DNA of 64,000 nucleotides from an uncultured Oscillospiraceae bacterium (GTDB taxonomy: Bacteria > Bacillota > Clostridia > Oscillospirales > Oscillospiraceae), in the NCBI GenBank assembly GCA_944385095.1, contig CALWVS010000009.1, positions 18,890 to 82,889 on the forward strand, written 5' to 3'. The notes under the pieces were generated by a model. The model ran no database searches, was not told where the DNA came from, and worked only from the letters and a program-made list of their open reading frames with translations. Shown here in pieces: positions 1 to 64,000 of the stretch. Every line of letters starts with the position of its first letter. The first letter of the stretch is position 1. The translations under genes and the position numbers were made by a program.

Positions 1-1
1 A

Positions 2-286
2 ATCATTGACCAGAGAGGAGAGCAGGAGGGGCTGGAGGGCTGCCTGTCTGTTCCAGGTGTTTGGGGCATTGTAAAACGTCCTGAGTGGGTGAAGGTAAAA
101 GCCTTTGACCGCAATGGGCAGATGTTTGAGGTGGAAGGAGAGGGCTTGACTGCCCGCTGTTTCTGCCATGAGCTGGGGCATCTGGAGGGGCAACTGTATA
201 CCGAACTTGCCCAGAAACTGCTCAATGATGAGGAGATGGAAGCACTGTTTGACCAGCAGGAGGACGAGGAGGCTGAGGAGCAGTGA
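2..286 (+). CDS. def: Peptide deformylase, C-terminal part (5' end outside window)
   Basis: This is the 3' part of peptide deformylase, the cytoplasmic metalloenzyme that removes the formyl group from the N-terminal methionine of new proteins. The reading frame is open from base 2, so the start codon lies upstream of the window. Two of the three family motifs are visible: EGCLSVPG near bases 35-58 (its Cys binds the metal) and HELGHLEG near bases 170-193, the HExxH metal and catalytic motif. The usual Asp before the second His is Gly here. The C-terminus is acidic. The stop overlaps the fmt start by four bases, so the two are probably translationally coupled; def-fmt is a widespread functional pair. 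Confidence 0.93.
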   Translation: MIDQRGEQEGLEGCLSVPGVWGIVKRPEWVKVKAFDRNGQMFEVEGEGLTARCFCHELGHLEGQLYTELAQKLLNDEEMEALFDQQEDEEAEEQ

Positions 287-1218
287 GAATTGTCTTTATG
301 GGAACGCCGGAATTTGCCGTTCCTTCCCTGAATGCACTGCTGGAGGCTGGGCATCAGGTTTGCGGCGTGTTCTGCCAGCCGGATAAGCCAGTGGGACGCC
401 ATCAGAACAAGCTACAGCCCCCACCTGTGAAGGTGGTAGCCCAGGAGCATGATATTCCTGTATTTCAGCCCACCAAGCTGCGGGATGGCACTGCCTTGAC
501 CCAGCTTCAGGAGTGGAATCCGGAACTGATTGTAGTGGCAGCCTATGGACGTATTTTGCCAGATGAGATTTTGCATCTGCCCCCCAAGGGCTGTATCAAT
601 GTCCACTCCTCCCTGTTGCCCCGTTATCGGGGGGCTGCTCCCATTCACTGGGCGATTGTCAACGGAGATGAGGAGACAGGGGTTACCATTATGGATATGG
701 CAACCGAACTGGATGCGGGAGACATCATTTCTCAGGTGAAAACTCCCATTGATTCTGAGGAAACCGTGGAGATGCTCCATGACCGCCTTGCCCAGTTGGG
801 TGGAACCCTTCTGGTACAGACGGTGGCTGACATTGCAGCCGGTACAGCGGTGCGCACCAAACAGGAGGCAAGTGCAGTAACCTATGCGCCTATGCTGACC
901 CGTGCCCTGTGCCCCATTGACTGGAACCGCACAGCAAAAGAGATTCACAATCAAGTGCGTGGGCTGGTGCCATGGCCTGCCACTTCCACTGACATTTTTG
1001 GTGGAGAGACTGTGAAGGTATTTTCTGTGTGTGAGCCAGACCTGACCACACAGAAAGAGGCTGGCACCATTTTGGCAGCCAATCAACAGGGAATTGATGT
1101 GGCATGTGGGGACGGGAAGGTCATCCGAATTTTGGAGTTACAGGCACCTGGCTCCCGTCGTATGGCAGCCGCTGACTATTTGCCTGGGCATCCCATCAAA
1201 GTGGATGGCCAAGCCTGA
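283..1218 (+). CDS. fmt: Methionyl-tRNA formyltransferase
   Basis: Transfers a formyl group from 10-formyl-tetrahydrofolate to Met-tRNA(fMet) for translation initiation. The 311-residue protein has the usual family length. The N-terminal Rossmann-like domain carries the SLLP motif (HSSLLPRYRG, residues 108-117) and the ELDAGD segment; His108 and Asp144 fall at the numbers of the catalytic residues in the E. coli enzyme. The C-terminal part (about 205-311) fits the tRNA-binding OB-like domain. The start is a GTG overlapping the def stop, and no better start lies downstream before the conserved RIVFMGTPEFA segment. It is the second gene of the def-fmt-rsmB-rlmN-prpC-prkC-rsgA operon. Confidence 0.97.
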   Translation: MRIVFMGTPEFAVPSLNALLEAGHQVCGVFCQPDKPVGRHQNKLQPPPVKVVAQEHDIPVFQPTKLRDGTALTQLQEWNPELIVVAAYGRILPDEILHLPPKGCINVHSSLLPRYRGAAPIHWAIVNGDEETGVTIMDMATELDAGDIISQVKTPIDSEETVEMLHDRLAQLGGTLLVQTVADIAAGTAVRTKQEASAVTYAPMLTRALCPIDWNRTAKEIHNQVRGLVPWPATSTDIFGGETVKVFSVCEPDLTTQKEAGTILAANQQGIDVACGDGKVIRILELQAPGSRRMAAADYLPGHPIKVDGQA

Positions 1219-1236
1219 CAAGAGAGGGAACACACA

Positions 1237-2574
1237 ATGGATGCAAGAGAAGTGGCACTGCTGACTCTCCACCGCTGCGAAAAGCAGGGGGGATGGTCAG
1301 AGGGAACCCTGAAAAAACAGATACAACTTGCAAAACTGGACAGTCGGGATGCTGCCCTTGCCACACAGCTCTGCTTTGGTGTGTTGCAACAGCGGCTTTT
1401 GTTGGATTTTTACTTGAAACAGTATTCCAAAACACCCCTGAACCGACTGGATAACCGCGTATTACAGGCGTTACGGCTGGGACTGTATCAACTCCTGTTT
1501 TTGGAGCGGATTCCACAACATGCCGCTGTGGATTGCTCTGTCAACCTGACCAAACGATATAGCCGCAACCCCAAAGCCGCCGGTATGGTCAATGGGATTT
1601 TGCGCAACATACAGAGAAATTTGAACCAGCTTCCCCCCATTCCAGAGAAACCAGAACTGGAGCGGCTTTCCATCCAATACAGCCACCCTGTTTGGCTGGT
1701 GAAACGGCTGGTGGCTCTGCTGGGGATGGAGGAGGCAGAGCAGGCACTGACTGCCAACAATGCTCCAGTCCCTATGACAGCCATGGTGAATACCACCAAA
1801 GCCACAATGGAGGAAACGGCACAAAAGCTGACAGAAGAAGGGGTAGAGGTTACACCTCATCCGTGGTTAGAAAATGCCCTGATTCTGTCCAAAACTGGTA
1901 ATCTGGAGGAGTTGACCGCATTTCAACAGGGGCTTTTTTACATTCAGGACCCAGCTTCCAGACTGACTGCCTTTGTATCTGGTGCAAAAGCTGGGGACAG
2001 GGTGCTGGATACCTGTGCAGCCCCCGGGGGAAAATCCTTTGCCCTCGCCATTCAGATGAAAAATCAGGGGGAAATTCTCTCCTGTGACCTGCACCCCCAC
2101 AAAAAGCAGCTCATAGAAAAAGGGGCTGAACGGCTGGGACTGACCATCATACAGGCAGTGACACAGGATGGGACAGAAATGCGGGCAGACTGGCAGCAAC
2201 AGTTTGATGTGGTGCTGGTGGATGCGCCCTGTTCTGGATTGGGGGTCATCCGAAAAAAGCCGGAAATTCGATACAAAGAGGAAGGGGAGCTTTCTGGACT
2301 GCTTCCCATTCAAAAGACCATTCTGGAACATGCCTCCCACTATGTAAAAGAGGGCGGTGTGCTGGTGTACTCCACCTGTACCATACTTCCCGAAGAAAAT
2401 GAACAGATGGTGGAGCAGTTTCTGCAAAAACACCAGGACTATCAACGGGAATCCTTTGTACTGCCCCAGCCTTTGGGGGAGATTGCACAGGGACAGCTCA
2501 CCTTTTGGTCACATCGGTATGGCACAGATGGGTTTTATGTCTGTAAACTGAGAAGGAGGGATGTGTATGGTTGA
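1237..2574 (+). CDS. rsmB: 16S rRNA (cytosine-967-C5)-methyltransferase
   Basis: A SAM-dependent m5C methyltransferase for 16S rRNA, 445 residues, cytoplasmic. The N-terminal ~140 residues match the NusB-like RNA-binding domain of this family. The catalytic domain has SAM motif I (DTCAAPGGKSF, around residue 258), the PC motif DAPCSGLG with Cys332, and the second cysteine motif STCT with Cys381, the expected nucleophile. The ATG at 1237 follows an AGAGAGGGA ribosome site and lies 18 bases after fmt. The 3' end overlaps the start region of rlmN. All residues expected for activity are present. Confidence 0.96.
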   Translation: MDAREVALLTLHRCEKQGGWSEGTLKKQIQLAKLDSRDAALATQLCFGVLQQRLLLDFYLKQYSKTPLNRLDNRVLQALRLGLYQLLFLERIPQHAAVDCSVNLTKRYSRNPKAAGMVNGILRNIQRNLNQLPPIPEKPELERLSIQYSHPVWLVKRLVALLGMEEAEQALTANNAPVPMTAMVNTTKATMEETAQKLTEEGVEVTPHPWLENALILSKTGNLEELTAFQQGLFYIQDPASRLTAFVSGAKAGDRVLDTCAAPGGKSFALAIQMKNQGEILSCDLHPHKKQLIEKGAERLGLTIIQAVTQDGTEMRADWQQQFDVVLVDAPCSGLGVIRKKPEIRYKEEGELSGLLPIQKTILEHASHYVKEGGVLVYSTCTILPEENEQMVEQFLQKHQDYQRESFVLPQPLGEIAQGQLTFWSHRYGTDGFYVCKLRRRDVYG

Positions 2575-3592
2575 TTTAAAGTCTATGACCCCAGAGGAAT
2601 TGACTGTATGGGTAAAAGAGCAGGGGGAACCTGCCTTTCGTGCCAAGCAGATTTTCAAATGGATTTATCGAGGGGTCACTTCCTTCTCTGAAATGACAGA
2701 TTTGTCTAAATCTTTGAGAGAAAAACTGGAACAGCAGGCTTTTTTGACTGCGCCCAAAGTGGCACGCAAGCAGGAATCCAAGTTGGATGGAACCATCAAA
2801 TATTTGTGGGAATTATCCGATGGAAATTGCATTGAAACGGTTTTGATGCGGTATAAACACGGCAATACTGTGTGTATCTCCTGTCAGGTGGGGTGCCGGA
2901 TGGGCTGTGCCTTCTGTGCCTCCACACTGGCTGGAAAGGTGCGTGACCTGACACCAGCGGAAATGATAGACCAAGTGCTGTTTACCCAGCTAGACAGTGG
3001 GGCAGAAATCTCCAATATTGTGCTGATGGGGATAGGGGAACCACTGGACAATTTTGATACAGTGATGACCTTCCTGAAACTGGTCAACCATCCAGATGGG
3101 CTGAATATTGGAATGCGCCATATTTCCCTGTCTACCTGTGGTTTAGTGGAGCAAATTGACAAGCTGGCACAATATGGGTTACAATTAACCCTGTCTGTTT
3201 CTCTCCATGCACCGGATGACGAAACCCGTTCCAAGCTGATGCCAGTCAACCGCAGTGTGGGGGTAGAGAAACTGATGGACACCTGCCGACGGTATTTTCA
3301 GACCACTGGACGGCGGATTTCCTATGAATATGCCATGATTGACGGCGTGAATGACTCAGATGCACAGGCAGAACTGCTGGCACAGCGGCTGAAAGGTGCG
3401 CCGGGGCATGTGAACCTGATTCCACTCAATGATGTGGAGGAAAGCCCATTGAAACCCAGCCGCAGGGTGGCAGCATTTCAAAAGAGATTAGAGAGCCACG
3501 GGCTGACTGTGACTGTACGGCGTAAATTGGGAGGAGATATTGACGCCTCCTGTGGACAGTTGCGCCGGAAAGCCATGAAAGGAACACAGTGA
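2567..3592 (+). CDS. rlmN: Dual-specificity 23S rRNA/tRNA adenine-C2 methyltransferase
   Basis: A radical SAM enzyme that methylates C2 of A2503 in 23S rRNA and of A37 in some tRNAs. The protein is 341 residues from the ATG at 2567. An alternative ATG at 2561 would be longer, but AAGGAGG (2553-2559) sits at proper distance (7 bases) only for 2567. The CxxxCxxC cluster motif is CRMGCAFC (Cys110, 114, 117), and the second catalytic cysteine is in DASCGQLR (Cys329), as in RlmN rather than an unrelated radical SAM protein. The start lies inside the end of rsmB, so coupling is likely. Cfr-type resistance enzymes share this fold, but the operon position favours the housekeeping RlmN. Confidence 0.95.
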   Translation: MVDLKSMTPEELTVWVKEQGEPAFRAKQIFKWIYRGVTSFSEMTDLSKSLREKLEQQAFLTAPKVARKQESKLDGTIKYLWELSDGNCIETVLMRYKHGNTVCISCQVGCRMGCAFCASTLAGKVRDLTPAEMIDQVLFTQLDSGAEISNIVLMGIGEPLDNFDTVMTFLKLVNHPDGLNIGMRHISLSTCGLVEQIDKLAQYGLQLTLSVSLHAPDDETRSKLMPVNRSVGVEKLMDTCRRYFQTTGRRISYEYAMIDGVNDSDAQAELLAQRLKGAPGHVNLIPLNDVEESPLKPSRRVAAFQKRLESHGLTVTVRRKLGGDIDASCGQLRRKAMKGTQ

Positions 3593-3630
3593 ATCAGTTT
3601 GGTAAGTGGCAGAAAAGAGGACGATGTTCC

Positions 3631-4359
3631 ATGAATCTATGGGGAATGACCAATCGAGGTGCCGTTCGTAGACAAAATCAGGATGCTTATGCTCAGAAAA
3701 TCCTGCCAGATGGCAGAATGATTGCCGTGGTATGTGATGGAATGGGTGGTGCAAAGGCGGGCAATATTGCCAGTGAACTGGCAGTACAGGTTTTTATGGA
3801 AGAACTGTGCAGACAACTGCAACAGGGTGAGAAGGACATCAAAACCTGTATGGAATTTGCTGCCTCCTGTGCCAATGATGCAGTGTATCGGCGAGCCTCC
3901 ACCGACATGGAATGTGAAGGGATGGGGACAACCATGGTGGCTGCACTGATTTGGAAGGGAGGGGCTGTCCTGCTCAACGAGGGAGACAGTCGGGCCTACC
4001 ACATTGCAGAACGGTCAGGAATTGCCCGCATTACAAGAGACCACTCTTTGGTAGAAGATTTGGTTTTACGGGGAGAACTGACCCCAGAACAGGCAAAGAG
4101 CCACCCACATAAAAATTACATTACCAGAGCCGTGGGGGCAGAGCCGCAACTGAAAGCGGATTTCTATGAATGTGTGGTAGGAGATGAGGATTACCTGTTG
4201 TTGTGCAGTGACGGATTGAGCAATGTAGTCACAGAACAGGAGATTCTCTATGAGGTGATTCACGGCGGAGAGCCGTCCACCTGCTGCCAGCGACTGCTGG
4301 ATATTGCACTGCATCGGGGCGCACCAGACAATGTGACTGCCCTTCTGGTGCAGTGCTAA
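3631..4359 (+). CDS. prpC: PP2C-type Ser/Thr protein phosphatase (Stp/PrpC)
   Basis: A metal-dependent protein phosphatase of about 242 residues, the partner of the PASTA kinase encoded next. PP2C motifs are clear: NRGAVRRQNQDAY at the N-terminus, VCDGMGGAKAGN with the metal-binding Asp, GEGMGTT, and LLCSDGLSN and PDNVTALL near the C-terminus. The frame is open from a GTG at 3589 overlapping the rlmN stop, but the ATG at 3631 follows AAAGAGGAC at good distance and gives the family's normal N-terminus (MNLWGMTNRG), so it is preferred. By family knowledge it dephosphorylates the kinase and its substrates in growth and cell-wall control. Confidence 0.94.
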   Translation: MNLWGMTNRGAVRRQNQDAYAQKILPDGRMIAVVCDGMGGAKAGNIASELAVQVFMEELCRQLQQGEKDIKTCMEFAASCANDAVYRRASTDMECEGMGTTMVAALIWKGGAVLLNEGDSRAYHIAERSGIARITRDHSLVEDLVLRGELTPEQAKSHPHKNYITRAVGAEPQLKADFYECVVGDEDYLLLCSDGLSNVVTEQEILYEVIHGGEPSTCCQRLLDIALHRGAPDNVTALLVQC

Positions 4360-4390
4360 GTGAGCAAACCAACGAAGGAGGATATTTACC

Positions 4391-6472
4391 ATGGATCGTT
4401 ACATCGGTAAATTACTCGATAACCGCTATGAGCTGTTGGAGTTAATTGGGATTGGTGGAATGGCCAGGGTCTACAAAGCCCGCTGTCACCGCCTCAATCG
4501 ACTGGTAGCAGTAAAGATTCTCAGAGACGATTTGGCGCAGGATTCCGAGTTGCGCCGTCGCTTTCATGAGGAATCACAGGCGGTTGCCATGCTGTCCCAT
4601 ACCAATATTGTGGCAGTATACGATGTGAGCCGGACTTCTGAACTGGAATATATTGTGATGGAACTGATTGATGGGATTACCCTGAAACAGTACATGCAGA
4701 AGAAGGGAAACCAGCTCAACTGGAGAGAGGCACTCCATTTTATCACCCAGATTGTGAAAGCCTTGGGACATGCACACAGTCGAGGGATTATCCATCGGGA
4801 CATTAAGCCACACAATATTATGGTGCTGCGGGATGGCAGTGTGAAAGTGGCTGATTTTGGGATTGCCAGAGTGATATCAGGCAGTCACAGCACACTGACA
4901 CAGGAGGCCCTTGGCTCTGTTCACTACATTTCGCCGGAGCAGGCAAGAGGAAGCCATATTGATGCCCGCTCTGACCTGTATTCTGCCGGTGTGGTTTTAT
5001 ACGAGATGATTACAGGACGGCTGCCCTTTGAGGGAGACACCCCTGTTTCTGTGGCAATTCAGCACATCAACTCCATTCCACTCTCTCCCAGAGAAATTGA
5101 CCCGGACATTCCAGAGGCACTGGAAGCCATTACCATGCGTGCTATGGCACCCAATCCAGACCAGCGGTATGCCTCTGCCGATGAGATGTTGGCAGATTTG
5201 GAGGAGTTCCGCAAAAATCCCAATATGAATCTGGAATATCATCCCCCTATTTCGATTTTAGATGAGCCGGATGAGATAGAAAAAACGCAGGTGTTGTCCA
5301 CCGGTGGTTCAAAGTCCAGAGCCTCTGCTGCACATGGGGCAATGGAGGCAACCATGGTACACCGCACTCCTGTTCCACCTGCCAGACGGCAACAACGGGA
5401 AGTGGAAAGGGATGAGGGGGAACGGGATTACAGACAGCCCAGAAGCAGCCTGCCTATGGTGGGCGCAGTGGTTGCCATTTTGATTTTTGTGGGTGCCCTG
5501 CTGTATATGATGTTTTCCTCTGTATTTTCCAGTATTGACCAGCCCCAGTCTCAACAGATACAGGTCCCCAAGGTGGTGGGCTATCTGATGAGCGAAGTAG
5601 ATGGCAACACCAGTATTTTGGGTTCGTTTACACTGGAAAAGACGGGGGAACGTGAGGATGAAAGCCCGGCTGGAACTATTTTGGAACAGATACCCAAAGC
5701 CAATAGCACCGTGGCACAGACGGAAACCACCATTCAGGTGATTGTCAGCTCCGGTCCTCCAGAAGAAATTCTGATGCCGGATTTGACAGATAAACCGCTG
5801 CAAACAGCCCTGAATGAATTGAATCAGTTGGGTGATTTTGAAGTTGATTTCACAAGCCGCAGTGAATACAATGATACCATAGAGCGTGATCATGTCATTT
5901 CCACCATTCCTGTGGCAGACACGGTGATCAAAGAAGGGGATAAAATTTTCCTCACTATGAGTTTGGGTAAAAAAAGTGAACTGGTCACCATGATGGATAT
6001 TCGAGGGTTGGATGAGGATGGTGCAATCAAAGCCATTCAGGGTCTTGGTCTGACGGTGGGCAGCACAGAGCGCAGCAGTAACAGCGAATATCCAGAAGGA
6101 GAAGTGTGGTTCCAGTCCATAGCACCCAATCAGGAAGTGGAAAAAGGAACTGTGGTGAATATCATTATCAGCACAGGTTCTGGCGAGGGAGATGGAGAGG
6201 AAGAACCAGAGCAGCCAGACGAAGGAGAACAGGGCACTGTGGGCACAGTCAACAAAGTCATCCACTTTGCATTACCTGACACGGGCAGCGTGATTACAGT
6301 GGAAATTCGGGACAGCCGGGACATTGTGGTCTATGGACCAGAACAGAAGGACACCAATTTTGATACCGGAATTGATGCCACTGTCACCGGCAGCGGTTCG
6401 GAGCAGTATACCCTGTATATTGATGGCAAAAGTTACAGCAGCCAAGTGGTAGAATTTGAGGCGGAATCATGA
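4391..6472 (+). CDS. prkC: Membrane Ser/Thr protein kinase with PASTA repeats (PrkC/StkP type)
   Basis: A 693-residue single-pass receptor-like kinase. The cytoplasmic kinase domain (about 10-270) has a glycine loop (GIGGMARVYKA), catalytic Lys42, HRDIKPHN with Asp137, and the metal-binding DFG at 155-157. A linker rich in Arg and Glu follows, then one membrane segment (about 354-376). Outside lie about three PASTA repeats (roughly 393-600), which in this family bind muropeptides, an acidic Glu/Pro/Gly linker, and a C-terminal beta-rich region not typical of short homologues. GGAGG lies just before the ATG. The last codon overlaps rsgA (ATGA). In spore-formers PrkC also triggers germination in response to muropeptides. 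Confidence 0.95.
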   Translation: MDRYIGKLLDNRYELLELIGIGGMARVYKARCHRLNRLVAVKILRDDLAQDSELRRRFHEESQAVAMLSHTNIVAVYDVSRTSELEYIVMELIDGITLKQYMQKKGNQLNWREALHFITQIVKALGHAHSRGIIHRDIKPHNIMVLRDGSVKVADFGIARVISGSHSTLTQEALGSVHYISPEQARGSHIDARSDLYSAGVVLYEMITGRLPFEGDTPVSVAIQHINSIPLSPREIDPDIPEALEAITMRAMAPNPDQRYASADEMLADLEEFRKNPNMNLEYHPPISILDEPDEIEKTQVLSTGGSKSRASAAHGAMEATMVHRTPVPPARRQQREVERDEGERDYRQPRSSLPMVGAVVAILIFVGALLYMMFSSVFSSIDQPQSQQIQVPKVVGYLMSEVDGNTSILGSFTLEKTGEREDESPAGTILEQIPKANSTVAQTETTIQVIVSSGPPEEILMPDLTDKPLQTALNELNQLGDFEVDFTSRSEYNDTIERDHVISTIPVADTVIKEGDKIFLTMSLGKKSELVTMMDIRGLDEDGAIKAIQGLGLTVGSTERSSNSEYPEGEVWFQSIAPNQEVEKGTVVNIIISTGSGEGDGEEEPEQPDEGEQGTVGTVNKVIHFALPDTGSVITVEIRDSRDIVVYGPEQKDTNFDTGIDATVTGSGSEQYTLYIDGKSYSSQVVEFEAES

Positions 6473-7344
6473 GGGGAATCATTTTAAAAGCACTGAGCGG
6501 GTTTTACTATGTAGACGATGGGGCACAGATTGTGACCTGTCGGGGACGTGGGAAACACCGCCACGCCAAAGTCAGCCCACTGGTAGGGGATTTTGTGGAG
6601 TTCACACCGCTGGGGGATGGAACCGGGGCATTGGATGAGATTTTACCCAGAAAAAATGAGTTCCAGCGTCCGGCAGTGGCAAATATTGAACAGATTGTCA
6701 TGGTGGTTTCTCAGGCAATTCCCAAAACAGACCCCTTTCTCATTGACCGCCTGATTACCATTGCAGAGGGAAAAGGCTGTGAAAGTGTCATCTGTATCAA
6801 CAAATGTGATTTGGAAAGCGGACAGGAGCTGGCAGAAATCTACCAGAGTTGTGGCTATCCCACAGTGCAGGTCAGTGCCCACACAGGGCAGGGGCTGGAA
6901 GAACTAAGGACCTTGATTGCCGGAAAAGTGTGTGCCTTTACTGGCAACTCCGGCGTAGGGAAATCCAGCTTGTTGAATGCGCTGGAGCCACAATGTTCCA
7001 TTGAGACAGGCGAGGTAAGCCAAAAACTGGGACGTGGACGGCACACCACCAGACATGTGGAGTTGTTCCGGCTGGGCTGTGGCGCAGTGGTGGCAGATAC
7101 CCCCGGTTTTTCCTCCTTTGAACTGGATAAAATGGAACTGTGCCGCAAGGAGGAACTTTCCAGCCGCTTTCGGGAGTTTTTGCCCTATGAGGGGCAATGC
7201 CAGTTTCCAGATTGTGCCCATATTAAGGAAAAGGGCTGCGCTGTGTGTCAGGCACTGAAAGAAGGCAAGCTGCACAAAAGCCGCTATGAAAGCTATGTGC
7301 GCCTCTATGAGCAGGCAAAACAAATTCCAGACTGGCAGAGGTAA
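6469..7344 (+). CDS. rsgA: Ribosome small-subunit-dependent GTPase A
   Basis: A circularly permuted GTPase that helps mature the 30S ribosomal subunit. In this 291-residue protein the G motifs appear in permuted order: NKCD (G4), GNSGVGKSS (G1, residues 159-167) and DTPGFSSF (G3). An N-terminal OB-fold precedes them, and the C-terminal zinc site shows the C-x4-C-x-H-x5-C pattern in CQFPDCAHIKEKGC. It is the last gene of the operon, its ATG overlapping the prkC stop. Linkage of prpC-prkC-rsgA is common in Firmicutes. A strong terminator follows about 90 bases downstream. Confidence 0.96.
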   Translation: MRGIILKALSGFYYVDDGAQIVTCRGRGKHRHAKVSPLVGDFVEFTPLGDGTGALDEILPRKNEFQRPAVANIEQIVMVVSQAIPKTDPFLIDRLITIAEGKGCESVICINKCDLESGQELAEIYQSCGYPTVQVSAHTGQGLEELRTLIAGKVCAFTGNSGVGKSSLLNALEPQCSIETGEVSQKLGRGRHTTRHVELFRLGCGAVVADTPGFSSFELDKMELCRKEELSSRFREFLPYEGQCQFPDCAHIKEKGCAVCQALKEGKLHKSRYESYVRLYEQAKQIPDWQR

Positions 7345-7430
7345 AAACGCCGCAGAAACTGACAGTCAAGGGAATGTATCCTGAGAGACATCTGAAAAGT
7401 TTTTTTATTCCTCTCTTTTCAAAAAAAAGA

Positions 7431-7469
7431 AAAACAGGTCGCAGTGGAATGGCTGCGACCTGTTTTTTT
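7431..7469. terminator. Bidirectional rho-independent terminator after rsgA
   Basis: Perfect 14-bp stem (AAAACAGGTCGCAG, 7431-7444, with its complement 7453-7466), an 8-base loop and flanking A and T runs. It can stop the + strand rsgA operon and the convergent XRE gene. Confidence 0.93.
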
Positions 7470-7488
7470 GGTAGTATAGCACAGCTTG

Positions 7489-7737
7489 CTATTCATCCAG
7501 TAAATCTGCATAGCTGACATGTAAGACCTTTGCAATGACCTTCAATTCAATGTCTGTTACAAACCGCTGACCACTTTCAATCCTCTGTATGGCGTTCTTG
7601 TCTACATCCAGCCCTGCAATTTGCAACAGTTCAGCCAGTTCCCTTTGGGATGGCTTGGTGGTCATCGCCTCCCGAAAGGCTTTGATTTTTTGTCCACTGA
7701 TGTTGTTCTTTCCATCCATTGCTTTGTTCTTGTACAT
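7489..7737 (-). CDS. Small XRE-family helix-turn-helix regulator
   Basis: An 82-residue DNA-binding protein made almost wholly of a Cro/C1-type HTH domain. The segment SQRELAELLQIAGL, followed by DKNAIQRIESGQRFVTDIE, fits helices 2-4 of the fold, and the end (VLHVSYADLLDE) is the usual closing helix. CAGGAGAGCC precedes the ATG on the minus strand. It stands alone, convergent with rsgA and divergent from spoVM. Its target is unknown; the adjacent spoVM promoter region is one possibility, but no operator was identified. Confidence 0.85.
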   Translation of the reverse strand: MYKNKAMDGKNNISGQKIKAFREAMTTKPSQRELAELLQIAGLDVDKNAIQRIESGQRFVTDIELKVIAKVLHVSYADLLDE

Positions 7738-7847
7738 ATCGGCTCTCCTGTTTGACAGTTTATGATGGTCACAGAAGAAAGTATAGGTTGACCTTGGTGG
7801 AATGTCAATCTGGGGAATGTGGAAAGCTCTGTTTCCTCATCTTTTTT

Positions 7848-7877
7848 GTATCAGAAACAGCAGCCCGCACATATACT
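7848..7877 (+). promoter_or_regulatory. Putative sigma-E promoter of spoVM
   Basis: CATATACT at 7870-7877 matches the sigma-E -10 consensus (CATAYAMT) at all eight positions. GTATCAGA at 7848-7855, 14 bases upstream, is only a partial -35 match. Transcription would start about 30 bases before spoVM. Confidence 0.55.
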
Positions 7878-7911
7878 ACAGTAGACTTGCACTGAGAGGG
7901 GAGGGATTGGA

Positions 7912-7995
7912 ATGGGTATTGTAGTGGTGCGTTCCCCCAAATTTTTGCGGGGTGTGTTGCGGATGGTGTTTGGCTTAAAACAAACACAGGAATAA
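7912..7995 (+). CDS. spoVM: Stage V sporulation protein SpoVM-like amphipathic peptide
   Basis: A 27-codon gene too short for most gene finders. The peptide contains SPKFLRGVLRMVFG, close to the core of B. subtilis SpoVM (KLPKFLGGIVRAML, 26 residues): a helix-breaking Pro, Lys-Phe-Leu, then an amphipathic helix with Arg on the polar face. In known spore-formers SpoVM recognises the convex forespore membrane and recruits SpoIVA. GGGGAGGG (about 7898-7905) lies 7 bases before the ATG, and a sigma-E-like promoter lies upstream. The next genes are sipL and spoIVA, its expected partners, which strongly supports the call. The gene stops inside the -35 element of the next promoter. Confidence 0.9.
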   Translation: MGIVVVRSPKFLRGVLRMVFGLKQTQE

Positions 7996-8018
7996 TACAG
8001 TGACCTTTCCCATATAGT
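7989..8018 (+). promoter_or_regulatory. Putative sigma-E promoter of sipL-spoIVA
   Basis: GGAATAAT (7989-7996) matches the sigma-E -35 consensus GKMATAWW fully. CATATAGT (8011-8018) matches the -10 CATAYAMT at 7 of 8 positions. The spacer is 14 bases. The -35 overlaps the spoVM stop codon. The start point would fall near 8025, ahead of the ATG at 8072. Confidence 0.7.
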
Positions 8019-8071
8019 GTGTCAGAGCCGAAGGAGCTTTGAGACCAACTAGACAGGGAGAGGATGCGTTC

Positions 8072-9580
8072 ATGGAATTGGAATTCGACCGAGAGGTGCT
8101 ACATTGCTATCAGGTACTCAGTACCAAAACCATCAACCAGGAGGAGACCATGGAATCCATTGTTCCAGATGCCTGCCCAGATATTCAGGAGATTATGGGC
8201 GTATATGGGCAGGCATTTCTGGAGCAGAAACAGGGAGAGGAGGGAGGTGCAACCCTGTCGGGCACGGTACATACCACGGTGTTATATCGACCGGAGGAAG
8301 GGCAGGGGCTAAAAAAACTGACTGTGAAACTGCCCTTTACCATCCGGCTGGATGAGGGAGGACGGCAGTGTGTCATACAGGGGCGTGTATGGGTAAAGTG
8401 TGCCAGTGCAAATATCCTGAACCCCAGAAAGATTCTGCTGAAAGTGGAACTTGCAGGCTGTGTGATGCTGTTGCAGCCTGTCAAACAGGTACTCTGTCAG
8501 GGTGTACTGGAGCCGGAGCGATGGAATATAGAGGAGAAAAAGACAGAGTGTGAGAGCTATCAACTCTGTGTGGCACAGGAAAAGCCCTTCTCCTTTTCGG
8601 AACAGATTCGCACCAATGGCACAGGGGAAGAAGAATTACTCTGGTGGAAGGCAAAGCCCCAGTGCAGTGAGTGCAAACGGATTGGAAACAAGCTGATTTT
8701 CAAGGGGAATGTAGAGGTAGAGTTGCTGTTGCAGCAAAATGAGGGAGAGTTGACCACCCATCAGGAGAATTTGCCTTTCTCTCAGGTGATGGAACTGGCA
8801 GAGGCTGGGGACAGCGGAGATTGTCAGGTGATGGTGGAACTGAAGTCTATGGACTGTGTGCAGGGGGATGGTCATGGCTGGGAAGTGTCTCTGGAGCTGG
8901 TGGCACAGGGGCAGGTGTGGCAGCCCCAGTCCTTTGCACTGCTACAGGATTTGTACAGCACCACCCATGAAACCAAAGTACAGATGGAGCATTGCAGCCT
9001 GTTGCAACGGCTGGAGCAGCCAGACCAGACCATCAGCCTGCGGGAGCTGGTGGAGACGGAGGAAATGCCCAGAACGGTGTTGGAACAGTGGGTGACAGTG
9101 GGGGAGACTACACGGAAACAGGATAGTGATGGGTTGAAGCTGGAGAGCAAGGCATATGTCACCATGCTCTATCTGGATGAGGCAGGGACACTGCATGTTG
9201 TGGAGAAAACCTTCCCATTGTCCTGTCAGCTGGAACAGAGTGCAGACAGAAACCATCTGACATGGGGAATCTGGCCAGGTGAGGTGTATGTTTCGCCGGC
9301 AGTTGGAGGGCTGGAGGTGCGGTGTACCTTTGAAGTGCCCTGCCTGTGCCTGAAAGAGCAAGACATTGCATGGGTTTCCGGGGCTACATTGGGAGAGGAG
9401 CGTCAAAAAAAAACGGGACGTCAGCCCTCTATGGTGCTGAGGTTGGCATCTCCAGAGGAGAGCCTGTGGGATCTGGCAAAGACCTATGGCACAACCATGC
9501 AGCAGATCGCAGCAGCCAACCAACTGGAGGGGGAACAACTGCCTCTGGGCAGTATGCTTCTCATTCCAGCCATTCGCTAG
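8072..9580 (+). CDS. sipL: SipL-like spore coat/cortex morphogenetic protein (DUF3794 + LysM)
   Basis: A 502-residue protein resembling SipL of Clostridioides difficile, the functional counterpart of SpoVID that binds SpoIVA and ties the coat to the forespore. The N-terminal part (starting MELEFDREVLHCYQVLS) and the middle look like repeated DUF3794 modules, each starting with a strand-rich stretch such as ARGVVxxxVLY-type segments. Residues about 454-502 form a LysM domain (ESLWDLAKTYGTTMQQIAAANQL). An upstream in-frame TTG at 8039 is only three bases from its Shine-Dalgarno, whereas the ATG at 8072 follows GGGAGAGG at correct distance. It is followed 17 bases later by spoIVA. Confidence 0.88.
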   Translation: MELEFDREVLHCYQVLSTKTINQEETMESIVPDACPDIQEIMGVYGQAFLEQKQGEEGGATLSGTVHTTVLYRPEEGQGLKKLTVKLPFTIRLDEGGRQCVIQGRVWVKCASANILNPRKILLKVELAGCVMLLQPVKQVLCQGVLEPERWNIEEKKTECESYQLCVAQEKPFSFSEQIRTNGTGEEELLWWKAKPQCSECKRIGNKLIFKGNVEVELLLQQNEGELTTHQENLPFSQVMELAEAGDSGDCQVMVELKSMDCVQGDGHGWEVSLELVAQGQVWQPQSFALLQDLYSTTHETKVQMEHCSLLQRLEQPDQTISLRELVETEEMPRTVLEQWVTVGETTRKQDSDGLKLESKAYVTMLYLDEAGTLHVVEKTFPLSCQLEQSADRNHLTWGIWPGEVYVSPAVGGLEVRCTFEVPCLCLKEQDIAWVSGATLGEERQKKTGRQPSMVLRLASPEESLWDLAKTYGTTMQQIAAANQLEGEQLPLGSMLLIPAIR

Positions 9581-9597
9581 GAGAGGGAGGAAACAAC

Positions 9598-11076
9598 GTG
9601 GAGGAACGCAATCTTTACGAGGACATTGCCCTGCGCACAGAGGGGGATATTTATATTGGCGTGGTTGGACCTGTACGGACAGGAAAATCCACCTTCATCA
9701 AGCGATTTATGGAAAGTCTGGTGATTCCCAACATTGAGCATGTATACCGCAGGGAGAGAGCCAGAGATGAACTGCCCCAAAGTGGGTCAGGGCGTACCAT
9801 TATGACCGCAGAACCCAAATTTGTGCCAGAGGAGGCAGTACCCATTACCATGGAAAATGGGGCTTCCTTTCAGGTGCGGCTCATTGACTGTGTGGGCTAC
9901 ATGGTAGACGGTGCAATGGGGCAGATGGACGGGGAAGAACAGCGGATGGTCACAACCCCCTGGTTTGACCACGAAATTCCTATGGCAGAGGCGGCAGAAA
10001 TTGGAACACGGAAGGTAGTGTCGGAACACTCCACCATTGCCATTGTGGTGACAACTGATGGCACCATTACAGACATTCCAAGAGAGGGGTATCTGGAGGC
10101 AGAGGAGCGGGTGATTTCCGAGTTGAAAGAACTGGGAAAACCCTTTCTTGTGGTGCTCAACTCGGCATACCCCAGTTCCGACCGGGCTAGGGCAATCCAA
10201 AAAGAACTGAGTCAGCGGTATCAGGTTACATGCCTTGCTGTGAACTGTCTCACGCTGGAAGAAGGGGACATCAATGGGATTTTGCAGCAGGTTTTGTATG
10301 AATTCCCAGTGAAAGAACTGGATTTGTATTTGCCCCACTGGGTAGAGGCACTGCCACAGGAACACCCCATTCAGGAAGCACTGTATGGCGTCATCCGTCA
10401 GGCAGCCCAGCAGCTGCACCGCATCCGGGATGTGGAAGGGGCAGTGAAAGCTATGGGAGCCTGTGAACAGGTCAGCGATGCCAGAATTTCTGCCATTGAT
10501 TTGGGGAGCGGTGTGGCAGCGGCTGTGCTGGAACTGCCCAGAAGCCTGTTTTATGATACCCTGTCCCAGCAGTCTGGATTCCAGATTGCAGACGATGGGG
10601 ACTTGATGGGGCTGTTGACAGAGCTTGCAAAGGTGAAAAGTGCCTATGACAAGGTAGCTGACGCTTTGAAAGAAGTGGAGGAAACGGGATATGGTATTGT
10701 AGTCCCCTCCATTGATTCTCTGGTTCTCGAGGAGCCAGAAATTGTGCGGCAGGGGGGACGGTATGGCGTGCGGCTGAAAGCCAGTGCCCCATCTATCCAT
10801 ATGATTCGTGCCGACATTGAGACAGAGGTCTCTCCCATTGTGGGCAGTGAGAAACAGAGCGAGGAGATGATTCACTATCTCCTACAGGAATTTGAGGGAG
10901 ATACAGGAAAGATATGGCAATCCAATATTTTTGGAAAGTCCTTCCATGAACTGGTGGGAGAGGATTTGAACGCAAAAGTAAAAAGAATGCCAGAGGACGC
11001 CAGAGAGAAGCTGAGGGAGACGTTACAGCGGATGATCAACGAAGGCTCTGGTGGGCTGATTTGTATTATTTTGTAG
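9598..11076 (+). CDS. spoIVA: Stage IV sporulation protein A (coat morphogenetic ATPase)
   Basis: A 492-residue protein, exactly the length of B. subtilis SpoIVA, which polymerises by ATP hydrolysis into the basement layer of the spore coat. The N-terminal TRAFAC-type domain has Walker A GPVRTGKS (residues 24-31), followed by DELPQS, TIMTAEPKFVP and EIGTRKV segments typical of the family. The C-terminus ends in INEGSGGLICIIL, nearly the same as the invariant B. subtilis end. Translation begins at GTG 9598 after GAGGGAGG; the frame is open further upstream but overlaps sipL. It should be recruited by SpoVM and bound by SipL, both encoded just before it. Confidence 0.98.
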   Translation: MEERNLYEDIALRTEGDIYIGVVGPVRTGKSTFIKRFMESLVIPNIEHVYRRERARDELPQSGSGRTIMTAEPKFVPEEAVPITMENGASFQVRLIDCVGYMVDGAMGQMDGEEQRMVTTPWFDHEIPMAEAAEIGTRKVVSEHSTIAIVVTTDGTITDIPREGYLEAEERVISELKELGKPFLVVLNSAYPSSDRARAIQKELSQRYQVTCLAVNCLTLEEGDINGILQQVLYEFPVKELDLYLPHWVEALPQEHPIQEALYGVIRQAAQQLHRIRDVEGAVKAMGACEQVSDARISAIDLGSGVAAAVLELPRSLFYDTLSQQSGFQIADDGDLMGLLTELAKVKSAYDKVADALKEVEETGYGIVVPSIDSLVLEEPEIVRQGGRYGVRLKASAPSIHMIRADIETEVSPIVGSEKQSEEMIHYLLQEFEGDTGKIWQSNIFGKSFHELVGEDLNAKVKRMPEDAREKLRETLQRMINEGSGGLICIIL

Positions 11077-11079
11077 TGT

Positions 11080-11109
11080 GGGGTGGCTGCCTGTGGCAGC
11101 CCCTTTTTT
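11080..11109 (+). terminator. Rho-independent terminator after spoIVA
   Basis: GGCTGCC (11085-11091) and GGCAGCC (11095-11101) form a tight stem, extended by G/C pairs and followed by six T residues. It begins a few bases after the spoIVA stop. Confidence 0.88.
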
Positions 11110-11110
11110 A

Positions 11111-11139
11111 TTGCTTTTTTTGGGAACTTTTAGTATAAT
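11111..11139 (+). promoter_or_regulatory. Sigma-A-type promoter of the DUF1266 gene
   Basis: TTGCTT (11111-11116), a 17-base spacer and a consensus TATAAT (11134-11139), about 60 bases before the gene. Confidence 0.6.
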
Positions 11140-11198
11140 GGTTGGGACAGAGGAAACATTTGTATACTGGGAGAATGAAGTAAAGAAAAAAGGAGAGG

Positions 11199-12074
11199 AT
11201 GAAATTGCAGGATTTACTGTTGGTTTTTTTTGTATGTGTCATCATTGTACTGCTTTGCGTGGTGATTTGGCGCAATCTGAAAAAAAGAAAAGGAAAAAAG
11301 CCAGATGCAGTTACCACCACATTGTCCCCTACCTTGCAGTGGCTGAACACAGCAGGGTCTATTTTGCTGGCGGTGAATAAGGAAGATTTCCGTTACATGG
11401 GGGGAATGTATACCCCAGGGAGCGAAAAGAGTAGCCGCAAGCTTGAGAGCATCAAAACCATGCTGTGGGACTATTGGGAGATTGATGGGCATGAGAGCGC
11501 AATGGAGACCATGACACACCTGGTTTCTACAGGCATGAGAAGCCGGTATTGGCGTGATATGGTTTTGCTTGAGACGGTGTTTTCTCAGTATTCAGAACAG
11601 GAACTCATTGAGGAGGCAAGAAAACACAATCCAAACGCCAACGCAGAGAGTTTATTGCCCAAAACATTGATGGCATACAGAAAATATGGAGAAAATGCCC
11701 TGCTGGGCTGGGATGTGGGACGTGCTGCCTATATTATACAGTGTTGCTATTTTGCGGGGTATGTCTCCATGGAAGAAGTTCTGGAAATTGGAGTAGAAGC
11801 AGGAAAATTAGCACAGGAATGCTTTGATAACTGGGACCAGCTGATGGAAAGTTATCTGTTAGGCGGGCAATACTGGCAGGAAGAAGATGCCAATGAGCCA
11901 AACTCCATGACAGCCGGGCGGAGAAAGCTGTATGAGAAGCTGCGCACTGGAACAGGGGCATATGAGGTGAATCCCTATCAGATGGTTGCATTCCAGACCC
12001 CACTTTCCAAAGAAGTGGTGACCGACCAGTATGGGATGATACCAGCTTCTCAGGCGTATGCTCAGAAAGACTAG
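11199..12074 (+). CDS. DUF1266-domain protein with N-terminal membrane anchor
   Basis: A 291-residue protein of unknown function. Residues about 5-24 form one hydrophobic membrane segment followed by a strongly basic stretch (WRNLKKRKGKK), so the rest is probably cytoplasmic. The C-terminal half shows DUF1266 features: a WDVGRAAYIIQCCYFAGYVS segment, then GQYW and a YLLGG motif. No catalytic residues can be assigned. AAGGAGAGG precedes the ATG. The gene stands alone with its own promoter between the spoIVA terminator and the cobalamin genes. A second frame (11078-11380) is less likely, having no ribosome site or family features. Confidence 0.8.
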   Translation: MKLQDLLLVFFVCVIIVLLCVVIWRNLKKRKGKKPDAVTTTLSPTLQWLNTAGSILLAVNKEDFRYMGGMYTPGSEKSSRKLESIKTMLWDYWEIDGHESAMETMTHLVSTGMRSRYWRDMVLLETVFSQYSEQELIEEARKHNPNANAESLLPKTLMAYRKYGENALLGWDVGRAAYIIQCCYFAGYVSMEEVLEIGVEAGKLAQECFDNWDQLMESYLLGGQYWQEEDANEPNSMTAGRRKLYEKLRTGTGAYEVNPYQMVAFQTPLSKEVVTDQYGMIPASQAYAQKD

Positions 12075-12330
12075 GTCTTGGAGGAATCCGTGAAACGGAG
12101 ACAGACAAACAGAACTCCTGCAATGGGACAGTTGGAAGTTACAGGTTTTTGTTGAAAATGGTCTGTAGATGGTGTATACTGCTCCACATAGGCACAAACA
12201 GAAAAACGGTCAGAGTTTCCCTCTGATTCCAGCCACTTTGGCACCTTGCATGACGTTGCAAAAACGGATGCTGTTTGCCGCTGTTCATGGAATCAGAGGT
12301 TTTATATCTGTATCATGGTGAGATGATGTG
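12075..12330 (+). other. Intergenic leader with a folded element before cbiA
   Basis: No gene was found in this 256-base gap. It contains a perfect 12-bp inverted repeat (CCTCTGATTCCA at 12220-12231, complement at 12288-12299). This encloses two smaller helices, GGCA/TGCC and TTGCA/TGCAA (near 12246-12261). TTTTATAT follows the closing strand. It may be a structured leader or terminator. A cobalamin riboswitch would be expected here by context, but I do not see the class's conserved core. Confidence 0.5.
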
Positions 12331-13737
12331 ATGGAATACACAATACCCAGAATTATGGTGGCAGCACCAGCCAGCGGAAGTGGGAAAACCACTGTGACCT
12401 GTGCACTGCTGCATCTGTTGAAAAAAAGAGGCTGGAATCCATGTAGTTTTAAATGTGGACCGGACTATATTGACCCTATGTTTCATCGGCAGCAGCTTCA
12501 AATTCCCAGCCGGAATCTGGACCTGTTTTTTATGGATGGAGCACAGGCAAAAACAGAACTGGTTCATGGGGCAGAGGGATATTCCTTTGCCGTGCTGGAA
12601 GGCGTGATGGGGCTGTATGATGGGATTGGTATGACCGACCGTGCCAGCAGCTGGCATTTGGCAGTGGAGACGAACACCCCCATTTTGTTGGTTGTGACCC
12701 CAAAAGGGAACGCCCTCACATTGGTGGCACAAATCAAAGGGCTTTTGTCCTTTCGCCAGCCCAGTCAGGTGACAGGAATTTTGCTCAATCCATGCAGCCC
12801 ATCTCTTGCACATTTGCTGACCCCCGTTTTGGAACAGGAGACAGGGGTTCCAGTGGTGGGTTTTCTGCCCAATCTACCAGACTGTGCCATAGAGAGCCGA
12901 CATCTGGGGCTGTTGCTGCCACAGGAAGTGGCAGGGTTGGAGGAAAAACTGGAACGGCTGGCACAACAGATGGAACAGACGGTGGACGTGGAGCGGCTTT
13001 TTAAGCTTGCCTGTTCTGCTCAGCCGTTAGAAGTGAGTTTGCCTGAGCGGAACCGGAAAACACCCTGTGTGTCCATTGCTGTGGCACAGGATGCGGCATT
13101 TTCCTTCTATTACGACCACAATTTAGAGTGGTTGGAGAGGTGTGGGGCAACACTGGTCCCTTTTAGTCCCATTCATGATGACAAGTTACCAGAGGGGACA
13201 GATGGGCTTTATCTGGGTGGTGGTTATCCAGAACTATTTGCTCAACAGCTCAGTGAAAATACCACAATGAGACAGAGCATAGCAGACCACATAAATAGAG
13301 GATTGCCCACCTTTGCCGAGTGTGGGGGTTTCCTATATCTGCAACAATCCCTACAAACACCGGACGGGACTGCATTTCCCATGGTTGGGGTGTTGGATGG
13401 ACATGGGATTCGGACCGGGAAATTACAGCGGTTTGGTTATGTGACATTGGAACTGCTGGAAGATACTTCGTATCTGAAGCAGGGAGAGCAAATCAAGGGT
13501 CATGAGTTCCACCGCTGGGACTGCACCAGAACGGGAGATGCCGCCATAGCCTATAAAGCCAGTGGACGGGGAAACTGGAACTGTATGGTGGCATATGGTC
13601 AACTATTGGCAGGGTTTCCCCACCTCTATTTCACGGAAACCTTTGCAGAGCGGTTTGTTGCCGCCTGTATCCAATATCAAAGGGGCACAGAATATGGAAT
13701 TACTGCTCATTCGCCACAGCATCACAGCGGGCAATGA
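12331..13737 (+). CDS. cbiA: Cobyrinate a,c-diamide synthase
   Basis: Amidates the a and c side chains of cobyrinic acid using glutamine and ATP, in cobalamin synthesis. The 468-residue protein has an N-terminal dethiobiotin-synthetase-like ATPase domain (PASGSGKTTVTCALL, with GPDYIDPMFH after it) and a C-terminal class I glutamine amidotransferase domain. The nucleophile is the Cys in TFAECGGFLYLQ, and the late His is in GHEFHRW. GTG 12328 is in frame, but ATG 12331 has better spacing from GGTGAG. The end overlaps the next gene by 44 bases. Only late cobalamin steps are encoded here, which fits salvage or a pathway split over several loci. Confidence 0.94.
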   Translation: MEYTIPRIMVAAPASGSGKTTVTCALLHLLKKRGWNPCSFKCGPDYIDPMFHRQQLQIPSRNLDLFFMDGAQAKTELVHGAEGYSFAVLEGVMGLYDGIGMTDRASSWHLAVETNTPILLVVTPKGNALTLVAQIKGLLSFRQPSQVTGILLNPCSPSLAHLLTPVLEQETGVPVVGFLPNLPDCAIESRHLGLLLPQEVAGLEEKLERLAQQMEQTVDVERLFKLACSAQPLEVSLPERNRKTPCVSIAVAQDAAFSFYYDHNLEWLERCGATLVPFSPIHDDKLPEGTDGLYLGGGYPELFAQQLSENTTMRQSIADHINRGLPTFAECGGFLYLQQSLQTPDGTAFPMVGVLDGHGIRTGKLQRFGYVTLELLEDTSYLKQGEQIKGHEFHRWDCTRTGDAAIAYKASGRGNWNCMVAYGQLLAGFPHLYFTETFAERFVAACIQYQRGTEYGITAHSPQHHSGQ

Positions 13738-14260
13738 AAAAAAACAATATATTGGAGCCACAGACCAGCCATTGAGTGAAGCAGGCAGACAGTTGGCACA
13801 GACAAAGCACTACCCAAAGCCAGAAAAACTCTGGGTTTCTCCCATGCTGCGGTGCAGGCAGACAGCAGAGCTTTTATTTCCTGATGTGACACAGGTGGTG
13901 GTACCTGAGTTGCGGGAATGTGATTTTGGAACATTCGAGGGGAAAACATGGGAACAGCTCAGGGAAGAACCAGTCTATCAGGCATGGATGGATGGAGATA
14001 GGTCTATCACCTTTCCAGAGGGGGAATCCCTGACTTCCTTTTTTGCACGCTGTCACAAGGGAATGGAATGGGTGACAGAACAGGCACAGGGGATTGGTTT
14101 TGGTGCAGTTGTGACCCACGGTGGAACCATCATGGCAATTCTGGAGCGGTATGGCGTTCCAAAAGCCCCATTCTACCACTGGCAGGTGGGCAACTGTGGT
14201 GGGTTTCGTGTTCAAGTGGAACCACCCCTGCAACTGAATAGTTTGGAGAAATTTTCATAG
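13694..14260 (+). CDS. CobC-like histidine phosphatase (putative alpha-ribazole phosphatase)
   Basis: A 188-residue phosphoglycerate-mutase-like phosphatase. The catalytic N-terminal histidine is in LLIRHSITAGN, where most relatives have RHG instead of RHS. The other active-site parts are SPMLRCRQTAELL, ELRECDFGTFEG and VVTHGGTI. Its place between cbiA and cobQ suggests alpha-ribazole-5'-phosphate phosphatase (CobC), but sequence alone cannot exclude another phosphomonoesterase. The frame opens earlier, but the ATG at 13694 begins the conserved strand directly and overlaps cbiA by 44 bases, implying coupled translation. Confidence 0.82.
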   Translation: MELLLIRHSITAGNEKKQYIGATDQPLSEAGRQLAQTKHYPKPEKLWVSPMLRCRQTAELLFPDVTQVVVPELRECDFGTFEGKTWEQLREEPVYQAWMDGDRSITFPEGESLTSFFARCHKGMEWVTEQAQGIGFGAVVTHGGTIMAILERYGVPKAPFYHWQVGNCGGFRVQVEPPLQLNSLEKFS

Positions 14261-14275
14261 AGACAGGAGAACAAC

Positions 14276-15751
14276 ATGGCAGCAAAGGTCATTATGGTAC
14301 AGGGCACCATGTCCAATGCAGGAAAAAGCGTATTGGTGGCAGGGCTGTGCCGTATTTTCAAACAGGATGGGTACCGAGTAGCCCCGTTTAAAAGTCAGAA
14401 TATGGCACTGAACAGCTTTGTGACCCGAGAGGGGCTGGAAATGGGGCGTGCCCAGGTGATGCAGGCTCAGGCTGCCGGTGTAGAGCCAACCGTTCATATG
14501 AACCCTATTTTGCTCAAGCCCACCAGTGATGTGGGCAGTCAGGTGATTGTACAGGGTGAAGTGGTGGGCAATATGAGAGCTGGGGCATATTTTCAATATA
14601 AAAAACAGCTCATTCCCACCATTATGCAGTCCTATGAGGTTCTTGCCCAAGAATATGACATCATTGTCATAGAGGGGGCAGGCAGCCCGGCAGAAATCAA
14701 CCTGAAAGCAGATGATATTGTCAACATGGGTATGGCAAAACTGGTGGATGCCCCTGTGCTTCTGGTGGGGGATATTGACCGTGGCGGTGTATTTGCCTCA
14801 TTGTATGGGACCGTTGCCCTGCTGGAAGCAGAGGAGCGGGAGCGCATCAAAGGGCTGGTCATCAATAAATTTCGGGGAGATGTGGATATTCTCAAACCCG
14901 GATTGACCATGTTGGAGGAGTTGTGTCACATCCCTGTGGTGGGTGTGGTGCCCTATCTGAATCTGGATTTGGACGATGAGGACAGCCTCAGTGAGCGGTT
15001 TATCCACACAGAAAAGGAGGCTCCACTGGATGTGGCAGTCATCCGTCTGCCCCACCTGTCTAATTTTACCGATTTTAACGCCTTGGAGCGGCACCCTGCC
15101 ATTTCTCTGCGGTATGTGCAGAAGGAAAGCGCACTGGGGCAGCCCGATTTGCTGATTTTACCCGGTACCAAAAATACCATTGACGATTTGAAGTGGCTCA
15201 AAGAAAGTGGATTGGAAGCAGGAATTTGCAAGCGGCACGGGGCAGGAATTCCCATCATAGGCATCTGTGGTGGCTATCAGATGTTGGGAAAAACGCTTTC
15301 CGACCCAGACGGGCTGGAGGGAGGCGGTATCCTGTCCGGTCTGGGTCTTTTGGAACATACTACAGTGTTTCTGCCCCAAAAAACCAGAACACAGAGAAAA
15401 ACAACCATTCCCCACTGTCAGGGGGTGTTTGCTCCCCTGTCCGGCTGCCCGGTGGAGGGCTATGAAATTCATATGGGCAGCAGTGGAGAACAGGACCTGT
15501 TTTCCTGTGCAGATGGTGTATTTGGAACCTATCTGCATGGAATTTTTGATTCTGTTGGGATGCAAAATAGACTGGTGGAGCTTTTGTTGGAGAAAAAGGG
15601 AATCTGCTGGCAAAAGGGACAGCCGCCAGAGGACAGCCACCAGTATAGAGAACGACAATATGACATGCTGGCAGCAAAGCTGCGGGAAAGTCTTGATATA
15701 GCGGGCATTTATGCCATGATGGATGAGAACAAAAGAGGAGAACAACGATGA
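14276..15751 (+). CDS. cobQ: Cobyric acid synthase
   Basis: Amidates side chains b, d, e and g of adenosylcobyrinic acid a,c-diamide. The 491-residue length is usual for the family. The N-terminal P-loop domain begins [17 protein letters not shown] and contains [10 protein letters not shown]. The C-terminal amidotransferase domain has the nucleophile in [10 protein letters not shown] and the histidine motif [21 protein letters not shown] precedes the ATG, 15 bases after the phosphatase gene. The stop overlaps the start of the Sel1 protein gene (ATGA), an unusual partner for cobQ. Confidence 0.96.
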
Positions 15752-18192
15752 TCTATCACTGTAACAACGATGGATGTAATTATTGGGGGGAAGGAGAAGA
15801 ACGTTTAGAACACTGCCCCCAGTGTGGTGGTCAGCTACAGGAAGCTGATGAGAAAAAAATGTCCGGGGATGACTGGTGTGCACTGGGCATCTACTGGGTA
15901 GAACGGGAGGACGGTAAAGAGAGAGCCTACCAGTATTTTCGAAAGGCGGCACAGATGGGCAGTGCCTGGGGTGTGTGCAATCTGGGTCTGTGCATGGAGC
16001 AGGGAATTGGTGTAGAGGCTGACCCCAGACAGGCAATCTGGCTGTATGAACAGGCGGCAGAAATGGGCAGTTTGGCAGCCCTCTGCAATTTAGGGGTATG
16101 CTATCAGAGCGGCATTGGCACAGTGGAACAGCCCAACCGGGCGGCAGAGGTCTATGAGAAGGCAGCTGACTATGGTTCCCTGCGGGCACAAAAACTTCTG
16201 GCTCAGTGTTATGAAAAGGGGTTAGGAGTGGACAAGGACACCGAAAAGGGAATGCACTATTTGCGTGTGGCTGCTTTACAGGGAGATTCCAGCGCACAGA
16301 CTATTCTGGCAAAACACTATGAGTTTGGCATCGGAACAGAGGTAGACCCTAAGCTGGCTTTGGGATGGTACCGCCGGGCAGCAGAGGCAGGAGACCCAGA
16401 GGCCCAGTGCTGTCTGGGCTGGCTCTTGGAGCATGGAAGATGGGTGCAGCAGGATCAGGAACTGGCATTGGAGTTCTACCACAAGGCGGCAGAAAGCGGC
16501 TACCCCAGAGGGCTTCTGATGATGGCAGACTGCATTTATTATGGGAATGGCACAGAAGCCAACCAGCCCTTGGCAGTGCGCTGCTATGAAAAAGCGGCAG
16601 AGGCAGGCAGCAAGGAGGCCATGTGTACCCTTGGGCTGTGCTATGAGCGGGGCACTGGGGTAGAACAGAGCTGGGAACAGGCTGTGTACTGGTATCGGCA
16701 AGGGGCAGAACAGGGGCACCCTCATTCTATGGGCAATCTGGCATGGTGTTATGATTTCGGAAAAGGGGTAGAACAGGATAAGGAACTGTCTACCCAGTGG
16801 TACCGCAAGGGCGCAGAAGCTGGGGATGTGCGCTCCATGAACTGCTATGCCTACTGCTGCAAGTTTGGAGAAGGAACAGAAGTGGATGAGGCTGAGGCGT
16901 TCCACTGGTACAAAAAAGCGGCAGAAGCCGGGGATTCTGACGGCATGTGCAGTCTGGGTCTGCTCTATGAAGATGGAACTGGCGTGGAGCAGAGTTGGGA
17001 ACAGGCTGCCTACTGGTATGAAAAAAGTGCACAGCAGGATAACCGCCGTGGAATGGGCAATTTGGGCTGGTGTTATTTCCACGGAAAAGGGGTCAAACAG
17101 AATTTTCGCAAGGCGTTTCAATGGTATAAAAGAGGCGCAGAACTGGGAAGTCCCCGTTGTATGAACCAGTTGGCTCTGATGCTCATTCATGGTACCGGTG
17201 TGAACAAGGATGAAAAGAAGGCCATTGACTGGTTGCAGAGAGCAGCCAATGAAGGGCAGTCTGCGGCGATGTGCAGTCTGGGCTGGTGCTATGAGCGTGG
17301 TCTTGGTGTAGAAAAGAGTTGGGAACAGGCAGCGGCATGGTACCAGAAAGCAGCAGATTTGGGGCACAGTGCAGCCATGAGCAATTTGGGACTGTGCTAT
17401 GAATTCGGCTTAGGAGTAGACTGTGACGAACCCAAAGCGGTGGAATGGTACCGCAAAAGCGCAGAAGAGCAGTTTCCACGGGGCATGTTTGAACTGGCAC
17501 GCTGCTACGACCAGGGCATTGGCATAGAAAAAGACCTGTCACAGGCTGTATTCTGGTATCAGAAGGCTGCGGATTTGGGCGATACCAGTGCCATGTATCA
17601 GCTGGGTTGGTGCTATCACTACGGTTTTGGGGTGGAAGCAGACCCTGTTATGGCACGACAGCTCTACCAGAAGGCAGCCGAGGCAGGCAACCAGTATGCC
17701 ATGAACAATCTGGCAGAGCTGCTGGCCAATGGCATTGGCGGTGAGGCAGATTTACAGAAGGCATTTTACTGGTATGAAAAGGCAGCCAGTGCAGGCAACT
17801 CCTGTGCCCTCTATAATCTGGGCTGGCATCAGGAGCAGGCTGGAAAATTGGAGGAAGCGCTGGACTACTACCGCAGAGCGCAGGAAGCTGGTGACAGTGC
17901 GGTGTATTGGGCACTGGGTCGCTTTTATGAGACAGGTACAGTGGTGGAACGGGATGTGGAGCAGGCGTTTTCCTACTACCAGAAGGGAGCAGAACAGGAG
18001 GATTTGAACTGCCAATGTCGTTTGGCACGCTGCTATGCGCTGGGCATTGGAGCACAGCAAGACGAGCAGGAGGCAGTTCAGATTGCAAAACAGGTGCTGA
18101 ATCACCCATGGAGTGCCAATGAATTAGAGGACTACGGCAGTCAGGAGGAGCTGGCACAGCTCAAAGAGCTAATCAAACGGCTGGAAAAATAA
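15748..18192 (+). CDS. Large Sel1-repeat protein with N-terminal zinc ribbon
   Basis: An 814-residue protein built almost wholly of about 20 Sel1-like (tetratricopeptide-related) repeats of ~36 residues. Each has the pattern A..W..KAAE.G...A...LG.CYE.G.GVE, for instance around residues 280-310. The N-terminus is a small zinc-ribbon-like module with Cys5, Cys10, Cys23 and Cys26. No signal peptide or membrane segment is visible, so it is probably a cytoplasmic scaffold for protein-protein contacts. It starts within the cobQ stop and ends at a strong terminator. Function is unknown; a link to cobalamin is suggested only by position. Confidence 0.9.
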
Positions 18193-18229
18193 AAAGATGG
18201 AAGGATTTTTCAATCCTTCCATCTTTTTT
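18191..18229. terminator. Bidirectional terminator between the Sel1 gene and the Crp-family gene
   Basis: A 17-bp stem (AAAAAGATGGAAGGATT at 18191-18207 and its complement at 18212-18228) with a 4-base loop and an A/T run on each side. The stop codon of the convergent regulator gene lies in its loop (18210-18212). Confidence 0.94.
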
Positions 18230-18848
18230 CACTGTTACATAGATGTTCCAACGCTGGGCGGTCTAAAATGGTAATACTGCGGTAGCCCAATGCAATCAAG
18301 CCCTGTTGTGCCAGTTCCTTTAAAGTACGGCTGACAGTGACACGGTTGGCAGAAATGGAGGCTGCCAGTTCCTCATGGGTGCAGTGGAAGGTGGGGTTTG
18401 CATTGGACAGCAGATGGGCTGCCAGCCGCCACCACACTGGGCGAAACGCCATACCGTCCAACTGGTCAGACAACAGACGCACCGTTCGGGACAGATATTT
18501 GAGCATGGCTAGGGCAAGTTCTGGATGTTTGCTCACCTCCTGTACCACCAGTTCCCGGTCAATGGGAACAATCTGGCAGGGCGTCAGAGCCACAGCAGAG
18601 GACACACGGGGCAATTCATCAAAAAAAGAAGCCTCTCCAAACAGGCTGCCAGCCCGATAGATATGTAACACACGTTCACTGCCATCTTCCGATTGAAAAT
18701 AACTTTTTACAATCCCCTCCTTAAGATAATAGAAACAGGTGGCCTGGGTATTTTGCAAATAGATAAGATAGCCAGCCGAACAGTTGACAGATACACGATG
18801 CTGGGCAAAAGGTCCCCAGATGTCTGGGGGTAAGTTCAGTCCATTCAA
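18210..18848 (-). CDS. Crp/Fnr-family transcriptional regulator
   Basis: A 212-residue regulator with an N-terminal cyclic-nucleotide-binding-like beta barrel (VLHIYRAGSLFGEASFFDELPR) and a C-terminal winged HTH (THEELAASISANRVTVSRTLKEL). The N-terminus lacks an Fnr-style cysteine cluster. The frame opens with ATG at 18881, but AAAGGAGG lies inside that extension, 6 bases before TTG 18848, so TTG is the likely start. It is divergent from leuC, with a TGTAG-N6-CTACA palindrome in between, so control of leucine synthesis and of itself is inferred. The ligand is unknown. Confidence 0.87.
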   Translation of the reverse strand: MNGLNLPPDIWGPFAQHRVSVNCSAGYLIYLQNTQATCFYYLKEGIVKSYFQSEDGSERVLHIYRAGSLFGEASFFDELPRVSSAVALTPCQIVPIDRELVVQEVSKHPELALAMLKYLSRTVRLLSDQLDGMAFRPVWWRLAAHLLSNANPTFHCTHEELAASISANRVTVSRTLKELAQQGLIALGYRSITILDRPALEHLCNSEKRWKD

Positions 18849-18871
18849 AACAAAACCTCCTTTGGAAATAA

Positions 18872-18901
18872 ATTGTAGCATAGACTACATTCTTTTGACA
18901 A
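18872..18901 (-). promoter_or_regulatory. Promoter of the Crp-family regulator gene
   Basis: On the minus strand TTGTCA (18901-18896), an 18-base spacer and TACAAT (18877-18872) with an upstream TG form an extended -10 promoter. The -10 overlaps the palindrome at 18874-18889, consistent with autorepression. Confidence 0.6.
18874..18889. promoter_or_regulatory. Putative Crp-family operator
   Basis: TGTAG-N6-CTACA has the same geometry as the TGTGA-N6-TCACA site of Crp proteins. Its centre (18881.5) is 41.5 bases upstream of the leuC start point expected near 18923, the class II activator position. Confidence 0.6.
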
Positions 18902-18907
18902 GGGGGG

Positions 18908-18916
18908 TGCTATACT
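18908..18916 (+). promoter_or_regulatory. Extended -10 element of the leuC promoter
   Basis: TG-C-TATACT (18908-18916) is a good extended -10. No -35 lies 16-18 bases upstream; the TTGACA at 18895-18900 is too close (10 bases). This is what an activator-dependent promoter would look like. Confidence 0.55.
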
Positions 18917-18953
18917 GACATGCAGAAACAACAAACCTGAGGAGGTTTTTTCA

Positions 18954-20216
18954 ATGGGAATGACAATGTCACAGAAAATACTGGCAAAACATGCCGGATT
19001 AGAGCAAGTTCAGGTGGGACAGCTCATCGAGGCCAAAGTGGATATGGTGCTGGGCAATGACATCACCACACCAGTTGCCATTACAGAGTTTGAAAAGGCT
19101 GGTTTTACAAAGGTGTTTGACAAAGACAAAATCGCCATTGTACTGGACCACTACACCCCATGTAAGGACATCAAATCTGCCCAACTCTGTCTGAAAGCCA
19201 GAAATTTTGCCCATCAGCACAACATTACCAACTTCTTTGATGTGGGTCAGATGGGTGTGGAACATGCCCTTCTTCCAGAAAAAGGACTGTGCGCCCCTGG
19301 TGAAATCATTGTGGGAGCGGATTCCCACACCTGTACCTATGGTGCATTGGGAGCCTTTTCCACCGGCATTGGTTCCACCGATATGGCAGCAGCCATGGCA
19401 ACAGGTGTTTTGTGGTTCAAAGTGCCGGCAGCCATCCGAGTGGAGTTAAAAGGCAAGTTACAGCCCATGGTCAGCGGAAAAGATGTGATTCTCCATCTCA
19501 TTGGAACCATTGGGGTAGACGGTGCTCTCTATCAGTCTCTGGAGTTTACAGGGGAGGGAGTTGCCTCTCTGACCATGGATGACCGCTTTACCATTGCCAA
19601 CATGGCCATTGAGGCAGGCGGTAAAAACGGTATTTTCCCAGTGGATGAAAAGACAATGGAGTACATCAACGGGAGAGTGAACCGCCCCTGTGAGGCGTTC
19701 ACTGCCGACGATGATGCAGAATATGTGCAGACAGTGGTCATTGACCTTGACAAGCTGGAGCCTACCGTTGCCATGCCACATCTGCCAGAAAACACTAAGG
19801 TAGTCAGTGAAGTGGCAGGGATGCCCATTCAGCAGGTGGTCATTGGCTCCTGTACCAACGGGCGGATTGGAGATTTGCGCATTGCAGCACAGGTGATGAA
19901 AGGCAAGCAGGTTGCCCCCAATGTGCGTTGCATTGTGATTCCAGCCACACAGGAGATTGTATTGCAGGCAATGAAAGAGGGGTTAATGGAAATTTTCATT
20001 CAGGCAGGTGCAGCAGTATCCACCCCCACCTGTGGTCCCTGTCTGGGTGGTCATATGGGTGTTATGGCAGAGGGAGAGAGAACCGTCTCCACGACCAACC
20101 GCAATTTTGTGGGACGGATGGGGCACACCAGTTCTGAGGTCATTCTGGCAAGTCCTGCGGTGGCTGCGGCTTCTGCCATTGCCGGTGTCATCGCCGACCC
20201 CCGCCTACTTTCTTGA
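18954..20216 (+). CDS. leuC: 3-isopropylmalate dehydratase, large subunit
   Basis: Aconitase-type large subunit that, with LeuD, isomerises 2-isopropylmalate to 3-isopropylmalate in leucine synthesis. At 420 residues it is the shorter LeuC/HacA-like form found in clostridia and archaea. The [4Fe-4S] ligands are Cys300 ([10 protein letters not shown]) and Cys360/Cys363 (TCGPCLGG). HTCTYG and GIGSTD segments also fit. GGAGG lies 8 bases before the ATG. The last codons and the TGA stop lie within the first unit of the downstream repeat array, so the final residues (RLLS) are probably repeat-derived. Confidence 0.96.
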
Positions 20217-20850
20217 AAGAAAGTAGGCAAAGAACTTCAAGAGGCTCTTTGAAGGAGATTATTTTGGGCATGTAAGAGACAGCAAATTTTCTTCTGCATG
20301 CTTAAAAGAAAGTTTTATAAGGCTTTTTGAAGGGGATTATATTGGACATGTAAGTGCCAGCGAATTCAGAACGTCATCCTCTGTTTTCTTGAAAGAAAGT
20401 AGGCAAAGAACTTTCGAGAGGCTCTTTGAAGGAGATTGTTTTAGATTTGTGAATGTCAGCAGTTTTAGGACACTATTTTTTGTTTTCTTGAAAGAAAGTA
20501 GGCAAAGAACTTTGAGAGGCTCTTTGAAGGAGATTGTTTTAGATTTGTGAATGTCAGCAGTTTTAGGACACTATTTTTTGTTTTCTTGAAAGAAAGCAGG
20601 CAAAGAACTTTCGAGAGGTTTTTTGAAGTGCATTGTTTTAGAGATGTGAGTGCAAGTAAATTTAGAACGCTATCTCCTATTTTCTGAACAGAAAGCAGGC
20701 AAAGAACTTTCAAGAGGCTCTTTCAAGGACATTGTTTTGGACATGCAAGTGTTAGCAAATTTTCTTCTGCATTTTTAAAAGAACGTTTTTAAGAGGCTCT
20801 TTCAAGGACATTGTTTTGGACATAGGAAAGCCAGTAAACAAAAAACAGCA
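20204..20850 (+). repeat. Array of about seven ~98-bp repeats between leuC and leuD
   Basis: Units begin near 20209, 20299, 20385, 20484, 20582, 20681 and 20770; three consecutive spacings are 98-99 bases. The core is TTTCTTGAAAGAAAGTAGGC followed by AAAGAACTT, then a GAGGCTCTTTGAAGGA segment. Units 3 and 4 are nearly identical; the outer ones are diverged or shortened. The first unit forms the perfect dyad CCTACTTTCTT/AAGAAAGTAGG, whose first arm contains the end of leuC. The only frames inside are repeat translations, so no gene is annotated. Confidence 0.93.
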
Positions 20851-20879
20851 CAGATTCATGAGAAAGGATTGGTATCTCC

Positions 20880-21365
20880 ATGAAAGTATATAAATATGGT
20901 GCCAATGTAGACACCGATGTGATTATTCCAGCCCGTCACCTCAATGACCCATCACCAGCGGCTCTTGCTTCCCACTGTATGGAAGACATTGATGCAGAGT
21001 TCGCCTCTACTGTGGAGGAAGGGGACATCATTGTAGCAGGTCCCAACTTTGGTTGTGGTTCCAGCCGGGAACATGCCCCTCTTGCCATCAAATCCTGTGG
21101 GGTAAAGTGTGTGATTGCCCCCTCTTTTGCCCGTATTTTCTACCGCAACTCCATTAACATTGGGTTCCCCATTGTGGAGTGTGCTCAGGCGGCTGAGGAA
21201 ATTCAGGCTGGCGATCAGGTGGATGTGGATTTTTCCACGGGTATTATCACCAATCAGACCACAGGAAAAACCTATCAGGCAGCCCCATTCCCTGCCTTTA
21301 TTGAGGGGATTATCCAGAGCGGCGGTTTGCTCAATTCCTTAAAGGAGCGGGGGTTAGGACAATGA
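20880..21365 (+). CDS. leuD: 3-isopropylmalate dehydratase, small subunit
   Basis: The swivel-domain subunit of isopropylmalate isomerase, 161 residues, matching the short LeuD that partners short LeuC. Conserved segments are [15 protein letters not shown] at the N-terminus, the substrate-recognition loop and [14 protein letters not shown] in the middle. GAGAAAGGATTGG lies before the ATG. It should form a heterodimer with LeuC, but the two genes are separated by 660 bases of repeats, so their relative expression may depend on read-through. The stop overlaps leuB (ATGA). Confidence 0.96.
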
Positions 21366-22441
21366 ACTATAAAATTGCATTGATTCCCGGGGATGGGATT
21401 GGTCCAGAGGTAGTGCAGGAGGCAGTACAGGTGTTGGAAGCCATTGGGGAAAAATATGGGCATTCCTTCACCTTTGAGCGTGTTTTGATGGGTGGTTGTG
21501 CCATTGATGCAGTGGGGAAATCCTATCCAGATGGCACAGCAGAGAAATGCAAAGCATGTGATGCAGTGCTCCTTGGTGCGGTGGGTGGTCCCAAGTGGGG
21601 ACACGCCACAGAGCCAGAGAAGCGACCAGAGACTGCATTGCTGTCCATCCGCAGAGATTTGGGGCTGTATGCCAACCTGCGCCCCGCTGCCCTGCGCCCT
21701 GCTTTGGCAGATGCCTGCCCACTGAAGCCGGAAGTGGTACCCAATGGCATTGACCTAATGATGGTCCGTGAGTTGACAGGCGGCATTTACTTTGGAAAAC
21801 GGGAGCGTTACCAGACGGAGGACAGGGGAGAGGAAGCAGCCGACCGCATGGCTTATTCTGAGCAGGAGATTGAGCGCATTGGTCGCCGTGCTTTTGAACT
21901 GGCTCGTCTGCGCCGTGGAAAGGTGTCCAGTGTAGACAAAGCCAATGTGTTGGAGACTTCCCGCCTCTGGCGCAGTGTGATGCATCGGCTGGCACAGGAA
22001 TACAGTGATGTAGCATATGAAGATGTGCTGGTGGACAATGCAGCCATGCAGCTGGTGAAAGACCCTGGGCAGTTTGATGTGGTTGTGACAGAAAATATGT
22101 TTGGAGACATTCTCTCCGACGAGGCTTCCATGATTACCGGCTCCATTGGGCTTTTGCCCTCTGCCTCCATTGGAGATACTGCCCCTGGGCTGTATGAGCC
22201 AATCCATGGGTCTGCCCCTGACATTGCAGGCAAAGACTTGGCAAACCCAATTGCCACCATCCTGTCTGTTGCCATGATGCTGCGCTACTCCTTCCAGCTT
22301 CCAAACGAAGCAACTGCCATTGAACAGGCAGTGGATGCAGTTCTGGCTGAAGGATGGAGAACCGCAGACATTGCAGAAACTGGAGTAACACCCATTGGCA
22401 CAAAAGAGATGGGCAGACGGATTCGGGAGAAGCTGGTCTGA
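21362..22441 (+). CDS. leuB: 3-isopropylmalate dehydrogenase
   Basis: NAD-dependent oxidative decarboxylase that makes 2-oxoisocaproate in leucine synthesis. The 359-residue protein starts with [14 protein letters not shown] and has the substrate loop [10 protein letters not shown], the metal-binding region [14 protein letters not shown] and the GSAPDIAGK motif near the end. It begins inside the leuD stop. leuA is not in this window. A rho-independent terminator closes the leucine cluster just downstream. Confidence 0.97.
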
Positions 22442-22455
22442 ATCTGTTTTGATGG

Positions 22456-22494
22456 AAACGACATCCAATCTTTTTGGGATTGGGTGTCGTTTTG
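22456..22494 (+). terminator. Terminator after leuB
   Basis: A 15-bp stem with one G-T pair (AAACGACATCCAATC at 22456-22470 with 22478-22492), a short T/G loop and a following T-rich stretch. Confidence 0.9.
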
Positions 22495-22729
22495 CATTTA
22501 TTACAAAAATAAAATTCAAATGCTATAAATTTTTACACATAGGGACTTGCAATTCTGCAAGTGAGAGACTATAATAATGGCATATTTTGGACTTGTTTTG
22601 AGAAGGAGAAAGTGGATTCCTTGAGATTTCCACCCAAAACCTTCAAAGTGCAGAGTTTGCTGCATTGTGAGCAGGATTTTGTAGGATTGTGGTGGCATTC
22701 CTGCAAAAATTGAACGGAGGACAGTTGTT
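22495..22729 (+). promoter_or_regulatory. Promoter, operator-like palindrome and leader of the aminotransferase gene
   Basis: TTGCAA (22547-22552), a 17-base spacer and TATAAT (22570-22575) form a sigma-A-type promoter. The palindrome ACTTGCA-ATTC-TGCAAGT (22545-22562) covers the -35, so a repressor is plausible. The leader of about 150 bases has a GTGGA/TCCAC hairpin but no recognised riboswitch or T-box core. Confidence 0.6.
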
Positions 22730-23929
22730 ATGAAAGAGTTATCCAGTATCGCATTAAACATTGAACCATCCAGCACCATGGCCATCGACTCCATGTTCAA
22801 GCAGATGAAAGCAGAAGGACATGATGTCATTGGATTTGGAGCTGGTGAGCCTGATTTTCCAACCCCTGACCATATTAAGCTGGCTGGTATTGATGCGATT
22901 GTCAACAACCACACCAAGTATACCCCTTCTACTGGTACCATTGAACTGCGCAAGGCAATTTGTGAGCGGTTAAAGGCAGATTGCGGTGTGGAGTACCACG
23001 CCAATGAAATTGCAGTGTCCAACGGTGCAAAGCCCTGTGTGTATGTGGCACTGCGTGCCCTTGTGAATCCCGGTGATGAGGTCATTCTTCCCGCTCCCTA
23101 CTGGGTCAGCTACATTGAGTTAATTCGTATGGCTGGCGGTGTGCCTGTGGTGGTAGAGGCAACTGAGCAGGAACATTTTAAAATTACCGCAGAAAAGCTG
23201 GCAGCTGCCATTACCCCAAAGACCAAGTGCATGATTCTCAACAACCCCTCCAACCCCACCGGTATGATGTACAGCCGTCAGGAGCTGGAAGCCCTCGCCC
23301 GTGTCTGTGTGGAAAAAGACATTTATGTCATTTCCGATGAGATTTACTACTGCCTCGCCTATGACAACGAGGAGTTTGTCAGCTTTGCTTCCATCAGCCC
23401 AGAGGCAAAAGAGCGCACTCTGCTGGTCAATGGTGTGTCCAAAGCCTATGCCATGACTGGCTGGCGTATTGGCTATGTGGCAGCCCCTGCCAACATTGCA
23501 AAAATCATTGGCAACTATCTGGGTCACTGCACCGGTTCCCCCAGCGCCATTTCTCAGCAGGCTTCCTTGATGGCTTTGACTGCCTCTCAGGAGACTGTGG
23601 AGAAAATGCGTGAGGCATTTGAGGAGCGGCGCAACTACATGGTGGAGCGCATGAATAAAATTCCTGGTGTCAGCTGCATTAAGCCAGAAGGTGCCTTCTA
23701 TGTGATGATGAACATTGAAAAGCTGTTTGGCAAAGAATTGTTTGGGCATGTGATTCAGGATGCAGATGATTTTGGGCATCTGTTCCTGAAGCATGGCAAA
23801 GTGGCAGTGGTGCCCGGTACCGGATTTGGTGCTCCTGGATTTATCCGCTGGTCCTATGCCACTTCTATGGAGAACATCAAAGCAGGTCTGGACCGTCTGG
23901 AGAAGTTCTTGGCTGGTGTAGATGTGTAA
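22730..23929 (+). CDS. Aspartate/aromatic-type aminotransferase (class I/II)
   Basis: A 399-residue PLP enzyme of fold type I. The pyridoxal lysine is Lys238 in NGVSKAYAMTGWRIGY. Other landmarks are FGAGEPDFPTP near the N-terminus, NNPSNPTGMMYS before the active site and FIRWSYATS with the carboxylate-binding Arg near the C-terminus. The pattern fits the AspB-like subgroup that uses aspartate and 2-oxoglutarate; exact specificity cannot be read from sequence. CGGAGGAC precedes the ATG. It is monocistronic, with its own promoter and terminator. Confidence 0.92.
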   Translation: MKELSSIALNIEPSSTMAIDSMFKQMKAEGHDVIGFGAGEPDFPTPDHIKLAGIDAIVNNHTKYTPSTGTIELRKAICERLKADCGVEYHANEIAVSNGAKPCVYVALRALVNPGDEVILPAPYWVSYIELIRMAGGVPVVVEATEQEHFKITAEKLAAAITPKTKCMILNNPSNPTGMMYSRQELEALARVCVEKDIYVISDEIYYCLAYDNEEFVSFASISPEAKERTLLVNGVSKAYAMTGWRIGYVAAPANIAKIIGNYLGHCTGSPSAISQQASLMALTASQETVEKMREAFEERRNYMVERMNKIPGVSCIKPEGAFYVMMNIEKLFGKELFGHVIQDADDFGHLFLKHGKVAVVPGTGFGAPGFIRWSYATSMENIKAGLDRLEKFLAGVDV

Positions 23930-23943
23930 GTGATATGATACAA

Positions 23944-23973
23944 GGAGAGACTGGAGTTCCAGTCTCTCTTTTT
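23944..23973 (+). terminator. Terminator after the aminotransferase gene
   Basis: GAGAGACTGGA (23945-23955) pairs with TCCAGTCTCTC (23958-23968) and is followed by a run of T residues. Confidence 0.92.
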
Positions 23974-24140
23974 TACTGGAATTTGGCAGGGGTAAGGAAT
24001 AAATTGGGAACAATCGGTATATAAAAATTGTGAAAGTTTTGATAAACTATGGTAAAGGAGAGAAAAATAAGATATAATGAACCAGTGAGTAACCAGAACA
24101 GAGGAGTTCTGGAAAACTAGATAGAAAAGGACGATGTATT

Positions 24141-25577
24141 ATGCCAACCAATACCTATGAAAGCCCCCTTTCCTCTCGCTATGCCAGCGATGAGATGTTA
24201 TACCTGTTTTCAGCAGATAAGAAATTCTCTACCTGGCGGAAACTGTGGGTGGCTTTGGCCCGTGCAGAGATGGAACTGGGGTTGCCTGTGACACAGGAGC
24301 AGGTATCTGAGCTGGAAGCCCATCTGACGGATATTGATTATGAGGTGGCTGCAAACTGGGAAAAGAAACTGCGCCACGATGTGATGGCACATGTCCACAC
24401 CTATGGAGAGCTGTGCCCCAAGGCAATGCCCATCATCCATCTGGGAGCCACCAGTTGCTATGTTGGAGATAATACCGATGTGATTTTGATGCGGGAAGGG
24501 CTGGAACTGGTGCGCAATAAGCTGGTGCAGGTGATTGCCCGTCTGGCTGAATTTGCAAAGGAATACAAGGCACTGCCCACTTTGGGATTCACCCATTTTC
24601 AGGCTGCCCAGTTGGTGACCGTGGGCAAGCGTGCAACCCTGTGGATGAATGAACTGCTGATGGACTTGCAGGAGGTAGAATACCGGATTTCTACCCTGAA
24701 ACTGCTGGGTTCCAAAGGGACAACCGGCACACAGGCCTCTTTCTTAGAGCTGTTTGAGGGCGACCATGAGAAAGTGAAGGCTCTCGAGGAGAAGATTGCA
24801 AAGGAAATGGGATTTGATGCAGTGGTGCCTGTCAGCGGTCAGACCTATTCCCGTAAAATGGACTACAATGTAGTGTCTACCCTGTCTGGCATTGCCCAGT
24901 CTGCCAGCAAGTTTGCAACCGACTTGCGCCTGTTGTGCCACCTGAAGGAAGTGGAGGAGCCATTTGAGAAAAACCAGATTGGTTCTTCTGCTATGCCCTA
25001 TAAGCGCAACCCCATGCGCTGTGAGCGTATCTGTTCCCTTGCCCGCTATGTGATTGTGGATGTGGGCAACCCTGCCATGACCACAGCTACCCAGTGGTTT
25101 GAGCGTACACTGGACGATTCTGCCAACAAGCGTCTGTCTGTACCAGAGGCATTCCTGGCAGTAGATGCCATTTTGAACATTTACCTCAATGTGGCTTCTG
25201 GTCTGGTGGTGCACCCCAAAGTCATTGAGCGGCATGTGCTGGAGGAACTGCCCTTCATGGCAAGTGAAAATATTATGATGGATGCAGTGAAGCGTGGCGG
25301 AAACCGTCAGGAACTGCATGAGAGAATCCGTGTTCTCTCTCAGGAAGCTGGCAGAAATGTGAAGGATTTGGGGCTTTCCAACAACCTCATTGACCTGATT
25401 GCTGCCGACCCTGCCTTTGGTATGAGCAAAGAGGAACTGACTGCCCATTTGGAGCCATCCCGTTACATTGGACGCTGCCCAGAACAGGTAGAGGAGTTCA
25501 TTGCCAACGAGGTGGAGCCTGTACTGAAACAGTATGCAGCAGCCCTGTCCGGCAAGGAGACTGAGTTGAAGGTATAA
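24141..25577 (+). CDS. purB: Adenylosuccinate lyase
   Basis: Catalyses two fumarate-releasing steps of purine synthesis (SAICAR to AICAR and adenylosuccinate to AMP). The 478-residue protein belongs to the fumarase/aspartase superfamily. The signature loop is GSSAMPYKRNPMR (from residue 281), with the catalytic Ser. HLGATSCYVGDNTD, near residue 100, is the first conserved block and GTTGTQASF is in the second. The ATG follows AAAAGGACG. A TATAAT sits at 24073-24078, but no convincing -35 goes with it. No other purine genes are adjacent. Confidence 0.96.
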   Translation: MPTNTYESPLSSRYASDEMLYLFSADKKFSTWRKLWVALARAEMELGLPVTQEQVSELEAHLTDIDYEVAANWEKKLRHDVMAHVHTYGELCPKAMPIIHLGATSCYVGDNTDVILMREGLELVRNKLVQVIARLAEFAKEYKALPTLGFTHFQAAQLVTVGKRATLWMNELLMDLQEVEYRISTLKLLGSKGTTGTQASFLELFEGDHEKVKALEEKIAKEMGFDAVVPVSGQTYSRKMDYNVVSTLSGIAQSASKFATDLRLLCHLKEVEEPFEKNQIGSSAMPYKRNPMRCERICSLARYVIVDVGNPAMTTATQWFERTLDDSANKRLSVPEAFLAVDAILNIYLNVASGLVVHPKVIERHVLEELPFMASENIMMDAVKRGGNRQELHERIRVLSQEAGRNVKDLGLSNNLIDLIAADPAFGMSKEELTAHLEPSRYIGRCPEQVEEFIANEVEPVLKQYAAALSGKETELKV

Positions 25578-25600
25578 GAGCCAGAAAGGTGGAAGCCGTT

Positions 25601-26875
25601 GTGAACGAGCATAAGTACCGAGGCTATGTGGCTGCCGGTGTCACTGCCTTTGCAGTGATTGCCGCGTCCCTGTTCCTCTTTTTCACCATCTACCACTTTT
25701 CCAAAGTCTGTGCCATTTTTAGTACATTGGCTTTGATTTTGCGCCCCATTTTCTATGGTTTGGTTCTGGCGTTTCTGCTGCTGCCTGTCCACCGGTTTTT
25801 GTATCAGTTTTTAGCCGATGTTTTAATCGGGAATAAACAGGTGTCCAATAGAATAAAAGGGTTTGTGAATTTTGTGGCAATTCTGCTCAGTCTAATTTTG
25901 GCGTTTCTGGTGGTGTATATCCTGCTTGCTATGGTGCTGCCTCAGGTTTACTTGAGTATTGTGGGACTGGTGGAGGCATTCCCCGGCTATATCCGCAGTA
26001 TTCAAGGTGGAATCACCAAATTTTTGGAGGATAATCCAGAGTTACAGCAGGCACTGCTGCCCTACTATGGCTCTATGGCCATGTCGGCAGAGCAGTGGCT
26101 CAGTGGGATTGTACCTGATTTGGAGTCTGTAGAGGGAATTGTAGGCTGGATGAAGGCAGATATTTTGCCCCAGCTCACTGGGGTTGTCACCAGTGTGTCC
26201 AGTGGCGTGGTGGCTCTGTTGATGCTGCTGAAAGATTTGCTCATTGCCATTATTGTGTCTGTCTATGTGCTGGCGATGAAGGATGTCTTTGCAGCCCAGT
26301 CCAAGAAAATTGTCTACAGCTTCTGTCCCACAAAAATTGCGGATTTTCTGGTGGAGGAAACCAGAAGTGTCTATCGGATTTTAAGTGGATTCATCAACGG
26401 AAAACTGGTAGATTCCCTGATTATTGGGATTTTGGCACTGATTTGCTGTACTTTGTTTCGGTTTCCCTATCCAATGCTGTTGGCGGTCATCATCGGTGTG
26501 ACCAATGTCATTCCGTTCTTTGGCCCCTTTATTGGGGCAATCCCCTGTGCCCTGTTGATTTTGCTGGTCAGCCCTCTGCAATGCCTATATTTTGTGGTTT
26601 TTATTTTCATTTTACAGCAGTTTGATGGCAATATTTTGGGGCCCAAGATTTTGGGGGACTCCACCGGGCTTGCCTCGTTCTGGGTGCTGTTTTCCATCCT
26701 GTTGTTTGGCGGGCTGTTTGGGTTTGCCGGCATGGTGCTGGGTGTGCCTGTGTTTGCCATGTTCTATAGTGTGGTCAGCCGTCTGGTGCGGTACGGTCTG
26801 CAAAAGCGCAATATGCCTTTGGAAACGAAGGACTATATGGGGAAAACGGAGCCGTTTGCCAAAAAAGAGGGCTGA
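25601..26875 (+). CDS. AI-2E family membrane permease
   Basis: A 424-residue polytopic membrane protein of the AI-2 exporter/PerM superfamily. It shows roughly eight hydrophobic segments: two at the N-terminus, one near 90-115, a long extracellular part with PGYIRS, then a cluster at about 205-390. The family block QFDGNILGPKILGDSTGL lies near residue 345. The transported substrate is not predictable. GTG 25601 follows AAAGGTGG at the right distance; an in-frame GTG at 25589 sits within that ribosome site. It starts 23 bases after purB and may be cotranscribed. Confidence 0.87.
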   Translation: MNEHKYRGYVAAGVTAFAVIAASLFLFFTIYHFSKVCAIFSTLALILRPIFYGLVLAFLLLPVHRFLYQFLADVLIGNKQVSNRIKGFVNFVAILLSLILAFLVVYILLAMVLPQVYLSIVGLVEAFPGYIRSIQGGITKFLEDNPELQQALLPYYGSMAMSAEQWLSGIVPDLESVEGIVGWMKADILPQLTGVVTSVSSGVVALLMLLKDLLIAIIVSVYVLAMKDVFAAQSKKIVYSFCPTKIADFLVEETRSVYRILSGFINGKLVDSLIIGILALICCTLFRFPYPMLLAVIIGVTNVIPFFGPFIGAIPCALLILLVSPLQCLYFVVFIFILQQFDGNILGPKILGDSTGLASFWVLFSILLFGGLFGFAGMVLGVPVFAMFYSVVSRLVRYGLQKRNMPLETKDYMGKTEPFAKKEG

Positions 26876-26980
26876 CGGTGGTAGGAGCCCGTGACACAAA
26901 TGAGCATGGACAGGGGGGTCCTGGAGGTGGTTTCTGTTGCCTTCAGGGCCCCTTCCATGTTCCCTATGGCAGAAAAGAGA

Positions 26981-27009
26981 TTGAAAAAGGGTGTATTTTA
27001 TGATACACT
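26981..27009 (+). promoter_or_regulatory. Promoter of the restriction-modification genes
   Basis: TTGAAA (26981-26986), a 17-base spacer and TACACT (27004-27009) preceded by TG, an extended -10. It lies about 30 bases before the methylase start. Confidence 0.65.
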
Positions 27010-27041
27010 GCCACTTGATACAGATTGAAGAGGTAAAAAGC

Positions 27042-28100
27042 ATGCAGGTTATCAGTTTATTTAGTGGCTGTGGTGGGTTGGATTTGGGCTTTGAGAGAGC
27101 GGGGTTCCAGATCCCGGTTGCCAACGAGTTTGACCCCACCATCTATGAAACATTTAAAGCCAATCACCCAAAGACACACCTTCTGGAAGGGGATATTCGG
27201 AAACTCACCAAAGAACAGATTGCCCCATACCTGACTGGGGAAGTGGATGGAATCATTGGCGGTCCCCCCTGTCAGTCCTGGTCAGAAGCTGGTTCCCTGA
27301 GAGGGATTCAAGATGCCAGAGGGCAGCTTTTTTTTGACTATATCCGGATTCTGAAAGAGTTTCAACCCAAGTTTTTTCTGGCAGAAAATGTAAGTGGGAT
27401 GCTTGCAAACAGACACAGCGCAGCAGTACAGAACATTCTACAGCTACTGGAGGGAGCAGGCTATGATGTGTCCCTCACCATGGTCAACGCAAAGAACTAT
27501 GGTGTGGCTGAGGAACGGAAAAGAGTGTTTTATATCGGGTTTCGAAAAGATTTGGGGATTGAATTTGTATTTCCCAAAGGGTCTACCGAAGAAGATGAGA
27601 AAAAACTGACCTTGCGGGATATTATTTGGGATTTGCAGGAGACTGCTGTTCCAGCAGGTCCGAAAAACCGCCATAACCCCGATGCAGTTAACAACAATGA
27701 GTATTTTACCGGGGCATTTTCTCCGATTTTTATGAGCCGGAACCGGGTGAAAGGGTGGGATGAACAGGCGTTCACCGTACAGGCTTCTGGTCGCCAATGT
27801 CAGCTGCATCCCCAGGCCCCAAAAATGCAAAAGGTGGGGAAGGATGCTTGCCGGTTTGTGGAGGGAAGTGAACACCTCTACCGCCGGATGACCATTCGGG
27901 AAATTGCAAGAGTACAGGGGTTTCCCGATGAATTCCAGTTCCTCTATACAGAGACCAACAACGCCTATAAAATGATTGGCAATGCGGTGCCTGTAAACCT
28001 TGCTTATGAAATTGCCACTGCCATTAAACTGTTTTTACAGGGAAAGGGGGAACAGGTGGTAGGTATCAATCCCAGTACAAAGAAAGAAGGGAAAATATGA
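27042..28100 (+). CDS. DNA (cytosine-5)-methyltransferase
   Basis: A 352-residue C5-cytosine methylase of a type II restriction-modification system. Motifs in order: motif [19 protein letters not shown], motif [14 protein letters not shown] with catalytic Cys77, motif VI ENVSG, motif VIII region [11 protein letters not shown], motif [19 protein letters not shown] and motif [12 protein letters not shown]. An upstream frame from 26991 overlaps the promoter; ATG 27042 after GAAGAGG is the likely start. The downstream HaeIII-like nuclease indicates that the target is GGCC; this is inference from the partner. The stop overlaps the nuclease start. Confidence 0.95.
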
Positions 28101-29050
28101 GTACAAGCAGCAATGACCAAGGACGGGCCTATGAATATGCGTGGATGAATGCACTTTATGAGGCATTGTCTGCCATCAGGAAAACGAAGATTGCCCATAA
28201 CTCCAGTTTGGATGCCAACCGAAGGGCATGGGACAGTATGGACACAGAACGGCAGGAGCGGTGGAAGTGGTCAGCCTGTGCCGCAGTGCATCAGATTCTT
28301 GCACTGGAACCCCGCATGAGTGAAGAAGATGACGATGAACTGTTACTGGAATTTCAGAAAGATGGAGCAGGGACACAGGGCGATGTGCGGGACATTGTCA
28401 TCAAGCGTAACAGCATCCAATGGGAAGTTGGGTTGAGCATCAAACACAACCATGAGGCGGTGAAGCACAGCCGTCTCAGTCATAGTCTGGATTTTGGCAA
28501 GGAGTGGTTTGGGATGCCCTGTACCCCACAGTATTGGGCAGAGGTAAAACCCATTTTTGACCGACTGAAAACCGAGAAAGCCAACGGGAAAAAGTGGTCT
28601 GAACTGCCAGACAAGGAGGAAGGGGTCTATGTGCCCCTGCTCAATGCCTTTATGGAGGAAGTGAACCGCGCCTACCAATCAGATGCCTCTGTTCCAGAAA
28701 AAATGGTTGCCTATTTGATTGGGGTCAATGACTACTACAAAGTGGTCAGTCAGGACAAAAAACAGACAACCCTCATTCATACCTTCAATATGCACAATAC
28801 ATTGGGTCAGCCAAGCAAAACAAAGGGTGCTGCACTGGATGTCCCCACAATACAGCTTCCAACAAAACTCAAAGCCATTCAATTCAAACAGGGGAGCAAA
28901 AATACCGTAGAGATGCAGTTGAATCACGGCTGGCAGCTCAGTTTTCGTATTCACAATGCAAGTACAAAGGTAGAACCCAGTTTAAAGTTTGATATCCAGT
29001 TTATCCAATTCCCAGATACCATTCTTGACCTTTCCTGTCAATGGAAGTAG
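28097..29050 (+). CDS. HaeIII-type restriction endonuclease (predicted GGCC)
   Basis: A 317-residue protein I recognise as a member of the HaeIII endonuclease family. The central block [10 protein letters not shown], followed by [19 protein letters not shown] and [13 protein letters not shown], matches my recollection of the HaeIII core. DVRD and the E...K pairs are candidate PD-(D/E)xK residues, but I cannot assign catalysis firmly. The N-terminus [11 protein letters not shown] also fits. It overlaps the methylase by four bases (ATGA), ensuring coordinated synthesis with its protective partner. Intact length and motifs suggest a functional system. Convergent with the LRR gene, separated by a hairpin. 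Confidence 0.87.
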
Positions 29051-29054
29051 AGGG

Positions 29055-29092
29055 CAAAAAAGCGACCAACTTTTGCAAGCTGGCCGCTTTTG
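29055..29092. terminator. Hairpin between the endonuclease and LRR genes
   Basis: AAAAGCG-A-CCA (29058-29068) pairs with TGG-C-CGCTTTT (29081-29091) with one mismatch. It has A and T runs on either side, suited to terminate both converging genes. Confidence 0.65.
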
Positions 29093-29115
29093 ATTTGTGG
29101 GAAACCATTTCTTGT

Positions 29116-30618
29116 TTACTCCATAAAGGTAAAACGGATGTGATGTTTCACAGCGTATTTGTGTGCGGTGGAGCCTTTCACAACCCGCAGTTTGATTTTA
29201 TACTCAAAGACACCAAACAGGTCTTGTGCGGCTGCGTACTGGGCAAACATGGTCTCTCCTGCGCTGCTGATTTTTTTCAGACTTTCCGGCATGGTAAATT
29301 CCCGGAAACTGTAACCCCACTCATCCTCCGGTTTTTCGCCGTGGTTAAATCCACAATGGTACAGTGCCTCTTTGTCCAGTGTATGAATCTGGGTAGGCAG
29401 TGCAAAGTCCACCAGACTGGAACAGTTTTTCAATGCCTGTGCCCCAATACGCTCCACACTCTGGGGCAAATCCAGCTTTTTGAGGGAAATACACTCATAG
29501 AATGCCTTTTCGGGAAGTTCGGTCACGCCGTCTGGAATGTTGACCTGGGTGAGCAGTTTACAACCTTCAAAGACAGACACGCCAAAGGTTTGGCAGCAAT
29601 CAGGAATTTGTACCCGTTCCAAAGAGATGCAGTTTTGAAACGCTTTGGCTTTCAGTTGGGTCACGCCATCTGGAATTTGCACCTCTACACAGTCCATATT
29701 GTTGCAAAACGCACCTTCTCCAATGGACACCACTTTTTTGCCGTTGATTTCACTGGGAATCTGAATTTTTTCCTCCTTGCCGGAATATTTTTTCAGTTCC
29801 ACTTCCGTATCGCTCAGCTCTGTCACCCGGAAAGTGCCTTTTCTGGTTTTGGTCTGTGGTTTTGTGCGGATTAAATAATCCAATATCTCTGGAAAGTGAC
29901 CCAGTTTACAGGCTGCAATAAACCGCTGTCTGTTTTTGTCCAGTTTGTCGAATGTTTTCACAAATTGGAGCAAAAATCCCTCTGCGTAGTGGTCGAAATA
30001 CTGCCGCATCAGCAGTTCTTCCAAATGCTTTGCATCCTCTCCATAGATGGAAGTGATTTTGGTATCCCCTTCAAAGACAAACTCCTGTACATTGGGGGTA
30101 CACTGAAACACATTCTCCTCCAGCTCTTCCACACTGGCTGGAATGGCAATGGAGGTCAAATTGTCACACTGTTCAAAAGCATAGCACTCGATTTCCTTCA
30201 ACTGTGCAGGTAATACCACTTTACGCAAGGTTGATCTGCGGAATGCGTGAATACAAATGGTGGTCACGCTCTCAGGAACCACATACTCCCCAGTCATCTG
30301 GACTGGGGCTTTGATGAGCTTTGTCATATCTTTGGAAAACAGGACCCCATCTTTGGATGTTAAAAATGGGTTTTCTGGGTCAACCGTAAATTGTTGCAGG
30401 TTGTCATCTCCATAAAACACACCAAGCCAAATGGATTTCACATTTTTGGGAATGGAAATGCGCTCAATCTGTTTACAATCGGATAACAGCCGGATTTCTG
30501 CCGCATCGCCTGCCTGTGCAATCAGTTCCTCTGGAATGACAACATCGGGACCTGAGCCGTTGTAGGTAAGGGACCAGTCATACCCTGGTTTGAATGTAAA
30601 ATCCCGAACATCAGACAT
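29116..30618 (-). CDS. BspA-type leucine-rich-repeat protein, cytoplasmic
   Basis: A 500-residue protein with two blocks of LRR_5 (BspA/Treponema-type) repeats, about residues 25-160 and 265-420. Repeats follow the pattern IP..V..I...AF..C..L..V.IP. Between them is a helical, charged stretch (around 165-235). The C-terminus RVVKGSTAHKYAVKHHIRF is the usual end of such proteins. Unlike surface BspA proteins it has no signal peptide or anchor. ATG 30618 after AAGGGGGGC is chosen over an upstream in-frame start inside the BRCT gene. It follows the BRCT gene by 13 bases, so the two form an operon. Confidence 0.86.
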   Translation of the reverse strand: MSDVRDFTFKPGYDWSLTYNGSGPDVVIPEELIAQAGDAAEIRLLSDCKQIERISIPKNVKSIWLGVFYGDDNLQQFTVDPENPFLTSKDGVLFSKDMTKLIKAPVQMTGEYVVPESVTTICIHAFRRSTLRKVVLPAQLKEIECYAFEQCDNLTSIAIPASVEELEENVFQCTPNVQEFVFEGDTKITSIYGEDAKHLEELLMRQYFDHYAEGFLLQFVKTFDKLDKNRQRFIAACKLGHFPEILDYLIRTKPQTKTRKGTFRVTELSDTEVELKKYSGKEEKIQIPSEINGKKVVSIGEGAFCNNMDCVEVQIPDGVTQLKAKAFQNCISLERVQIPDCCQTFGVSVFEGCKLLTQVNIPDGVTELPEKAFYECISLKKLDLPQSVERIGAQALKNCSSLVDFALPTQIHTLDKEALYHCGFNHGEKPEDEWGYSFREFTMPESLKKISSAGETMFAQYAAAQDLFGVFEYKIKLRVVKGSTAHKYAVKHHIRFTFME

Positions 30619-30631
30619 GGTAAAGCCCCCC

Positions 30632-31768
30632 TTATAGGAATCGGAACAGGTCCGACTCTGTGATAATCTTGATGTCGTCCCGTTTTTCTTTTTCTGCCAG
30701 AGCCTTTTTGATTTTGCTGTCCCCTGCGTCACCAAAATCACCAATCACAAGGTAGTTGGTTTTGCCGCTGATTGCCGCTGTACATTTTCCACCTTTGCCT
30801 TCAATCAACGCTTGGATTTTCTCCCTGTCGCGGTTGTTCTGGAATTCCCCAGTCAATACAAATCGAGTTCCTTGGAAGGTAAGGGATGTGATTTCCTCGG
30901 TGGGGTAGTTTGGAAGTGCGTCCAGGTCGTCTTCCCCATTGCACAGGATGTCATACCACTCGTCAAATTCTTCGTCACTGTCCAACGTCAGAGGTTCAAA
31001 GGAGTCCTCCAGCATCTCCTGTACATCCCAGCCATAATAATCTTTTGTAAAATCCAGCAAGCAGGACCATGCACTGTCTGGATTCAGCGTGAATCGGTTC
31101 ATAAAATCACAGAGGTTATTGCTTTCCTCTACAAAACCGTAATCAGCAAAGTTGCCCTCCAAAAATCCATAGACATCCATTTCTTCTTCTGTATACAGGT
31201 AACACTCATTGGGAAATACACAGTCCTTGACCCACTTTTGCAGTTCCTTTTTTTCTGCATCCACAGTAAATTGGGAAAAGAATTCCACTGCACTGTCAAA
31301 GCTTTCACAACCCAGAGATTCCCAGGTATCCTCCATTTCCTCACAGCAGATGGTTTCATAAGACAGGCTCTCCCCGTCGCTGGTGAATTCTCCAGTCTCT
31401 TTGACTTGGAATCCCACCCCTTCCTCATCATCTTCAAAGGTAAACTCCAGTTTTAGATTTTTTTCGTGCATCAGCTGGAGCAATTCGTTGTACTGCTCCA
31501 TGGTCAGAGGGTGCTTGGAGTCGGGATTGGTTCGAATCCAGTCCAGAGTCCACTCATGGAAGGAGTCCAGTGTGCCGGAAAAGGACCAGCGACCACAGCC
31601 GGAAAAACCGGTTGTTTTCTGCTTTAAGGATAGACCACCATACCATTGAATCCCATATTGACCATAAAATTCCCAGCTATCCAACACAGGAATCAGGGCA
31701 TCAATGGCTTTTTGTGTCCAGTTGCCTTTGAGTGTGATGGTTCCACTTGCACTTGAAATATTTGCCAT
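30632..31768 (-). CDS. Acidic protein with C-terminal BRCT domain
   Basis: A 378-residue, strongly acidic protein. The last ~75 residues form a BRCT domain of the NAD-dependent DNA ligase type (FQGTRFVLTGEF, GGKCTAAISGKTNYLVIGDF, ESDLFRFL). The rest is unrecognised; it begins with ANISSASGTITLKGNW and has Gly/Trp-rich FSGCGRWSFSGTL, then Asp/Glu-rich segments. There is no ligase catalytic domain, so this is a stand-alone BRCT protein, possibly binding DNA ends or phosphoproteins. The frame extends upstream, but ATG 31768 has an AGAGAGG site. It is cotranscribed with the LRR gene next to a restriction-modification system. Confidence 0.84.
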   Translation of the reverse strand: MANISSASGTITLKGNWTQKAIDALIPVLDSWEFYGQYGIQWYGGLSLKQKTTGFSGCGRWSFSGTLDSFHEWTLDWIRTNPDSKHPLTMEQYNELLQLMHEKNLKLEFTFEDDEEGVGFQVKETGEFTSDGESLSYETICCEEMEDTWESLGCESFDSAVEFFSQFTVDAEKKELQKWVKDCVFPNECYLYTEEEMDVYGFLEGNFADYGFVEESNNLCDFMNRFTLNPDSAWSCLLDFTKDYYGWDVQEMLEDSFEPLTLDSDEEFDEWYDILCNGEDDLDALPNYPTEEITSLTFQGTRFVLTGEFQNNRDREKIQALIEGKGGKCTAAISGKTNYLVIGDFGDAGDSKIKKALAEKEKRDDIKIITESDLFRFL

Positions 31769-32087
31769 AAATAACATCCTCTCTGGTTGTGTTTGTGTAT
31801 TCTGGTAAAATAGGATGAGATTTTTTTGCTTCTCTGTCATTTTAGCACAGAATGGGTCGGATGTCCATATCAGTTGCCACCATATGGAAACAAGAGTGCC
31901 CCTACAGTGATGAGAACACTGAATGGGCACTCTTGTTGTGATAGAATGTGCTCCTTTTCCAGAAAAGGAACACTTGTTCAGACATTTCTACTGTCTTGTC
32001 CAAATTGTGGTAGCGTTGCCCACAAATTTTGTGGTATCATCTATCCAACCAAAGTGAACAACAAATTAGAATTGAGGGAGATGCAGG
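31769..32087. other. Intergenic region with a long hairpin and a palindrome
   Basis: No convincing gene was found. It should hold the BRCT promoter (minus strand). A long hairpin joins ACAAGAGTGCCC (31890-31901) to GGGCACTCTTGT (31925-31936), with an inner CAGTG/CACTG stem; it lacks a T run. Nearer the zinc-ribbon gene lies the exact palindrome CCACAAA-T-TTTGTGG (32020-32034), directly followed by TATCAT. This may be an operator, although a matching -35 is not evident. Confidence 0.5.
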
Positions 32088-32297
32088 ATGAACAAAGATG
32101 AATATGCTATTTGTGTTGAATGCGGGAGTGAATTTCTGAAAGTATCCTCAAAAATGATGGCATTGTGCCCTGAATGTGCCCATTTCCTTTATGGTTATCC
32201 AAATTGTACCCATGTTTTCAAAAATGGAAGATGTATCTACTGTCATTGGGATGGAAGCCAAAGCGAATATATCAAATGGCTCAAGAGTGACGATTAA
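32088..32297 (+). CDS. Small zinc-ribbon protein, unknown function
   Basis: A 69-residue protein with eight cysteines. CVEC and CPEC form one likely zinc knuckle, and the later NCTHVF, CIYCHW and their histidines could form a second. There is no membrane segment. A GAGGGAGATGCAGG stretch before the ATG can serve as ribosome site. No family could be named. It lies between the BRCT-LRR pair and tRNA-Pro, in the accessory part of the window. It could be a nucleic-acid-binding or assembly factor, but nothing in the sequence shows which. Confidence 0.6.
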   Translation: MNKDEYAICVECGSEFLKVSSKMMALCPECAHFLYGYPNCTHVFKNGRCIYCHWDGSQSEYIKWLKSDD

Positions 32298-32404
32298 ATC
32301 AAAATTCATTCAGAAATGAAAGCCCACCTATTCTTGATTTCCCACCAATGCTGATGGAGCAGCGACTTCCCATCTGGTATCATTGTGATGAAAACAACAA
32401 AAAA

Positions 32405-32449
32405 GACGAGTGTTCTTACAGCGTTTCAAATGCAATCAGAACACTCGTC
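32405..32449 (-). terminator. Terminator of the tRNA-Pro gene
   Basis: GACGAGTGTTCT (32405-32416) pairs perfectly with AGAACACTCGTC (32438-32449). On the minus strand it is followed by a run of six T residues, just after the tRNA. Confidence 0.85.
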
Positions 32450-32455
32450 ATGTTA

Positions 32456-32532
32456 TGGTCGGAGTGTGGGGATTTGAACCCCAGGTCTCTTGGACCCGAA
32501 CCAAGCGCGATACCAAACTTCGCCACACCCCG
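32456..32532 (-). tRNA. tRNA-Pro(CGG)
   Basis: A complete 77-base tRNA on the minus strand with encoded CCA. The acceptor stem is CGGGGTG/CACTCCG with one G-T pair. The anticodon stem CTTGG/CCAAG encloses loop TTCGGGT, giving anticodon CGG (codon CCG). The T loop is TTCAAAT. Position 10-26 forms a normal D arm. Confidence 0.96.
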
Positions 32533-32551
32533 ATGAGATGATACGTTGGAG

Positions 32552-32580
32552 ATTATACTGGAGAATCCAAACACTGTCAA
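32552..32580 (-). promoter_or_regulatory. Consensus promoter of tRNA-Pro
   Basis: On the minus strand TTGACA (32580-32575), exactly 17 bases, then TATAAT (32557-32552). Both boxes are perfect consensus. Confidence 0.92.
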
Positions 32581-32582
32581 GA

Positions 32583-32612
32583 GGCATGAACCAAATTTTT
32601 CCCACATACAAT
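32583..32612 (+). promoter_or_regulatory. Putative sigma-E promoter of the M23/M50 pair
   Basis: GGCATGAA (32583-32590, 7 of 8 to GKMATAWW), a 14-base spacer, then CATACAAT (32605-32612, 8 of 8 to CATAYAMT). The start point near 32619 rules out the in-frame ATG at 32611 and supports ATG 32647. Confidence 0.7.
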
Positions 32613-32646
32613 GGAGGTGAACATCATACCACAGGAGGGGAAGTAC

Positions 32647-33618
32647 ATGTATGCAACAGCGGTTTCCCATACAAAACGATACCGCACCACACAGAAAAAC
32701 CCCACCGCTGGAAAAGAGCGTCTGCGGCTGGCGCAATTTGCCGTGTGTCTGGTTCTGTTTTTGGTGGTGTTTCTGGGAAAAGGGGCGTTTCCCAATCAAA
32801 TGCAGCAGGTGGGGCAGTTGCTGGCTGCCAATTTGGATGTATCCGGTCTGGTGTTGGAACTGGGAGAGCGGATTTCTGAGCAGAATGGGACACTGGCACA
32901 GGTGGGGGACTTCTGTATGGAGGTGCTGGGGCTGGAAAAACAGGCACAACTGCCAGCCCAACTGGCACAGGAGCAGCAGTTTTTAAACCAGACTACCACC
33001 CTGTCAGAACAGGTGGAACACTATCTGAAACAGGAAATTCCACAGGAACGACTGGAACAGGGGCAGGCGGTGGCAGTGGCACTGGATACACAGGAGCAAA
33101 CCCCACAGATTCAGCAGGAACCGGCGGTGCCACCGGTGGGCACAGTGGTGACCTCTGCCAACTATACTGGGCTGGCACTGCCGGAAAATTACACCATGGA
33201 TGAGCTGTCCATTGGAACATTGGACACAGTCACCCCAGTGATGGGGCATCTGTGGTCTACTTATGGGTATCGGGACCACCCAGTCGATGGGGAATACAAA
33301 TTCCATAATGGGGTAGATTTGGGAGCAAGCGAAGGGGAGGACATTGGAGCCTTTGCCAGTGGAACCGTGGACTACATTGGAGAAAATGATACCCACGGGC
33401 TGTATTTGCAGTTAGACCACGGCAATGGGATCAAGTCATTTTATGCCCATTGCAGTAAATTGTGTGTCTCTCAGGGGCAGATGGTAACCAAAGGGGAAAA
33501 GGTGGCTGAAGTTGGCTCCACAGGGGTTTCCACAGGTCCCCATCTCCACTTGGAACTCAAGGTCAATGGGATTCATGTAAACCCAGCCTACTACATTGAG
33601 TACATCAGCGTATCATGA
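32647..33618 (+). CDS. Membrane-anchored M23 peptidase, SpoIVFA-like
   Basis: A 323-residue protein with one N-terminal membrane segment (about 27-46), a Gln-rich helical stalk and a C-terminal LytM/M23 domain. Zinc ligands and catalytic residues are intact: HNGVD (His220, Asp224), His268 and HLHLEL (His299, His301). The next gene encodes an SpoIVFB-like protease. In B. subtilis the neighbouring M23-fold protein SpoIVFA holds SpoIVFB inactive in the outer forespore membrane, so that role is inferred. ATG 32647 follows AGGAGGGG. A free peptidoglycan hydrolase role is possible given the intact site. Confidence 0.82.
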   Translation: MYATAVSHTKRYRTTQKNPTAGKERLRLAQFAVCLVLFLVVFLGKGAFPNQMQQVGQLLAANLDVSGLVLELGERISEQNGTLAQVGDFCMEVLGLEKQAQLPAQLAQEQQFLNQTTTLSEQVEHYLKQEIPQERLEQGQAVAVALDTQEQTPQIQQEPAVPPVGTVVTSANYTGLALPENYTMDELSIGTLDTVTPVMGHLWSTYGYRDHPVDGEYKFHNGVDLGASEGEDIGAFASGTVDYIGENDTHGLYLQLDHGNGIKSFYAHCSKLCVSQGQMVTKGEKVAEVGSTGVSTGPHLHLELKVNGIHVNPAYYIEYISVS

Positions 33619-34208
33619 AGGTGGGATGTGTCACCCTGTCCGGGGGTTTTTTACTGTTGATTGCCTTTTTGAACTATATGGACAGGGAGGGGATTGTGCG
33701 GCTTTCCCTTATTGCCTGTACCCTCCATGAGCTGGGGCATCTTTTGGTGCTGCGCTGTATGGGGGTGCGTGTGCGAGGGGTGAGCCTGACGGTAGTGGGG
33801 GCAGAGATTCAACTGAAAACGCCTCTGTCCTATGGGCAGGAGCTGCTGGCAGCCATGGCAGGTCCACTGGTTAATGGGGTATTGGCTGTGTGTTTTGCTC
33901 GGTGGTCCCTGTTTGCTGGTATCAATTGGCTGCTGGCAGGGTTCAACCTGCTGCCGGTGGGTGGACTGGATGGAGGCAGGGTGCTTTGTTGTGCGCTGGC
34001 ACAGGTGCTGGACCAGGAGCGGTGTTTTGCCATTTGCAGACGGGTGGAGCAGATGGTTGTGACAGTTTTGTTAATATCTGGAATACTTTTGCTGGGTGTT
34101 GGTGGAAGTGCTACACTGACCATCACCGCCGGCTGGTTATTTTTTGCTGTGTGGGGGAAAAAGAACGGAAAAAACTCTTGTCATTTATGTAAAAAACGGG
34201 TAAAATAA
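33615..34208 (+). CDS. M50 intramembrane metalloprotease, SpoIVFB-like
   Basis: A 197-residue polytopic protein of the site-2 protease family. Metal ligands are HELGH (His38, His42) in one membrane segment and Asp119 in NLLPVGGLDGGRVL. At this length it lacks the CBS domain found in some relatives. In spore-formers SpoIVFB cleaves pro-sigma-K in the mother cell; the M23 partner and sigma-E-like promoter upstream support that role here. The ATG overlaps the M23 stop. No sigK gene is in the window. Confidence 0.86.
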   Translation: MKVGCVTLSGGFLLLIAFLNYMDREGIVRLSLIACTLHELGHLLVLRCMGVRVRGVSLTVVGAEIQLKTPLSYGQELLAAMAGPLVNGVLAVCFARWSLFAGINWLLAGFNLLPVGGLDGGRVLCCALAQVLDQERCFAICRRVEQMVVTVLLISGILLLGVGGSATLTITAGWLFFAVWGKKNGKNSCHLCKKRVK

Positions 34209-34246
34209 CGCTACATGTGTTCAAAATACAGAACTGGAGGCGTGAC

Positions 34247-36091
34247 ATGAATCGAACGCTGGAGCATATTTTGCCCAAAGTGCAAAAACCTGCCCGCTAT
34301 ACTGGCGGTGAATATAACGCTGTGGTGAAAGACAAACGCACAGTAGATACCCGCTATGCCCTGTGTTTTCCCGATACCTATGAAATTGGTATGTCTAATC
34401 TGGGTTGCCGTATTTTATATGGTGTGATGAATGAAGTGGAGGGGCTGTGGTGTGAGCGTTGCTATGCCCCTTGGGGAGATATGGAGGAGGAAATGAGACG
34501 GGAGGGTCTGTTGCTCTATGGACTGGAGAGCGGCGACCCAATCTCTGACTTTGATATCATTGGATTTTCCCTTGGCTATGAAATGGCGTATACCAATGTA
34601 TTGAATATGCTGGATTTGGCAGACTTGCCCCTGAGAAGTGAGCAGAGAACAGAACTGGCTCCTCTGGTGGTGGCAGGGGGCACCTGTGCCTACAATCCAG
34701 AACCACTGGCTCCCTTTGTGGATTTCTTTGTACTGGGTGAGGGAGAGGAAGTGACACTGGAATACATCCAACTCTACCGGCAGGCAAAAAAAGAGTGCTG
34801 GAGCAAGAGGGAGTTTTTAAAGGCAGTGGCACGCATTCCCGGCATTTATGTCCCCAGCTTCTATCAGCCAAAGTATCGAGAGGATGGCACATTGGAGGCG
34901 ATGGAGATTGTAGAAGGAAGTGGAGCTGCGCCCCTTGTGACCAAGCGTGTGATGGAGCATATGGATGATGCCTATTTTCCGGTGAAAACCATCATCCCCT
35001 CTACCGAAATTGTCCACGACCGGGTGATGCTGGAACTGTTCCGTGGGTGCATCCGTGGCTGCCGCTTCTGTCAGGCTGGCTATGCCTATCGCCCAGTGCG
35101 CTCCCGTAACCCCAAATTACTGGCAGAATACGGAAAGGCAGCCTGTCAGGATTCCGGCTATCAGGAGATGACATTGACCAGTCTGTCCTCCACCGATTAT
35201 CCCTGCTTGCTGGAACTGTGTGATGAACTGCTGGACTACTGTGCCCCCCGTGACATTGGGCTTTCTTTGCCCTCCCTGCGTGCAGATACCTTCTCTATGA
35301 ACCTGATGCAGCGGTTGCAACGGGTGCGCAAAGGCGGTTTGACCTTTGCACCAGAGGCAGGTACCCAGCGGCTGAGAGATGCCATCAACAAAAATCTGAA
35401 AGAGGAAGATTTGCTTCAATCCTGCCGCACTGCCTTTTCCGGTGGCTGGAACGGGGTAAAACTCTACTTTATGTTGGGGCTGCCAACCGAAACTGATGAG
35501 GATGTGCTGGGGATTGCGGAATTAGCCAAAAAGGTCTATCAGGTGTGGAAGGAGAGCACCCCAAACAGGGCAAGAGGGGTACGGATTACCGTTTCCACAT
35601 CCTGGTTTGTGCCAAAGCCCCACACGGCGTTCCAGTGGGATGCACAAATTCCCGTGGAGGAATACCAACGGCGTGTGAATTTGCTGCGGGATGCCCTGAA
35701 ACGGGAGAAGTCCATCACCTACAACTGGCATGACCCAGAGACCAGTTATCTGGAGGCGATTTTCTCCCGTGGAGACAGACGGCTTGCCGATGTTATTGAA
35801 TGGGCATGGCAGCACGGCGCAAAGTTTGACTCTTGGAGTGAATATTTTAATTATCAGCGTTGGATGGATGCTCTGTCGGCATGTGGGTTGAATGGGGATT
35901 TCTATGCCCATCGCCAGCGGGAGCGGGATGAGGTATTCCCATGGAGCCGGGTGTCTGTGGGGGTCAAGGAGTCCTTTTTGTGGCGGGAGCGGGAGTTGTG
36001 CTACCAGTCCCAGACCACACCCGACTGTCGTACTCGCTGTTCTGGCTGCGGTGCCAACTGCTTTTTGACTGGAGGTTTGTGCAATGGCTGA
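34247..36091 (+). CDS. B12-binding-type radical SAM protein (TIGR03960-like)
   Basis: A 614-residue radical SAM enzyme. The N-terminal third (around DTRYALCFPDTYEIGMSNLG) is the cobalamin-binding-like region. The cluster motif is CIRGCRFC (Cys268, 272, 275) followed by AGYAYRP. The C-terminus carries extra cysteines (CRTRCSGCGANC). Genes of this type are usually next to, or fused with, the DUF2344 gene that follows here; a role in RNA or tRNA modification has been proposed but the reaction is not established. ATG 34247 follows CTGGAGG; an upstream frame start at 34217 lacks a site. Confidence 0.88.
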   Translation: MNRTLEHILPKVQKPARYTGGEYNAVVKDKRTVDTRYALCFPDTYEIGMSNLGCRILYGVMNEVEGLWCERCYAPWGDMEEEMRREGLLLYGLESGDPISDFDIIGFSLGYEMAYTNVLNMLDLADLPLRSEQRTELAPLVVAGGTCAYNPEPLAPFVDFFVLGEGEEVTLEYIQLYRQAKKECWSKREFLKAVARIPGIYVPSFYQPKYREDGTLEAMEIVEGSGAAPLVTKRVMEHMDDAYFPVKTIIPSTEIVHDRVMLELFRGCIRGCRFCQAGYAYRPVRSRNPKLLAEYGKAACQDSGYQEMTLTSLSSTDYPCLLELCDELLDYCAPRDIGLSLPSLRADTFSMNLMQRLQRVRKGGLTFAPEAGTQRLRDAINKNLKEEDLLQSCRTAFSGGWNGVKLYFMLGLPTETDEDVLGIAELAKKVYQVWKESTPNRARGVRITVSTSWFVPKPHTAFQWDAQIPVEEYQRRVNLLRDALKREKSITYNWHDPETSYLEAIFSRGDRRLADVIEWAWQHGAKFDSWSEYFNYQRWMDALSACGLNGDFYAHRQRERDEVFPWSRVSVGVKESFLWRERELCYQSQTTPDCRTRCSGCGANCFLTGGLCNG

Positions 36092-36749
36092 CCGTCTGCT
36101 TTTTTCTAAAACAGGGCGTGCCAAGTATATTTCTCATCTGGATTTGATGCGCACCTTCCAGCGTGCCTTTGCCCGTGCAGGGATTCAGATTAAGCACACA
36201 GAGGGCTTTAATCCACACCCCTTTGTGTCCATTGCGCTGCCCCTCTCCGTAGGCTATTCCAGCCAGTGTGAAATTTTGGAGTTTGAACTGATGGGTGGGG
36301 CTTCCAGAGAGGAAGTACCACAAAAACTCACCGATGCAATGCCAGAGGGCATTGTGATTCACCAGTGCTATCCTGCACAGCGTAAGCTCAAAGAGCTGAC
36401 TTACCTGAACTACATTATGAATTTTGAATACTCAGAAGGACGTCCCCTGGAATCAGAGACTGCCATGCAGGAACTGCTCCATCGGGATAGTTTGGTGGTG
36501 CAGAAAAAGTCCAATAAATCCAAAAAAGGATATACCGAGGTGGATTTAATTCCACTGATTCGAGGCTGGAATCTGGAGTGCCAGAGTGACACCCTCACAT
36601 TGGACATTGTGGTACGGGCACAGAATCCGGGCTTGAATCCAGAACTGCTGCGGGCTGCCTTCTGTGAGTGCTATCCCCAGATGTGCCCCGATTTTGTCAC
36701 CTTCCACCGCCGGGAGGTGCTGGACGAGAATGGCAGGGTGTTCCGTTAG
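36084..36749 (+). CDS. Radical SAM-linked DUF2344 protein
   Basis: A 221-residue protein of the TIGR03936/DUF2344 family, which occurs as the partner or fused C-terminal domain of the preceding radical SAM protein. The start LLFSKTGRAKYISHLDLMRTFQRAFARA and the segment HTEGFNPHPFVSIALPLSVG are diagnostic. No cysteine cluster is present, so it is probably a substrate-binding part of the complex. It overlaps the upstream gene by eight bases. Confidence 0.9.
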   Translation: MADRLLFSKTGRAKYISHLDLMRTFQRAFARAGIQIKHTEGFNPHPFVSIALPLSVGYSSQCEILEFELMGGASREEVPQKLTDAMPEGIVIHQCYPAQRKLKELTYLNYIMNFEYSEGRPLESETAMQELLHRDSLVVQKKSNKSKKGYTEVDLIPLIRGWNLECQSDTLTLDIVVRAQNPGLNPELLRAAFCECYPQMCPDFVTFHRREVLDENGRVFR

Positions 36750-36752
36750 GGC

Positions 36753-36781
36753 TTGAAAAAAACAGGAGAAAATGATATAAT
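36753..36781 (+). promoter_or_regulatory. Promoter of yebC
   Basis: TTGAAA (36753-36758), 17 bases, TATAAT (36776-36781) preceded by TGA (extended -10). About 43 bases from the ATG. Confidence 0.8.
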
Positions 36782-36823
36782 ACCCCAGATGATGATTTTA
36801 ACAAAGAGAAGGGAAGTTTTACC

Positions 36824-37552
36824 ATGTCTGGACATTCCAAATGGCATAACATACAGAAAACCAAGGGTGCTGCTGATGCAAAGCGTTCCCAGATTTTTAC
36901 CAAAATCGCCCGTGAAATGATTGTGGCAGTAAAAACCGGTGGAAGCGGCGACCCTGCCAATAACTCCCGTCTGGCTGCCGTCATTGCCAAGGCAAAGGCT
37001 GCCAACATGCCCAATGACAACATTAAGCGCACCATTGACAAGGCAATGGGTGCAGGCAATACCGACAACTTTGAGAGCGTGGTCTATGAGGGCTATGGTC
37101 CCAATGGTGTGGCTGTGATTGTAGAAGCCCTCACCGACAACCGCAACCGTACTGCCCCAGAGGTGCGCCACCTGCTGGACAAGTACGGCAAGGGTTTAGG
37201 AGCCACTGGTTGTGTGTCCTGGTCCTTTGACCGTAAGGGTGTGATTGTACTGGATGCAGAGGATTTGGATGAAGATACCGTGATGATGGATGCACTGGAC
37301 TGCGGTGCTGACGATATGCAGGCTGACGGCGATGTGATGGAGATTTACACCAGCCCCGAGGCATTCAATGAGGTGGTAGCCGCTCTCGAGGGCAAGGGCT
37401 ATACCTTCCTGGAGGCCTCTGTGCAGATGGTGCCTCAGAACTATGTGACCCTGACCGACGAGGGCGATATTAAGAACATGGAAAAGCTCATTGACCTGCT
37501 GGAAGATAACGACGATGTACAGAACGTCTACCACAACTGGGAGCAGGAGTAA
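36824..37552 (+). CDS. yebC: YebC/PmpR-family protein
   Basis: A 242-residue cytoplasmic protein of the YebC family, long annotated as transcription regulator and more recently linked to easing ribosome stalling. It starts MSGHSKWHNIQ, the family hallmark, and continues KTKGAADAKRSQIFTKIAREM; the C-terminal domain includes DDVQNVYHNWEQ. AGAAGGGAAG precedes the ATG. Its last 48 bases reappear, decayed, at 38734-38782, showing that the region to the right was once tandemly duplicated. Confidence 0.96.
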   Translation: MSGHSKWHNIQKTKGAADAKRSQIFTKIAREMIVAVKTGGSGDPANNSRLAAVIAKAKAANMPNDNIKRTIDKAMGAGNTDNFESVVYEGYGPNGVAVIVEALTDNRNRTAPEVRHLLDKYGKGLGATGCVSWSFDRKGVIVLDAEDLDEDTVMMDALDCGADDMQADGDVMEIYTSPEAFNEVVAALEGKGYTFLEASVQMVPQNYVTLTDEGDIKNMEKLIDLLEDNDDVQNVYHNWEQE

Positions 37553-37571
37553 GTAAAGAATAGAGGACAGA

Positions 37572-37645
37572 AAAGACTGAGAGTTGTAGAGGTGCGATTG
37601 AGAGACAGAATGGTCAGTACCAAATGCAGGATCTCAGTCTTTTTC
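37572..37645 (+). terminator. Possible long-loop terminator after yebC
   Basis: AAAGACTGAGA (37572-37582) pairs perfectly with TCTCAGTCTTT (37632-37642), which ends in a T run. The 49-base loop makes efficiency uncertain. Confidence 0.5.
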
Positions 37646-37670
37646 TATCATATAAAGAGGAGAAACAGAG

Positions 37671-38573
37671 ATGAAAATGGTGATGATGAATGGTGGATTG
37701 GGCAATCAGGTGTTTCAATACATCTTTGCCCGTTTCCTAGAATACGCCACAGGGCAGCCCTGCATCATAGATGATATGGCATTTTGTGTGCGCAAGCCAG
37801 AGCACAACGGTTATGAGCTGGAACGAATCTGGGGGCTGCGTCCACAGAGGCTGTCGGAACAACTGGATGAAGATGTGGTACGGGAAATTTGCGATACATG
37901 TTTTGAGCGTGGGAATGAACCAGTGTGTATGCTGTTGCAGAACTTTGGGCTTTCTATGGATATTGTACAGGAAGGGAGATTTTTGGAGGGAGCTTATGGC
38001 AGAGAGTTTCCACATGTGATTTCCTGCCCACCCAATGAGTATACCCCCAAAATTGCAGCATTGGAACATCACACCTACTATTATGGCTACTGGATTAATG
38101 GGGACTGGTTTGGCTGTATCAAGGATATCATTCGAAAGGAACTGACCTTTCCACCACTGACAGATGAAAGGAATATTCAGATGTTGGAACAGATCCAGTC
38201 AGACGATGATGCAGTTGCGATTCATATCCGTAGAGGGGATTTTGTCAAATTGGGTCGGGCTTTGGACAGCTCATTTTATGATTCCAGTATACAACGACTT
38301 AGGAAGGTAATTGCTACCCCAAGATTCTACATTTTTACAGATGATATCCCATGGGTGAAGGAGCATCTGGGAGAATATGGGCTGAAATTCAGTGATTGTC
38401 TCACTTTTATGGAGGGAAACACAGGAGAAAAAAGCTACATTGATATGCAACTGATGGCAGCCAGTAAGAATATGGTCATTGCCAATAGCTCATTTAGCTA
38501 CTTGGCTGCACTATTGAATACAAAACAGGAGAAGCTGGTTTTGAATCCGCTGAAAAGTCGAAAAATAATCTAA
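37671..38573 (+). CDS. Glycosyltransferase family 11 (alpha-1,2-fucosyltransferase-like)
   Basis: A 300-residue soluble glycosyltransferase. The N-terminus MNGGLGNQVFQYIFARFLE and the donor-binding HIRRGDFV (from His185) define family 11, whose characterised bacterial members transfer fucose from GDP-fucose in alpha-1,2 linkage. The C-terminal block DMQLMAASKNMVIANSSFSYLAA also fits. AAGAGGAGAAAC precedes the ATG. It stands alone, with no other glycan genes nearby, inside a duplicated yebC-rnpB segment; it was probably acquired. The acceptor glycan is unknown; the host-like H-antigen linkage is possible. Confidence 0.9.
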   Translation: MKMVMMNGGLGNQVFQYIFARFLEYATGQPCIIDDMAFCVRKPEHNGYELERIWGLRPQRLSEQLDEDVVREICDTCFERGNEPVCMLLQNFGLSMDIVQEGRFLEGAYGREFPHVISCPPNEYTPKIAALEHHTYYYGYWINGDWFGCIKDIIRKELTFPPLTDERNIQMLEQIQSDDDAVAIHIRRGDFVKLGRALDSSFYDSSIQRLRKVIATPRFYIFTDDIPWVKEHLGEYGLKFSDCLTFMEGNTGEKSYIDMQLMAASKNMVIANSSFSYLAALLNTKQEKLVLNPLKSRKII

Positions 38574-38587
38574 AAAGATCAGAAAAT

Positions 38588-38731
38588 AAAAAGGCATGGA
38601 CCTATGGTCCATGCCTTTTGGTGCAAATGAGACTGTAAGTTGGGTTCTGTCTTTTAAGACAGTCCTTACCTGTTATCTTTGCTCTATGGAGCCTAGACTT
38701 TCCACATATCTGAAACTTTGGATCCAGATAC
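38588..38731 (-). pseudogene. Decayed RNase P RNA gene copy
   Basis: Minus-strand sequence matching both ends of the intact rnpB at 40618-40972. It has the terminator, the 3' end with the GGGTTCTGTCTTTTAAGACAGT segment, then the 5' part around the P4 region and the TCTGGA helix. The middle (about 230 bases) is deleted, and conserved positions are altered; the P4 strand GGAGCCCGGACTTTCCTC reads GGAGCCTAGACTTTCCAC. It cannot be a working RNase P RNA. Its 5' edge is joined to a yebC fragment. Confidence 0.88.
38589..38620 (+). terminator. Terminator after the fucosyltransferase gene (from rnpB remnant)
   Basis: Perfect 14-bp stem AAAAGGCATGGACC (38589-38602) with 38606-38619 and a TAT loop. It is the homologue of the rnpB terminator at 40584-40612, retained in the remnant and usable on the + strand. 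Confidence 0.85.
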
Positions 38732-38733
38732 AC

Positions 38734-38782
38734 AATAACAACGACATACAGAATGTTTACCACAACTGGGAGCAGAAGTAAG
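38734..38782 (+). pseudogene. Duplicated 3' end of yebC (remnant)
   Basis: 49 bases align with the real yebC end (37505-37553), with seven differences, all transitions. The remnant still reads NDIQNVYHNWEQK then TAA. It has no upstream coding part and is fused directly to the rnpB remnant. Confidence 0.88.
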
Positions 38783-38789
38783 GCTCAAA

Positions 38790-39527
38790 TCACTTGATGT
38801 CCTGACGTTGGAAACTCTGAAAACCAATGACAACAGATACAATGAGATAAGCACCAGATACAACAAAGCAAGGCAGGAAGGAAGATACATCCTGAGATGC
38901 TGCATAGACAGAGGGCATATGGGTAGAGAGTTTGAGAAAATCCAAGTCCATCTGAATTTTAAAAAAGCTCAAAGCCATTTCTAACATTTGTGGGATATTT
39001 GGAATCACAAGCCCGAACACAAACCCTGTGATTGCATTTCTGGTGAGGATTGTCATAGTGATTGCAAAACTGATGTGTGCCATGACAAAAAGAATGCGTG
39101 CAACGATGGAAAGGGCATAGTAAGCAGGATAAGAAACTGTCCCCATACCAAATTTGCTGAAGGCAAGAAATCCCGCCACCATACCACTGATGGGCATAAC
39201 CAACAAATAGACAGTGGATATGGTAAGCACAACAGAGAGATAGTAGTTTTTCTTTGGGATGCCACGTCCTATGATATTTTTCATTGTGCCGGAAAGATAG
39301 GCTTCTGATACCATATTGGCAGTGAGAAGCATAAACGCATACAAAACCATGTCACCGCCTAAAAATGTGCCAATCAGGCTGTCTACCGCCATAACTGGGT
39401 TGAATTCTGCTCCAATCGAAGAAATCCGAATGGATACAACCAGAGAAATCAGGCTGATGACAAGGCAGCCCCAAAAGAAATGGTCTTTTTTCAGTTGGTA
39501 CATATGCCCGCGGATTAAATGTTTCAT
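38790..39527 (-). CDS. ABC-2 type transporter permease
   Basis: A 245-residue membrane protein with about six hydrophobic segments (for example FFWGCLVISLISLVV near residue 20 and DMVLYAFMLLTANMV near 60), typical of permeases of bacitracin/lantibiotic-type ABC exporters. The motif YLSGTMKNIIGRGIPKKNY is characteristic of the group. The frame extends upstream, but ATG 39527 follows AGGAGGGCGAGGGG and overlaps the ATPase stop (ATGA). The ATPase is encoded just before it. Export of a peptide, or self-protection against one, is a family-based inference. Confidence 0.85.
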   Translation of the reverse strand: MKHLIRGHMYQLKKDHFFWGCLVISLISLVVSIRISSIGAEFNPVMAVDSLIGTFLGGDMVLYAFMLLTANMVSEAYLSGTMKNIIGRGIPKKNYYLSVVLTISTVYLLVMPISGMVAGFLAFSKFGMGTVSYPAYYALSIVARILFVMAHISFAITMTILTRNAITGFVFGLVIPNIPQMLEMALSFFKIQMDLDFLKLSTHMPSVYAASQDVSSFLPCFVVSGAYLIVSVVIGFQSFQRQDIK

Positions 39528-40435
39528 ACCCCTCGCCCTCCTGAGATTTTTTCCACAAAAAATTTCTCGATGTCCTCCTCGTTGGTACCCAAACCACATA
39601 CACGCACGTTGTGTTCCACCAGAAATTGGTTCAGGTCGGCTGGATTGACTTTTTCATGTAAACTCAGACGATGATTGGGAAGGATTTCACATGGAATGTC
39701 AGGGTAGCGGGATGCAATCAGTGCTTGTGCATCCTGTAAAGATGCTGGCTCAACTGTCACCTGAACACTGCTGCTGCATTCACGCTCCAAAGTTTCCTTG
39801 CTGAACTCGTCAATCAGGCATCCGCCATCAATGATGGCATAATCCGTTGCTAGTTTATATAATTCGCTCAGAATATGGCTGGCAATCAGGATGGTGGTAC
39901 CATGCTGCTGATTGAGTGTCTTTAACATTTTGCGCATCTCATAGACACCTTCCGGGTCAAGACCGTTAATTGGTTCATCCAAAAGGAGAAAATCAGGATT
40001 TCCCAACAATGCAATCGCAATTCCCAGCCGTTGTTTCATGCCCAGAGAGAACTGGCGCGCTTTCTTTTTTCCTGCATTTTGTAATCCAACCATCTCCAAA
40101 ATTCTGGAATGGTCCTGAGATGGGATGCCGAATAACAGCGAAAAGTAGCGCAGATTTTCCAGTGCTGTCATATGTTCATAAATGCCCGGCTTCTCAATCA
40201 ACATCCCCATTTTATTCCGAACTGCATCCTCATTTGACTTTCCTAATAGGGTATAGCTGCCTTCACTTGGCTGTGTCAGACCGCAGATCATACGCATCAG
40301 AGTGGTTTTTCCAGCCCCGTTTTTTCCCACCAAACCGTAAATGGACTGTTTGGGGACATGGATGCTCACATGATTCAGAACCGTTTTTGTGCCATAGATT
40401 TTTGTCAGGTTATCTGTTTGCAAAATATATTCCAT
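39524..40435 (-). CDS. ABC transporter ATP-binding protein (BcrA/LanF type)
   Basis: A 303-residue ATPase. Walker A is GLVGKNGAGKTTLMR, the signature FSLGMKQRLGIAIALL, Walker B FLLLDEPINGLDP, and the switch His is in LIASHILSE. The C-terminal extension of about 80 residues is usual for the bacitracin-resistance/lantibiotic-immunity group. ATG 40435 follows AAAGGTGGAGGTG; upstream codons in frame run through the rnpB terminator region and are not used. It is the first gene of a two-gene operon, lying between the yebC remnant and rnpB. Confidence 0.91.
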   Translation of the reverse strand: MEYILQTDNLTKIYGTKTVLNHVSIHVPKQSIYGLVGKNGAGKTTLMRMICGLTQPSEGSYTLLGKSNEDAVRNKMGMLIEKPGIYEHMTALENLRYFSLLFGIPSQDHSRILEMVGLQNAGKKKARQFSLGMKQRLGIAIALLGNPDFLLLDEPINGLDPEGVYEMRKMLKTLNQQHGTTILIASHILSELYKLATDYAIIDGGCLIDEFSKETLERECSSSVQVTVEPASLQDAQALIASRYPDIPCEILPNHRLSLHEKVNPADLNQFLVEHNVRVCGLGTNEEDIEKFFVEKISGGRGV

Positions 40436-40583
40436 ATCACCTCCACCTTTACTGTATTCTGGAACAGAAAACGACAAATATTTGCTTTGCCCCAGTATAC
40501 GATAGATGGTCGGTTTTACCCATAAGGGATGGATAAATTTTTCATTAAGTTTTTTTAAAAAACGCAACAGGTGCAGTGACAGC

Positions 40584-40612
40584 AAAAAAGGCATGGACTC
40601 ATGGTCCATGCC
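40584..40612 (-). terminator. Terminator of rnpB
   Basis: GGCATGGAC (40590-40598) pairs with GTCCATGCC (40604-40612), loop of 5, and a run of six T residues follows on the minus strand. Confidence 0.9.
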
Positions 40613-40617
40613 TTTTG

Positions 40618-40972
40618 GTGCAAGTGAGCCTGTAAGCCGGGTTCTGTCTTTTAAGACAGTCATCTATCTCGACGCACTGTTGCCAGTACGCTCTAGCCGC
40701 CTCCACGGAACGGTCGGGCCAACCTGTATGTCCCTCCACAGCGTTGCTCCAGATAGAGTTTACAGCGACGGGCACTTCCGAGCCGTCGGGTGAGCTCTTA
40801 CCTCGCCTTTCCACCCTTACCTATGTAAACACACAGGCGGTATATCTCTGTTGCACTTTTCCTAGGGTCGCCCCCGGCAGGTGTTACCTGTTATCTTTGC
40901 CCTACGGAGCCCGGACTTTCCTCATATCTGGAACTTTGGCTCCAGATACGCGACTGTCCAGCTTACTTGCCG
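40618..40972 (-). ncRNA. rnpB: RNase P RNA, class A-like
   Basis: The catalytic RNA of RNase P, which trims tRNA 5' ends. The universal P4 strands are present on the minus strand: GAGGAAAGTCCGGGCTCC near the 5' end and ACAGAACCCGGCTTAC near the 3' end. P1 is formed by GCAAGT (40970-40965) with ACTTGC (40625-40620). The central part has the CCTAGGAAAAGTGCAACAGA and GGTAAGAGCTCACC elements of the specificity domain. The length of about 350 bases and this layout fit class A. Ends are estimated from P1 and the promoter. Confidence 0.95.
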
Positions 40973-40976
40973 TGCT

Positions 40977-41005
40977 ATCATACCGCAATTTTCCCCTTCT
41001 GTCAA
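40977..41005 (-). promoter_or_regulatory. Promoter of rnpB
   Basis: On the minus strand TTGACA (41005-41000), 17 bases, TATGAT (40982-40977). Transcription would begin at the P1 helix. Confidence 0.9.
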
Positions 41006-41044
41006 CCTGTTTCACAGATAGAGGGACAGCACCATGACAAATGA

Positions 41045-41073
41045 TTGAAATATGAGGGGGAATATGATATGAT
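41045..41073 (+). promoter_or_regulatory. Promoter of murD
   Basis: TTGAAA (41045-41050), 17 bases, TATGAT (41068-41073) preceded by TGA; the same extended form as the yebC promoter. Confidence 0.78.
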
Positions 41074-41117
41074 AATAGGCAAACATCACATTGAGATAGA
41101 TGGAAGGAGAGGAAGTT

Positions 41118-42500
41118 ATGTCCACCATCAATGAATATTTACAGGAGTTGAAAGGGCGCAGAGTTTCTGTCATCGGTATGGGGGTGAGCAATACCCCACT
41201 GATTAAAATGCTGCTGCGTGCAGAAGTAAAAGTGACCGTGCGGGACAAGGCTCCCATGGAAAAAGTGGCAGATCAGGTGCAGGAGCTGGAGAGCCTGGGC
41301 GCAAAGGTGATTCTGGGAGAGGGATACTTGCAGAACATCAGTGAGGATATTGTATTCCGCACCCCCGGTTTAAGTCCCAATACCCCGGAGATTGCCAATG
41401 CAGTACAGCGTGGTATCTCATTAAGCTCAGAAATGGAGCTGTTTTTCCAGACCTGCCCCAGCCAGCTTGTGGCAGTGACAGGCAGTGACGGAAAGACCAC
41501 CACCACCACCATCATTGCCGAATTTTTGAAAGAGGCAGGCAAAAATGTATATGTAGGGGGCAACATTGGCAGACCCCTGCTGCCCGATGTGGCAGATATG
41601 GTGCCGGAGGATGTGGCAGTGCTGGAACTGTCCTCCTTCCAGTTGATGACCATGGAACAAAGCCCCCATGTGGCAGTCATCACCAATTTAAGCCCCAACC
41701 ATCTGGACTACCACCACACCATGGAGGAGTATATTCAGGCAAAGAAAAATATTTTCCTCCATCAGGGGGAGGGGGACCGACTGGTGCTCAACTATGACAA
41801 TGCCATTACCCGTTCTCTGGCGGAGGAAGCAAAATGCCCCGTCACCTGGTTTAGCCGAAAGGAGCGGCTGGAGGAGGGTGTCTACTTGCGGGATGGGGCA
41901 ATCTGGCTGACCAATGAACAGGGGAGCCGTGAGGTATTGCCCCTTGATTTGATTCAGATTCCCGGAGAGCACAACATTGAAAACTATATGGCTGCCATTG
42001 CTGCCGTGGATGGCATGGTGCCGGATAAGTGTGTCCGTGCAGTTGCCCAACGGTTCAAAGGGGTGGAGCACCGGATTGAGTTTGTCCGTGAAGTGGATGG
42101 GGTGCAGTATTTCAATGACTCCATTGGCACCAGTCCCACACGCACCACCGCTTGTCTGGAGTCTTTCCCACAGAAAATCATTCTAATTGCTGGCGGCTAT
42201 GACAAAGGGGTGCCTTTTACCCAGTTGGGGGTGGAAATTGCCGACAAGGTGAAAGGGCTGGTACTCACTGGAAATACCGCCTCTGCCATCCGTCAGGCAG
42301 TGGAACAGGCTCCCAACTTCAAAAGCGAGGAACTGCCCATTCAGGAAACCAAGGATTTGGCTTCTGCGGTGCTGGCTGCTCAGGCGATGGCACAAAAGGG
42401 CGATGTAGTGGTGCTGTCCCCAGCCTGTGCCGCCTTTGACCAGTTCAAAAACTTCATGGAGCGTGGGCAGGTGTTCAAAAAGCTGGTACAGGAACTGTAA
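41118..42500 (+). CDS. murD: UDP-N-acetylmuramoylalanine--D-glutamate ligase
   Basis: Adds D-glutamate to UDP-MurNAc-L-Ala in cytoplasmic peptidoglycan precursor synthesis. The 460-residue protein has the Mur-ligase P-loop GSDGKTTTTT, NLSPNHLDYHH, the carbamylated-lysine region and the C-terminal block NDSIGTSPTRTTACLE and LSPACAAFDQFKNFMERG. ATG 41118 follows GGAGAGGAAG; the frame's first ATG (41100) lies within the ribosome-site region. It is not in a dcw cluster here but stands at the head of a peptidase gene series. Confidence 0.96.
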   Translation: MSTINEYLQELKGRRVSVIGMGVSNTPLIKMLLRAEVKVTVRDKAPMEKVADQVQELESLGAKVILGEGYLQNISEDIVFRTPGLSPNTPEIANAVQRGISLSSEMELFFQTCPSQLVAVTGSDGKTTTTTIIAEFLKEAGKNVYVGGNIGRPLLPDVADMVPEDVAVLELSSFQLMTMEQSPHVAVITNLSPNHLDYHHTMEEYIQAKKNIFLHQGEGDRLVLNYDNAITRSLAEEAKCPVTWFSRKERLEEGVYLRDGAIWLTNEQGSREVLPLDLIQIPGEHNIENYMAAIAAVDGMVPDKCVRAVAQRFKGVEHRIEFVREVDGVQYFNDSIGTSPTRTTACLESFPQKIILIAGGYDKGVPFTQLGVEIADKVKGLVLTGNTASAIRQAVEQAPNFKSEELPIQETKDLASAVLAAQAMAQKGDVVVLSPACAAFDQFKNFMERGQVFKKLVQEL

Positions 42501-42514
42501 CTGGGGAGGATTTC

Positions 42515-42601
42515 ATGGCACACGACAAGAAAATGTTATGGAGTGTGGGTAGCCAGACTAGACGTTGGTATGCCAACAGGAATAGGAGGGTTTTGGGGTG
42601 A
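42515..42601 (+). CDS. Possible 28-residue small protein
   Basis: A short frame starting ATG 42515 with GGGGAGGA 5-12 bases before it, ending in TGA that overlaps the GTG start of the next gene (GTGA). The peptide starts MAHDKKMLWSVG and is rich in Arg and Trp toward its end. It matches no family I know. It may be a real small protein or a coupling leader for the M42 genes, or chance. Confidence 0.35.
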   Translation: MAHDKKMLWSVGSQTRRWYANRNRRVLG

Positions 42602-43632
42602 ACTACGAGAAAACTTTGAAAACCCTGTGTGAACTGGCAGCGCCCAGCGGCTATGAACAACAGGCTGCACAGGTGGCACTGGAGTTACTCAAACCGCTGG
42701 TGGATGAGGCATTCATAGACAGAATGGGCAATGTGGTAGGGGTGCGCCGCTGTGGAAAGCCAGAGGCAAAAAAGCTGCTGCTGGATGCCCATTTGGATGA
42801 AATTGGATTTCTGGTCACAGGGCATGAGGAGGGATTTCTCCGCTTTACCACAGTGGGTGGAGTTGACCCCCGTATGCTGCCTGACAGGGAACTGCTTCTC
42901 ATGACCCAGCCCCCTGTGGTTGGGGTTGTGACCTGTCTGCCGCCCCATGTGCAGAACAGTGAGGAATTTGACAGTGCCATTCCTGTGAAGGAGTTATATA
43001 TTGATGTGGGACTGTCTCAGGAGGAGGCACAGAACAGAATTCCTATTGGAACCCCTGCCGTGTATCACACCTCCTGTCAGGCTCTGGGGGAACAGTTACT
43101 GTGTGGAAAGGCAATGGACGACCGGGCTTCCTTTGCAGTTCTGCTGGATGTAGCGGAGCGGCTGCAAGGGAAAGAACTGGATGTGGATGTGTATTTTCTG
43201 GGCAGTACCCAGGAGGAGACCCACAGCACAGGGGCAATGACTGCCACCTATGGAATCATTCCAGATGCCTGTATTGCCATTGATGTGACCCACGGGGACT
43301 CCCCCGACGCCTCCAAAGACAAGACCTTTCCACTGGGCAAGGGGACCGTCATTGGCATGGGTCCCAACTGTGCAAAGTGGCTGGTGAACCGCCTGAAAGC
43401 CACAGCGGAGCAGGAGCAAATTCCCTATCAGCTGGAAGTTATGGCTGGTTCTTCTGGAACCAACGGCTGGGTGATGCAGGTGGTACGGGAAGGGGTTGCC
43501 ACAGGGGTGCTGTCCATCCCCCTGCGGTATATGCACACTCCAGTGGAAACCGTTCACAGAGGAGATTTGGAGGAGACTGCAAAACTGCTCACCGCCTTTG
43601 TGCTTGGTGTGGGAAAGGAGCCGCTATGTTAG
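42598..43632 (+). CDS. M42-family metallo-aminopeptidase, first of three
   Basis: A 344-residue member of the M42 (TET/glutamyl aminopeptidase) family, cytoplasmic dinuclear-metal exopeptidases that form large tetrahedral complexes. Family landmarks are DAHLDEIGFLVT (first metal His), AMDDRAS (bridging Asp), STQEETHSTGA (catalytic Glu-Glu), AIDVTHGD (metal Asp) and RYMHTPVE (last His). It starts at GTG 42598 after AGGAGGG. It overlaps the second M42 gene. Substrate preference cannot be read from sequence. Confidence 0.91.
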   Translation: MNYEKTLKTLCELAAPSGYEQQAAQVALELLKPLVDEAFIDRMGNVVGVRRCGKPEAKKLLLDAHLDEIGFLVTGHEEGFLRFTTVGGVDPRMLPDRELLLMTQPPVVGVVTCLPPHVQNSEEFDSAIPVKELYIDVGLSQEEAQNRIPIGTPAVYHTSCQALGEQLLCGKAMDDRASFAVLLDVAERLQGKELDVDVYFLGSTQEETHSTGAMTATYGIIPDACIAIDVTHGDSPDASKDKTFPLGKGTVIGMGPNCAKWLVNRLKATAEQEQIPYQLEVMAGSSGTNGWVMQVVREGVATGVLSIPLRYMHTPVETVHRGDLEETAKLLTAFVLGVGKEPLC

Positions 43633-44675
43633 AACTGTTAAAAACCCTGTGTACCCTCAATGGGGTGTCAGGGGATGAGGACTGTGTGCGGAATTATATT
43701 GCACAGGTGGCAAAGCCCCACGCAACCACCATGAAAACCGATGCACTGGGAAACCTGATTGTATTCAAAAAAGGAAAACTTGCAAGCGGAAATCACCTGA
43801 TGCTCTGTGCCCACATGGATGAGGTGGGACTGATTGTCACAGGAGCAGACAAGGACGGCTTTTTGAAATTTGACTTTGTGGGCGGTGTAGACCGTCGGGT
43901 CACACTGGGAAAACCGGTGGTACTGGGGGAACAGAAGGTGGCTGGCATCATTGGCATGAAAGCCATCCACATGTTATCAAAAGATGATATGAAAAAAGTC
44001 CCCAAAACAGAAAATCTGTATCTGGACATTGGAGCCACCAGCAAAGAGGAAGCTCTGGAAAAAGTGCCGCTGGGCAGCTATGGCACATTTGTAGGAGAGG
44101 CGGCAGAGTTTGGAAATGGGCTGTTCCGCTCCAAAGCCATTGATGACCGGCTGGGCTGTGCGATTATGCTGACTCTGTTGCAGGAGGAACTGCCTCTGGA
44201 TGTGACATTTGCCTTTACGGCTCAGGAGGAAGTGGGCACCAGAGGGGCATTTGGAGCGGCGTTTTCTGTGACCCCTGACGTGGCACTGGTACTGGAGACC
44301 ACCACAGCAGCGGATTTGCCCTCGGTGGATGACCACAGAAGGGTGTGCAGTCCCGGGAAAGGTCCAGTGATTTCCTATATGGACGGCAGTACCATCTATG
44401 ACCGGGGACTGTTTGAACAACTGCGGAATCTGGCAGAGAAACACCAGATTCCATGGCAGACCAAGGAATACATTGCAGGGGGCAACGATGCCAGAACCAT
44501 CCAGCGCACCAAAGCTGGGGTGCGTGTAGCTGCCCTGTCTGCTGCGGTTCGCTATCTCCACGCTCCCACCAGTGTGGGCAATGTGGCAGATTTTCAGCAT
44601 ATGTTACAGCTCACACGGCTGTTTCTTGAACAGACAGCCAGAGAGCTGGAAAAGGGAGAGGAGAACGCCCAATGA
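43626..44675 (+). CDS. M42-family metallo-aminopeptidase, second of three
   Basis: A 349-residue paralogue. Metal and catalytic residues: CAHMDEVGLIVT, AIDDRLGC, TAQEEVGTRGA and RYLHAPTS. The block after the catalytic Glu pair reads VLETTTAAD, so Glu replaces the usual metal-binding Asp, as in the YsdC-like subgroup. ATG 43626 overlaps the stop of the first peptidase, and its stop overlaps the third (ATGA), so all three are probably made together. The frame opens earlier, but that part is the first gene read in another frame. Confidence 0.91.
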   Translation: MLELLKTLCTLNGVSGDEDCVRNYIAQVAKPHATTMKTDALGNLIVFKKGKLASGNHLMLCAHMDEVGLIVTGADKDGFLKFDFVGGVDRRVTLGKPVVLGEQKVAGIIGMKAIHMLSKDDMKKVPKTENLYLDIGATSKEEALEKVPLGSYGTFVGEAAEFGNGLFRSKAIDDRLGCAIMLTLLQEELPLDVTFAFTAQEEVGTRGAFGAAFSVTPDVALVLETTTAADLPSVDDHRRVCSPGKGPVISYMDGSTIYDRGLFEQLRNLAEKHQIPWQTKEYIAGGNDARTIQRTKAGVRVAALSAAVRYLHAPTSVGNVADFQHMLQLTRLFLEQTARELEKGEENAQ

Positions 44676-45673
44676 TACAACTGGAGCAACTGGAACAACT
44701 GACCCATGCCCACGGACCATCTGGGGATGAGGGTGCCATCTGTGAGGTGATTCGCCGTCTGGCTCTGCCCTATGCCGATGAAGTGACCGTGGATGTGATG
44801 GGCAATTTGATGGTACACAAACAGGGCACAGGGGCAAAGGTGATGCTCAGTGCCCATATGGACAGCATTGGTTTCATTGTCACCCACATTGAGAAAGAGG
44901 GATTTCTGAGAGTGGGACGGCTGGGCGGTGTGGCTCCGTCGGAAGCCCTGTACACCCCCGTTAAATTCAAAAATGGAACCTGTGGTGTGGTGGCAAAAGA
45001 GGAAAAGGCAAAGTTGTCCGGTTTAAAACTGGATGAGTGCTATCTGGACATTGGTGCAGACAGCGAAGCAGAAGCCAAAAAACAGGTGCTGGTGGGAGAT
45101 ACTGCGGTATATGACATGCCAACGGTGGCACAGGGGGACTGTGTACGCTCTCCCTATCTGGATAACCGGATTTCCTGTGCCATTTTGCTGGAAGTGCTGT
45201 CCCAGCTAAAAGATTGCCCCAATGATGTGTATTTTGTCTTTTCTGCTCAGGAGGAAGTGGGGCTGAGAGGGGCAAAAACTGCCGCATGGGGGATTGCGCC
45301 GGACTACGCTCTGGCGGTGGATGTGACCGATGTGGATGATACCCCAGGTTCGGAACAGTGCGGCACGGTGCAGCTTGGCAAAGGTGCAGCCATTAAGGTC
45401 ATGGACCGCTCGGTCATCTGTCACCCCAAACTGGTGTATCTGCTGGAGCAGTCGGCACAGGAGCACCAGATTCCTGTCCAGAAAGATATTTTGAAGGCAG
45501 GGGGCACCGATGCAGGGGCAATTCACACCACAAAACTGGGAGTGGTCACAGGAGGGGTGTCTGTGCCCTGTCGGTATATCCACACCCCAACCGAGATGGT
45601 ACACCAGAAGGATGTACAGAACTGCGTGGACTTGCTGTTGGCAGTTCTGCGTAAAAATTTGAATGAAGTTTGA
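44672..45673 (+). CDS. M42-family metallo-aminopeptidase, third of three
   Basis: A 333-residue paralogue with SAHMDSIGFIVTH, YLDNRISC (bridging Asp followed by Asn), SAQEEVGLRGA, AVDVTDVDDTPG and RYIHTPTEMVH, so all metal ligands are present. It is the shortest of the three. Differences in the DDR/DNR and metal-ligand blocks among the three suggest different specificities, perhaps subunits of mixed TET particles; the latter is inference. It is followed after 26 bases by the YnbB-like gene. Confidence 0.91.
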   Translation: MIQLEQLEQLTHAHGPSGDEGAICEVIRRLALPYADEVTVDVMGNLMVHKQGTGAKVMLSAHMDSIGFIVTHIEKEGFLRVGRLGGVAPSEALYTPVKFKNGTCGVVAKEEKAKLSGLKLDECYLDIGADSEAEAKKQVLVGDTAVYDMPTVAQGDCVRSPYLDNRISCAILLEVLSQLKDCPNDVYFVFSAQEEVGLRGAKTAAWGIAPDYALAVDVTDVDDTPGSEQCGTVQLGKGAAIKVMDRSVICHPKLVYLLEQSAQEHQIPVQKDILKAGGTDAGAIHTTKLGVVTGGVSVPCRYIHTPTEMVHQKDVQNCVDLLLAVLRKNLNEV

Positions 45674-45699
45674 TTGGGAAGGTAACAGGAACAAATATC

Positions 45700-46944
45700 A
45701 TGAGTTTGCAAATCAGTAAACAGGTCTATGCACTGGCACGCCAGGCACAGGAGGACTTAAAAGAGCAGTTTGCCCGCATTGATGCCATTGCAGAGGAAAA
45801 TGCGGCACGAGTGTTGGAGGCATTCCAGACCCATCGAGTGGCAGAGGCATATTTTGCAGGGACAACCGGTTATGGCTATGACGACCTTGGACGGGATAAG
45901 CTGGATGAAATTTATGCACAGCTCTTTGGCACAGAGGCGGCTCTGGTGCGGATTCAGTTTGTGAACGGCACCCACGCCATCGCTTCCGCGCTGTTTGGGG
46001 CGTTGAAGGCTGGGGATGTGCTGGTGTCCGCAGTGGGGGCACCTTATGACACCCTGTTGGGGGTGATTGGTGCAGTGGACAAGGGGCACGGCTCTCTGAA
46101 AGATTATGGGGTGGAATATCGGCAAGTAGAACTGCGTGACAATCAGCCCGACTTGGAGGGGATGGCAAAGGCAGCCGCTGACCCCCGTGTGAAAGTGGTG
46201 CTCATTCAGCGTTCCAAAGGGTATTCTACCCGTGCGTCCCTGTCTGTGGCAGAAATTGGGGAGATGTGCAAGGTCATCAAAGCAGCCAATCCCAATGTTG
46301 CCATTGTGGTGGACAACTGTTACGGGGAGTTTGTGGAGACACTGGAACCCACCCATGTGGGGGCTGACCTGGTGGTGGGCTCCCTTATCAAAAATCCCGG
46401 TGGTGGGCTTGCCCCCACAGGTGGCTATATAGCAGGTCGGCGTGATTTGGTGGAGGGGGCTGCCATGCGTTTGACCGTGCCTGGCATTGGGGCAGAGTGT
46501 GGTTCTACCCTTGGCAACAACCGCCTTCTGTATCAGGGGCTTTTTCTGGCTCCCCATACGGTGGCGCAGGCAGTGAAAACCGCTGTGTTTGCTGCCCGTG
46601 TGATGGAGTTGCTGGGCTATGAGACACAGCCAGCCTCCCATGAGGTGCGCCATGATATTATTCAGATGATTCACATGAAAGAGCCGGAGGCACTGAAAAA
46701 GTTCTGTCGAGGGATTCAGTTTGGCGCGCCTGTGGACTCCTATGTGACACCGGAGCCGTGGGACATGCCCGGCTATGACTGCCCTGTGATTATGGCAGCC
46801 GGGGCATTTATACAGGGGGCATCCATTGAACTGTCAGCGGATGCGCCCATGCGTCCACCTTACACCGTATATTTACAGGGTGGGCTTACCTATGAATCAG
46901 GAAAATTAGGGGTGTTGCTGGCGGTTCAGCAGTTAACACAGTAA
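45700..46944 (+). CDS. Methionine gamma-lyase-like PLP protein (YnbB family)
   Basis: A 414-residue fold-type-I PLP enzyme of the Met_gamma_lyase (YnbB, 'aluminium resistance') family, found mainly in Firmicutes. The likely PLP lysine is Lys231 in SLIKNPGGGLAPTGGY. VRIQFVNGTHAIASALFG and VVDNCYGEFVE are other family blocks. The true substrate is not established. ATG 45700 is chosen over an upstream in-frame ATG (45670) that overlaps the peptidase stop; AACAGGAAC is a modest ribosome site. Confidence 0.9.
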   Translation: MSLQISKQVYALARQAQEDLKEQFARIDAIAEENAARVLEAFQTHRVAEAYFAGTTGYGYDDLGRDKLDEIYAQLFGTEAALVRIQFVNGTHAIASALFGALKAGDVLVSAVGAPYDTLLGVIGAVDKGHGSLKDYGVEYRQVELRDNQPDLEGMAKAAADPRVKVVLIQRSKGYSTRASLSVAEIGEMCKVIKAANPNVAIVVDNCYGEFVETLEPTHVGADLVVGSLIKNPGGGLAPTGGYIAGRRDLVEGAAMRLTVPGIGAECGSTLGNNRLLYQGLFLAPHTVAQAVKTAVFAARVMELLGYETQPASHEVRHDIIQMIHMKEPEALKKFCRGIQFGAPVDSYVTPEPWDMPGYDCPVIMAAGAFIQGASIELSADAPMRPPYTVYLQGGLTYESGKLGVLLAVQQLTQ

Positions 46945-46970
46945 TTCTTTTTGGATTTTTGTCATAGGCT
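46941..46970 (+). promoter_or_regulatory. Possible sigma-E promoter of yunB
   Basis: GTAATTCT (46941-46948, 6 of 8 to the sigma-E -35), 14 bases, CATAGGCT (46963-46970, 6 of 8 to the -10). Weaker than the other candidates but in place for a sigma-E-type gene. Confidence 0.4.
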
Positions 46971-46988
46971 ACTCTGAGGGGGTATCCT

Positions 46989-47660
46989 ATGAGACGGGGC
47001 ATATCAATACTGCGGAGAAAGCTGAGGCGCAGCATGGGAGGCGGTGCCTCGTTGACAGGTGGTACAGGGGTGCTGGTGACACTGCTCATTGCACTGGGAA
47101 CAGCGTGGCTGTGCATTTCGATTTTGGAAAGTCGGCTGCGCCCTATGGTGGTTATGGTGGCACAGGCACAGACCCAGACCATTGTGACAAAAACCATAGA
47201 AGATTGTGTAGTCAGGGAGCTGGAAGGGGTGTCCTATGGGCAGCTGGTACACATGGAACAGGATGCACAGGGAAATGTGATTGCCCTGACCACCGACATG
47301 GCAGCTATGAACACACTGAGAGCCAGACTGCTGGAGGCAGTTCTCGAGGAACTGGAGGGACTGGACGTAAGCCAGATTCACATTCCTCTGGGCAGTCTGG
47401 TGGATTTGGATATTCTGTGGGGACTGGGACCGGAACTGAAGGTACACGCCATGACGGTGGGAACGGTAGAAGGGGAGTTTGAAAGCAGCTTTTCTTCTGC
47501 CGGTGTGAATCAGACCCTGCACCGGATTGAGCTGGTGTTCCATATCCCGTTGACCCTGATGCTGCCTGCCGGAGCGGTGGAAACCAACTGTGATACCCGT
47601 CTGTGCGTGGCAGAAACTGTGATTGTGGGGCAGGTTCCCCAGTTCTATCTGGCTTCCTGA
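46989..47660 (+). CDS. yunB: Sporulation protein YunB-like
   Basis: A 223-residue protein with a basic N-terminus, one membrane segment (about 27-46) and an external domain, matching the YunB family of sporulation proteins (sigma-E regulon in B. subtilis, mother-cell role). Family blocks are VVMVAQAQTQTIVTKTIEDCV, IPLGSLVDLDILWGLGPEL and the C-terminal AETVIVGQVPQFYL. GAGGGGG precedes the ATG. A possible sigma-E promoter lies upstream. It ends 27 bases before ligA. Confidence 0.88.
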   Translation: MRRGISILRRKLRRSMGGGASLTGGTGVLVTLLIALGTAWLCISILESRLRPMVVMVAQAQTQTIVTKTIEDCVVRELEGVSYGQLVHMEQDAQGNVIALTTDMAAMNTLRARLLEAVLEELEGLDVSQIHIPLGSLVDLDILWGLGPELKVHAMTVGTVEGEFESSFSSAGVNQTLHRIELVFHIPLTLMLPAGAVETNCDTRLCVAETVIVGQVPQFYLAS

Positions 47661-49652
<1,992 letters not shown>

Positions 49653-49659
49653 GTGCCAG

Positions 49660-50613
49660 ATGAAAAAGGGATACTTCTATATTGCGGTGGCAGTGGTAAT
49701 GTTCAGTACCTTTGAAGTGGCACTGAAATACATTGCCGGTCAGGTCAATGCGGTACAGCTCACCTTTACCCGCTTTTTCATTGGATTTCTGTTTCTGGCT
49801 CCCCTGGCATACCACACCCTGAAAAAACGGGGCAATCGGCTTACAGGGGGCAGCCTTGCTGCCTTTGCCCTGCTGGGGCTGGTGGGGATTGCCATCTGTA
49901 TGCCCCTCTATCAGCTGTCAGTCAACTATATAGATTCCGGTGTGGTGGCAGTGCTGTTTAGCTGTAATCCAGTGTTTGTGACCTTTCTGGCGTTTTTGAT
50001 GTTAAAAGAACCCATCAAAGGACGGCATATCATTGCCCTTGTGCTGGAAATTGTGGGGACGGTTGCCATTATCAAGCCCTGGGAGACAGAGTTAAACCTG
50101 TTTGGGGTGGCTCTGATTTTAAGTGCAACCATCCTGTTTTCCCTGTATGGGGTGATGGGCAAACGGAAAGTGGCACAGTATGGGGGAGCGGTGGTCACCT
50201 GCTTTAGTTTCCTGTTTGGCAGTCTCATCATTCTGGTGTTGATTTTCTGCACCCATATTCCAGCCGTTGCGGATGCCATCACAGGGGCTGGGCTGCCCAA
50301 CTTTGCCAATATCCCCATTTTTGCTGGCTATACTCTGGAAAACCTGCCCTATGTACTGTATGTGTCCGCTGGTGTGGCTGGCGTGGGGTTCTGCTGCTAC
50401 TTTGTGGCAATGGAATATGAGCCTGTCAGTGTGGTTTCTCTGGTGTATTTTTTCAAGCCGGCACTGTCTCCCGTTCTGGCGTGGGCACTGCATGGAGAAC
50501 AGATTTCCTCCAATGTGTTGGTTGGGATTGTGCTCATTGTGGCAGGTTCCTGCTGTGCCATTGTGCCCGGTGTGTTAGAAGCAAAAAAAGGAATGACCTT
50601 TGCAAAATTATAA
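49660..50613 (+). CDS. EamA/DMT-family transporter
   Basis: A 317-residue membrane protein of the drug/metabolite transporter superfamily, with about ten membrane segments in two EamA repeats (about 5-140 and 150-300). FTRFFIGFLFLAPL in the first and VSLVYFFKPALSPVLAWAL in the second are typical. Substrate is unknown. GAGTGCCAG is a weak ribosome site before ATG 49660, which is 7 bases after ligA, suggesting coupling. Confidence 0.88.
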   Translation: MKKGYFYIAVAVVMFSTFEVALKYIAGQVNAVQLTFTRFFIGFLFLAPLAYHTLKKRGNRLTGGSLAAFALLGLVGIAICMPLYQLSVNYIDSGVVAVLFSCNPVFVTFLAFLMLKEPIKGRHIIALVLEIVGTVAIIKPWETELNLFGVALILSATILFSLYGVMGKRKVAQYGGAVVTCFSFLFGSLIILVLIFCTHIPAVADAITGAGLPNFANIPIFAGYTLENLPYVLYVSAGVAGVGFCCYFVAMEYEPVSVVSLVYFFKPALSPVLAWALHGEQISSNVLVGIVLIVAGSCCAIVPGVLEAKKGMTFAKL

Positions 50614-50635
50614 GCAAGAGAAAGGAATGGTTTGT

Positions 50636-51760
50636 ATGCAGCCATCCAAAGTGTATTTTACCAATTTACGCACCAAAATCGGAACCAGCCAACTGGACAA
50701 GCTGGAAAAGCTCATCCGTGCCGCTGGGTTTGAGAACATTGATTTTCAAAACAAAATGACCGCCATTAAAATCCATTTCGGGGAACCGGGCAACCTCACC
50801 TATCTGCGTCCCAACTATGCCAAGCGGGTGGCAGATGTGATTAAGGAACTGGGGGGACTGCCCTTCCTGACCGACTGCAACACCCTGTACCCCGGCAGAC
50901 GGAAAAATGCACTGGAGCACATCGAAAGTGCCTATGAAAACGGGTTTTCTCCCTTCTCCACTGGCTGTCAGGTCATCATTGCCGACGGTCTGCGCGGCAA
51001 TGACGACATCGAAGTGCCTGTGGTAGGCGGTGAGTATGTAGAGACTGCCAAAATCGGTCGTGCGGTGATGGATGCCGACATTTTTATCAGCCTGAACCAC
51101 TTCAAAGGGCACGAGAATACCGGTTTTGGGGGAGCCATTAAGAACATTGGTATGGGCTGTGGCAGCCGCAGAGGCAAAATGGAGCAGCACGCAGCCGGAA
51201 AGCCAGAAGTAAAGCAAAATAAATGTGTGGGCTGTAAACAGTGCTTTGCCCAGTGCGGTCAGGATGCCATTTCCTTGCAGGAAAACCGCAAGGCATACAT
51301 AGACCCACAGAAGTGTGTGGGCTGTGGTCGCTGTATTGCCGCCTGTAACGTGGATGCCATTGTGGCAAAATATGATGCGGCTGTGGAAATGCTCAACCGC
51401 AAAATGGCAGAGTATGCCAAAGCGGTGGTAGATGGGCGACCAAACTTCCATATCAGTCTGGTGATTGACATCTCCCCCTATTGTGATTGCCACGGGGAAA
51501 ATGATATGGCGATATTACCGGATGTAGGCATGTTTGCCTCCTTTGACCCAGTGGCACTGGATCAGGCTTGTGCAGATGCCTGTTTGAAGCAGGAGCCAAT
51601 TCCCGGCAGTATGCTCTATGACAAGATGCACGCCCATGACTTCTGCGACCATCACGACCACTTCAAAAATACCACCCCAGAATCAGACTGGAAAAGCTGT
51701 CTGGAACACGCCGAGAAAATCGGACTGGGCAGCCGAAACTATACCCTGATTGAGGTTTGA
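50636..51760 (+). CDS. DUF362 protein with two 4Fe-4S ferredoxin motifs
   Basis: A 374-residue protein. The main domain is DUF362 (FTNLRTKIGTSQLDKL at the N-terminus; ISLNHFKGHENTGFGGAIKNIGMGCG in the middle). It is interrupted by a ferredoxin module with CVGCKQCFAQCGQDA and CVGCGRCIAACNVDA, two clusters of CxxCxxCxxxC type. It is probably an electron-transfer protein of unknown partner. ATG 50636 is used because AAAGGA is 9 bases upstream; another in-frame ATG at 50627 is too close. Confidence 0.88.
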   Translation: MQPSKVYFTNLRTKIGTSQLDKLEKLIRAAGFENIDFQNKMTAIKIHFGEPGNLTYLRPNYAKRVADVIKELGGLPFLTDCNTLYPGRRKNALEHIESAYENGFSPFSTGCQVIIADGLRGNDDIEVPVVGGEYVETAKIGRAVMDADIFISLNHFKGHENTGFGGAIKNIGMGCGSRRGKMEQHAAGKPEVKQNKCVGCKQCFAQCGQDAISLQENRKAYIDPQKCVGCGRCIAACNVDAIVAKYDAAVEMLNRKMAEYAKAVVDGRPNFHISLVIDISPYCDCHGENDMAILPDVGMFASFDPVALDQACADACLKQEPIPGSMLYDKMHAHDFCDHHDHFKNTTPESDWKSCLEHAEKIGLGSRNYTLIEV

Positions 51761-51776
51761 GGAACACACAAAGAGA

Positions 51777-51806
51777 ATCCCCCTGTGAGTACCACTTACA
51801 GGGGGA
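51777..51806 (+). terminator. Hairpin after the DUF362 gene
   Basis: ATCCCCCTGT (51778-51787) pairs with ACAGGGGGAT (51797-51806) and is followed by TTTCG. It is also the left copy of the duplicated zip 3' end. Confidence 0.7.
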
Positions 51807-51935
51807 TTTCGTAGTTAGCCCAGAGCTGCGTCCAAACGCATCGTCATCAAAAATCCCGCTATCCCCTGTGAGCACCGCTTACAGTGGGATTTCGTAGTCA
51901 GCCCAGAGCCACATCTAAAATCATCATCATCAGAA
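51777..51935. repeat. Tandem duplication of the zip transporter 3' end
   Basis: Two copies, about 51777-51850 and 51861-51935, with a period of about 84 bases. Both have the CCCCTGTGAG hairpin, then ATTTCGTAGT, then GCCCAGAGC and a CATCATCA stretch. The right copy holds the true end of the zip gene; the left is a non-coding, diverged copy. Confidence 0.85.
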
Positions 51936-52683
51936 AGCCAACCATAACCCCCATAGTGCCCCCGTGGGTCTGGTGGTTGTGGCGCAGGTTTGCCTCTGGA
52001 ATCAGTTCCTCCACCACTACATACAACATAGCTCCAGCGGCAAAGGACAGAAGCCACGGCATGAGAGGCTGGACAGAGCCAGCCACCAGCACCGTCAACA
52101 GGGCGGCGATGGGTTCAATGACCCCGGATGCCACACCAGTGAGGAAGGATTTCCAGCGGCTCACCCCTGCCTGTCGCAGAGGCAGGGAAATGGCTGCCCC
52201 CTCTGGGAAATTCTGAATGCCAATGCCCATGGCAAGAGCAGTGGCAGCCGGCAGAAGAGAGGGGTCCTGCTGGGCAGCAATGGCAAAGGAAATGCCCACA
52301 GCCATCCCCTCTGGAATGTTGTGCATGGCGATTGCCAGCACCAGAAGGGTATTTTTGTGGTCGGTATTCTGTTGCAGTCGCTCCGGTGTGAGCTGGGGCA
52401 GAAGGGCATCCATTGCCATCAGAAAGGCAATGCCCAGAGCAGAACCCCCTGCCGCTGGCAGCCAGCCGGGAATCCCCATTTCCTCCGCCTGTTCAATGGC
52501 AGGAATGAGCAGGGACCACATACTGGCTGCAATCATCACACCAGCGGCAAAGCCCAGCATGATTTGATGAAGTTTCTGGCTGATACTCTGGCGAAAAAGA
52601 AAAACCGTGGCGGCACCCAGAGAGGTCATCAGACAGGTGAAGCCTGTGCCCCCTGCCGCCCAAATCAGTGCCTGTGTCAACAT
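51898..52683 (-). CDS. ZIP-family metal transporter (GufA/ZupT-like)
   Basis: A 261-residue membrane protein with about eight segments. The two metal-site helices read AMHNIPEGMAVGISFA and GIQNFPEGAAISLP; the paired HNxPEG and QNxPEG motifs are diagnostic for ZIP uptake permeases of zinc and other divalent metals. Direction and metal cannot be determined. It is transcribed alone, convergent with the DUF362 gene. The hairpin at its end was duplicated. Confidence 0.92.
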   Translation of the reverse strand: MLTQALIWAAGGTGFTCLMTSLGAATVFLFRQSISQKLHQIMLGFAAGVMIAASMWSLLIPAIEQAEEMGIPGWLPAAGGSALGIAFLMAMDALLPQLTPERLQQNTDHKNTLLVLAIAMHNIPEGMAVGISFAIAAQQDPSLLPAATALAMGIGIQNFPEGAAISLPLRQAGVSRWKSFLTGVASGVIEPIAALLTVLVAGSVQPLMPWLLSFAAGAMLYVVVEELIPEANLRHNHQTHGGTMGVMVGFLMMMILDVALG

Positions 52684-52881
52684 TATGTTCCTTTCCCGAT
52701 ACTACATCTAGTACCGTATGAGATTGGGATGTACCCCTTATAGACTATGTCTGCAAAAAAAATGGGTGCAATGGGAAAACTGTGAACCAAACGAAAATTT
52801 TTTGCTTTTCCTCTATGCAAATGGGAATAATTATATTAAAATACAGAGGATAAGAAATACAAAACGGAAAGGAGTGTTTTT

Positions 52882-53598
52882 ATGGCACAACCGAAGTATA
52901 AACGTGTCCTGCTGAAAGTCAGCGGAGAAGCTCTGGCTGGAGATGCCAGCAAAGGTCTGGACTTCCAAGTGATTGGTGAGGTCTGCGACGTGGTGAAAAA
53001 GTGTGTGGAATCCGGCGTACAGGTGGGTATTGTCGTGGGTGGCGGCAACTTCTGGCGCGGCATGAAGGACGGCGGCGACAAAATGGTCCGTGTACGTGCC
53101 GACCATATGGGGATGCTGGCCACTGCCATCAATGCCCTTGCCCTTGCCGATGTGCTGGAACAGAAAGGCGTGGAGGTGCGTGTACAGACTGCGGTGGAAA
53201 TGCGCTCTCTGGCAGAACCCTACATCCGTTCCCGTGCTATCCGCCATCTGGAAAAGGGACGTGTGGTGATTTTCGGCTGCGGCACTGGCAACCCCTTCTT
53301 CTCCACCGATACCGCAGCGGTACTGCGTGCAGCTGAAATTGACGCAGAGGTGATTCTGCTTGCCAAAAACATTGATGGCGTCTACTCCGCTGACCCCAAA
53401 AAGGTGCCCGATGCGGTGAAATATGACTCCATCAGCTACGCCGATGTACTGGCACAGCGGTTACAGGTCATGGACTCCACTGCCACCTCCCTGTCTATGG
53501 ATAACAAAATCCCTGTGCTGCTCTTTGCCCTGAAAGACCGAGAGAATATTTACAGAGCGGTGGTGGGCGAGAAAATCGGCACCATTGTGGAGGGCTGA
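52882..53598 (+). CDS. pyrH: UMP kinase
   Basis: Hexameric bacterial UMP kinase, 238 residues, making UDP from UMP. It starts [16 protein letters not shown], the amino-acid-kinase fold's ATP-binding start, and has [26 protein letters not shown] and [22 protein letters not shown] precedes the ATG. It heads the pyrH-frr-uppS-cdsA-dxr-rseP-ispG-polC cluster common in clostridia. An A/T-rich stretch at 52820-52840 probably holds the promoter, but I could not fix the boxes. Confidence 0.97.
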
Positions 53599-53667
53599 TA
53601 CCCCTGTGGACAGGCAGTGCACATAGAACGCCTGCCAAGAAAGAGAAAAGGAAAGGATGTTTTCAAT

Positions 53668-54222
53668 ATGAGCCCTGAAGTGAAAGCATATCAGGAAAAA
53701 ATGCAAAAAACCATTGAAGTGGTGAAGGCAAACTTCGCCTCTGTCCGTGCCGGTCGTGCCAACGCCGGCGTGTTGGATCGGATTCAGGTGGAATACTACG
53801 GCACCCCAACCCCTCTCAATCAGGTGGCTGCTGTGTCCTCTCCAGACCCCCGTACCCTGACCATTCAGCCCTGGGATGCCACCCTGCTCAAAGCCATTGA
53901 GAAGGCAATTCAGACCTCCGATTTGGGTATCAATCCCCAGAATGACGGCAAAGTCATCCGCCTCAACTTCCCACAGCTCACAGAGGAACGCCGTAAGGAG
54001 CTGAGTAAGCAGGTGCGCAAGTACGGCGAGGATGGCAAAGTGGCAGTGCGTAACATCCGTCGGGATGCTATGGAAGATTTCAAGAAGAAAAAGAAGGCAA
54101 ACGAGCTGACTGAGGACGACCTGAAGCAGATGGAAAAAGAGCTTCAGGATTTGACCGACAAGGAGTGCAAAGCCATTGATGAACTGACTGCAAAAAAAGA
54201 GCAGGAACTGATGGCTGTTTAA
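53668..54222 (+). CDS. frr: Ribosome recycling factor
   Basis: With EF-G, splits post-termination ribosomes. The 184-residue protein has the normal length and two-domain layout. VRAGRANAGVLDRIQVEYYGTP and QPWDATLLKAIEKAI lie in the family core, and a long charged helix closes it. ATG 53668 after GAAAGGATG gives the usual N-terminus; an in-frame upstream start has no family support. A strong hairpin without T run follows. Confidence 0.97.
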   Translation: MSPEVKAYQEKMQKTIEVVKANFASVRAGRANAGVLDRIQVEYYGTPTPLNQVAAVSSPDPRTLTIQPWDATLLKAIEKAIQTSDLGINPQNDGKVIRLNFPQLTEERRKELSKQVRKYGEDGKVAVRNIRRDAMEDFKKKKKANELTEDDLKQMEKELQDLTDKECKAIDELTAKKEQELMAV

Positions 54223-54236
54223 TGCGAAAACCCGGA

Positions 54237-54270
54237 GAATGCAGAATACAGTTCCCTGTATTCTGCATTC
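54237..54270 (+). other. Strong hairpin without T run between frr and uppS
   Basis: GAATGCAGAATACAG (54237-54251) pairs perfectly over 15 bp with 54256-54270 (loop TTCC). No T run follows, so it may stabilise mRNA or mark a processing site, not terminate. Confidence 0.75.
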
Positions 54271-54312
54271 CTTACATCATGGTCAGTTTAACAGGTAAGG
54301 ATGAAGGAATGT

Positions 54313-55071
54313 ATGGCTTTTTTTAAGAAAAAAAACCAGACAGAGGTGGCAGAGGCGGATTTGACCCGTCTGCCCAAGCACATTGCCATTATTATGGACG
54401 GAAACGGTCGCTGGGCAAAAAAACGGGGATTGCCCCGTACCGCAGGGCATGCAGCCGGTGCAGAGACCTTTCGCACCATTGCCACCTACTGCAAGGAAAT
54501 CGGGCTGGACTATCTCACAGTCTACGCCTTTTCCACAGAAAACTGGAAGCGTCCCCAGGAGGAAGTGGGCGCAATTATGGGACTTTTGAAAAAATATCTG
54601 CTGGAAGCCATTGGGCAGATGGAGCGTGACCGGGTAAAAATGGAGTTTTTTGGGGATTTGTCTCCGCTGCCAGAGGAGTTGCAGGCACTCTGTCAGAAGA
54701 CGAGAGAGATTTCCAAAGGCTATGATGGCTGTCAAGTGAATATCTGCCTGAACTATGGCGGTCGGGATGAGCTGCTAAGGGCTGCCCAGAAGTTTGCAAA
54801 AGACTGTGTGGAGGGAAAGGCAGACCCCAACCATCTGAGTGAAGGGGCATTTTCCAACTACCTGTTTTCTGCCGGCGTGCCTGACCCTGATTTGGTGATT
54901 CGTCCCAGTGGAGAGCTGCGCCTCTCCAACTTCCTGCTGTGGCAGTCTGCCTATGCAGAGTTTTACTATACCGACGTCTTATGGCCTGATTTTTCAAAAG
55001 AGGAGCTGCATAGAGCCATTGCAGCCTATCAACGGCGTTCACGCCGGTTTGGAGGGATTGCCTCATGCTGA
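54313..55071 (+). CDS. uppS: Isoprenyl (undecaprenyl) diphosphate synthase
   Basis: Cis-prenyltransferase that makes the C55 lipid carrier for peptidoglycan, about 252 residues. The P-loop-like [17 protein letters not shown] has the catalytic Asp; [31 protein letters not shown] and the ending [10 protein letters not shown] are family blocks. Start is uncertain: ATG 54301 is nearly touching its ribosome site, and ATG 54313 has AAGGA 4 bases upstream. The end overlaps cdsA. Confidence 0.95.
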
Positions 55072-55883
55072 CCCGTATTGTGGTTGGAGTGGTATTGGCA
55101 CCAATCTTTTTCGTCTTTCTCTTTGTGCTGGAACCTGTGTTTCTGGCGGTACTCATGGCTGCCATCTGTGCGATAGCGTCCTTTGAACTGCTCCGGGCAA
55201 CCAAAGTGGCGCACCACAATGGGATGTATGTGTATACTGCCTTGGTGGCTGCTGCCATCCCCATTGGCTACTGGATGAAACAGGGCTTTGTGGTGACACA
55301 GGTCAGTGCATTGTTTTTGATGGTGTCCCTGTTTGTCACAGGGATTCGCCACTATAACCACGATCAGGAAATTCGGTTTGAAAGTTTGCTGATTTGTCTC
55401 TTTGGCGGATTGATGATTCCCCTGTTTCTCTCTGCCTTAGTGCAACTCAAATGTATGGAAAATGGAAAATATCTGGTGATGCTGCCGGTGATTTGTGCGT
55501 TTTTGACCGATGTTGGGGCATACTTCTTTGGTATGTTTTTTGGAAAGCACAGAGGCATTACCAAAGTCAGCCCCAATAAATCCCTAGAGGGCTATATTGG
55601 CGGTCTGGTGTCCGGTGCCATTTTTATGCTGATTTATGGGTTGATTTTACAGAATGTGGTGGGGCTGACCGTATCTCTGCCCATTATGGCAGTGTATGGG
55701 GTGCTGGGCAGTGCCATCACAGAACTGGGGGACCTGTCCTTTTCTCTCATTAAGCGGCAATATGGGATTAAGGATTATGGGACACTGCTGCCTGGGCACG
55801 GCGGTATGTTAGACCGGTTCGACAGTATGTCTTTTGCTGCCCCCCTGATGATGTTATTGGTACATCTATTGCCTGCATTTTAA
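55065..55883 (+). CDS. cdsA: Phosphatidate cytidylyltransferase
   Basis: Membrane enzyme that forms CDP-diacylglycerol from phosphatidate and CTP for phospholipid synthesis. The 272-residue protein has about seven membrane segments. The signature near the C-terminus includes [30 protein letters not shown] and [26 protein letters not shown] with the catalytic Asp residues. It starts inside the uppS end. Confidence 0.95.
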
Positions 55884-55904
55884 CAGAAAGGAGTGGAACA
55901 CAGG

Positions 55905-57050
55905 ATGCGAACGGTGCGTATTTCGCTGCTTGGTTCAACGGGTTCTATTGGAAAACAGACACTGGAGGTGGTGAAAGCCTGTGGCATGTCTGTGGGGGCT
56001 TTGACTGCCCACTCCAATGTGGCACGGATGGAACAGCAGGCGAGAGAATTTTCCCCTGAGCTGGTTGTGATGATGGAGGAAAAGGCAGCCGATGACCTGC
56101 GGGTGCGCTTGGGAGATACTTCCATCCGTGTATGCAGTGGTATGGATGGGCTGCTGGAGGCGGCAGAGCTGCAAAGTGCCGATACTGTGGTGACGGCTGT
56201 GGTGGGTATGGTAGGACTGCGCCCTACCATGGCAGCCATTCGGGAGGGTAAGCGAATTGCCCTTGCCAACAAAGAAACGCTGGTGTGTGCCGGTGAACTG
56301 GTGATGGAGGAGGCACGGGATTTTGGAGCCAAAATTCTGCCAGTGGATTCGGAACACTCCGCTATTTTTCAGGCTCTGGAGGGGTGCAACCACAGGAGCC
56401 AAGTGAAACGGCTTATTCTCACCTGTTCCGGCGGTCCCTTCTTTGGAAAAACCAGAGAAGAACTGTCCAGCGTGACCAAGGCGGATGCCCTGAAACATCC
56501 CAACTGGGCAATGGGGGCAAAAATCACCATTGATTCTGCCACATTGATGAACAAGGGGCTGGAATTTATAGAGGCAATGCACCTCTATCACATGCCACCT
56601 GAAAAAATTTCCATTGTGGTGCATCGGGAGAGCATCATTCACTCTCTGGTGGAATACTGTGATAACAGTATGATTGCCCAGATGGGCACCCCAGATATGC
56701 GCCTGCCCATCCAGTATGCCCTCACCTATCCGGAGCGGGTGGAAGGTCCTGCCACTCCCTTGGATTTGTGGCACTGCAAGCCGTTGACCTTTGCCCAGCC
56801 TGACGTGGACACCTTCCGCTGTCTGGGACTGGCGATGGAGGCAGCCAAACGGGGCGGCAGTGCGGGAGCGGTGCTCAATGGTGCCAATGAGGCAGCGGTT
56901 GCCCTGTTTCTGGATGGGAAAATTGGGTTTTTGGACATTGCCGACCGGGTACAGTATGCGATGGAGACGGTGGGCATCCTAGATAACCCCTCCATGACCC
57001 AGATTCTGGAGGCAGACAGGGCTGCCAGACTGGCAGTAGAGACCATGTAA
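55905..57050 (+). CDS. dxr: 1-deoxy-D-xylulose 5-phosphate reductoisomerase
   Basis: The NADPH-dependent enzyme that makes methylerythritol phosphate, the committed step of the non-mevalonate isoprenoid pathway. About 381 residues. ISLLGSTGSIGKQTLEV is the nucleotide-binding start; ANKETLVCAGELV, LPVDSEHSAIFQAL and NGANEAAVALFL are active-site blocks. GTG 55893 overlaps the ribosome site AAGGAG, so ATG 55905 is preferred. It feeds uppS through later steps, including ispG in this cluster. Confidence 0.96.
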   Translation: MRTVRISLLGSTGSIGKQTLEVVKACGMSVGALTAHSNVARMEQQAREFSPELVVMMEEKAADDLRVRLGDTSIRVCSGMDGLLEAAELQSADTVVTAVVGMVGLRPTMAAIREGKRIALANKETLVCAGELVMEEARDFGAKILPVDSEHSAIFQALEGCNHRSQVKRLILTCSGGPFFGKTREELSSVTKADALKHPNWAMGAKITIDSATLMNKGLEFIEAMHLYHMPPEKISIVVHRESIIHSLVEYCDNSMIAQMGTPDMRLPIQYALTYPERVEGPATPLDLWHCKPLTFAQPDVDTFRCLGLAMEAAKRGGSAGAVLNGANEAAVALFLDGKIGFLDIADRVQYAMETVGILDNPSMTQILEADRAARLAVETM

Positions 57051-57074
57051 CATTTTTTTCTTGCAGGAGGCAAT

Positions 57075-58136
57075 ATGCTCTATATTTTAGTGGGAATTTT
57101 CATGTTTGGGCTGCTGATTGCAGTCCACGAGTTTGGGCATTTTATCACAGCCAAAGCCTTTCACATCCGTGTCAATGAGTTTGCCATTGGAATGGGTCCT
57201 GCCCTGCTCCAAAAAAAGAGGGGGGAGACCCTGTATTCCCTGAGAGCCTTTCCAGTGGGCGGTTACTGTGCTATGGAGGGGGAGGATGAGGACTCAGATG
57301 ACCCCAGAGCCTTTGCCAATGCCAAAGGGTATCAGAAATTTGTGGTGCTGGTGGCTGGGGCGTTTATGAATTTTTTCACCGGTGTGGTGCTGTTGCTTCT
57401 GCTGTTCCTGCCCTCAGACGGATTTCTGAGAGAAGTCTATGGAGGCGGTATTGAGGGATACGGCGTGGAGGACTGCGGTTTGCAGGAGGGAGATATCATC
57501 CTGTCTGTGGACGGTCATCCAGTGCTGGTCTATGGCAATGCCCGCTTTTATCTCAATCGGGCAGGAGATACCGTGGATTTTGTGGTGGAGCGCAACGGGG
57601 AGAAAGTGACCCTGGACAATGTCTATTTGCCCTATCAGGAAAAAGTGGACGAGGAGGGCAACCGCACCTATCTGAGAGGTATCTATGTGAATGCCATAGG
57701 GGAACAGGCTGGATTTTTAGGAAAAGTCACCTATGCGTGGAATATGGCACTGGACTTTGTGCGGATGGTGTGGCTCAGTCTGGGAGATTTGGTGCGTGGA
57801 GCTGTGGGTCTGCGTGACCTGTCGGGACCTGTGGGCATTGTGGATACGATGGCACAGGTGGGGGAGCAGTCGGCAACCGCAGTGGATGCAGTGTATAACC
57901 TGACTACGCTGGCAGCCCTGATTGCGGTGAATCTGGCGGTGATGAACTTGCTGCCACTGCCTGCCTTAGATGGCGGTCGGGTGCTGTTCCTGCTGCTGAA
58001 TGGGGTGCTCTATGCCCTGTTCAAACGGAAAATCCCTGCCCAGTATGAGGGCTATGTCCACATGGCAGGGCTTGCGGTGCTGCTGGGTCTTTCCCTGCTG
58101 GTCACATTCAGTGATATTTTGAAAATCATACAATAA
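57075..58136 (+). CDS. rseP: RseP/RasP site-2 membrane protease
   Basis: A 353-residue intramembrane metalloprotease. HEFGH in the first membrane segment and NLLPLPALDGGRVLF in the third are the metal-binding motifs. Between them lies a PDZ domain (about 115-190, EDCGLQEGDIILSVDGHPV). In Firmicutes the enzyme cleaves anti-sigma factors and leftover signal peptides. GCAGGAGGC precedes the ATG. Distinct from the small M50 protease at 33.6 kb, which has no PDZ. Confidence 0.95.
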   Translation: MLYILVGIFMFGLLIAVHEFGHFITAKAFHIRVNEFAIGMGPALLQKKRGETLYSLRAFPVGGYCAMEGEDEDSDDPRAFANAKGYQKFVVLVAGAFMNFFTGVVLLLLLFLPSDGFLREVYGGGIEGYGVEDCGLQEGDIILSVDGHPVLVYGNARFYLNRAGDTVDFVVERNGEKVTLDNVYLPYQEKVDEEGNRTYLRGIYVNAIGEQAGFLGKVTYAWNMALDFVRMVWLSLGDLVRGAVGLRDLSGPVGIVDTMAQVGEQSATAVDAVYNLTTLAALIAVNLAVMNLLPLPALDGGRVLFLLLNGVLYALFKRKIPAQYEGYVHMAGLAVLLGLSLLVTFSDILKIIQ

Positions 58137-58142
58137 TGGTAC

Positions 58143-58181
58143 ACACAGGAAACGCCTCTCTGTCGGTGGCGTTTTCTGTGT
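58143..58181 (+). other. Hairpin between rseP and ispG
   Basis: ACACAGGAAACGCC (58143-58156) pairs with 58168-58181 (one G-T). No T run follows, so attenuation or mRNA processing is more likely than full termination. Confidence 0.65.
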
Positions 58182-58206
58182 CTATTCTGAGAAAAGAGGG
58201 ATTTCT

Positions 58207-59244
58207 ATGTCCAAACAAATCAAAGTTGGTTCTGTGCTGGTGGGCGGTGGCGCACCTGTGTCCATCCAGTCCATGACCAATACCAGAACGGATGACGTGG
58301 CTGCTACCCTTGCCCAGATTCGGGCATTGGCAACCGCTGGCTGTGAAATTGCCCGTGTGGCTGTGCCAGACATGGAAGCTGCCAAAGCGGTGGGCAAGCT
58401 GAAAGAGGACAGCCCCCTGCCCATTGTGGTGGATATTCACTTTGACTACCGCCTTGCACTGGAAGCCATTGCAGCCGGTGCAGATAAGGTGCGCATCAAC
58501 CCCGGAAACATTGGGGGAGAGGACAGAGTGAAGGCGGTGGCAGATGCCTGCCGTTTGAGAGGGATTCCTATTCGGATTGGAGTCAATGGCGGTTCCCTGG
58601 AAAAACCCCTGTTGGCAAAATATGGCGGTGTGTGCCCAGAGGCTATGGTGGAATCTGCATTCGGGCACATCCGCCTGTTGGAGAAGTTTGATTTTGATGA
58701 TATCTGTGTGTCCCTGAAAAGTTCCAGTGTGCCCATGACCATGAAGGCATACCAGTTGATGCACCAACAGAGCAACTATCCCCTACATATTGGCGTCACA
58801 GAGGCGGGCACTGTGAAAATGGGTACCCTGAAATCTGCCGTGGGGATTGGCGGTCTGCTGGCTCTGGGCATTGGAGATACCATGCGTGTGTCCCTGTCTG
58901 CCGACCCAGTGGAGGAGATTGTGGCAGCCCGTGACATTTTAAAAGCCGCCGGTGTGCGGAAAGAGGGGGCAGAACTGGTGTCCTGTCCCACCTGTGGCAG
59001 AACCAGAATTGACCTGATAGCCCTTGCCAATGAGGTGGAGGAGCGGCTGAAAGGAGTCAACAAGGACATCACAGTGGCTGTGATGGGCTGTGTGGTCAAT
59101 GGTCCCGGTGAGGCATCCGCAGCAGACTGCGGCATTGCCGGAGGCATTGGGGAGGGGCTTCTGTTCCAGAAGGGGCAGATTGTGAAAAAAGTGCCACAGG
59201 AACAGCTTGTGGAGGAGCTGTTTGCCCTGATTGATACCCTCTAA
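58207..59244 (+). CDS. ispG: 4-hydroxy-3-methylbut-2-en-1-yl diphosphate synthase
   Basis: A [4Fe-4S] enzyme of the methylerythritol phosphate pathway, reducing MEcPP to HMBPP. The 345-residue protein begins with QIKVGSVLVGGGAPVSIQSM. The cluster ligands are in SCPTCGRTRID and the later GCVVNGPGEA. DIHFDYRLALEA and VRINPGNIGG are in the TIM-barrel part. GAAAAGAGGG precedes the ATG. It continues the cluster begun with pyrH and is followed 15 bases later by polC. Confidence 0.97.
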   Translation: MSKQIKVGSVLVGGGAPVSIQSMTNTRTDDVAATLAQIRALATAGCEIARVAVPDMEAAKAVGKLKEDSPLPIVVDIHFDYRLALEAIAAGADKVRINPGNIGGEDRVKAVADACRLRGIPIRIGVNGGSLEKPLLAKYGGVCPEAMVESAFGHIRLLEKFDFDDICVSLKSSSVPMTMKAYQLMHQQSNYPLHIGVTEAGTVKMGTLKSAVGIGGLLALGIGDTMRVSLSADPVEEIVAARDILKAAGVRKEGAELVSCPTCGRTRIDLIALANEVEERLKGVNKDITVAVMGCVVNGPGEASAADCGIAGGIGEGLLFQKGQIVKKVPQEQLVEELFALIDTL

Positions 59245-59259
59245 AGGAGTTTTTTACCC

Positions 59260-62200
59260 ATGAAACAGGAAGTACCATTTGTGGAACTGTTTGCTGCCCT
59301 CAGCCAGTGGCAGGAGCTTGTCCAAGCCACAGAGGGCTGGCAGGTGGTGCAGGCAAAATTTGACCGGAAAAGCCGCAGCGCAGAAGTGGAACTGCACGGA
59401 GCACAGGGGGCAGGTGCCAACCTGCTGGATCAGGTGCAACAGGCTCTTTGCCGCTGTTATGGCTTTGTGGCTGTGAAATTGGTTCCACTGGAAGAAAAGA
59501 AACAGGAAACCCAACCACAGCCGCAGCCACAACCACCAGTCCAGCGAAAAGAACAGGACCCCTTTGCCAGAACCCAGGCAATTCGGGAGGAAGCCATTGC
59601 AAAACTGAAAAAAAACGCACCACCACCCAAAAAGCCACTGCCACAGAGTACCATTCAGAGAGAGATTATCTATGGAAAATCCATGAAGCGACCCATTTAC
59701 CCCATGTCTCAGCTCAGTTTGGAGATGGGGTTAATGGGTATTCAGGGCGATGTGTTTGCAGTGGACCATCGGGAGTTGAAAAAGAACGGGGCGTGGGTGC
59801 TGTCCTTTGACATGACAGACTATACTGGTTCCGTCCATGTGAGCAAATACCTGAAAGGGGAAGATGCCAAAGAGGTGGCAAGTGCCATCCGAACAGGGAA
59901 ACATCTGGTGGTTCATGGAAAGCTGGTGTTTGACCGCTACTATGGGGACAATGTATTTGACCCCATTTCCATCCAGACAGGGGAACGGGAAGTGCGCATG
60001 GACAATGCCCCACAAAAACGGGTGGAATTGCATATGCACACCACCTATTCCACCATGGATGCCCTCAGCCCTGTGGGGGAAAAGCTGGGACCAGAGAAAA
60101 ATATCATCAAACGGGCGGAGCAGTGGGGACACCCTGCCATTGCGGTGACAGACCACGGCACCGCCCACGCCTTTCCTGAGGCGTGGCACTCTGCAAAAAA
60201 AATTCAGGTGCTATACGGGACAGAGGCATATTTTATGAACGATGTGGATGACCGTGTGGTGGTGCATGGGCAGGTGAGCCAGCCTCTGGAAGATGAGATT
60301 GTCTGCTTTGATTTGGAGACCACCGGGCTGGACAAACGCCGAGAGGTGATCATTGAAATTGGTGCAGTGGTATTAAAGGACGGAGAAATGACCGAGCGTT
60401 TTCAGACCTTTGTACAGCCAGACCGCCCTCTCTCTATGGAAATTGTCAAGCTGACCAGTATCACCGATGAGATGTTGCAGGATGCACCCAGTCAACAGGA
60501 GGCTTTGGAGCAGTTTCTCCGATTTGTGGGGAACCGCCCCTTGGCAGCTCATAACGCAGAATTTGATATGGGCTTTTTGGCAGAGGGGTGCAAACGGTAT
60601 GGACTGCCATTGGAAAATGCCTCTCTGGACAGCCTGATTCTGGCGCAAAATCTGCTGCCGGAGCTGGGAAAGTATAAACTGAACCTTGTGGCAGAACATC
60701 TGGGCTTGCCAGACTTTCACCACCACAGAGCGGACGACGATGCCGCCACGGTTGCCTATATGCTGCCCCATTTTTGGAAGAAGCTCCACACCATTGGGGT
60801 GGGGCGGCTGGAGGAAATCAACGCCGCTATGCCAAAACTCAGGCAGAAGGGGGCAAATACCAAGGGAAAACGCCAGCCCAGACACATCATTGTGTTAGCC
60901 AAAAATCAGACTGGGCTGAGAAACCTGTACCGCCTCATTTCCAAAGCACATCTGGAGCATTTCAAGCGGTATCCCACCATGCCGAAATCCCTCATCAACG
61001 AACATCGGGAGGGGTTGATTTTAGGTTCGGCATGTGAGGCTGGGGAGCTGTTCAGTGCCGTTGCCAAACACAAGGACTGGGCAGAATTGAAGCGGATTGC
61101 ATCCTGGTATGACTATCTGGAAATCCAGCCCCTGTGCAATAACTATTTTATGATTCGGAAAGGGCTGGCACGGGATGAGGAGGAACTGAAAGACTTTAAC
61201 CGCACCATTGTCCGGTTGGGTGAGGAACTGGGAAAACCGGTGTGTGCCACTGGGGATGTGCATTTTCTGGACCCACAAGATGAAATTTACCGCCATATTC
61301 TCCTTGCCTCCAAGGGATTTGACGATGCAGACCAGCCTCTCCCCATCTACTTCAAAACCACCGAGGAGATGTTGCAGGAGTTCTCCTATTTGGGCGAGGA
61401 AAAGGCGTTTGAGGTGGTGGTCACCAATACCAATCTGGTGGCGAGCTGGTGTGACCCCATTCCACCTTTGCCCAAAGGGCTGTTTGCACCCAAACTGGAA
61501 AACTCCGATGTGGAATTGAAAGAACTGGTGTGGAACAAAGCCCATGAGCTGTATGGAGAACAGCCCCCTCAGATTGTGGTAGACCGTATCAATGTGGAGC
61601 TGGGGGACATCATTGGATGTAAATATGATGTGATTTATATGTCGGCACAGAAGCTGGTACAAAATTCCCTGGAAAATGGCTATCTGGTTGGCTCCCGTGG
61701 TTCCGTGGGTTCCTCTCTGGTGGCGTTTTTGTCTGGGATTACAGAGGTAAATTCTTTGCCGGCTCACTACCGTTGCCCCAACTGCAAGCACTCTGATTTT
61801 GAGTATGGGCAAGACCCCAAACATCCCTACGGCTGTGGGGCAGATATGCCCGACCAGAATTGCCCCATCTGTGGAACACCCTACCAGAAAGACGGGTTCA
61901 ACATTCCATTTGAAACCTTTCTGGGGTTTGGCGGCGACAAAGTCCCCGATATTGATTTGAATTTTTCCGGCGAATATCAGGCAAATGCCCACAAGTACAC
62001 CTTTGAACTGTTTGGTCAGGACCATGTGTTTCGGGCTGGAACGGTGGGCACCGTAGCAGAAAAAACCGCCTATGGATATGTAAAAAAATATTTGCAGGAG
62101 CGGGGGTTGACCGCCTCCAAAGCAGAGGAAAACCGGTTGACGATGGGATGTACCGGCGTGAAGCGCACCACAGGGCAGCACCCTGGGGGCATGGTGGTCA

Positions 62201-63387
62201 TTCCACAGGATAAGGAGATTGCAGAGTTCTGCCCAGTACAGCACCCTGCCGATGATACCAACACCGATATTATCACCACCCATTTTGAATATCATGCCAT
62301 GGAGTCCAACCTCCTGAAACTGGATATTCTGGGGCACGATGACCCCACCATGATTCGTATGTTGGAGGATTTGACGGGCGTCAACGCCAGAACAGACATT
62401 GCGCTGGACGACCCCAAAACCATGTCCATTTTTAAATCTTCCAAGGTGCTGGGGTATGAACATGACCCCATTCTGGGACCCACTGGGGGCACTGCCATTC
62501 CCGAATTTGGTACTACCTTTGTCCGTGGTATGTTGGAAGATACCAGACCGGAGCAGTTTGACACCCTCATTCGCCTGTCTGGCTTTTCCCACGGTACTGA
62601 TGTATGGTTGGGCAATGCAAAGGATTTGATTACCAATGGGGTGGCAGAAGTCAATGAGGCCATCGGCTGCCGTGACGATATTATGATTTTCCTGATTTCC
62701 AAGGGATTGGAGCCAAAATACGCCTTTAAAATTATGGAATCGGTGCGAAAGGGGAAAGGGCTGCCCGATGGGGCAGAGAAGGAGATGCACAAACATGGAG
62801 TGCCAGACTGGTATATCAACTCCTGTAAAAAAATCGCCTATCTGTTCCCAAAAGCCCATGCGGTCGCCTATGTGATGATGGCATTTCGCATTGCGTGGTT
62901 TAAAGTCCATAAACCCCTTGCCTTCTATGCGGCGTATTTTTCCATCCGTGCCAAGGCATTTGATGAGGCGTATATGTGCCGTGGTATGGAGGTATGCCAG
63001 CAGAAAATGGCAGAAATTAAGGCGAAAGACAAAGAGGCAACGGCAGTGGAACAGTCCATGCTCACCACACTGGAAGTTTGTTATGAATTCTACTTGCGTG
63101 GGTTTACCTTCCAGCATTTGGACCTCTATCAGTCGGATGCCATTCTGTTTCGGATGGATGAGGAACACAAAGCCCTGATTCCGCCCTTTATTTCTGTGGC
63201 TGGACTGGGAGAGAGTGCAGCTGTTTCTCTGGTGGAGCAGCGCAAAGACAGGCATTTTATTTCCATTGAGGAGGTTGCCAACGCCTGCAAGGTGTCCAGC
63301 ACCCATATTGAACTGTTGAAGGCGGCAGGAGCTTTTGGCAACATGCCAGAAACCAGTCAGATGGACTTGTTCTCTATGTTTGGCTAA
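59260..63387 (+). CDS. polC: DNA polymerase III alpha subunit, PolC type
   Basis: The main replicative polymerase of low-GC Gram-positives, 1375 residues. In order: an N-terminal domain and a Gln/Pro linker; an OB-fold (about 160-245); a PHP domain (ELHMHTTYSTMD, near 257) split by an inserted proofreading exonuclease (CFDLETTGLDKRREVIIEIGA, near 348); a four-cysteine zinc site (CPNCKHSD, CPICGTPY); the catalytic PDIDLNFSGE region with palm aspartates, near 905; then a helix-hairpin-helix end. The C-terminus ETSQMDLFSMFG is the clamp-binding motif. All four zinc-site cysteine groups and exonuclease residues appear intact. AGGAG precedes the ATG. A repeat array starts right after the stop. Confidence 0.98.
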   Translation: MKQEVPFVELFAALSQWQELVQATEGWQVVQAKFDRKSRSAEVELHGAQGAGANLLDQVQQALCRCYGFVAVKLVPLEEKKQETQPQPQPQPPVQRKEQDPFARTQAIREEAIAKLKKNAPPPKKPLPQSTIQREIIYGKSMKRPIYPMSQLSLEMGLMGIQGDVFAVDHRELKKNGAWVLSFDMTDYTGSVHVSKYLKGEDAKEVASAIRTGKHLVVHGKLVFDRYYGDNVFDPISIQTGEREVRMDNAPQKRVELHMHTTYSTMDALSPVGEKLGPEKNIIKRAEQWGHPAIAVTDHGTAHAFPEAWHSAKKIQVLYGTEAYFMNDVDDRVVVHGQVSQPLEDEIVCFDLETTGLDKRREVIIEIGAVVLKDGEMTERFQTFVQPDRPLSMEIVKLTSITDEMLQDAPSQQEALEQFLRFVGNRPLAAHNAEFDMGFLAEGCKRYGLPLENASLDSLILAQNLLPELGKYKLNLVAEHLGLPDFHHHRADDDAATVAYMLPHFWKKLHTIGVGRLEEINAAMPKLRQKGANTKGKRQPRHIIVLAKNQTGLRNLYRLISKAHLEHFKRYPTMPKSLINEHREGLILGSACEAGELFSAVAKHKDWAELKRIASWYDYLEIQPLCNNYFMIRKGLARDEEELKDFNRTIVRLGEELGKPVCATGDVHFLDPQDEIYRHILLASKGFDDADQPLPIYFKTTEEMLQEFSYLGEEKAFEVVVTNTNLVASWCDPIPPLPKGLFAPKLENSDVELKELVWNKAHELYGEQPPQIVVDRINVELGDIIGCKYDVIYMSAQKLVQNSLENGYLVGSRGSVGSSLVAFLSGITEVNSLPAHYRCPNCKHSDFEYGQDPKHPYGCGADMPDQNCPICGTPYQKDGFNIPFETFLGFGGDKVPDIDLNFSGEYQANAHKYTFELFGQDHVFRAGTVGTVAEKTAYGYVKKYLQERGLTASKAEENRLTMGCTGVKRTTGQHPGGMVVIPQDKEIAEFCPVQHPADDTNTDIITTHFEYHAMESNLLKLDILGHDDPTMIRMLEDLTGVNARTDIALDDPKTMSIFKSSKVLGYEHDPILGPTGGTAIPEFGTTFVRGMLEDTRPEQFDTLIRLSGFSHGTDVWLGNAKDLITNGVAEVNEAIGCRDDIMIFLISKGLEPKYAFKIMESVRKGKGLPDGAEKEMHKHGVPDWYINSCKKIAYLFPKAHAVAYVMMAFRIAWFKVHKPLAFYAAYFSIRAKAFDEAYMCRGMEVCQQKMAEIKAKDKEATAVEQSMLTTLEVCYEFYLRGFTFQHLDLYQSDAILFRMDEEHKALIPPFISVAGLGESAAVSLVEQRKDRHFISIEEVANACKVSSTHIELLKAAGAFGNMPETSQMDLFSMFG

Positions 63388-64000
63388 CCTACTTTTTCTT
63401 AAAAGAAAAAGTAGGCAAAAAGAATTTTGAGTGTAGCCATCACCGAGATTTTTTGAGGGAATAAGGTTTTTGTTTCCAAGAACATGGGTGGAAAAGTCGC
63501 TGGGGCTGACAGTAAAGGAAAGGTTGCCTCAGAGACCTTATGGAATTTTCTTTGCCCACTTTCTTTTTTAAAAGAAAGTGGGTGAAAGAAAAAGTAGGCA
63601 AAAAGAACTTCAGGTGTAGCCATCACCAAGATTTTTTGAGGGAATAAGGTTTTTGTTTCCAAGAATATGGGTGGAAAAGCCGCTGGAACTGCCAGTAACA
63701 AAAATGTCGCCTCAGAGACCTTATGGAATTTTCTTTGCTCACTTTCTTTTTTAAAAGAAAGTAAGGGGCAGCCATTCAAAAAAAGAATGACTGCCCGATT
63801 TTTTTGGGACGAGGTTGGAGTTTCTAAAAGTATAGAGTTGAAAAGTCGCTGAGACTGTCAGCAACAAAAATGTACCCTCAGAGACCTTATGAAATTTTCT
63901 TTGCTCACTTTCTTTTTTAAAAGAAAGTGGGTGAAAGAAAAAGTAGGCAAAAAGAACTTCAGGTGTAGCCATCACCAAGATTTTTTGAGGGAATAAGGTT
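63388..64000 (+). repeat. Array of ~180-bp repeats after polC, continuing past the window
   Basis: It starts with the perfect dyad CCTACTTTTTCTT/AAGAAAAAGTAGG directly after the polC stop. The block CCTCAGAGACCTTATG occurs at 63527, 63710 and (as CCTCAGAGACC) 63876. AAAGTAGGCAAAAAGAA occurs at 63408, 63591 and 63940. The third unit has a replaced front part. The first hairpin and GTAGGCAAA core match the leuC-leuD array. No genes; frames in it are repeat translations. Confidence 0.92.
63765..63805 (+). terminator. Terminator-like hairpin within the repeat array
   Basis: GGGCAGCCATTC (63766-63777) pairs with GAATGACTGCCC (63785-63796) with one mismatch, loop AAAAAAA, followed by GA and seven T residues. 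Confidence 0.75.

Follow-up and report, generated by a model that had tools for sequence, protein, structure and literature searches.

The window, a 64,000-nt stretch of DNA from an uncultured gut bacterium of the Oscillospiraceae, carries spoVM (27 aa, 7912..7995), sipL (502 aa, 8072..9580) and spoIVA (492 aa, GTG start, 9598..11076) side by side and codirectional on the + strand, with gaps of 76 nt between spoVM and sipL and 17 nt between sipL and spoIVA. The start given for the locus in the sequence-only reading, 7848, lies upstream of the spoVM coding frame, and the 502 residues of SipL are counted from an ATG, the mechanical ORF beginning at a TTG further upstream (8039). On the same strand, the locus is preceded by genes for a prkC-type PASTA Ser/Thr kinase (4391..6472; NF033483, 564.7 bits) and for RsgA (6469..7344; TIGR00157, 228.8 bits), and a small HTH gene (7489..7737, - strand; PF01381) lies antisense between rsgA and spoVM. 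A hairpin of 15 pairs lies between rsgA and this antisense gene (7430..7467) and was classed as terminator-like for the - strand; inspection by eye shows a T run 3' of it on the + strand as well. From spoVM to the end of spoIVA, the + strand terminator scan gave just two 5-pair terminator-like sites (10306 and 11044), both within spoIVA, and a terminator-like hairpin was placed 3' of spoIVA (11085..11101, + strand). No RNA element was found at the spoVM-sipL-spoIVA locus with Rfam at gathering scores.

The two larger genes had been read from the sequence as encoding a DUF3794/LysM protein, taken to be SipL, and SpoIVA, and the profile matches confirm both names. SipL matches PF12673 (SPOCS, the former DUF3794; 77.3 bits) in three stretches and the LysM profile PF01476 (33.7 bits) at its C-terminus, residues 461-499 of 502. 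SpoIVA matches TIGR02836 over its full length (1-492 of 492), scoring 718.1 bits where the cut-off is 459.9, in addition to domain matches to PF09547, PF20438 and PF20439. The Walker A motif of SpoIVA (GPVRTGKST, positions 24-32) is invariant or almost so across 15 sequences; among solved structures, none matches the window SpoIVA at E<=0.01.

The short frame in front of sipL is a real spoVM, as had been proposed. The 27-codon ATG frame (MGIVVVRSPKFLRGVLRMVFGLKQTQE, 7912-7995, + strand) has GGGGAGGGATTGGA immediately 5' of it, with a Shine-Dalgarno region, GGGGAGG, recognized from the sequence at 7898..7904; a Shine-Dalgarno-like motif is listed no more than 22 nt from spoVM in 57 of 59 sequences, window included. 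The encoded protein matches the SpoVM profile NF033436 at 29.9 bits (E 4.1e-7, positions 1-24 of 26), which is 1.1 bits below the NCBIfam naming cut-off of 31 bits, a threshold and not a trait, and a search of the whole genome (2.43 Mb, E<=10) returned this frame as its single SpoVM match (E 1.2e-5), so that no better spoVM was found elsewhere. At 27 aa with Pro9 present, the protein is in line with the family traits (~26 aa, Pro9, amphipathic helix); its helix moment of 0.64 against a shuffle mean of 0.34 (as-high fraction 0.046) indicates an amphipathic helix, and residues 4-22 align with SpoVM 2mvh (E 0.58). Purifying selection is indicated by the comparison with relatives, in which 124 of the 153 codons with a single change (81%) differ synonymously compared with 24% expected. 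The frame also keeps its place beside sipL in close relatives, among them both other sampled members of the genus (L305 and L306). That the frame is instead an ORF arisen by chance or what is left of a decayed gene, as its length of merely 27 codons and its score below the cut-off might suggest, is hardly credible given the genome-unique match, the Shine-Dalgarno sequence, the excess of synonymous change, the conserved position and the amphipathic helix.

The expectation that SpoVM is missed by automatic annotation was likewise supported, both by the sub-threshold score in the window and by the order sample, in which 20 of 117 genomes have a SpoVM match above the cut-off and 75 have one at E<=0.1. 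That SpoVM is rarely recognized in annotation was already published in 2012 (PMC3533761). For 32 loci without a spoVM match, a diverged spoVM was sought 5' of sipL and no credible one was found (best E 1.1); several of these contigs end just 5' of sipL.

A putative sigma-E promoter of sipL-spoIVA lies directly behind spoVM (7990..8018, + strand; GAATAAT-N14-CATATAGT), its -35 element overlapping the spoVM stop codon. This site is the only one on the + strand of the window to score >=14, and one such site arose in 3 of 10 resampled windows, a chance of ~0.3 per 64-kb strand. CATA is the core of the sigma-E -10 element, and sigma-E itself is present in the genome with a match above its cut-off. 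ATA has been described as a sigma-E -35 element (PMC3789822). The strict pattern ATA-N16-CATA, which was picked after viewing scored matches in overlapping data and whose N16 spacing was itself derived from the data, occurs 3' of spoVM at 43 of 75 non-redundant spoVM-sipL junctions (shuffle mean 0.7, maximum 4, the shuffles being first-order Markov resamplings) and is missing from the other 32. Spacing at these junctions peaks at N16, with the other spacings from 13 to 19 found at 0 to 5 of the 75. The same pattern was found at none of the 75 non-redundant loci 5' of spoVM and in none of 48 control stretches within sipL, and is weak 5' of other sipL genes (8 of 39, with shuffles averaging 2.3 and reaching 6); the promoter sets of 48, 39 and 86 regions were used in full and may include redundant entries. 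The conserved sigma-E-type element suggests that sipL-spoIVA probably has a promoter of its own and is probably transcribed apart from spoVM, although read-through between the two units may occur; sigma-E use and co-transcription of sipL with spoIVA are predictions from the sequence.

Upstream of spoVM, a putative weak promoter was noted (7851..7877, + strand; TCA-N16-CATA, -10 element CATATACT), with a score of 12.7 of 15.3 that was reached by 5% of 40 shuffles; a similar upstream element is present in the genus-mate L306. The AC/TCA-type signal on this side of spoVM is weak. Of the 75 non-redundant loci, 11 carry [AT]C[AC]-N16-CATA 5' of spoVM (0.7 on average and at most 4 in shuffles), but 7 carry it 3' of spoVM (1.6, at most 5). 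AC-N17-CATA is present 5' of spoVM in 22 of 101 regions when 300 nt are considered (2.5 in shuffles, at most 8) and in 5 of 75 when 155 nt are considered (0.5, at most 3). With a spacer one base longer, the sigma-E-type pattern (ATA-N17-CATA) was found 5' of spoVM at 4 of the 75 loci, compared with 0.2 on average and at most 2 in shuffles, so a sigma-E promoter may also serve some spoVMs. A loose sigma-E score was slightly enriched 5' of spoVM (mean 10.47 vs. 9.93, 59 regions), and the strict patterns were used in its place.

The sequence-only reading had regarded the three genes as a dosage-matched module. One sigma-E tricistronic operon read from a promoter 5' of spoVM would give such matched dosage and would agree with the shared orientation, the short gaps, the confinement of the two terminator-like sites to spoIVA, the CATATACT element and the few ATA-N17-CATA matches, but the ATA-N16-CATA element lies on the wrong side of spoVM for it, and the gene order is broken in relatives, with spoVM divergent from sipL in 10 of 117 order genomes and linked to sipL without an adjacent spoIVA in 7 of 117. 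Matched dosage from a single promoter is therefore quite improbable, and this part of the earlier proposal was not upheld. Under either promoter reading, a degree of read-through into sipL from spoVM is likely.

The proposal that the three coat-base partners are encoded in a row does hold, both in the window and in its lineage. Among the 30 best loci of the window's family (window included; 64 of 150 genomes had a match), sipL adjoins spoVM in all 30, of which 29 were called codirectional and one (L298) was labelled 'other', probably because its sipL open frame begins 5' of spoVM. For family f23, the 30 best loci from 48 genomes with a match, of 60, were inspected; because best-ranked loci were taken, both sets lean towards well-matching cases. 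In the order sample (117 genomes; spoVM-sipL within 1.5 kb, sipL-spoIVA within 1 kb), spoVM is adjacent to sipL in 35 genomes, sipL to spoIVA in 49, and the codirectional triad is found in 18 genomes from 8 of 26 families. For these counts, the spoVMs of G012, G025, G035, G056, G071 and G104 were entered by hand from the order-level model, the match of that model in G062, 2.7 kb from spoIVA and on the opposite strand, was left out, and for G099 and G112, in which sipL is split over contigs, the piece beside spoIVA was entered. In 46 of 50 loci, sipL and spoIVA are separated by a median of 26 nt; in the remaining 4, kilobases lie between the two genes.

The triad was not seen among the genomes compared outside the order in the phylum sample; outside the window's own family, the comparisons in that sample cover the rows with listed places, namely 35, 18 and 38 genomes, with both genes on one contig in 16, 8 and 11. 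On a SpoIVA tree obtained by a quick search and containing several long branches, triad adjacency needs at least 8 changes, with 'adjacent' covering either orientation and gains and losses counted together. This tree has 99 rows, without G048 and G001; spoIVA matches were found in 104 genomes and stretches were taken from 100 of them, the window's own genome and three fragmentary or cut cases (G017, G088 and G105) being set aside. This patchiness makes independent assembly in some families possible; we infer that the three genes probably became neighbours in this lineage once, with later disruptions.

The order of the B. subtilis spoVM locus is prpC-prkC-rsgA-rpe-thiN-spoVM-rpmB, with spoIVA and spoVID located away from spoVM. 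The window spoVM sits in the same old neighbourhood, behind prkC and rsgA, with thiN also preceding spoVM in some relatives, but is followed by sipL-spoIVA. The gene rsgA is the upstream neighbour of spoVM in relatives too, and thiN is present in some of them where the window has the antisense HTH gene; the window thus displays the expected rsgA/thiN neighbourhood with the HTH gene replacing thiN. The linkage of the genes could be an inherited neighbourhood only, kept because rearrangement has been lacking and without selection for co-expression. This would agree with the fact that the linkage reaches beyond the coat genes, to rsgA and prkC, and with its patchy losses. Against this, spoVM and sipL are linked in either orientation in 13 of the 26 families, whereas thiN, rsgA and spoIVA come and go as neighbours. 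We give this explanation, which is compatible with the preferred one below, somewhat less than even odds.

Combined, the profiles, the selection on spoVM, the rsgA/thiN neighbours, the family loci, the order counts, the short sipL-spoIVA gap, the promoter pattern and the presence of sigma-E in the genome argue for a base-layer spore-coat locus, in which a genuine sub-threshold spoVM is followed by sipL-spoIVA with a separate sigma-E-type promoter that begins at the stop codon of spoVM (probability roughly 0.85). By analogy with the established biology of these proteins, the amphipathic helix of SpoVM would insert into the outer forespore membrane and tether SpoIVA, which would polymerise, and SipL would bind SpoIVA via its LysM domain and aid forespore encasement by SpoIVA; sipL-spoIVA would form a sigma-E operon, with spoVM in front under a weaker or different promoter. 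In C. difficile, sigma-E promoters have been mapped for sipL and spoIVA (PMC3789822), the SipL LysM domain is reported to bind SpoIVA (PMC6436350), and SpoVM is reported to bind SpoIVA (PMC5607322). The same three families are encoded there, but by scattered genes, with spoVM near rpmB, spoIVA as CD2629 and sipL as CD3567 (PMC5607322, PMC3789822). SipL resembles B. subtilis SpoVID in its C-terminal LysM domain and its SpoIVA partner and differs from it in having SPOCS domains, the two being described as without homology outside LysM (PMC6436350).

Pro9, supposedly invariant, is absent from some SpoVMs of one family of the window's order, and the SpoVM of Neobittarella massiliensis also lacks it. 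This residue has been claimed to be necessary for recognising curved membranes (PMC5607322), and the SpoVMs without it are natural test cases for that claim.

In a number of clostridia, Galperin et al. (2012) were unable to find SpoVM, and they raised the question of whether it has diverged forms and whether these work as they do in bacilli (PMC3533761). The position adjacent to sipL provides a context rule for finding SpoVMs that fall below the annotation cut-off, and the promoter 3' of spoVM leads to a direct prediction on whether SpoVM and SpoIVA-SipL are made together: this promoter-like sequence may mean that the three genes are not expressed as a single unit. A further-reaching reading, which we consider unlikely, is that spoVM in this order is uncoupled from the sigma-E unit making SipL and SpoIVA and owes its expression to read-through or to another mother-cell promoter, a sigma-K-like one of the form [AT]C[AC]-N16-CATA. 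If true, SpoVM would serve as a later or tuned adhesion factor instead of initiating the coat, and the near-dispensability reported for it in C. difficile (PMC5607322) would belong to a pattern shared more widely among clostridia, one that may also have permitted the loss of Pro9 in part of one family of the order and in Neobittarella massiliensis.

The window (G000:C9:18890-82889, from a 2.43 Mb genome that is 98.9% complete) carries prkC (4391-6472), rsgA (6469-7344), an antisense HTH gene (7489-7737), and then spoVM (7912-7995), sipL (8072-9580) and spoIVA (9598-11076), with a terminator-like hairpin (11085-11101) and a gene for a DUF1266 protein (11199-12074) directly 3' of spoIVA. The HTH regulator has a strong sigma-70-like promoter of its own (TTGACA-17-TATACT, 7808-7780). 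Farther along, a tRNA-Pro (32456-32532) and a class A RNase P RNA (40617-40969) were found on the - strand. Judged by SpoIVA, the closest named relatives are genomes under the names Flintibacter, Pseudoflavonifractor and Flavonifractor, along with an uncultured MAG of the Oscillospiraceae.

The short frame proposed as spoVM by the sequence-only reading proved to be a real gene. The SpoVM profile matched it at E 4.1e-7, a genome-wide profile search returned this place alone at E<=10, leaving no better spoVM elsewhere, and 124 of 153 single-change codons were synonymous (24% expected without constraint) in 20 non-overlapping pairs drawn from relatives alone, with the window in none. It is also kept in close relatives: sipL lies beside spoVM in all 30 best family loci, the window and the two other sampled members of its genus (L305 and L306) included, and 29 of these were called codirectional. 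Additionally, a Shine-Dalgarno-like motif of the listed kinds lies within 22 nt of the spoVM start in 57 of 59 sequences, including the window; the helix region is amphipathic in the window, as it is in 34/58 sequences when judged at the 5% shuffle level; and the best solved relative of the peptide is SpoVM 2mvh, a weak match (E 0.58) in register over residues 4-22. As had been anticipated, annotation would probably overlook the gene: its 29.9 bits just miss the NCBIfam cut-off of 31, and its 84 nt fall below the usual Prodigal minimum of 90 nt, so that it would be excluded there too. That SpoVM is missed is generally known already (PMC3533761).

Behind spoVM, a candidate promoter (GAATAAT-N14-CATATAGT, 7990-8018) has a -35 element overlapping the spoVM stop codon and is the only + strand site of its score in the 64 kb, one such site arising by chance in 3 of 10 resampled windows. 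Among 75 non-redundant codirectional junctions between spoVM and sipL, the sigma-E-type pattern ATA-N16-CATA occurs in 43 (shuffle mean 0.7, maximum 4) versus none of the 75 loci upstream of spoVM, which speaks against the 'dosage-matched module' suggested from the sequence. In 33 of the 43 the pattern sits at -3 to +14 relative to the spoVM stop; other spacings from 13 to 19 were found in 0 to 5 of 75 junctions, and 48 control stretches inside sipL held no ATA-N16-CATA. The type of motif is secure, but the exact share given for it is approximate, because the pattern was fixed only after scored hits were seen, on overlapping data. With N15-17, it precedes spoIVA lacking a nearby sipL in 51/86 cases (shuffle mean 5.0, maximum 10); a sigma-E-type pattern also precedes spoIVA in 16/48 triads or pairs (shuffle mean 0.3) and is weaker upstream of other sipL genes (8/39; shuffle mean 2.3, maximum 6). 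The genome has a sigma-E gene (372.7 bits, cut-off 348.6). In C. difficile, sigma-E promoters have been mapped for sipL and spoIVA, and the -35 element carries ATA at sigma-E sites and AC at sigma-K sites (PMC3789822). Upstream of spoVM, ATA-N17-CATA occurs in 4/75 loci (shuffle mean 0.2, maximum 2) and a weaker [AT]C[AC]-N16-CATA signal in 11/75 (shuffle mean 0.7, maximum 4), the latter also being seen in the window and its genus-mate L306.

Across 117 genomes from 26 families of the order, matches were found for spoVM in 75 (E<=0.1; above the cut-off in 20), spoIVA in 104 and sipL in 105. Both sipL and spoIVA are present in 102, 74 of which have all three genes, once six spoVMs from a closer model are counted. 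SipL is encoded directly upstream of spoIVA in 49/117 genomes; spoVM adjoins sipL in 35 (25 codirectional, 10 divergent; 13 families), and the complete codirectional triad occurs in 18 genomes from 8 families. The divergent cases are G005, G006, G029, G030, G049, G064, G066, G103, G107 and G116. A search of 150 genomes from the window's family matched spoVM in 64. In Flintibacter muris (L163), the place between rsgA and spoIVA that spoVM-sipL take up in relatives is occupied by thiI, and sipL is located elsewhere in the genome; in L129 (G057), a frame resembling SpoVM (E 9e-4 and 3e-4) immediately precedes spoIVA, with sipL on a different contig. In the phylum sample outside the order, neither spoVM (0/35 compared genomes) nor sipL (0/38) was found within 3 kb of spoIVA, and spoVM lay within 3 kb of sipL in 1 of 18, namely G287, a member of the window's class (2.3 kb, sipL on the opposite strand).

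In B. subtilis the gene order is rsgA-rpe-thiN-spoVM. A thiN-like frame was seen by eye between rsgA and spoVM in 16 of the 40 loci having both genes, and Pfam confirmed thiamin pyrophosphokinase in all four frames tested; given this agreement, spoVM looks to have kept its ancestral place, with sipL-spoIVA arriving later. In the window, the HTH gene occupies the position at which a number of relatives carry thiN, and the thiN match in this genome falls on contig C5. That the same gene order recurs in families far apart (f9 and f13 confirmed by Pfam, f23 and f25 by eye) speaks for a single origin and subsequent breakage; the gene combination requires at least 8 changes on the SpoIVA tree, which is unrooted, so that gains and losses are not separable in this count.

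SpoVM itself varies. Pro9, described as the one residue conserved without exception and as indispensable for the recognition of curved membranes (PMC5607322), is replaced by Ser or Thr in L075, L076, L077, L079, L221, L237 (Neobittarella massiliensis), L259, L273 and L276, and is absent in 4/30 inspected f23 loci versus 0/30 in the window's family. Eight of the nine with Ser or Thr have an xGF motif at 12-14, and several still adjoin rsgA and sipL; counting against them, the moment test showed no amphipathic helix in L075. At residue 2 (7915-7917), the window's genus and its near relatives (L162, L164, L305, L306) carry Gly, and most other sequences listed carry Lys; L164 and L305 are apparently identical over the aligned stretch and may be one genome.

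The protein families and functions at the locus are already known, and the titles and abstract openings searched, all of openly available papers, gave no description of the spoVM-sipL-spoIVA order. SpoVM attaches to both SpoIVA and the forespore membrane, SpoIVA forms polymers, and SipL uses its LysM domain to bind SpoIVA (PMC5607322, PMC6436350). By this established biology, the locus would encode the SpoVM-SpoIVA-SipL complex, and the promoter patterns point to a putative sigma-E pair, sipL-spoIVA, set behind a separately promoted spoVM rather than to one dosage-matched operon.
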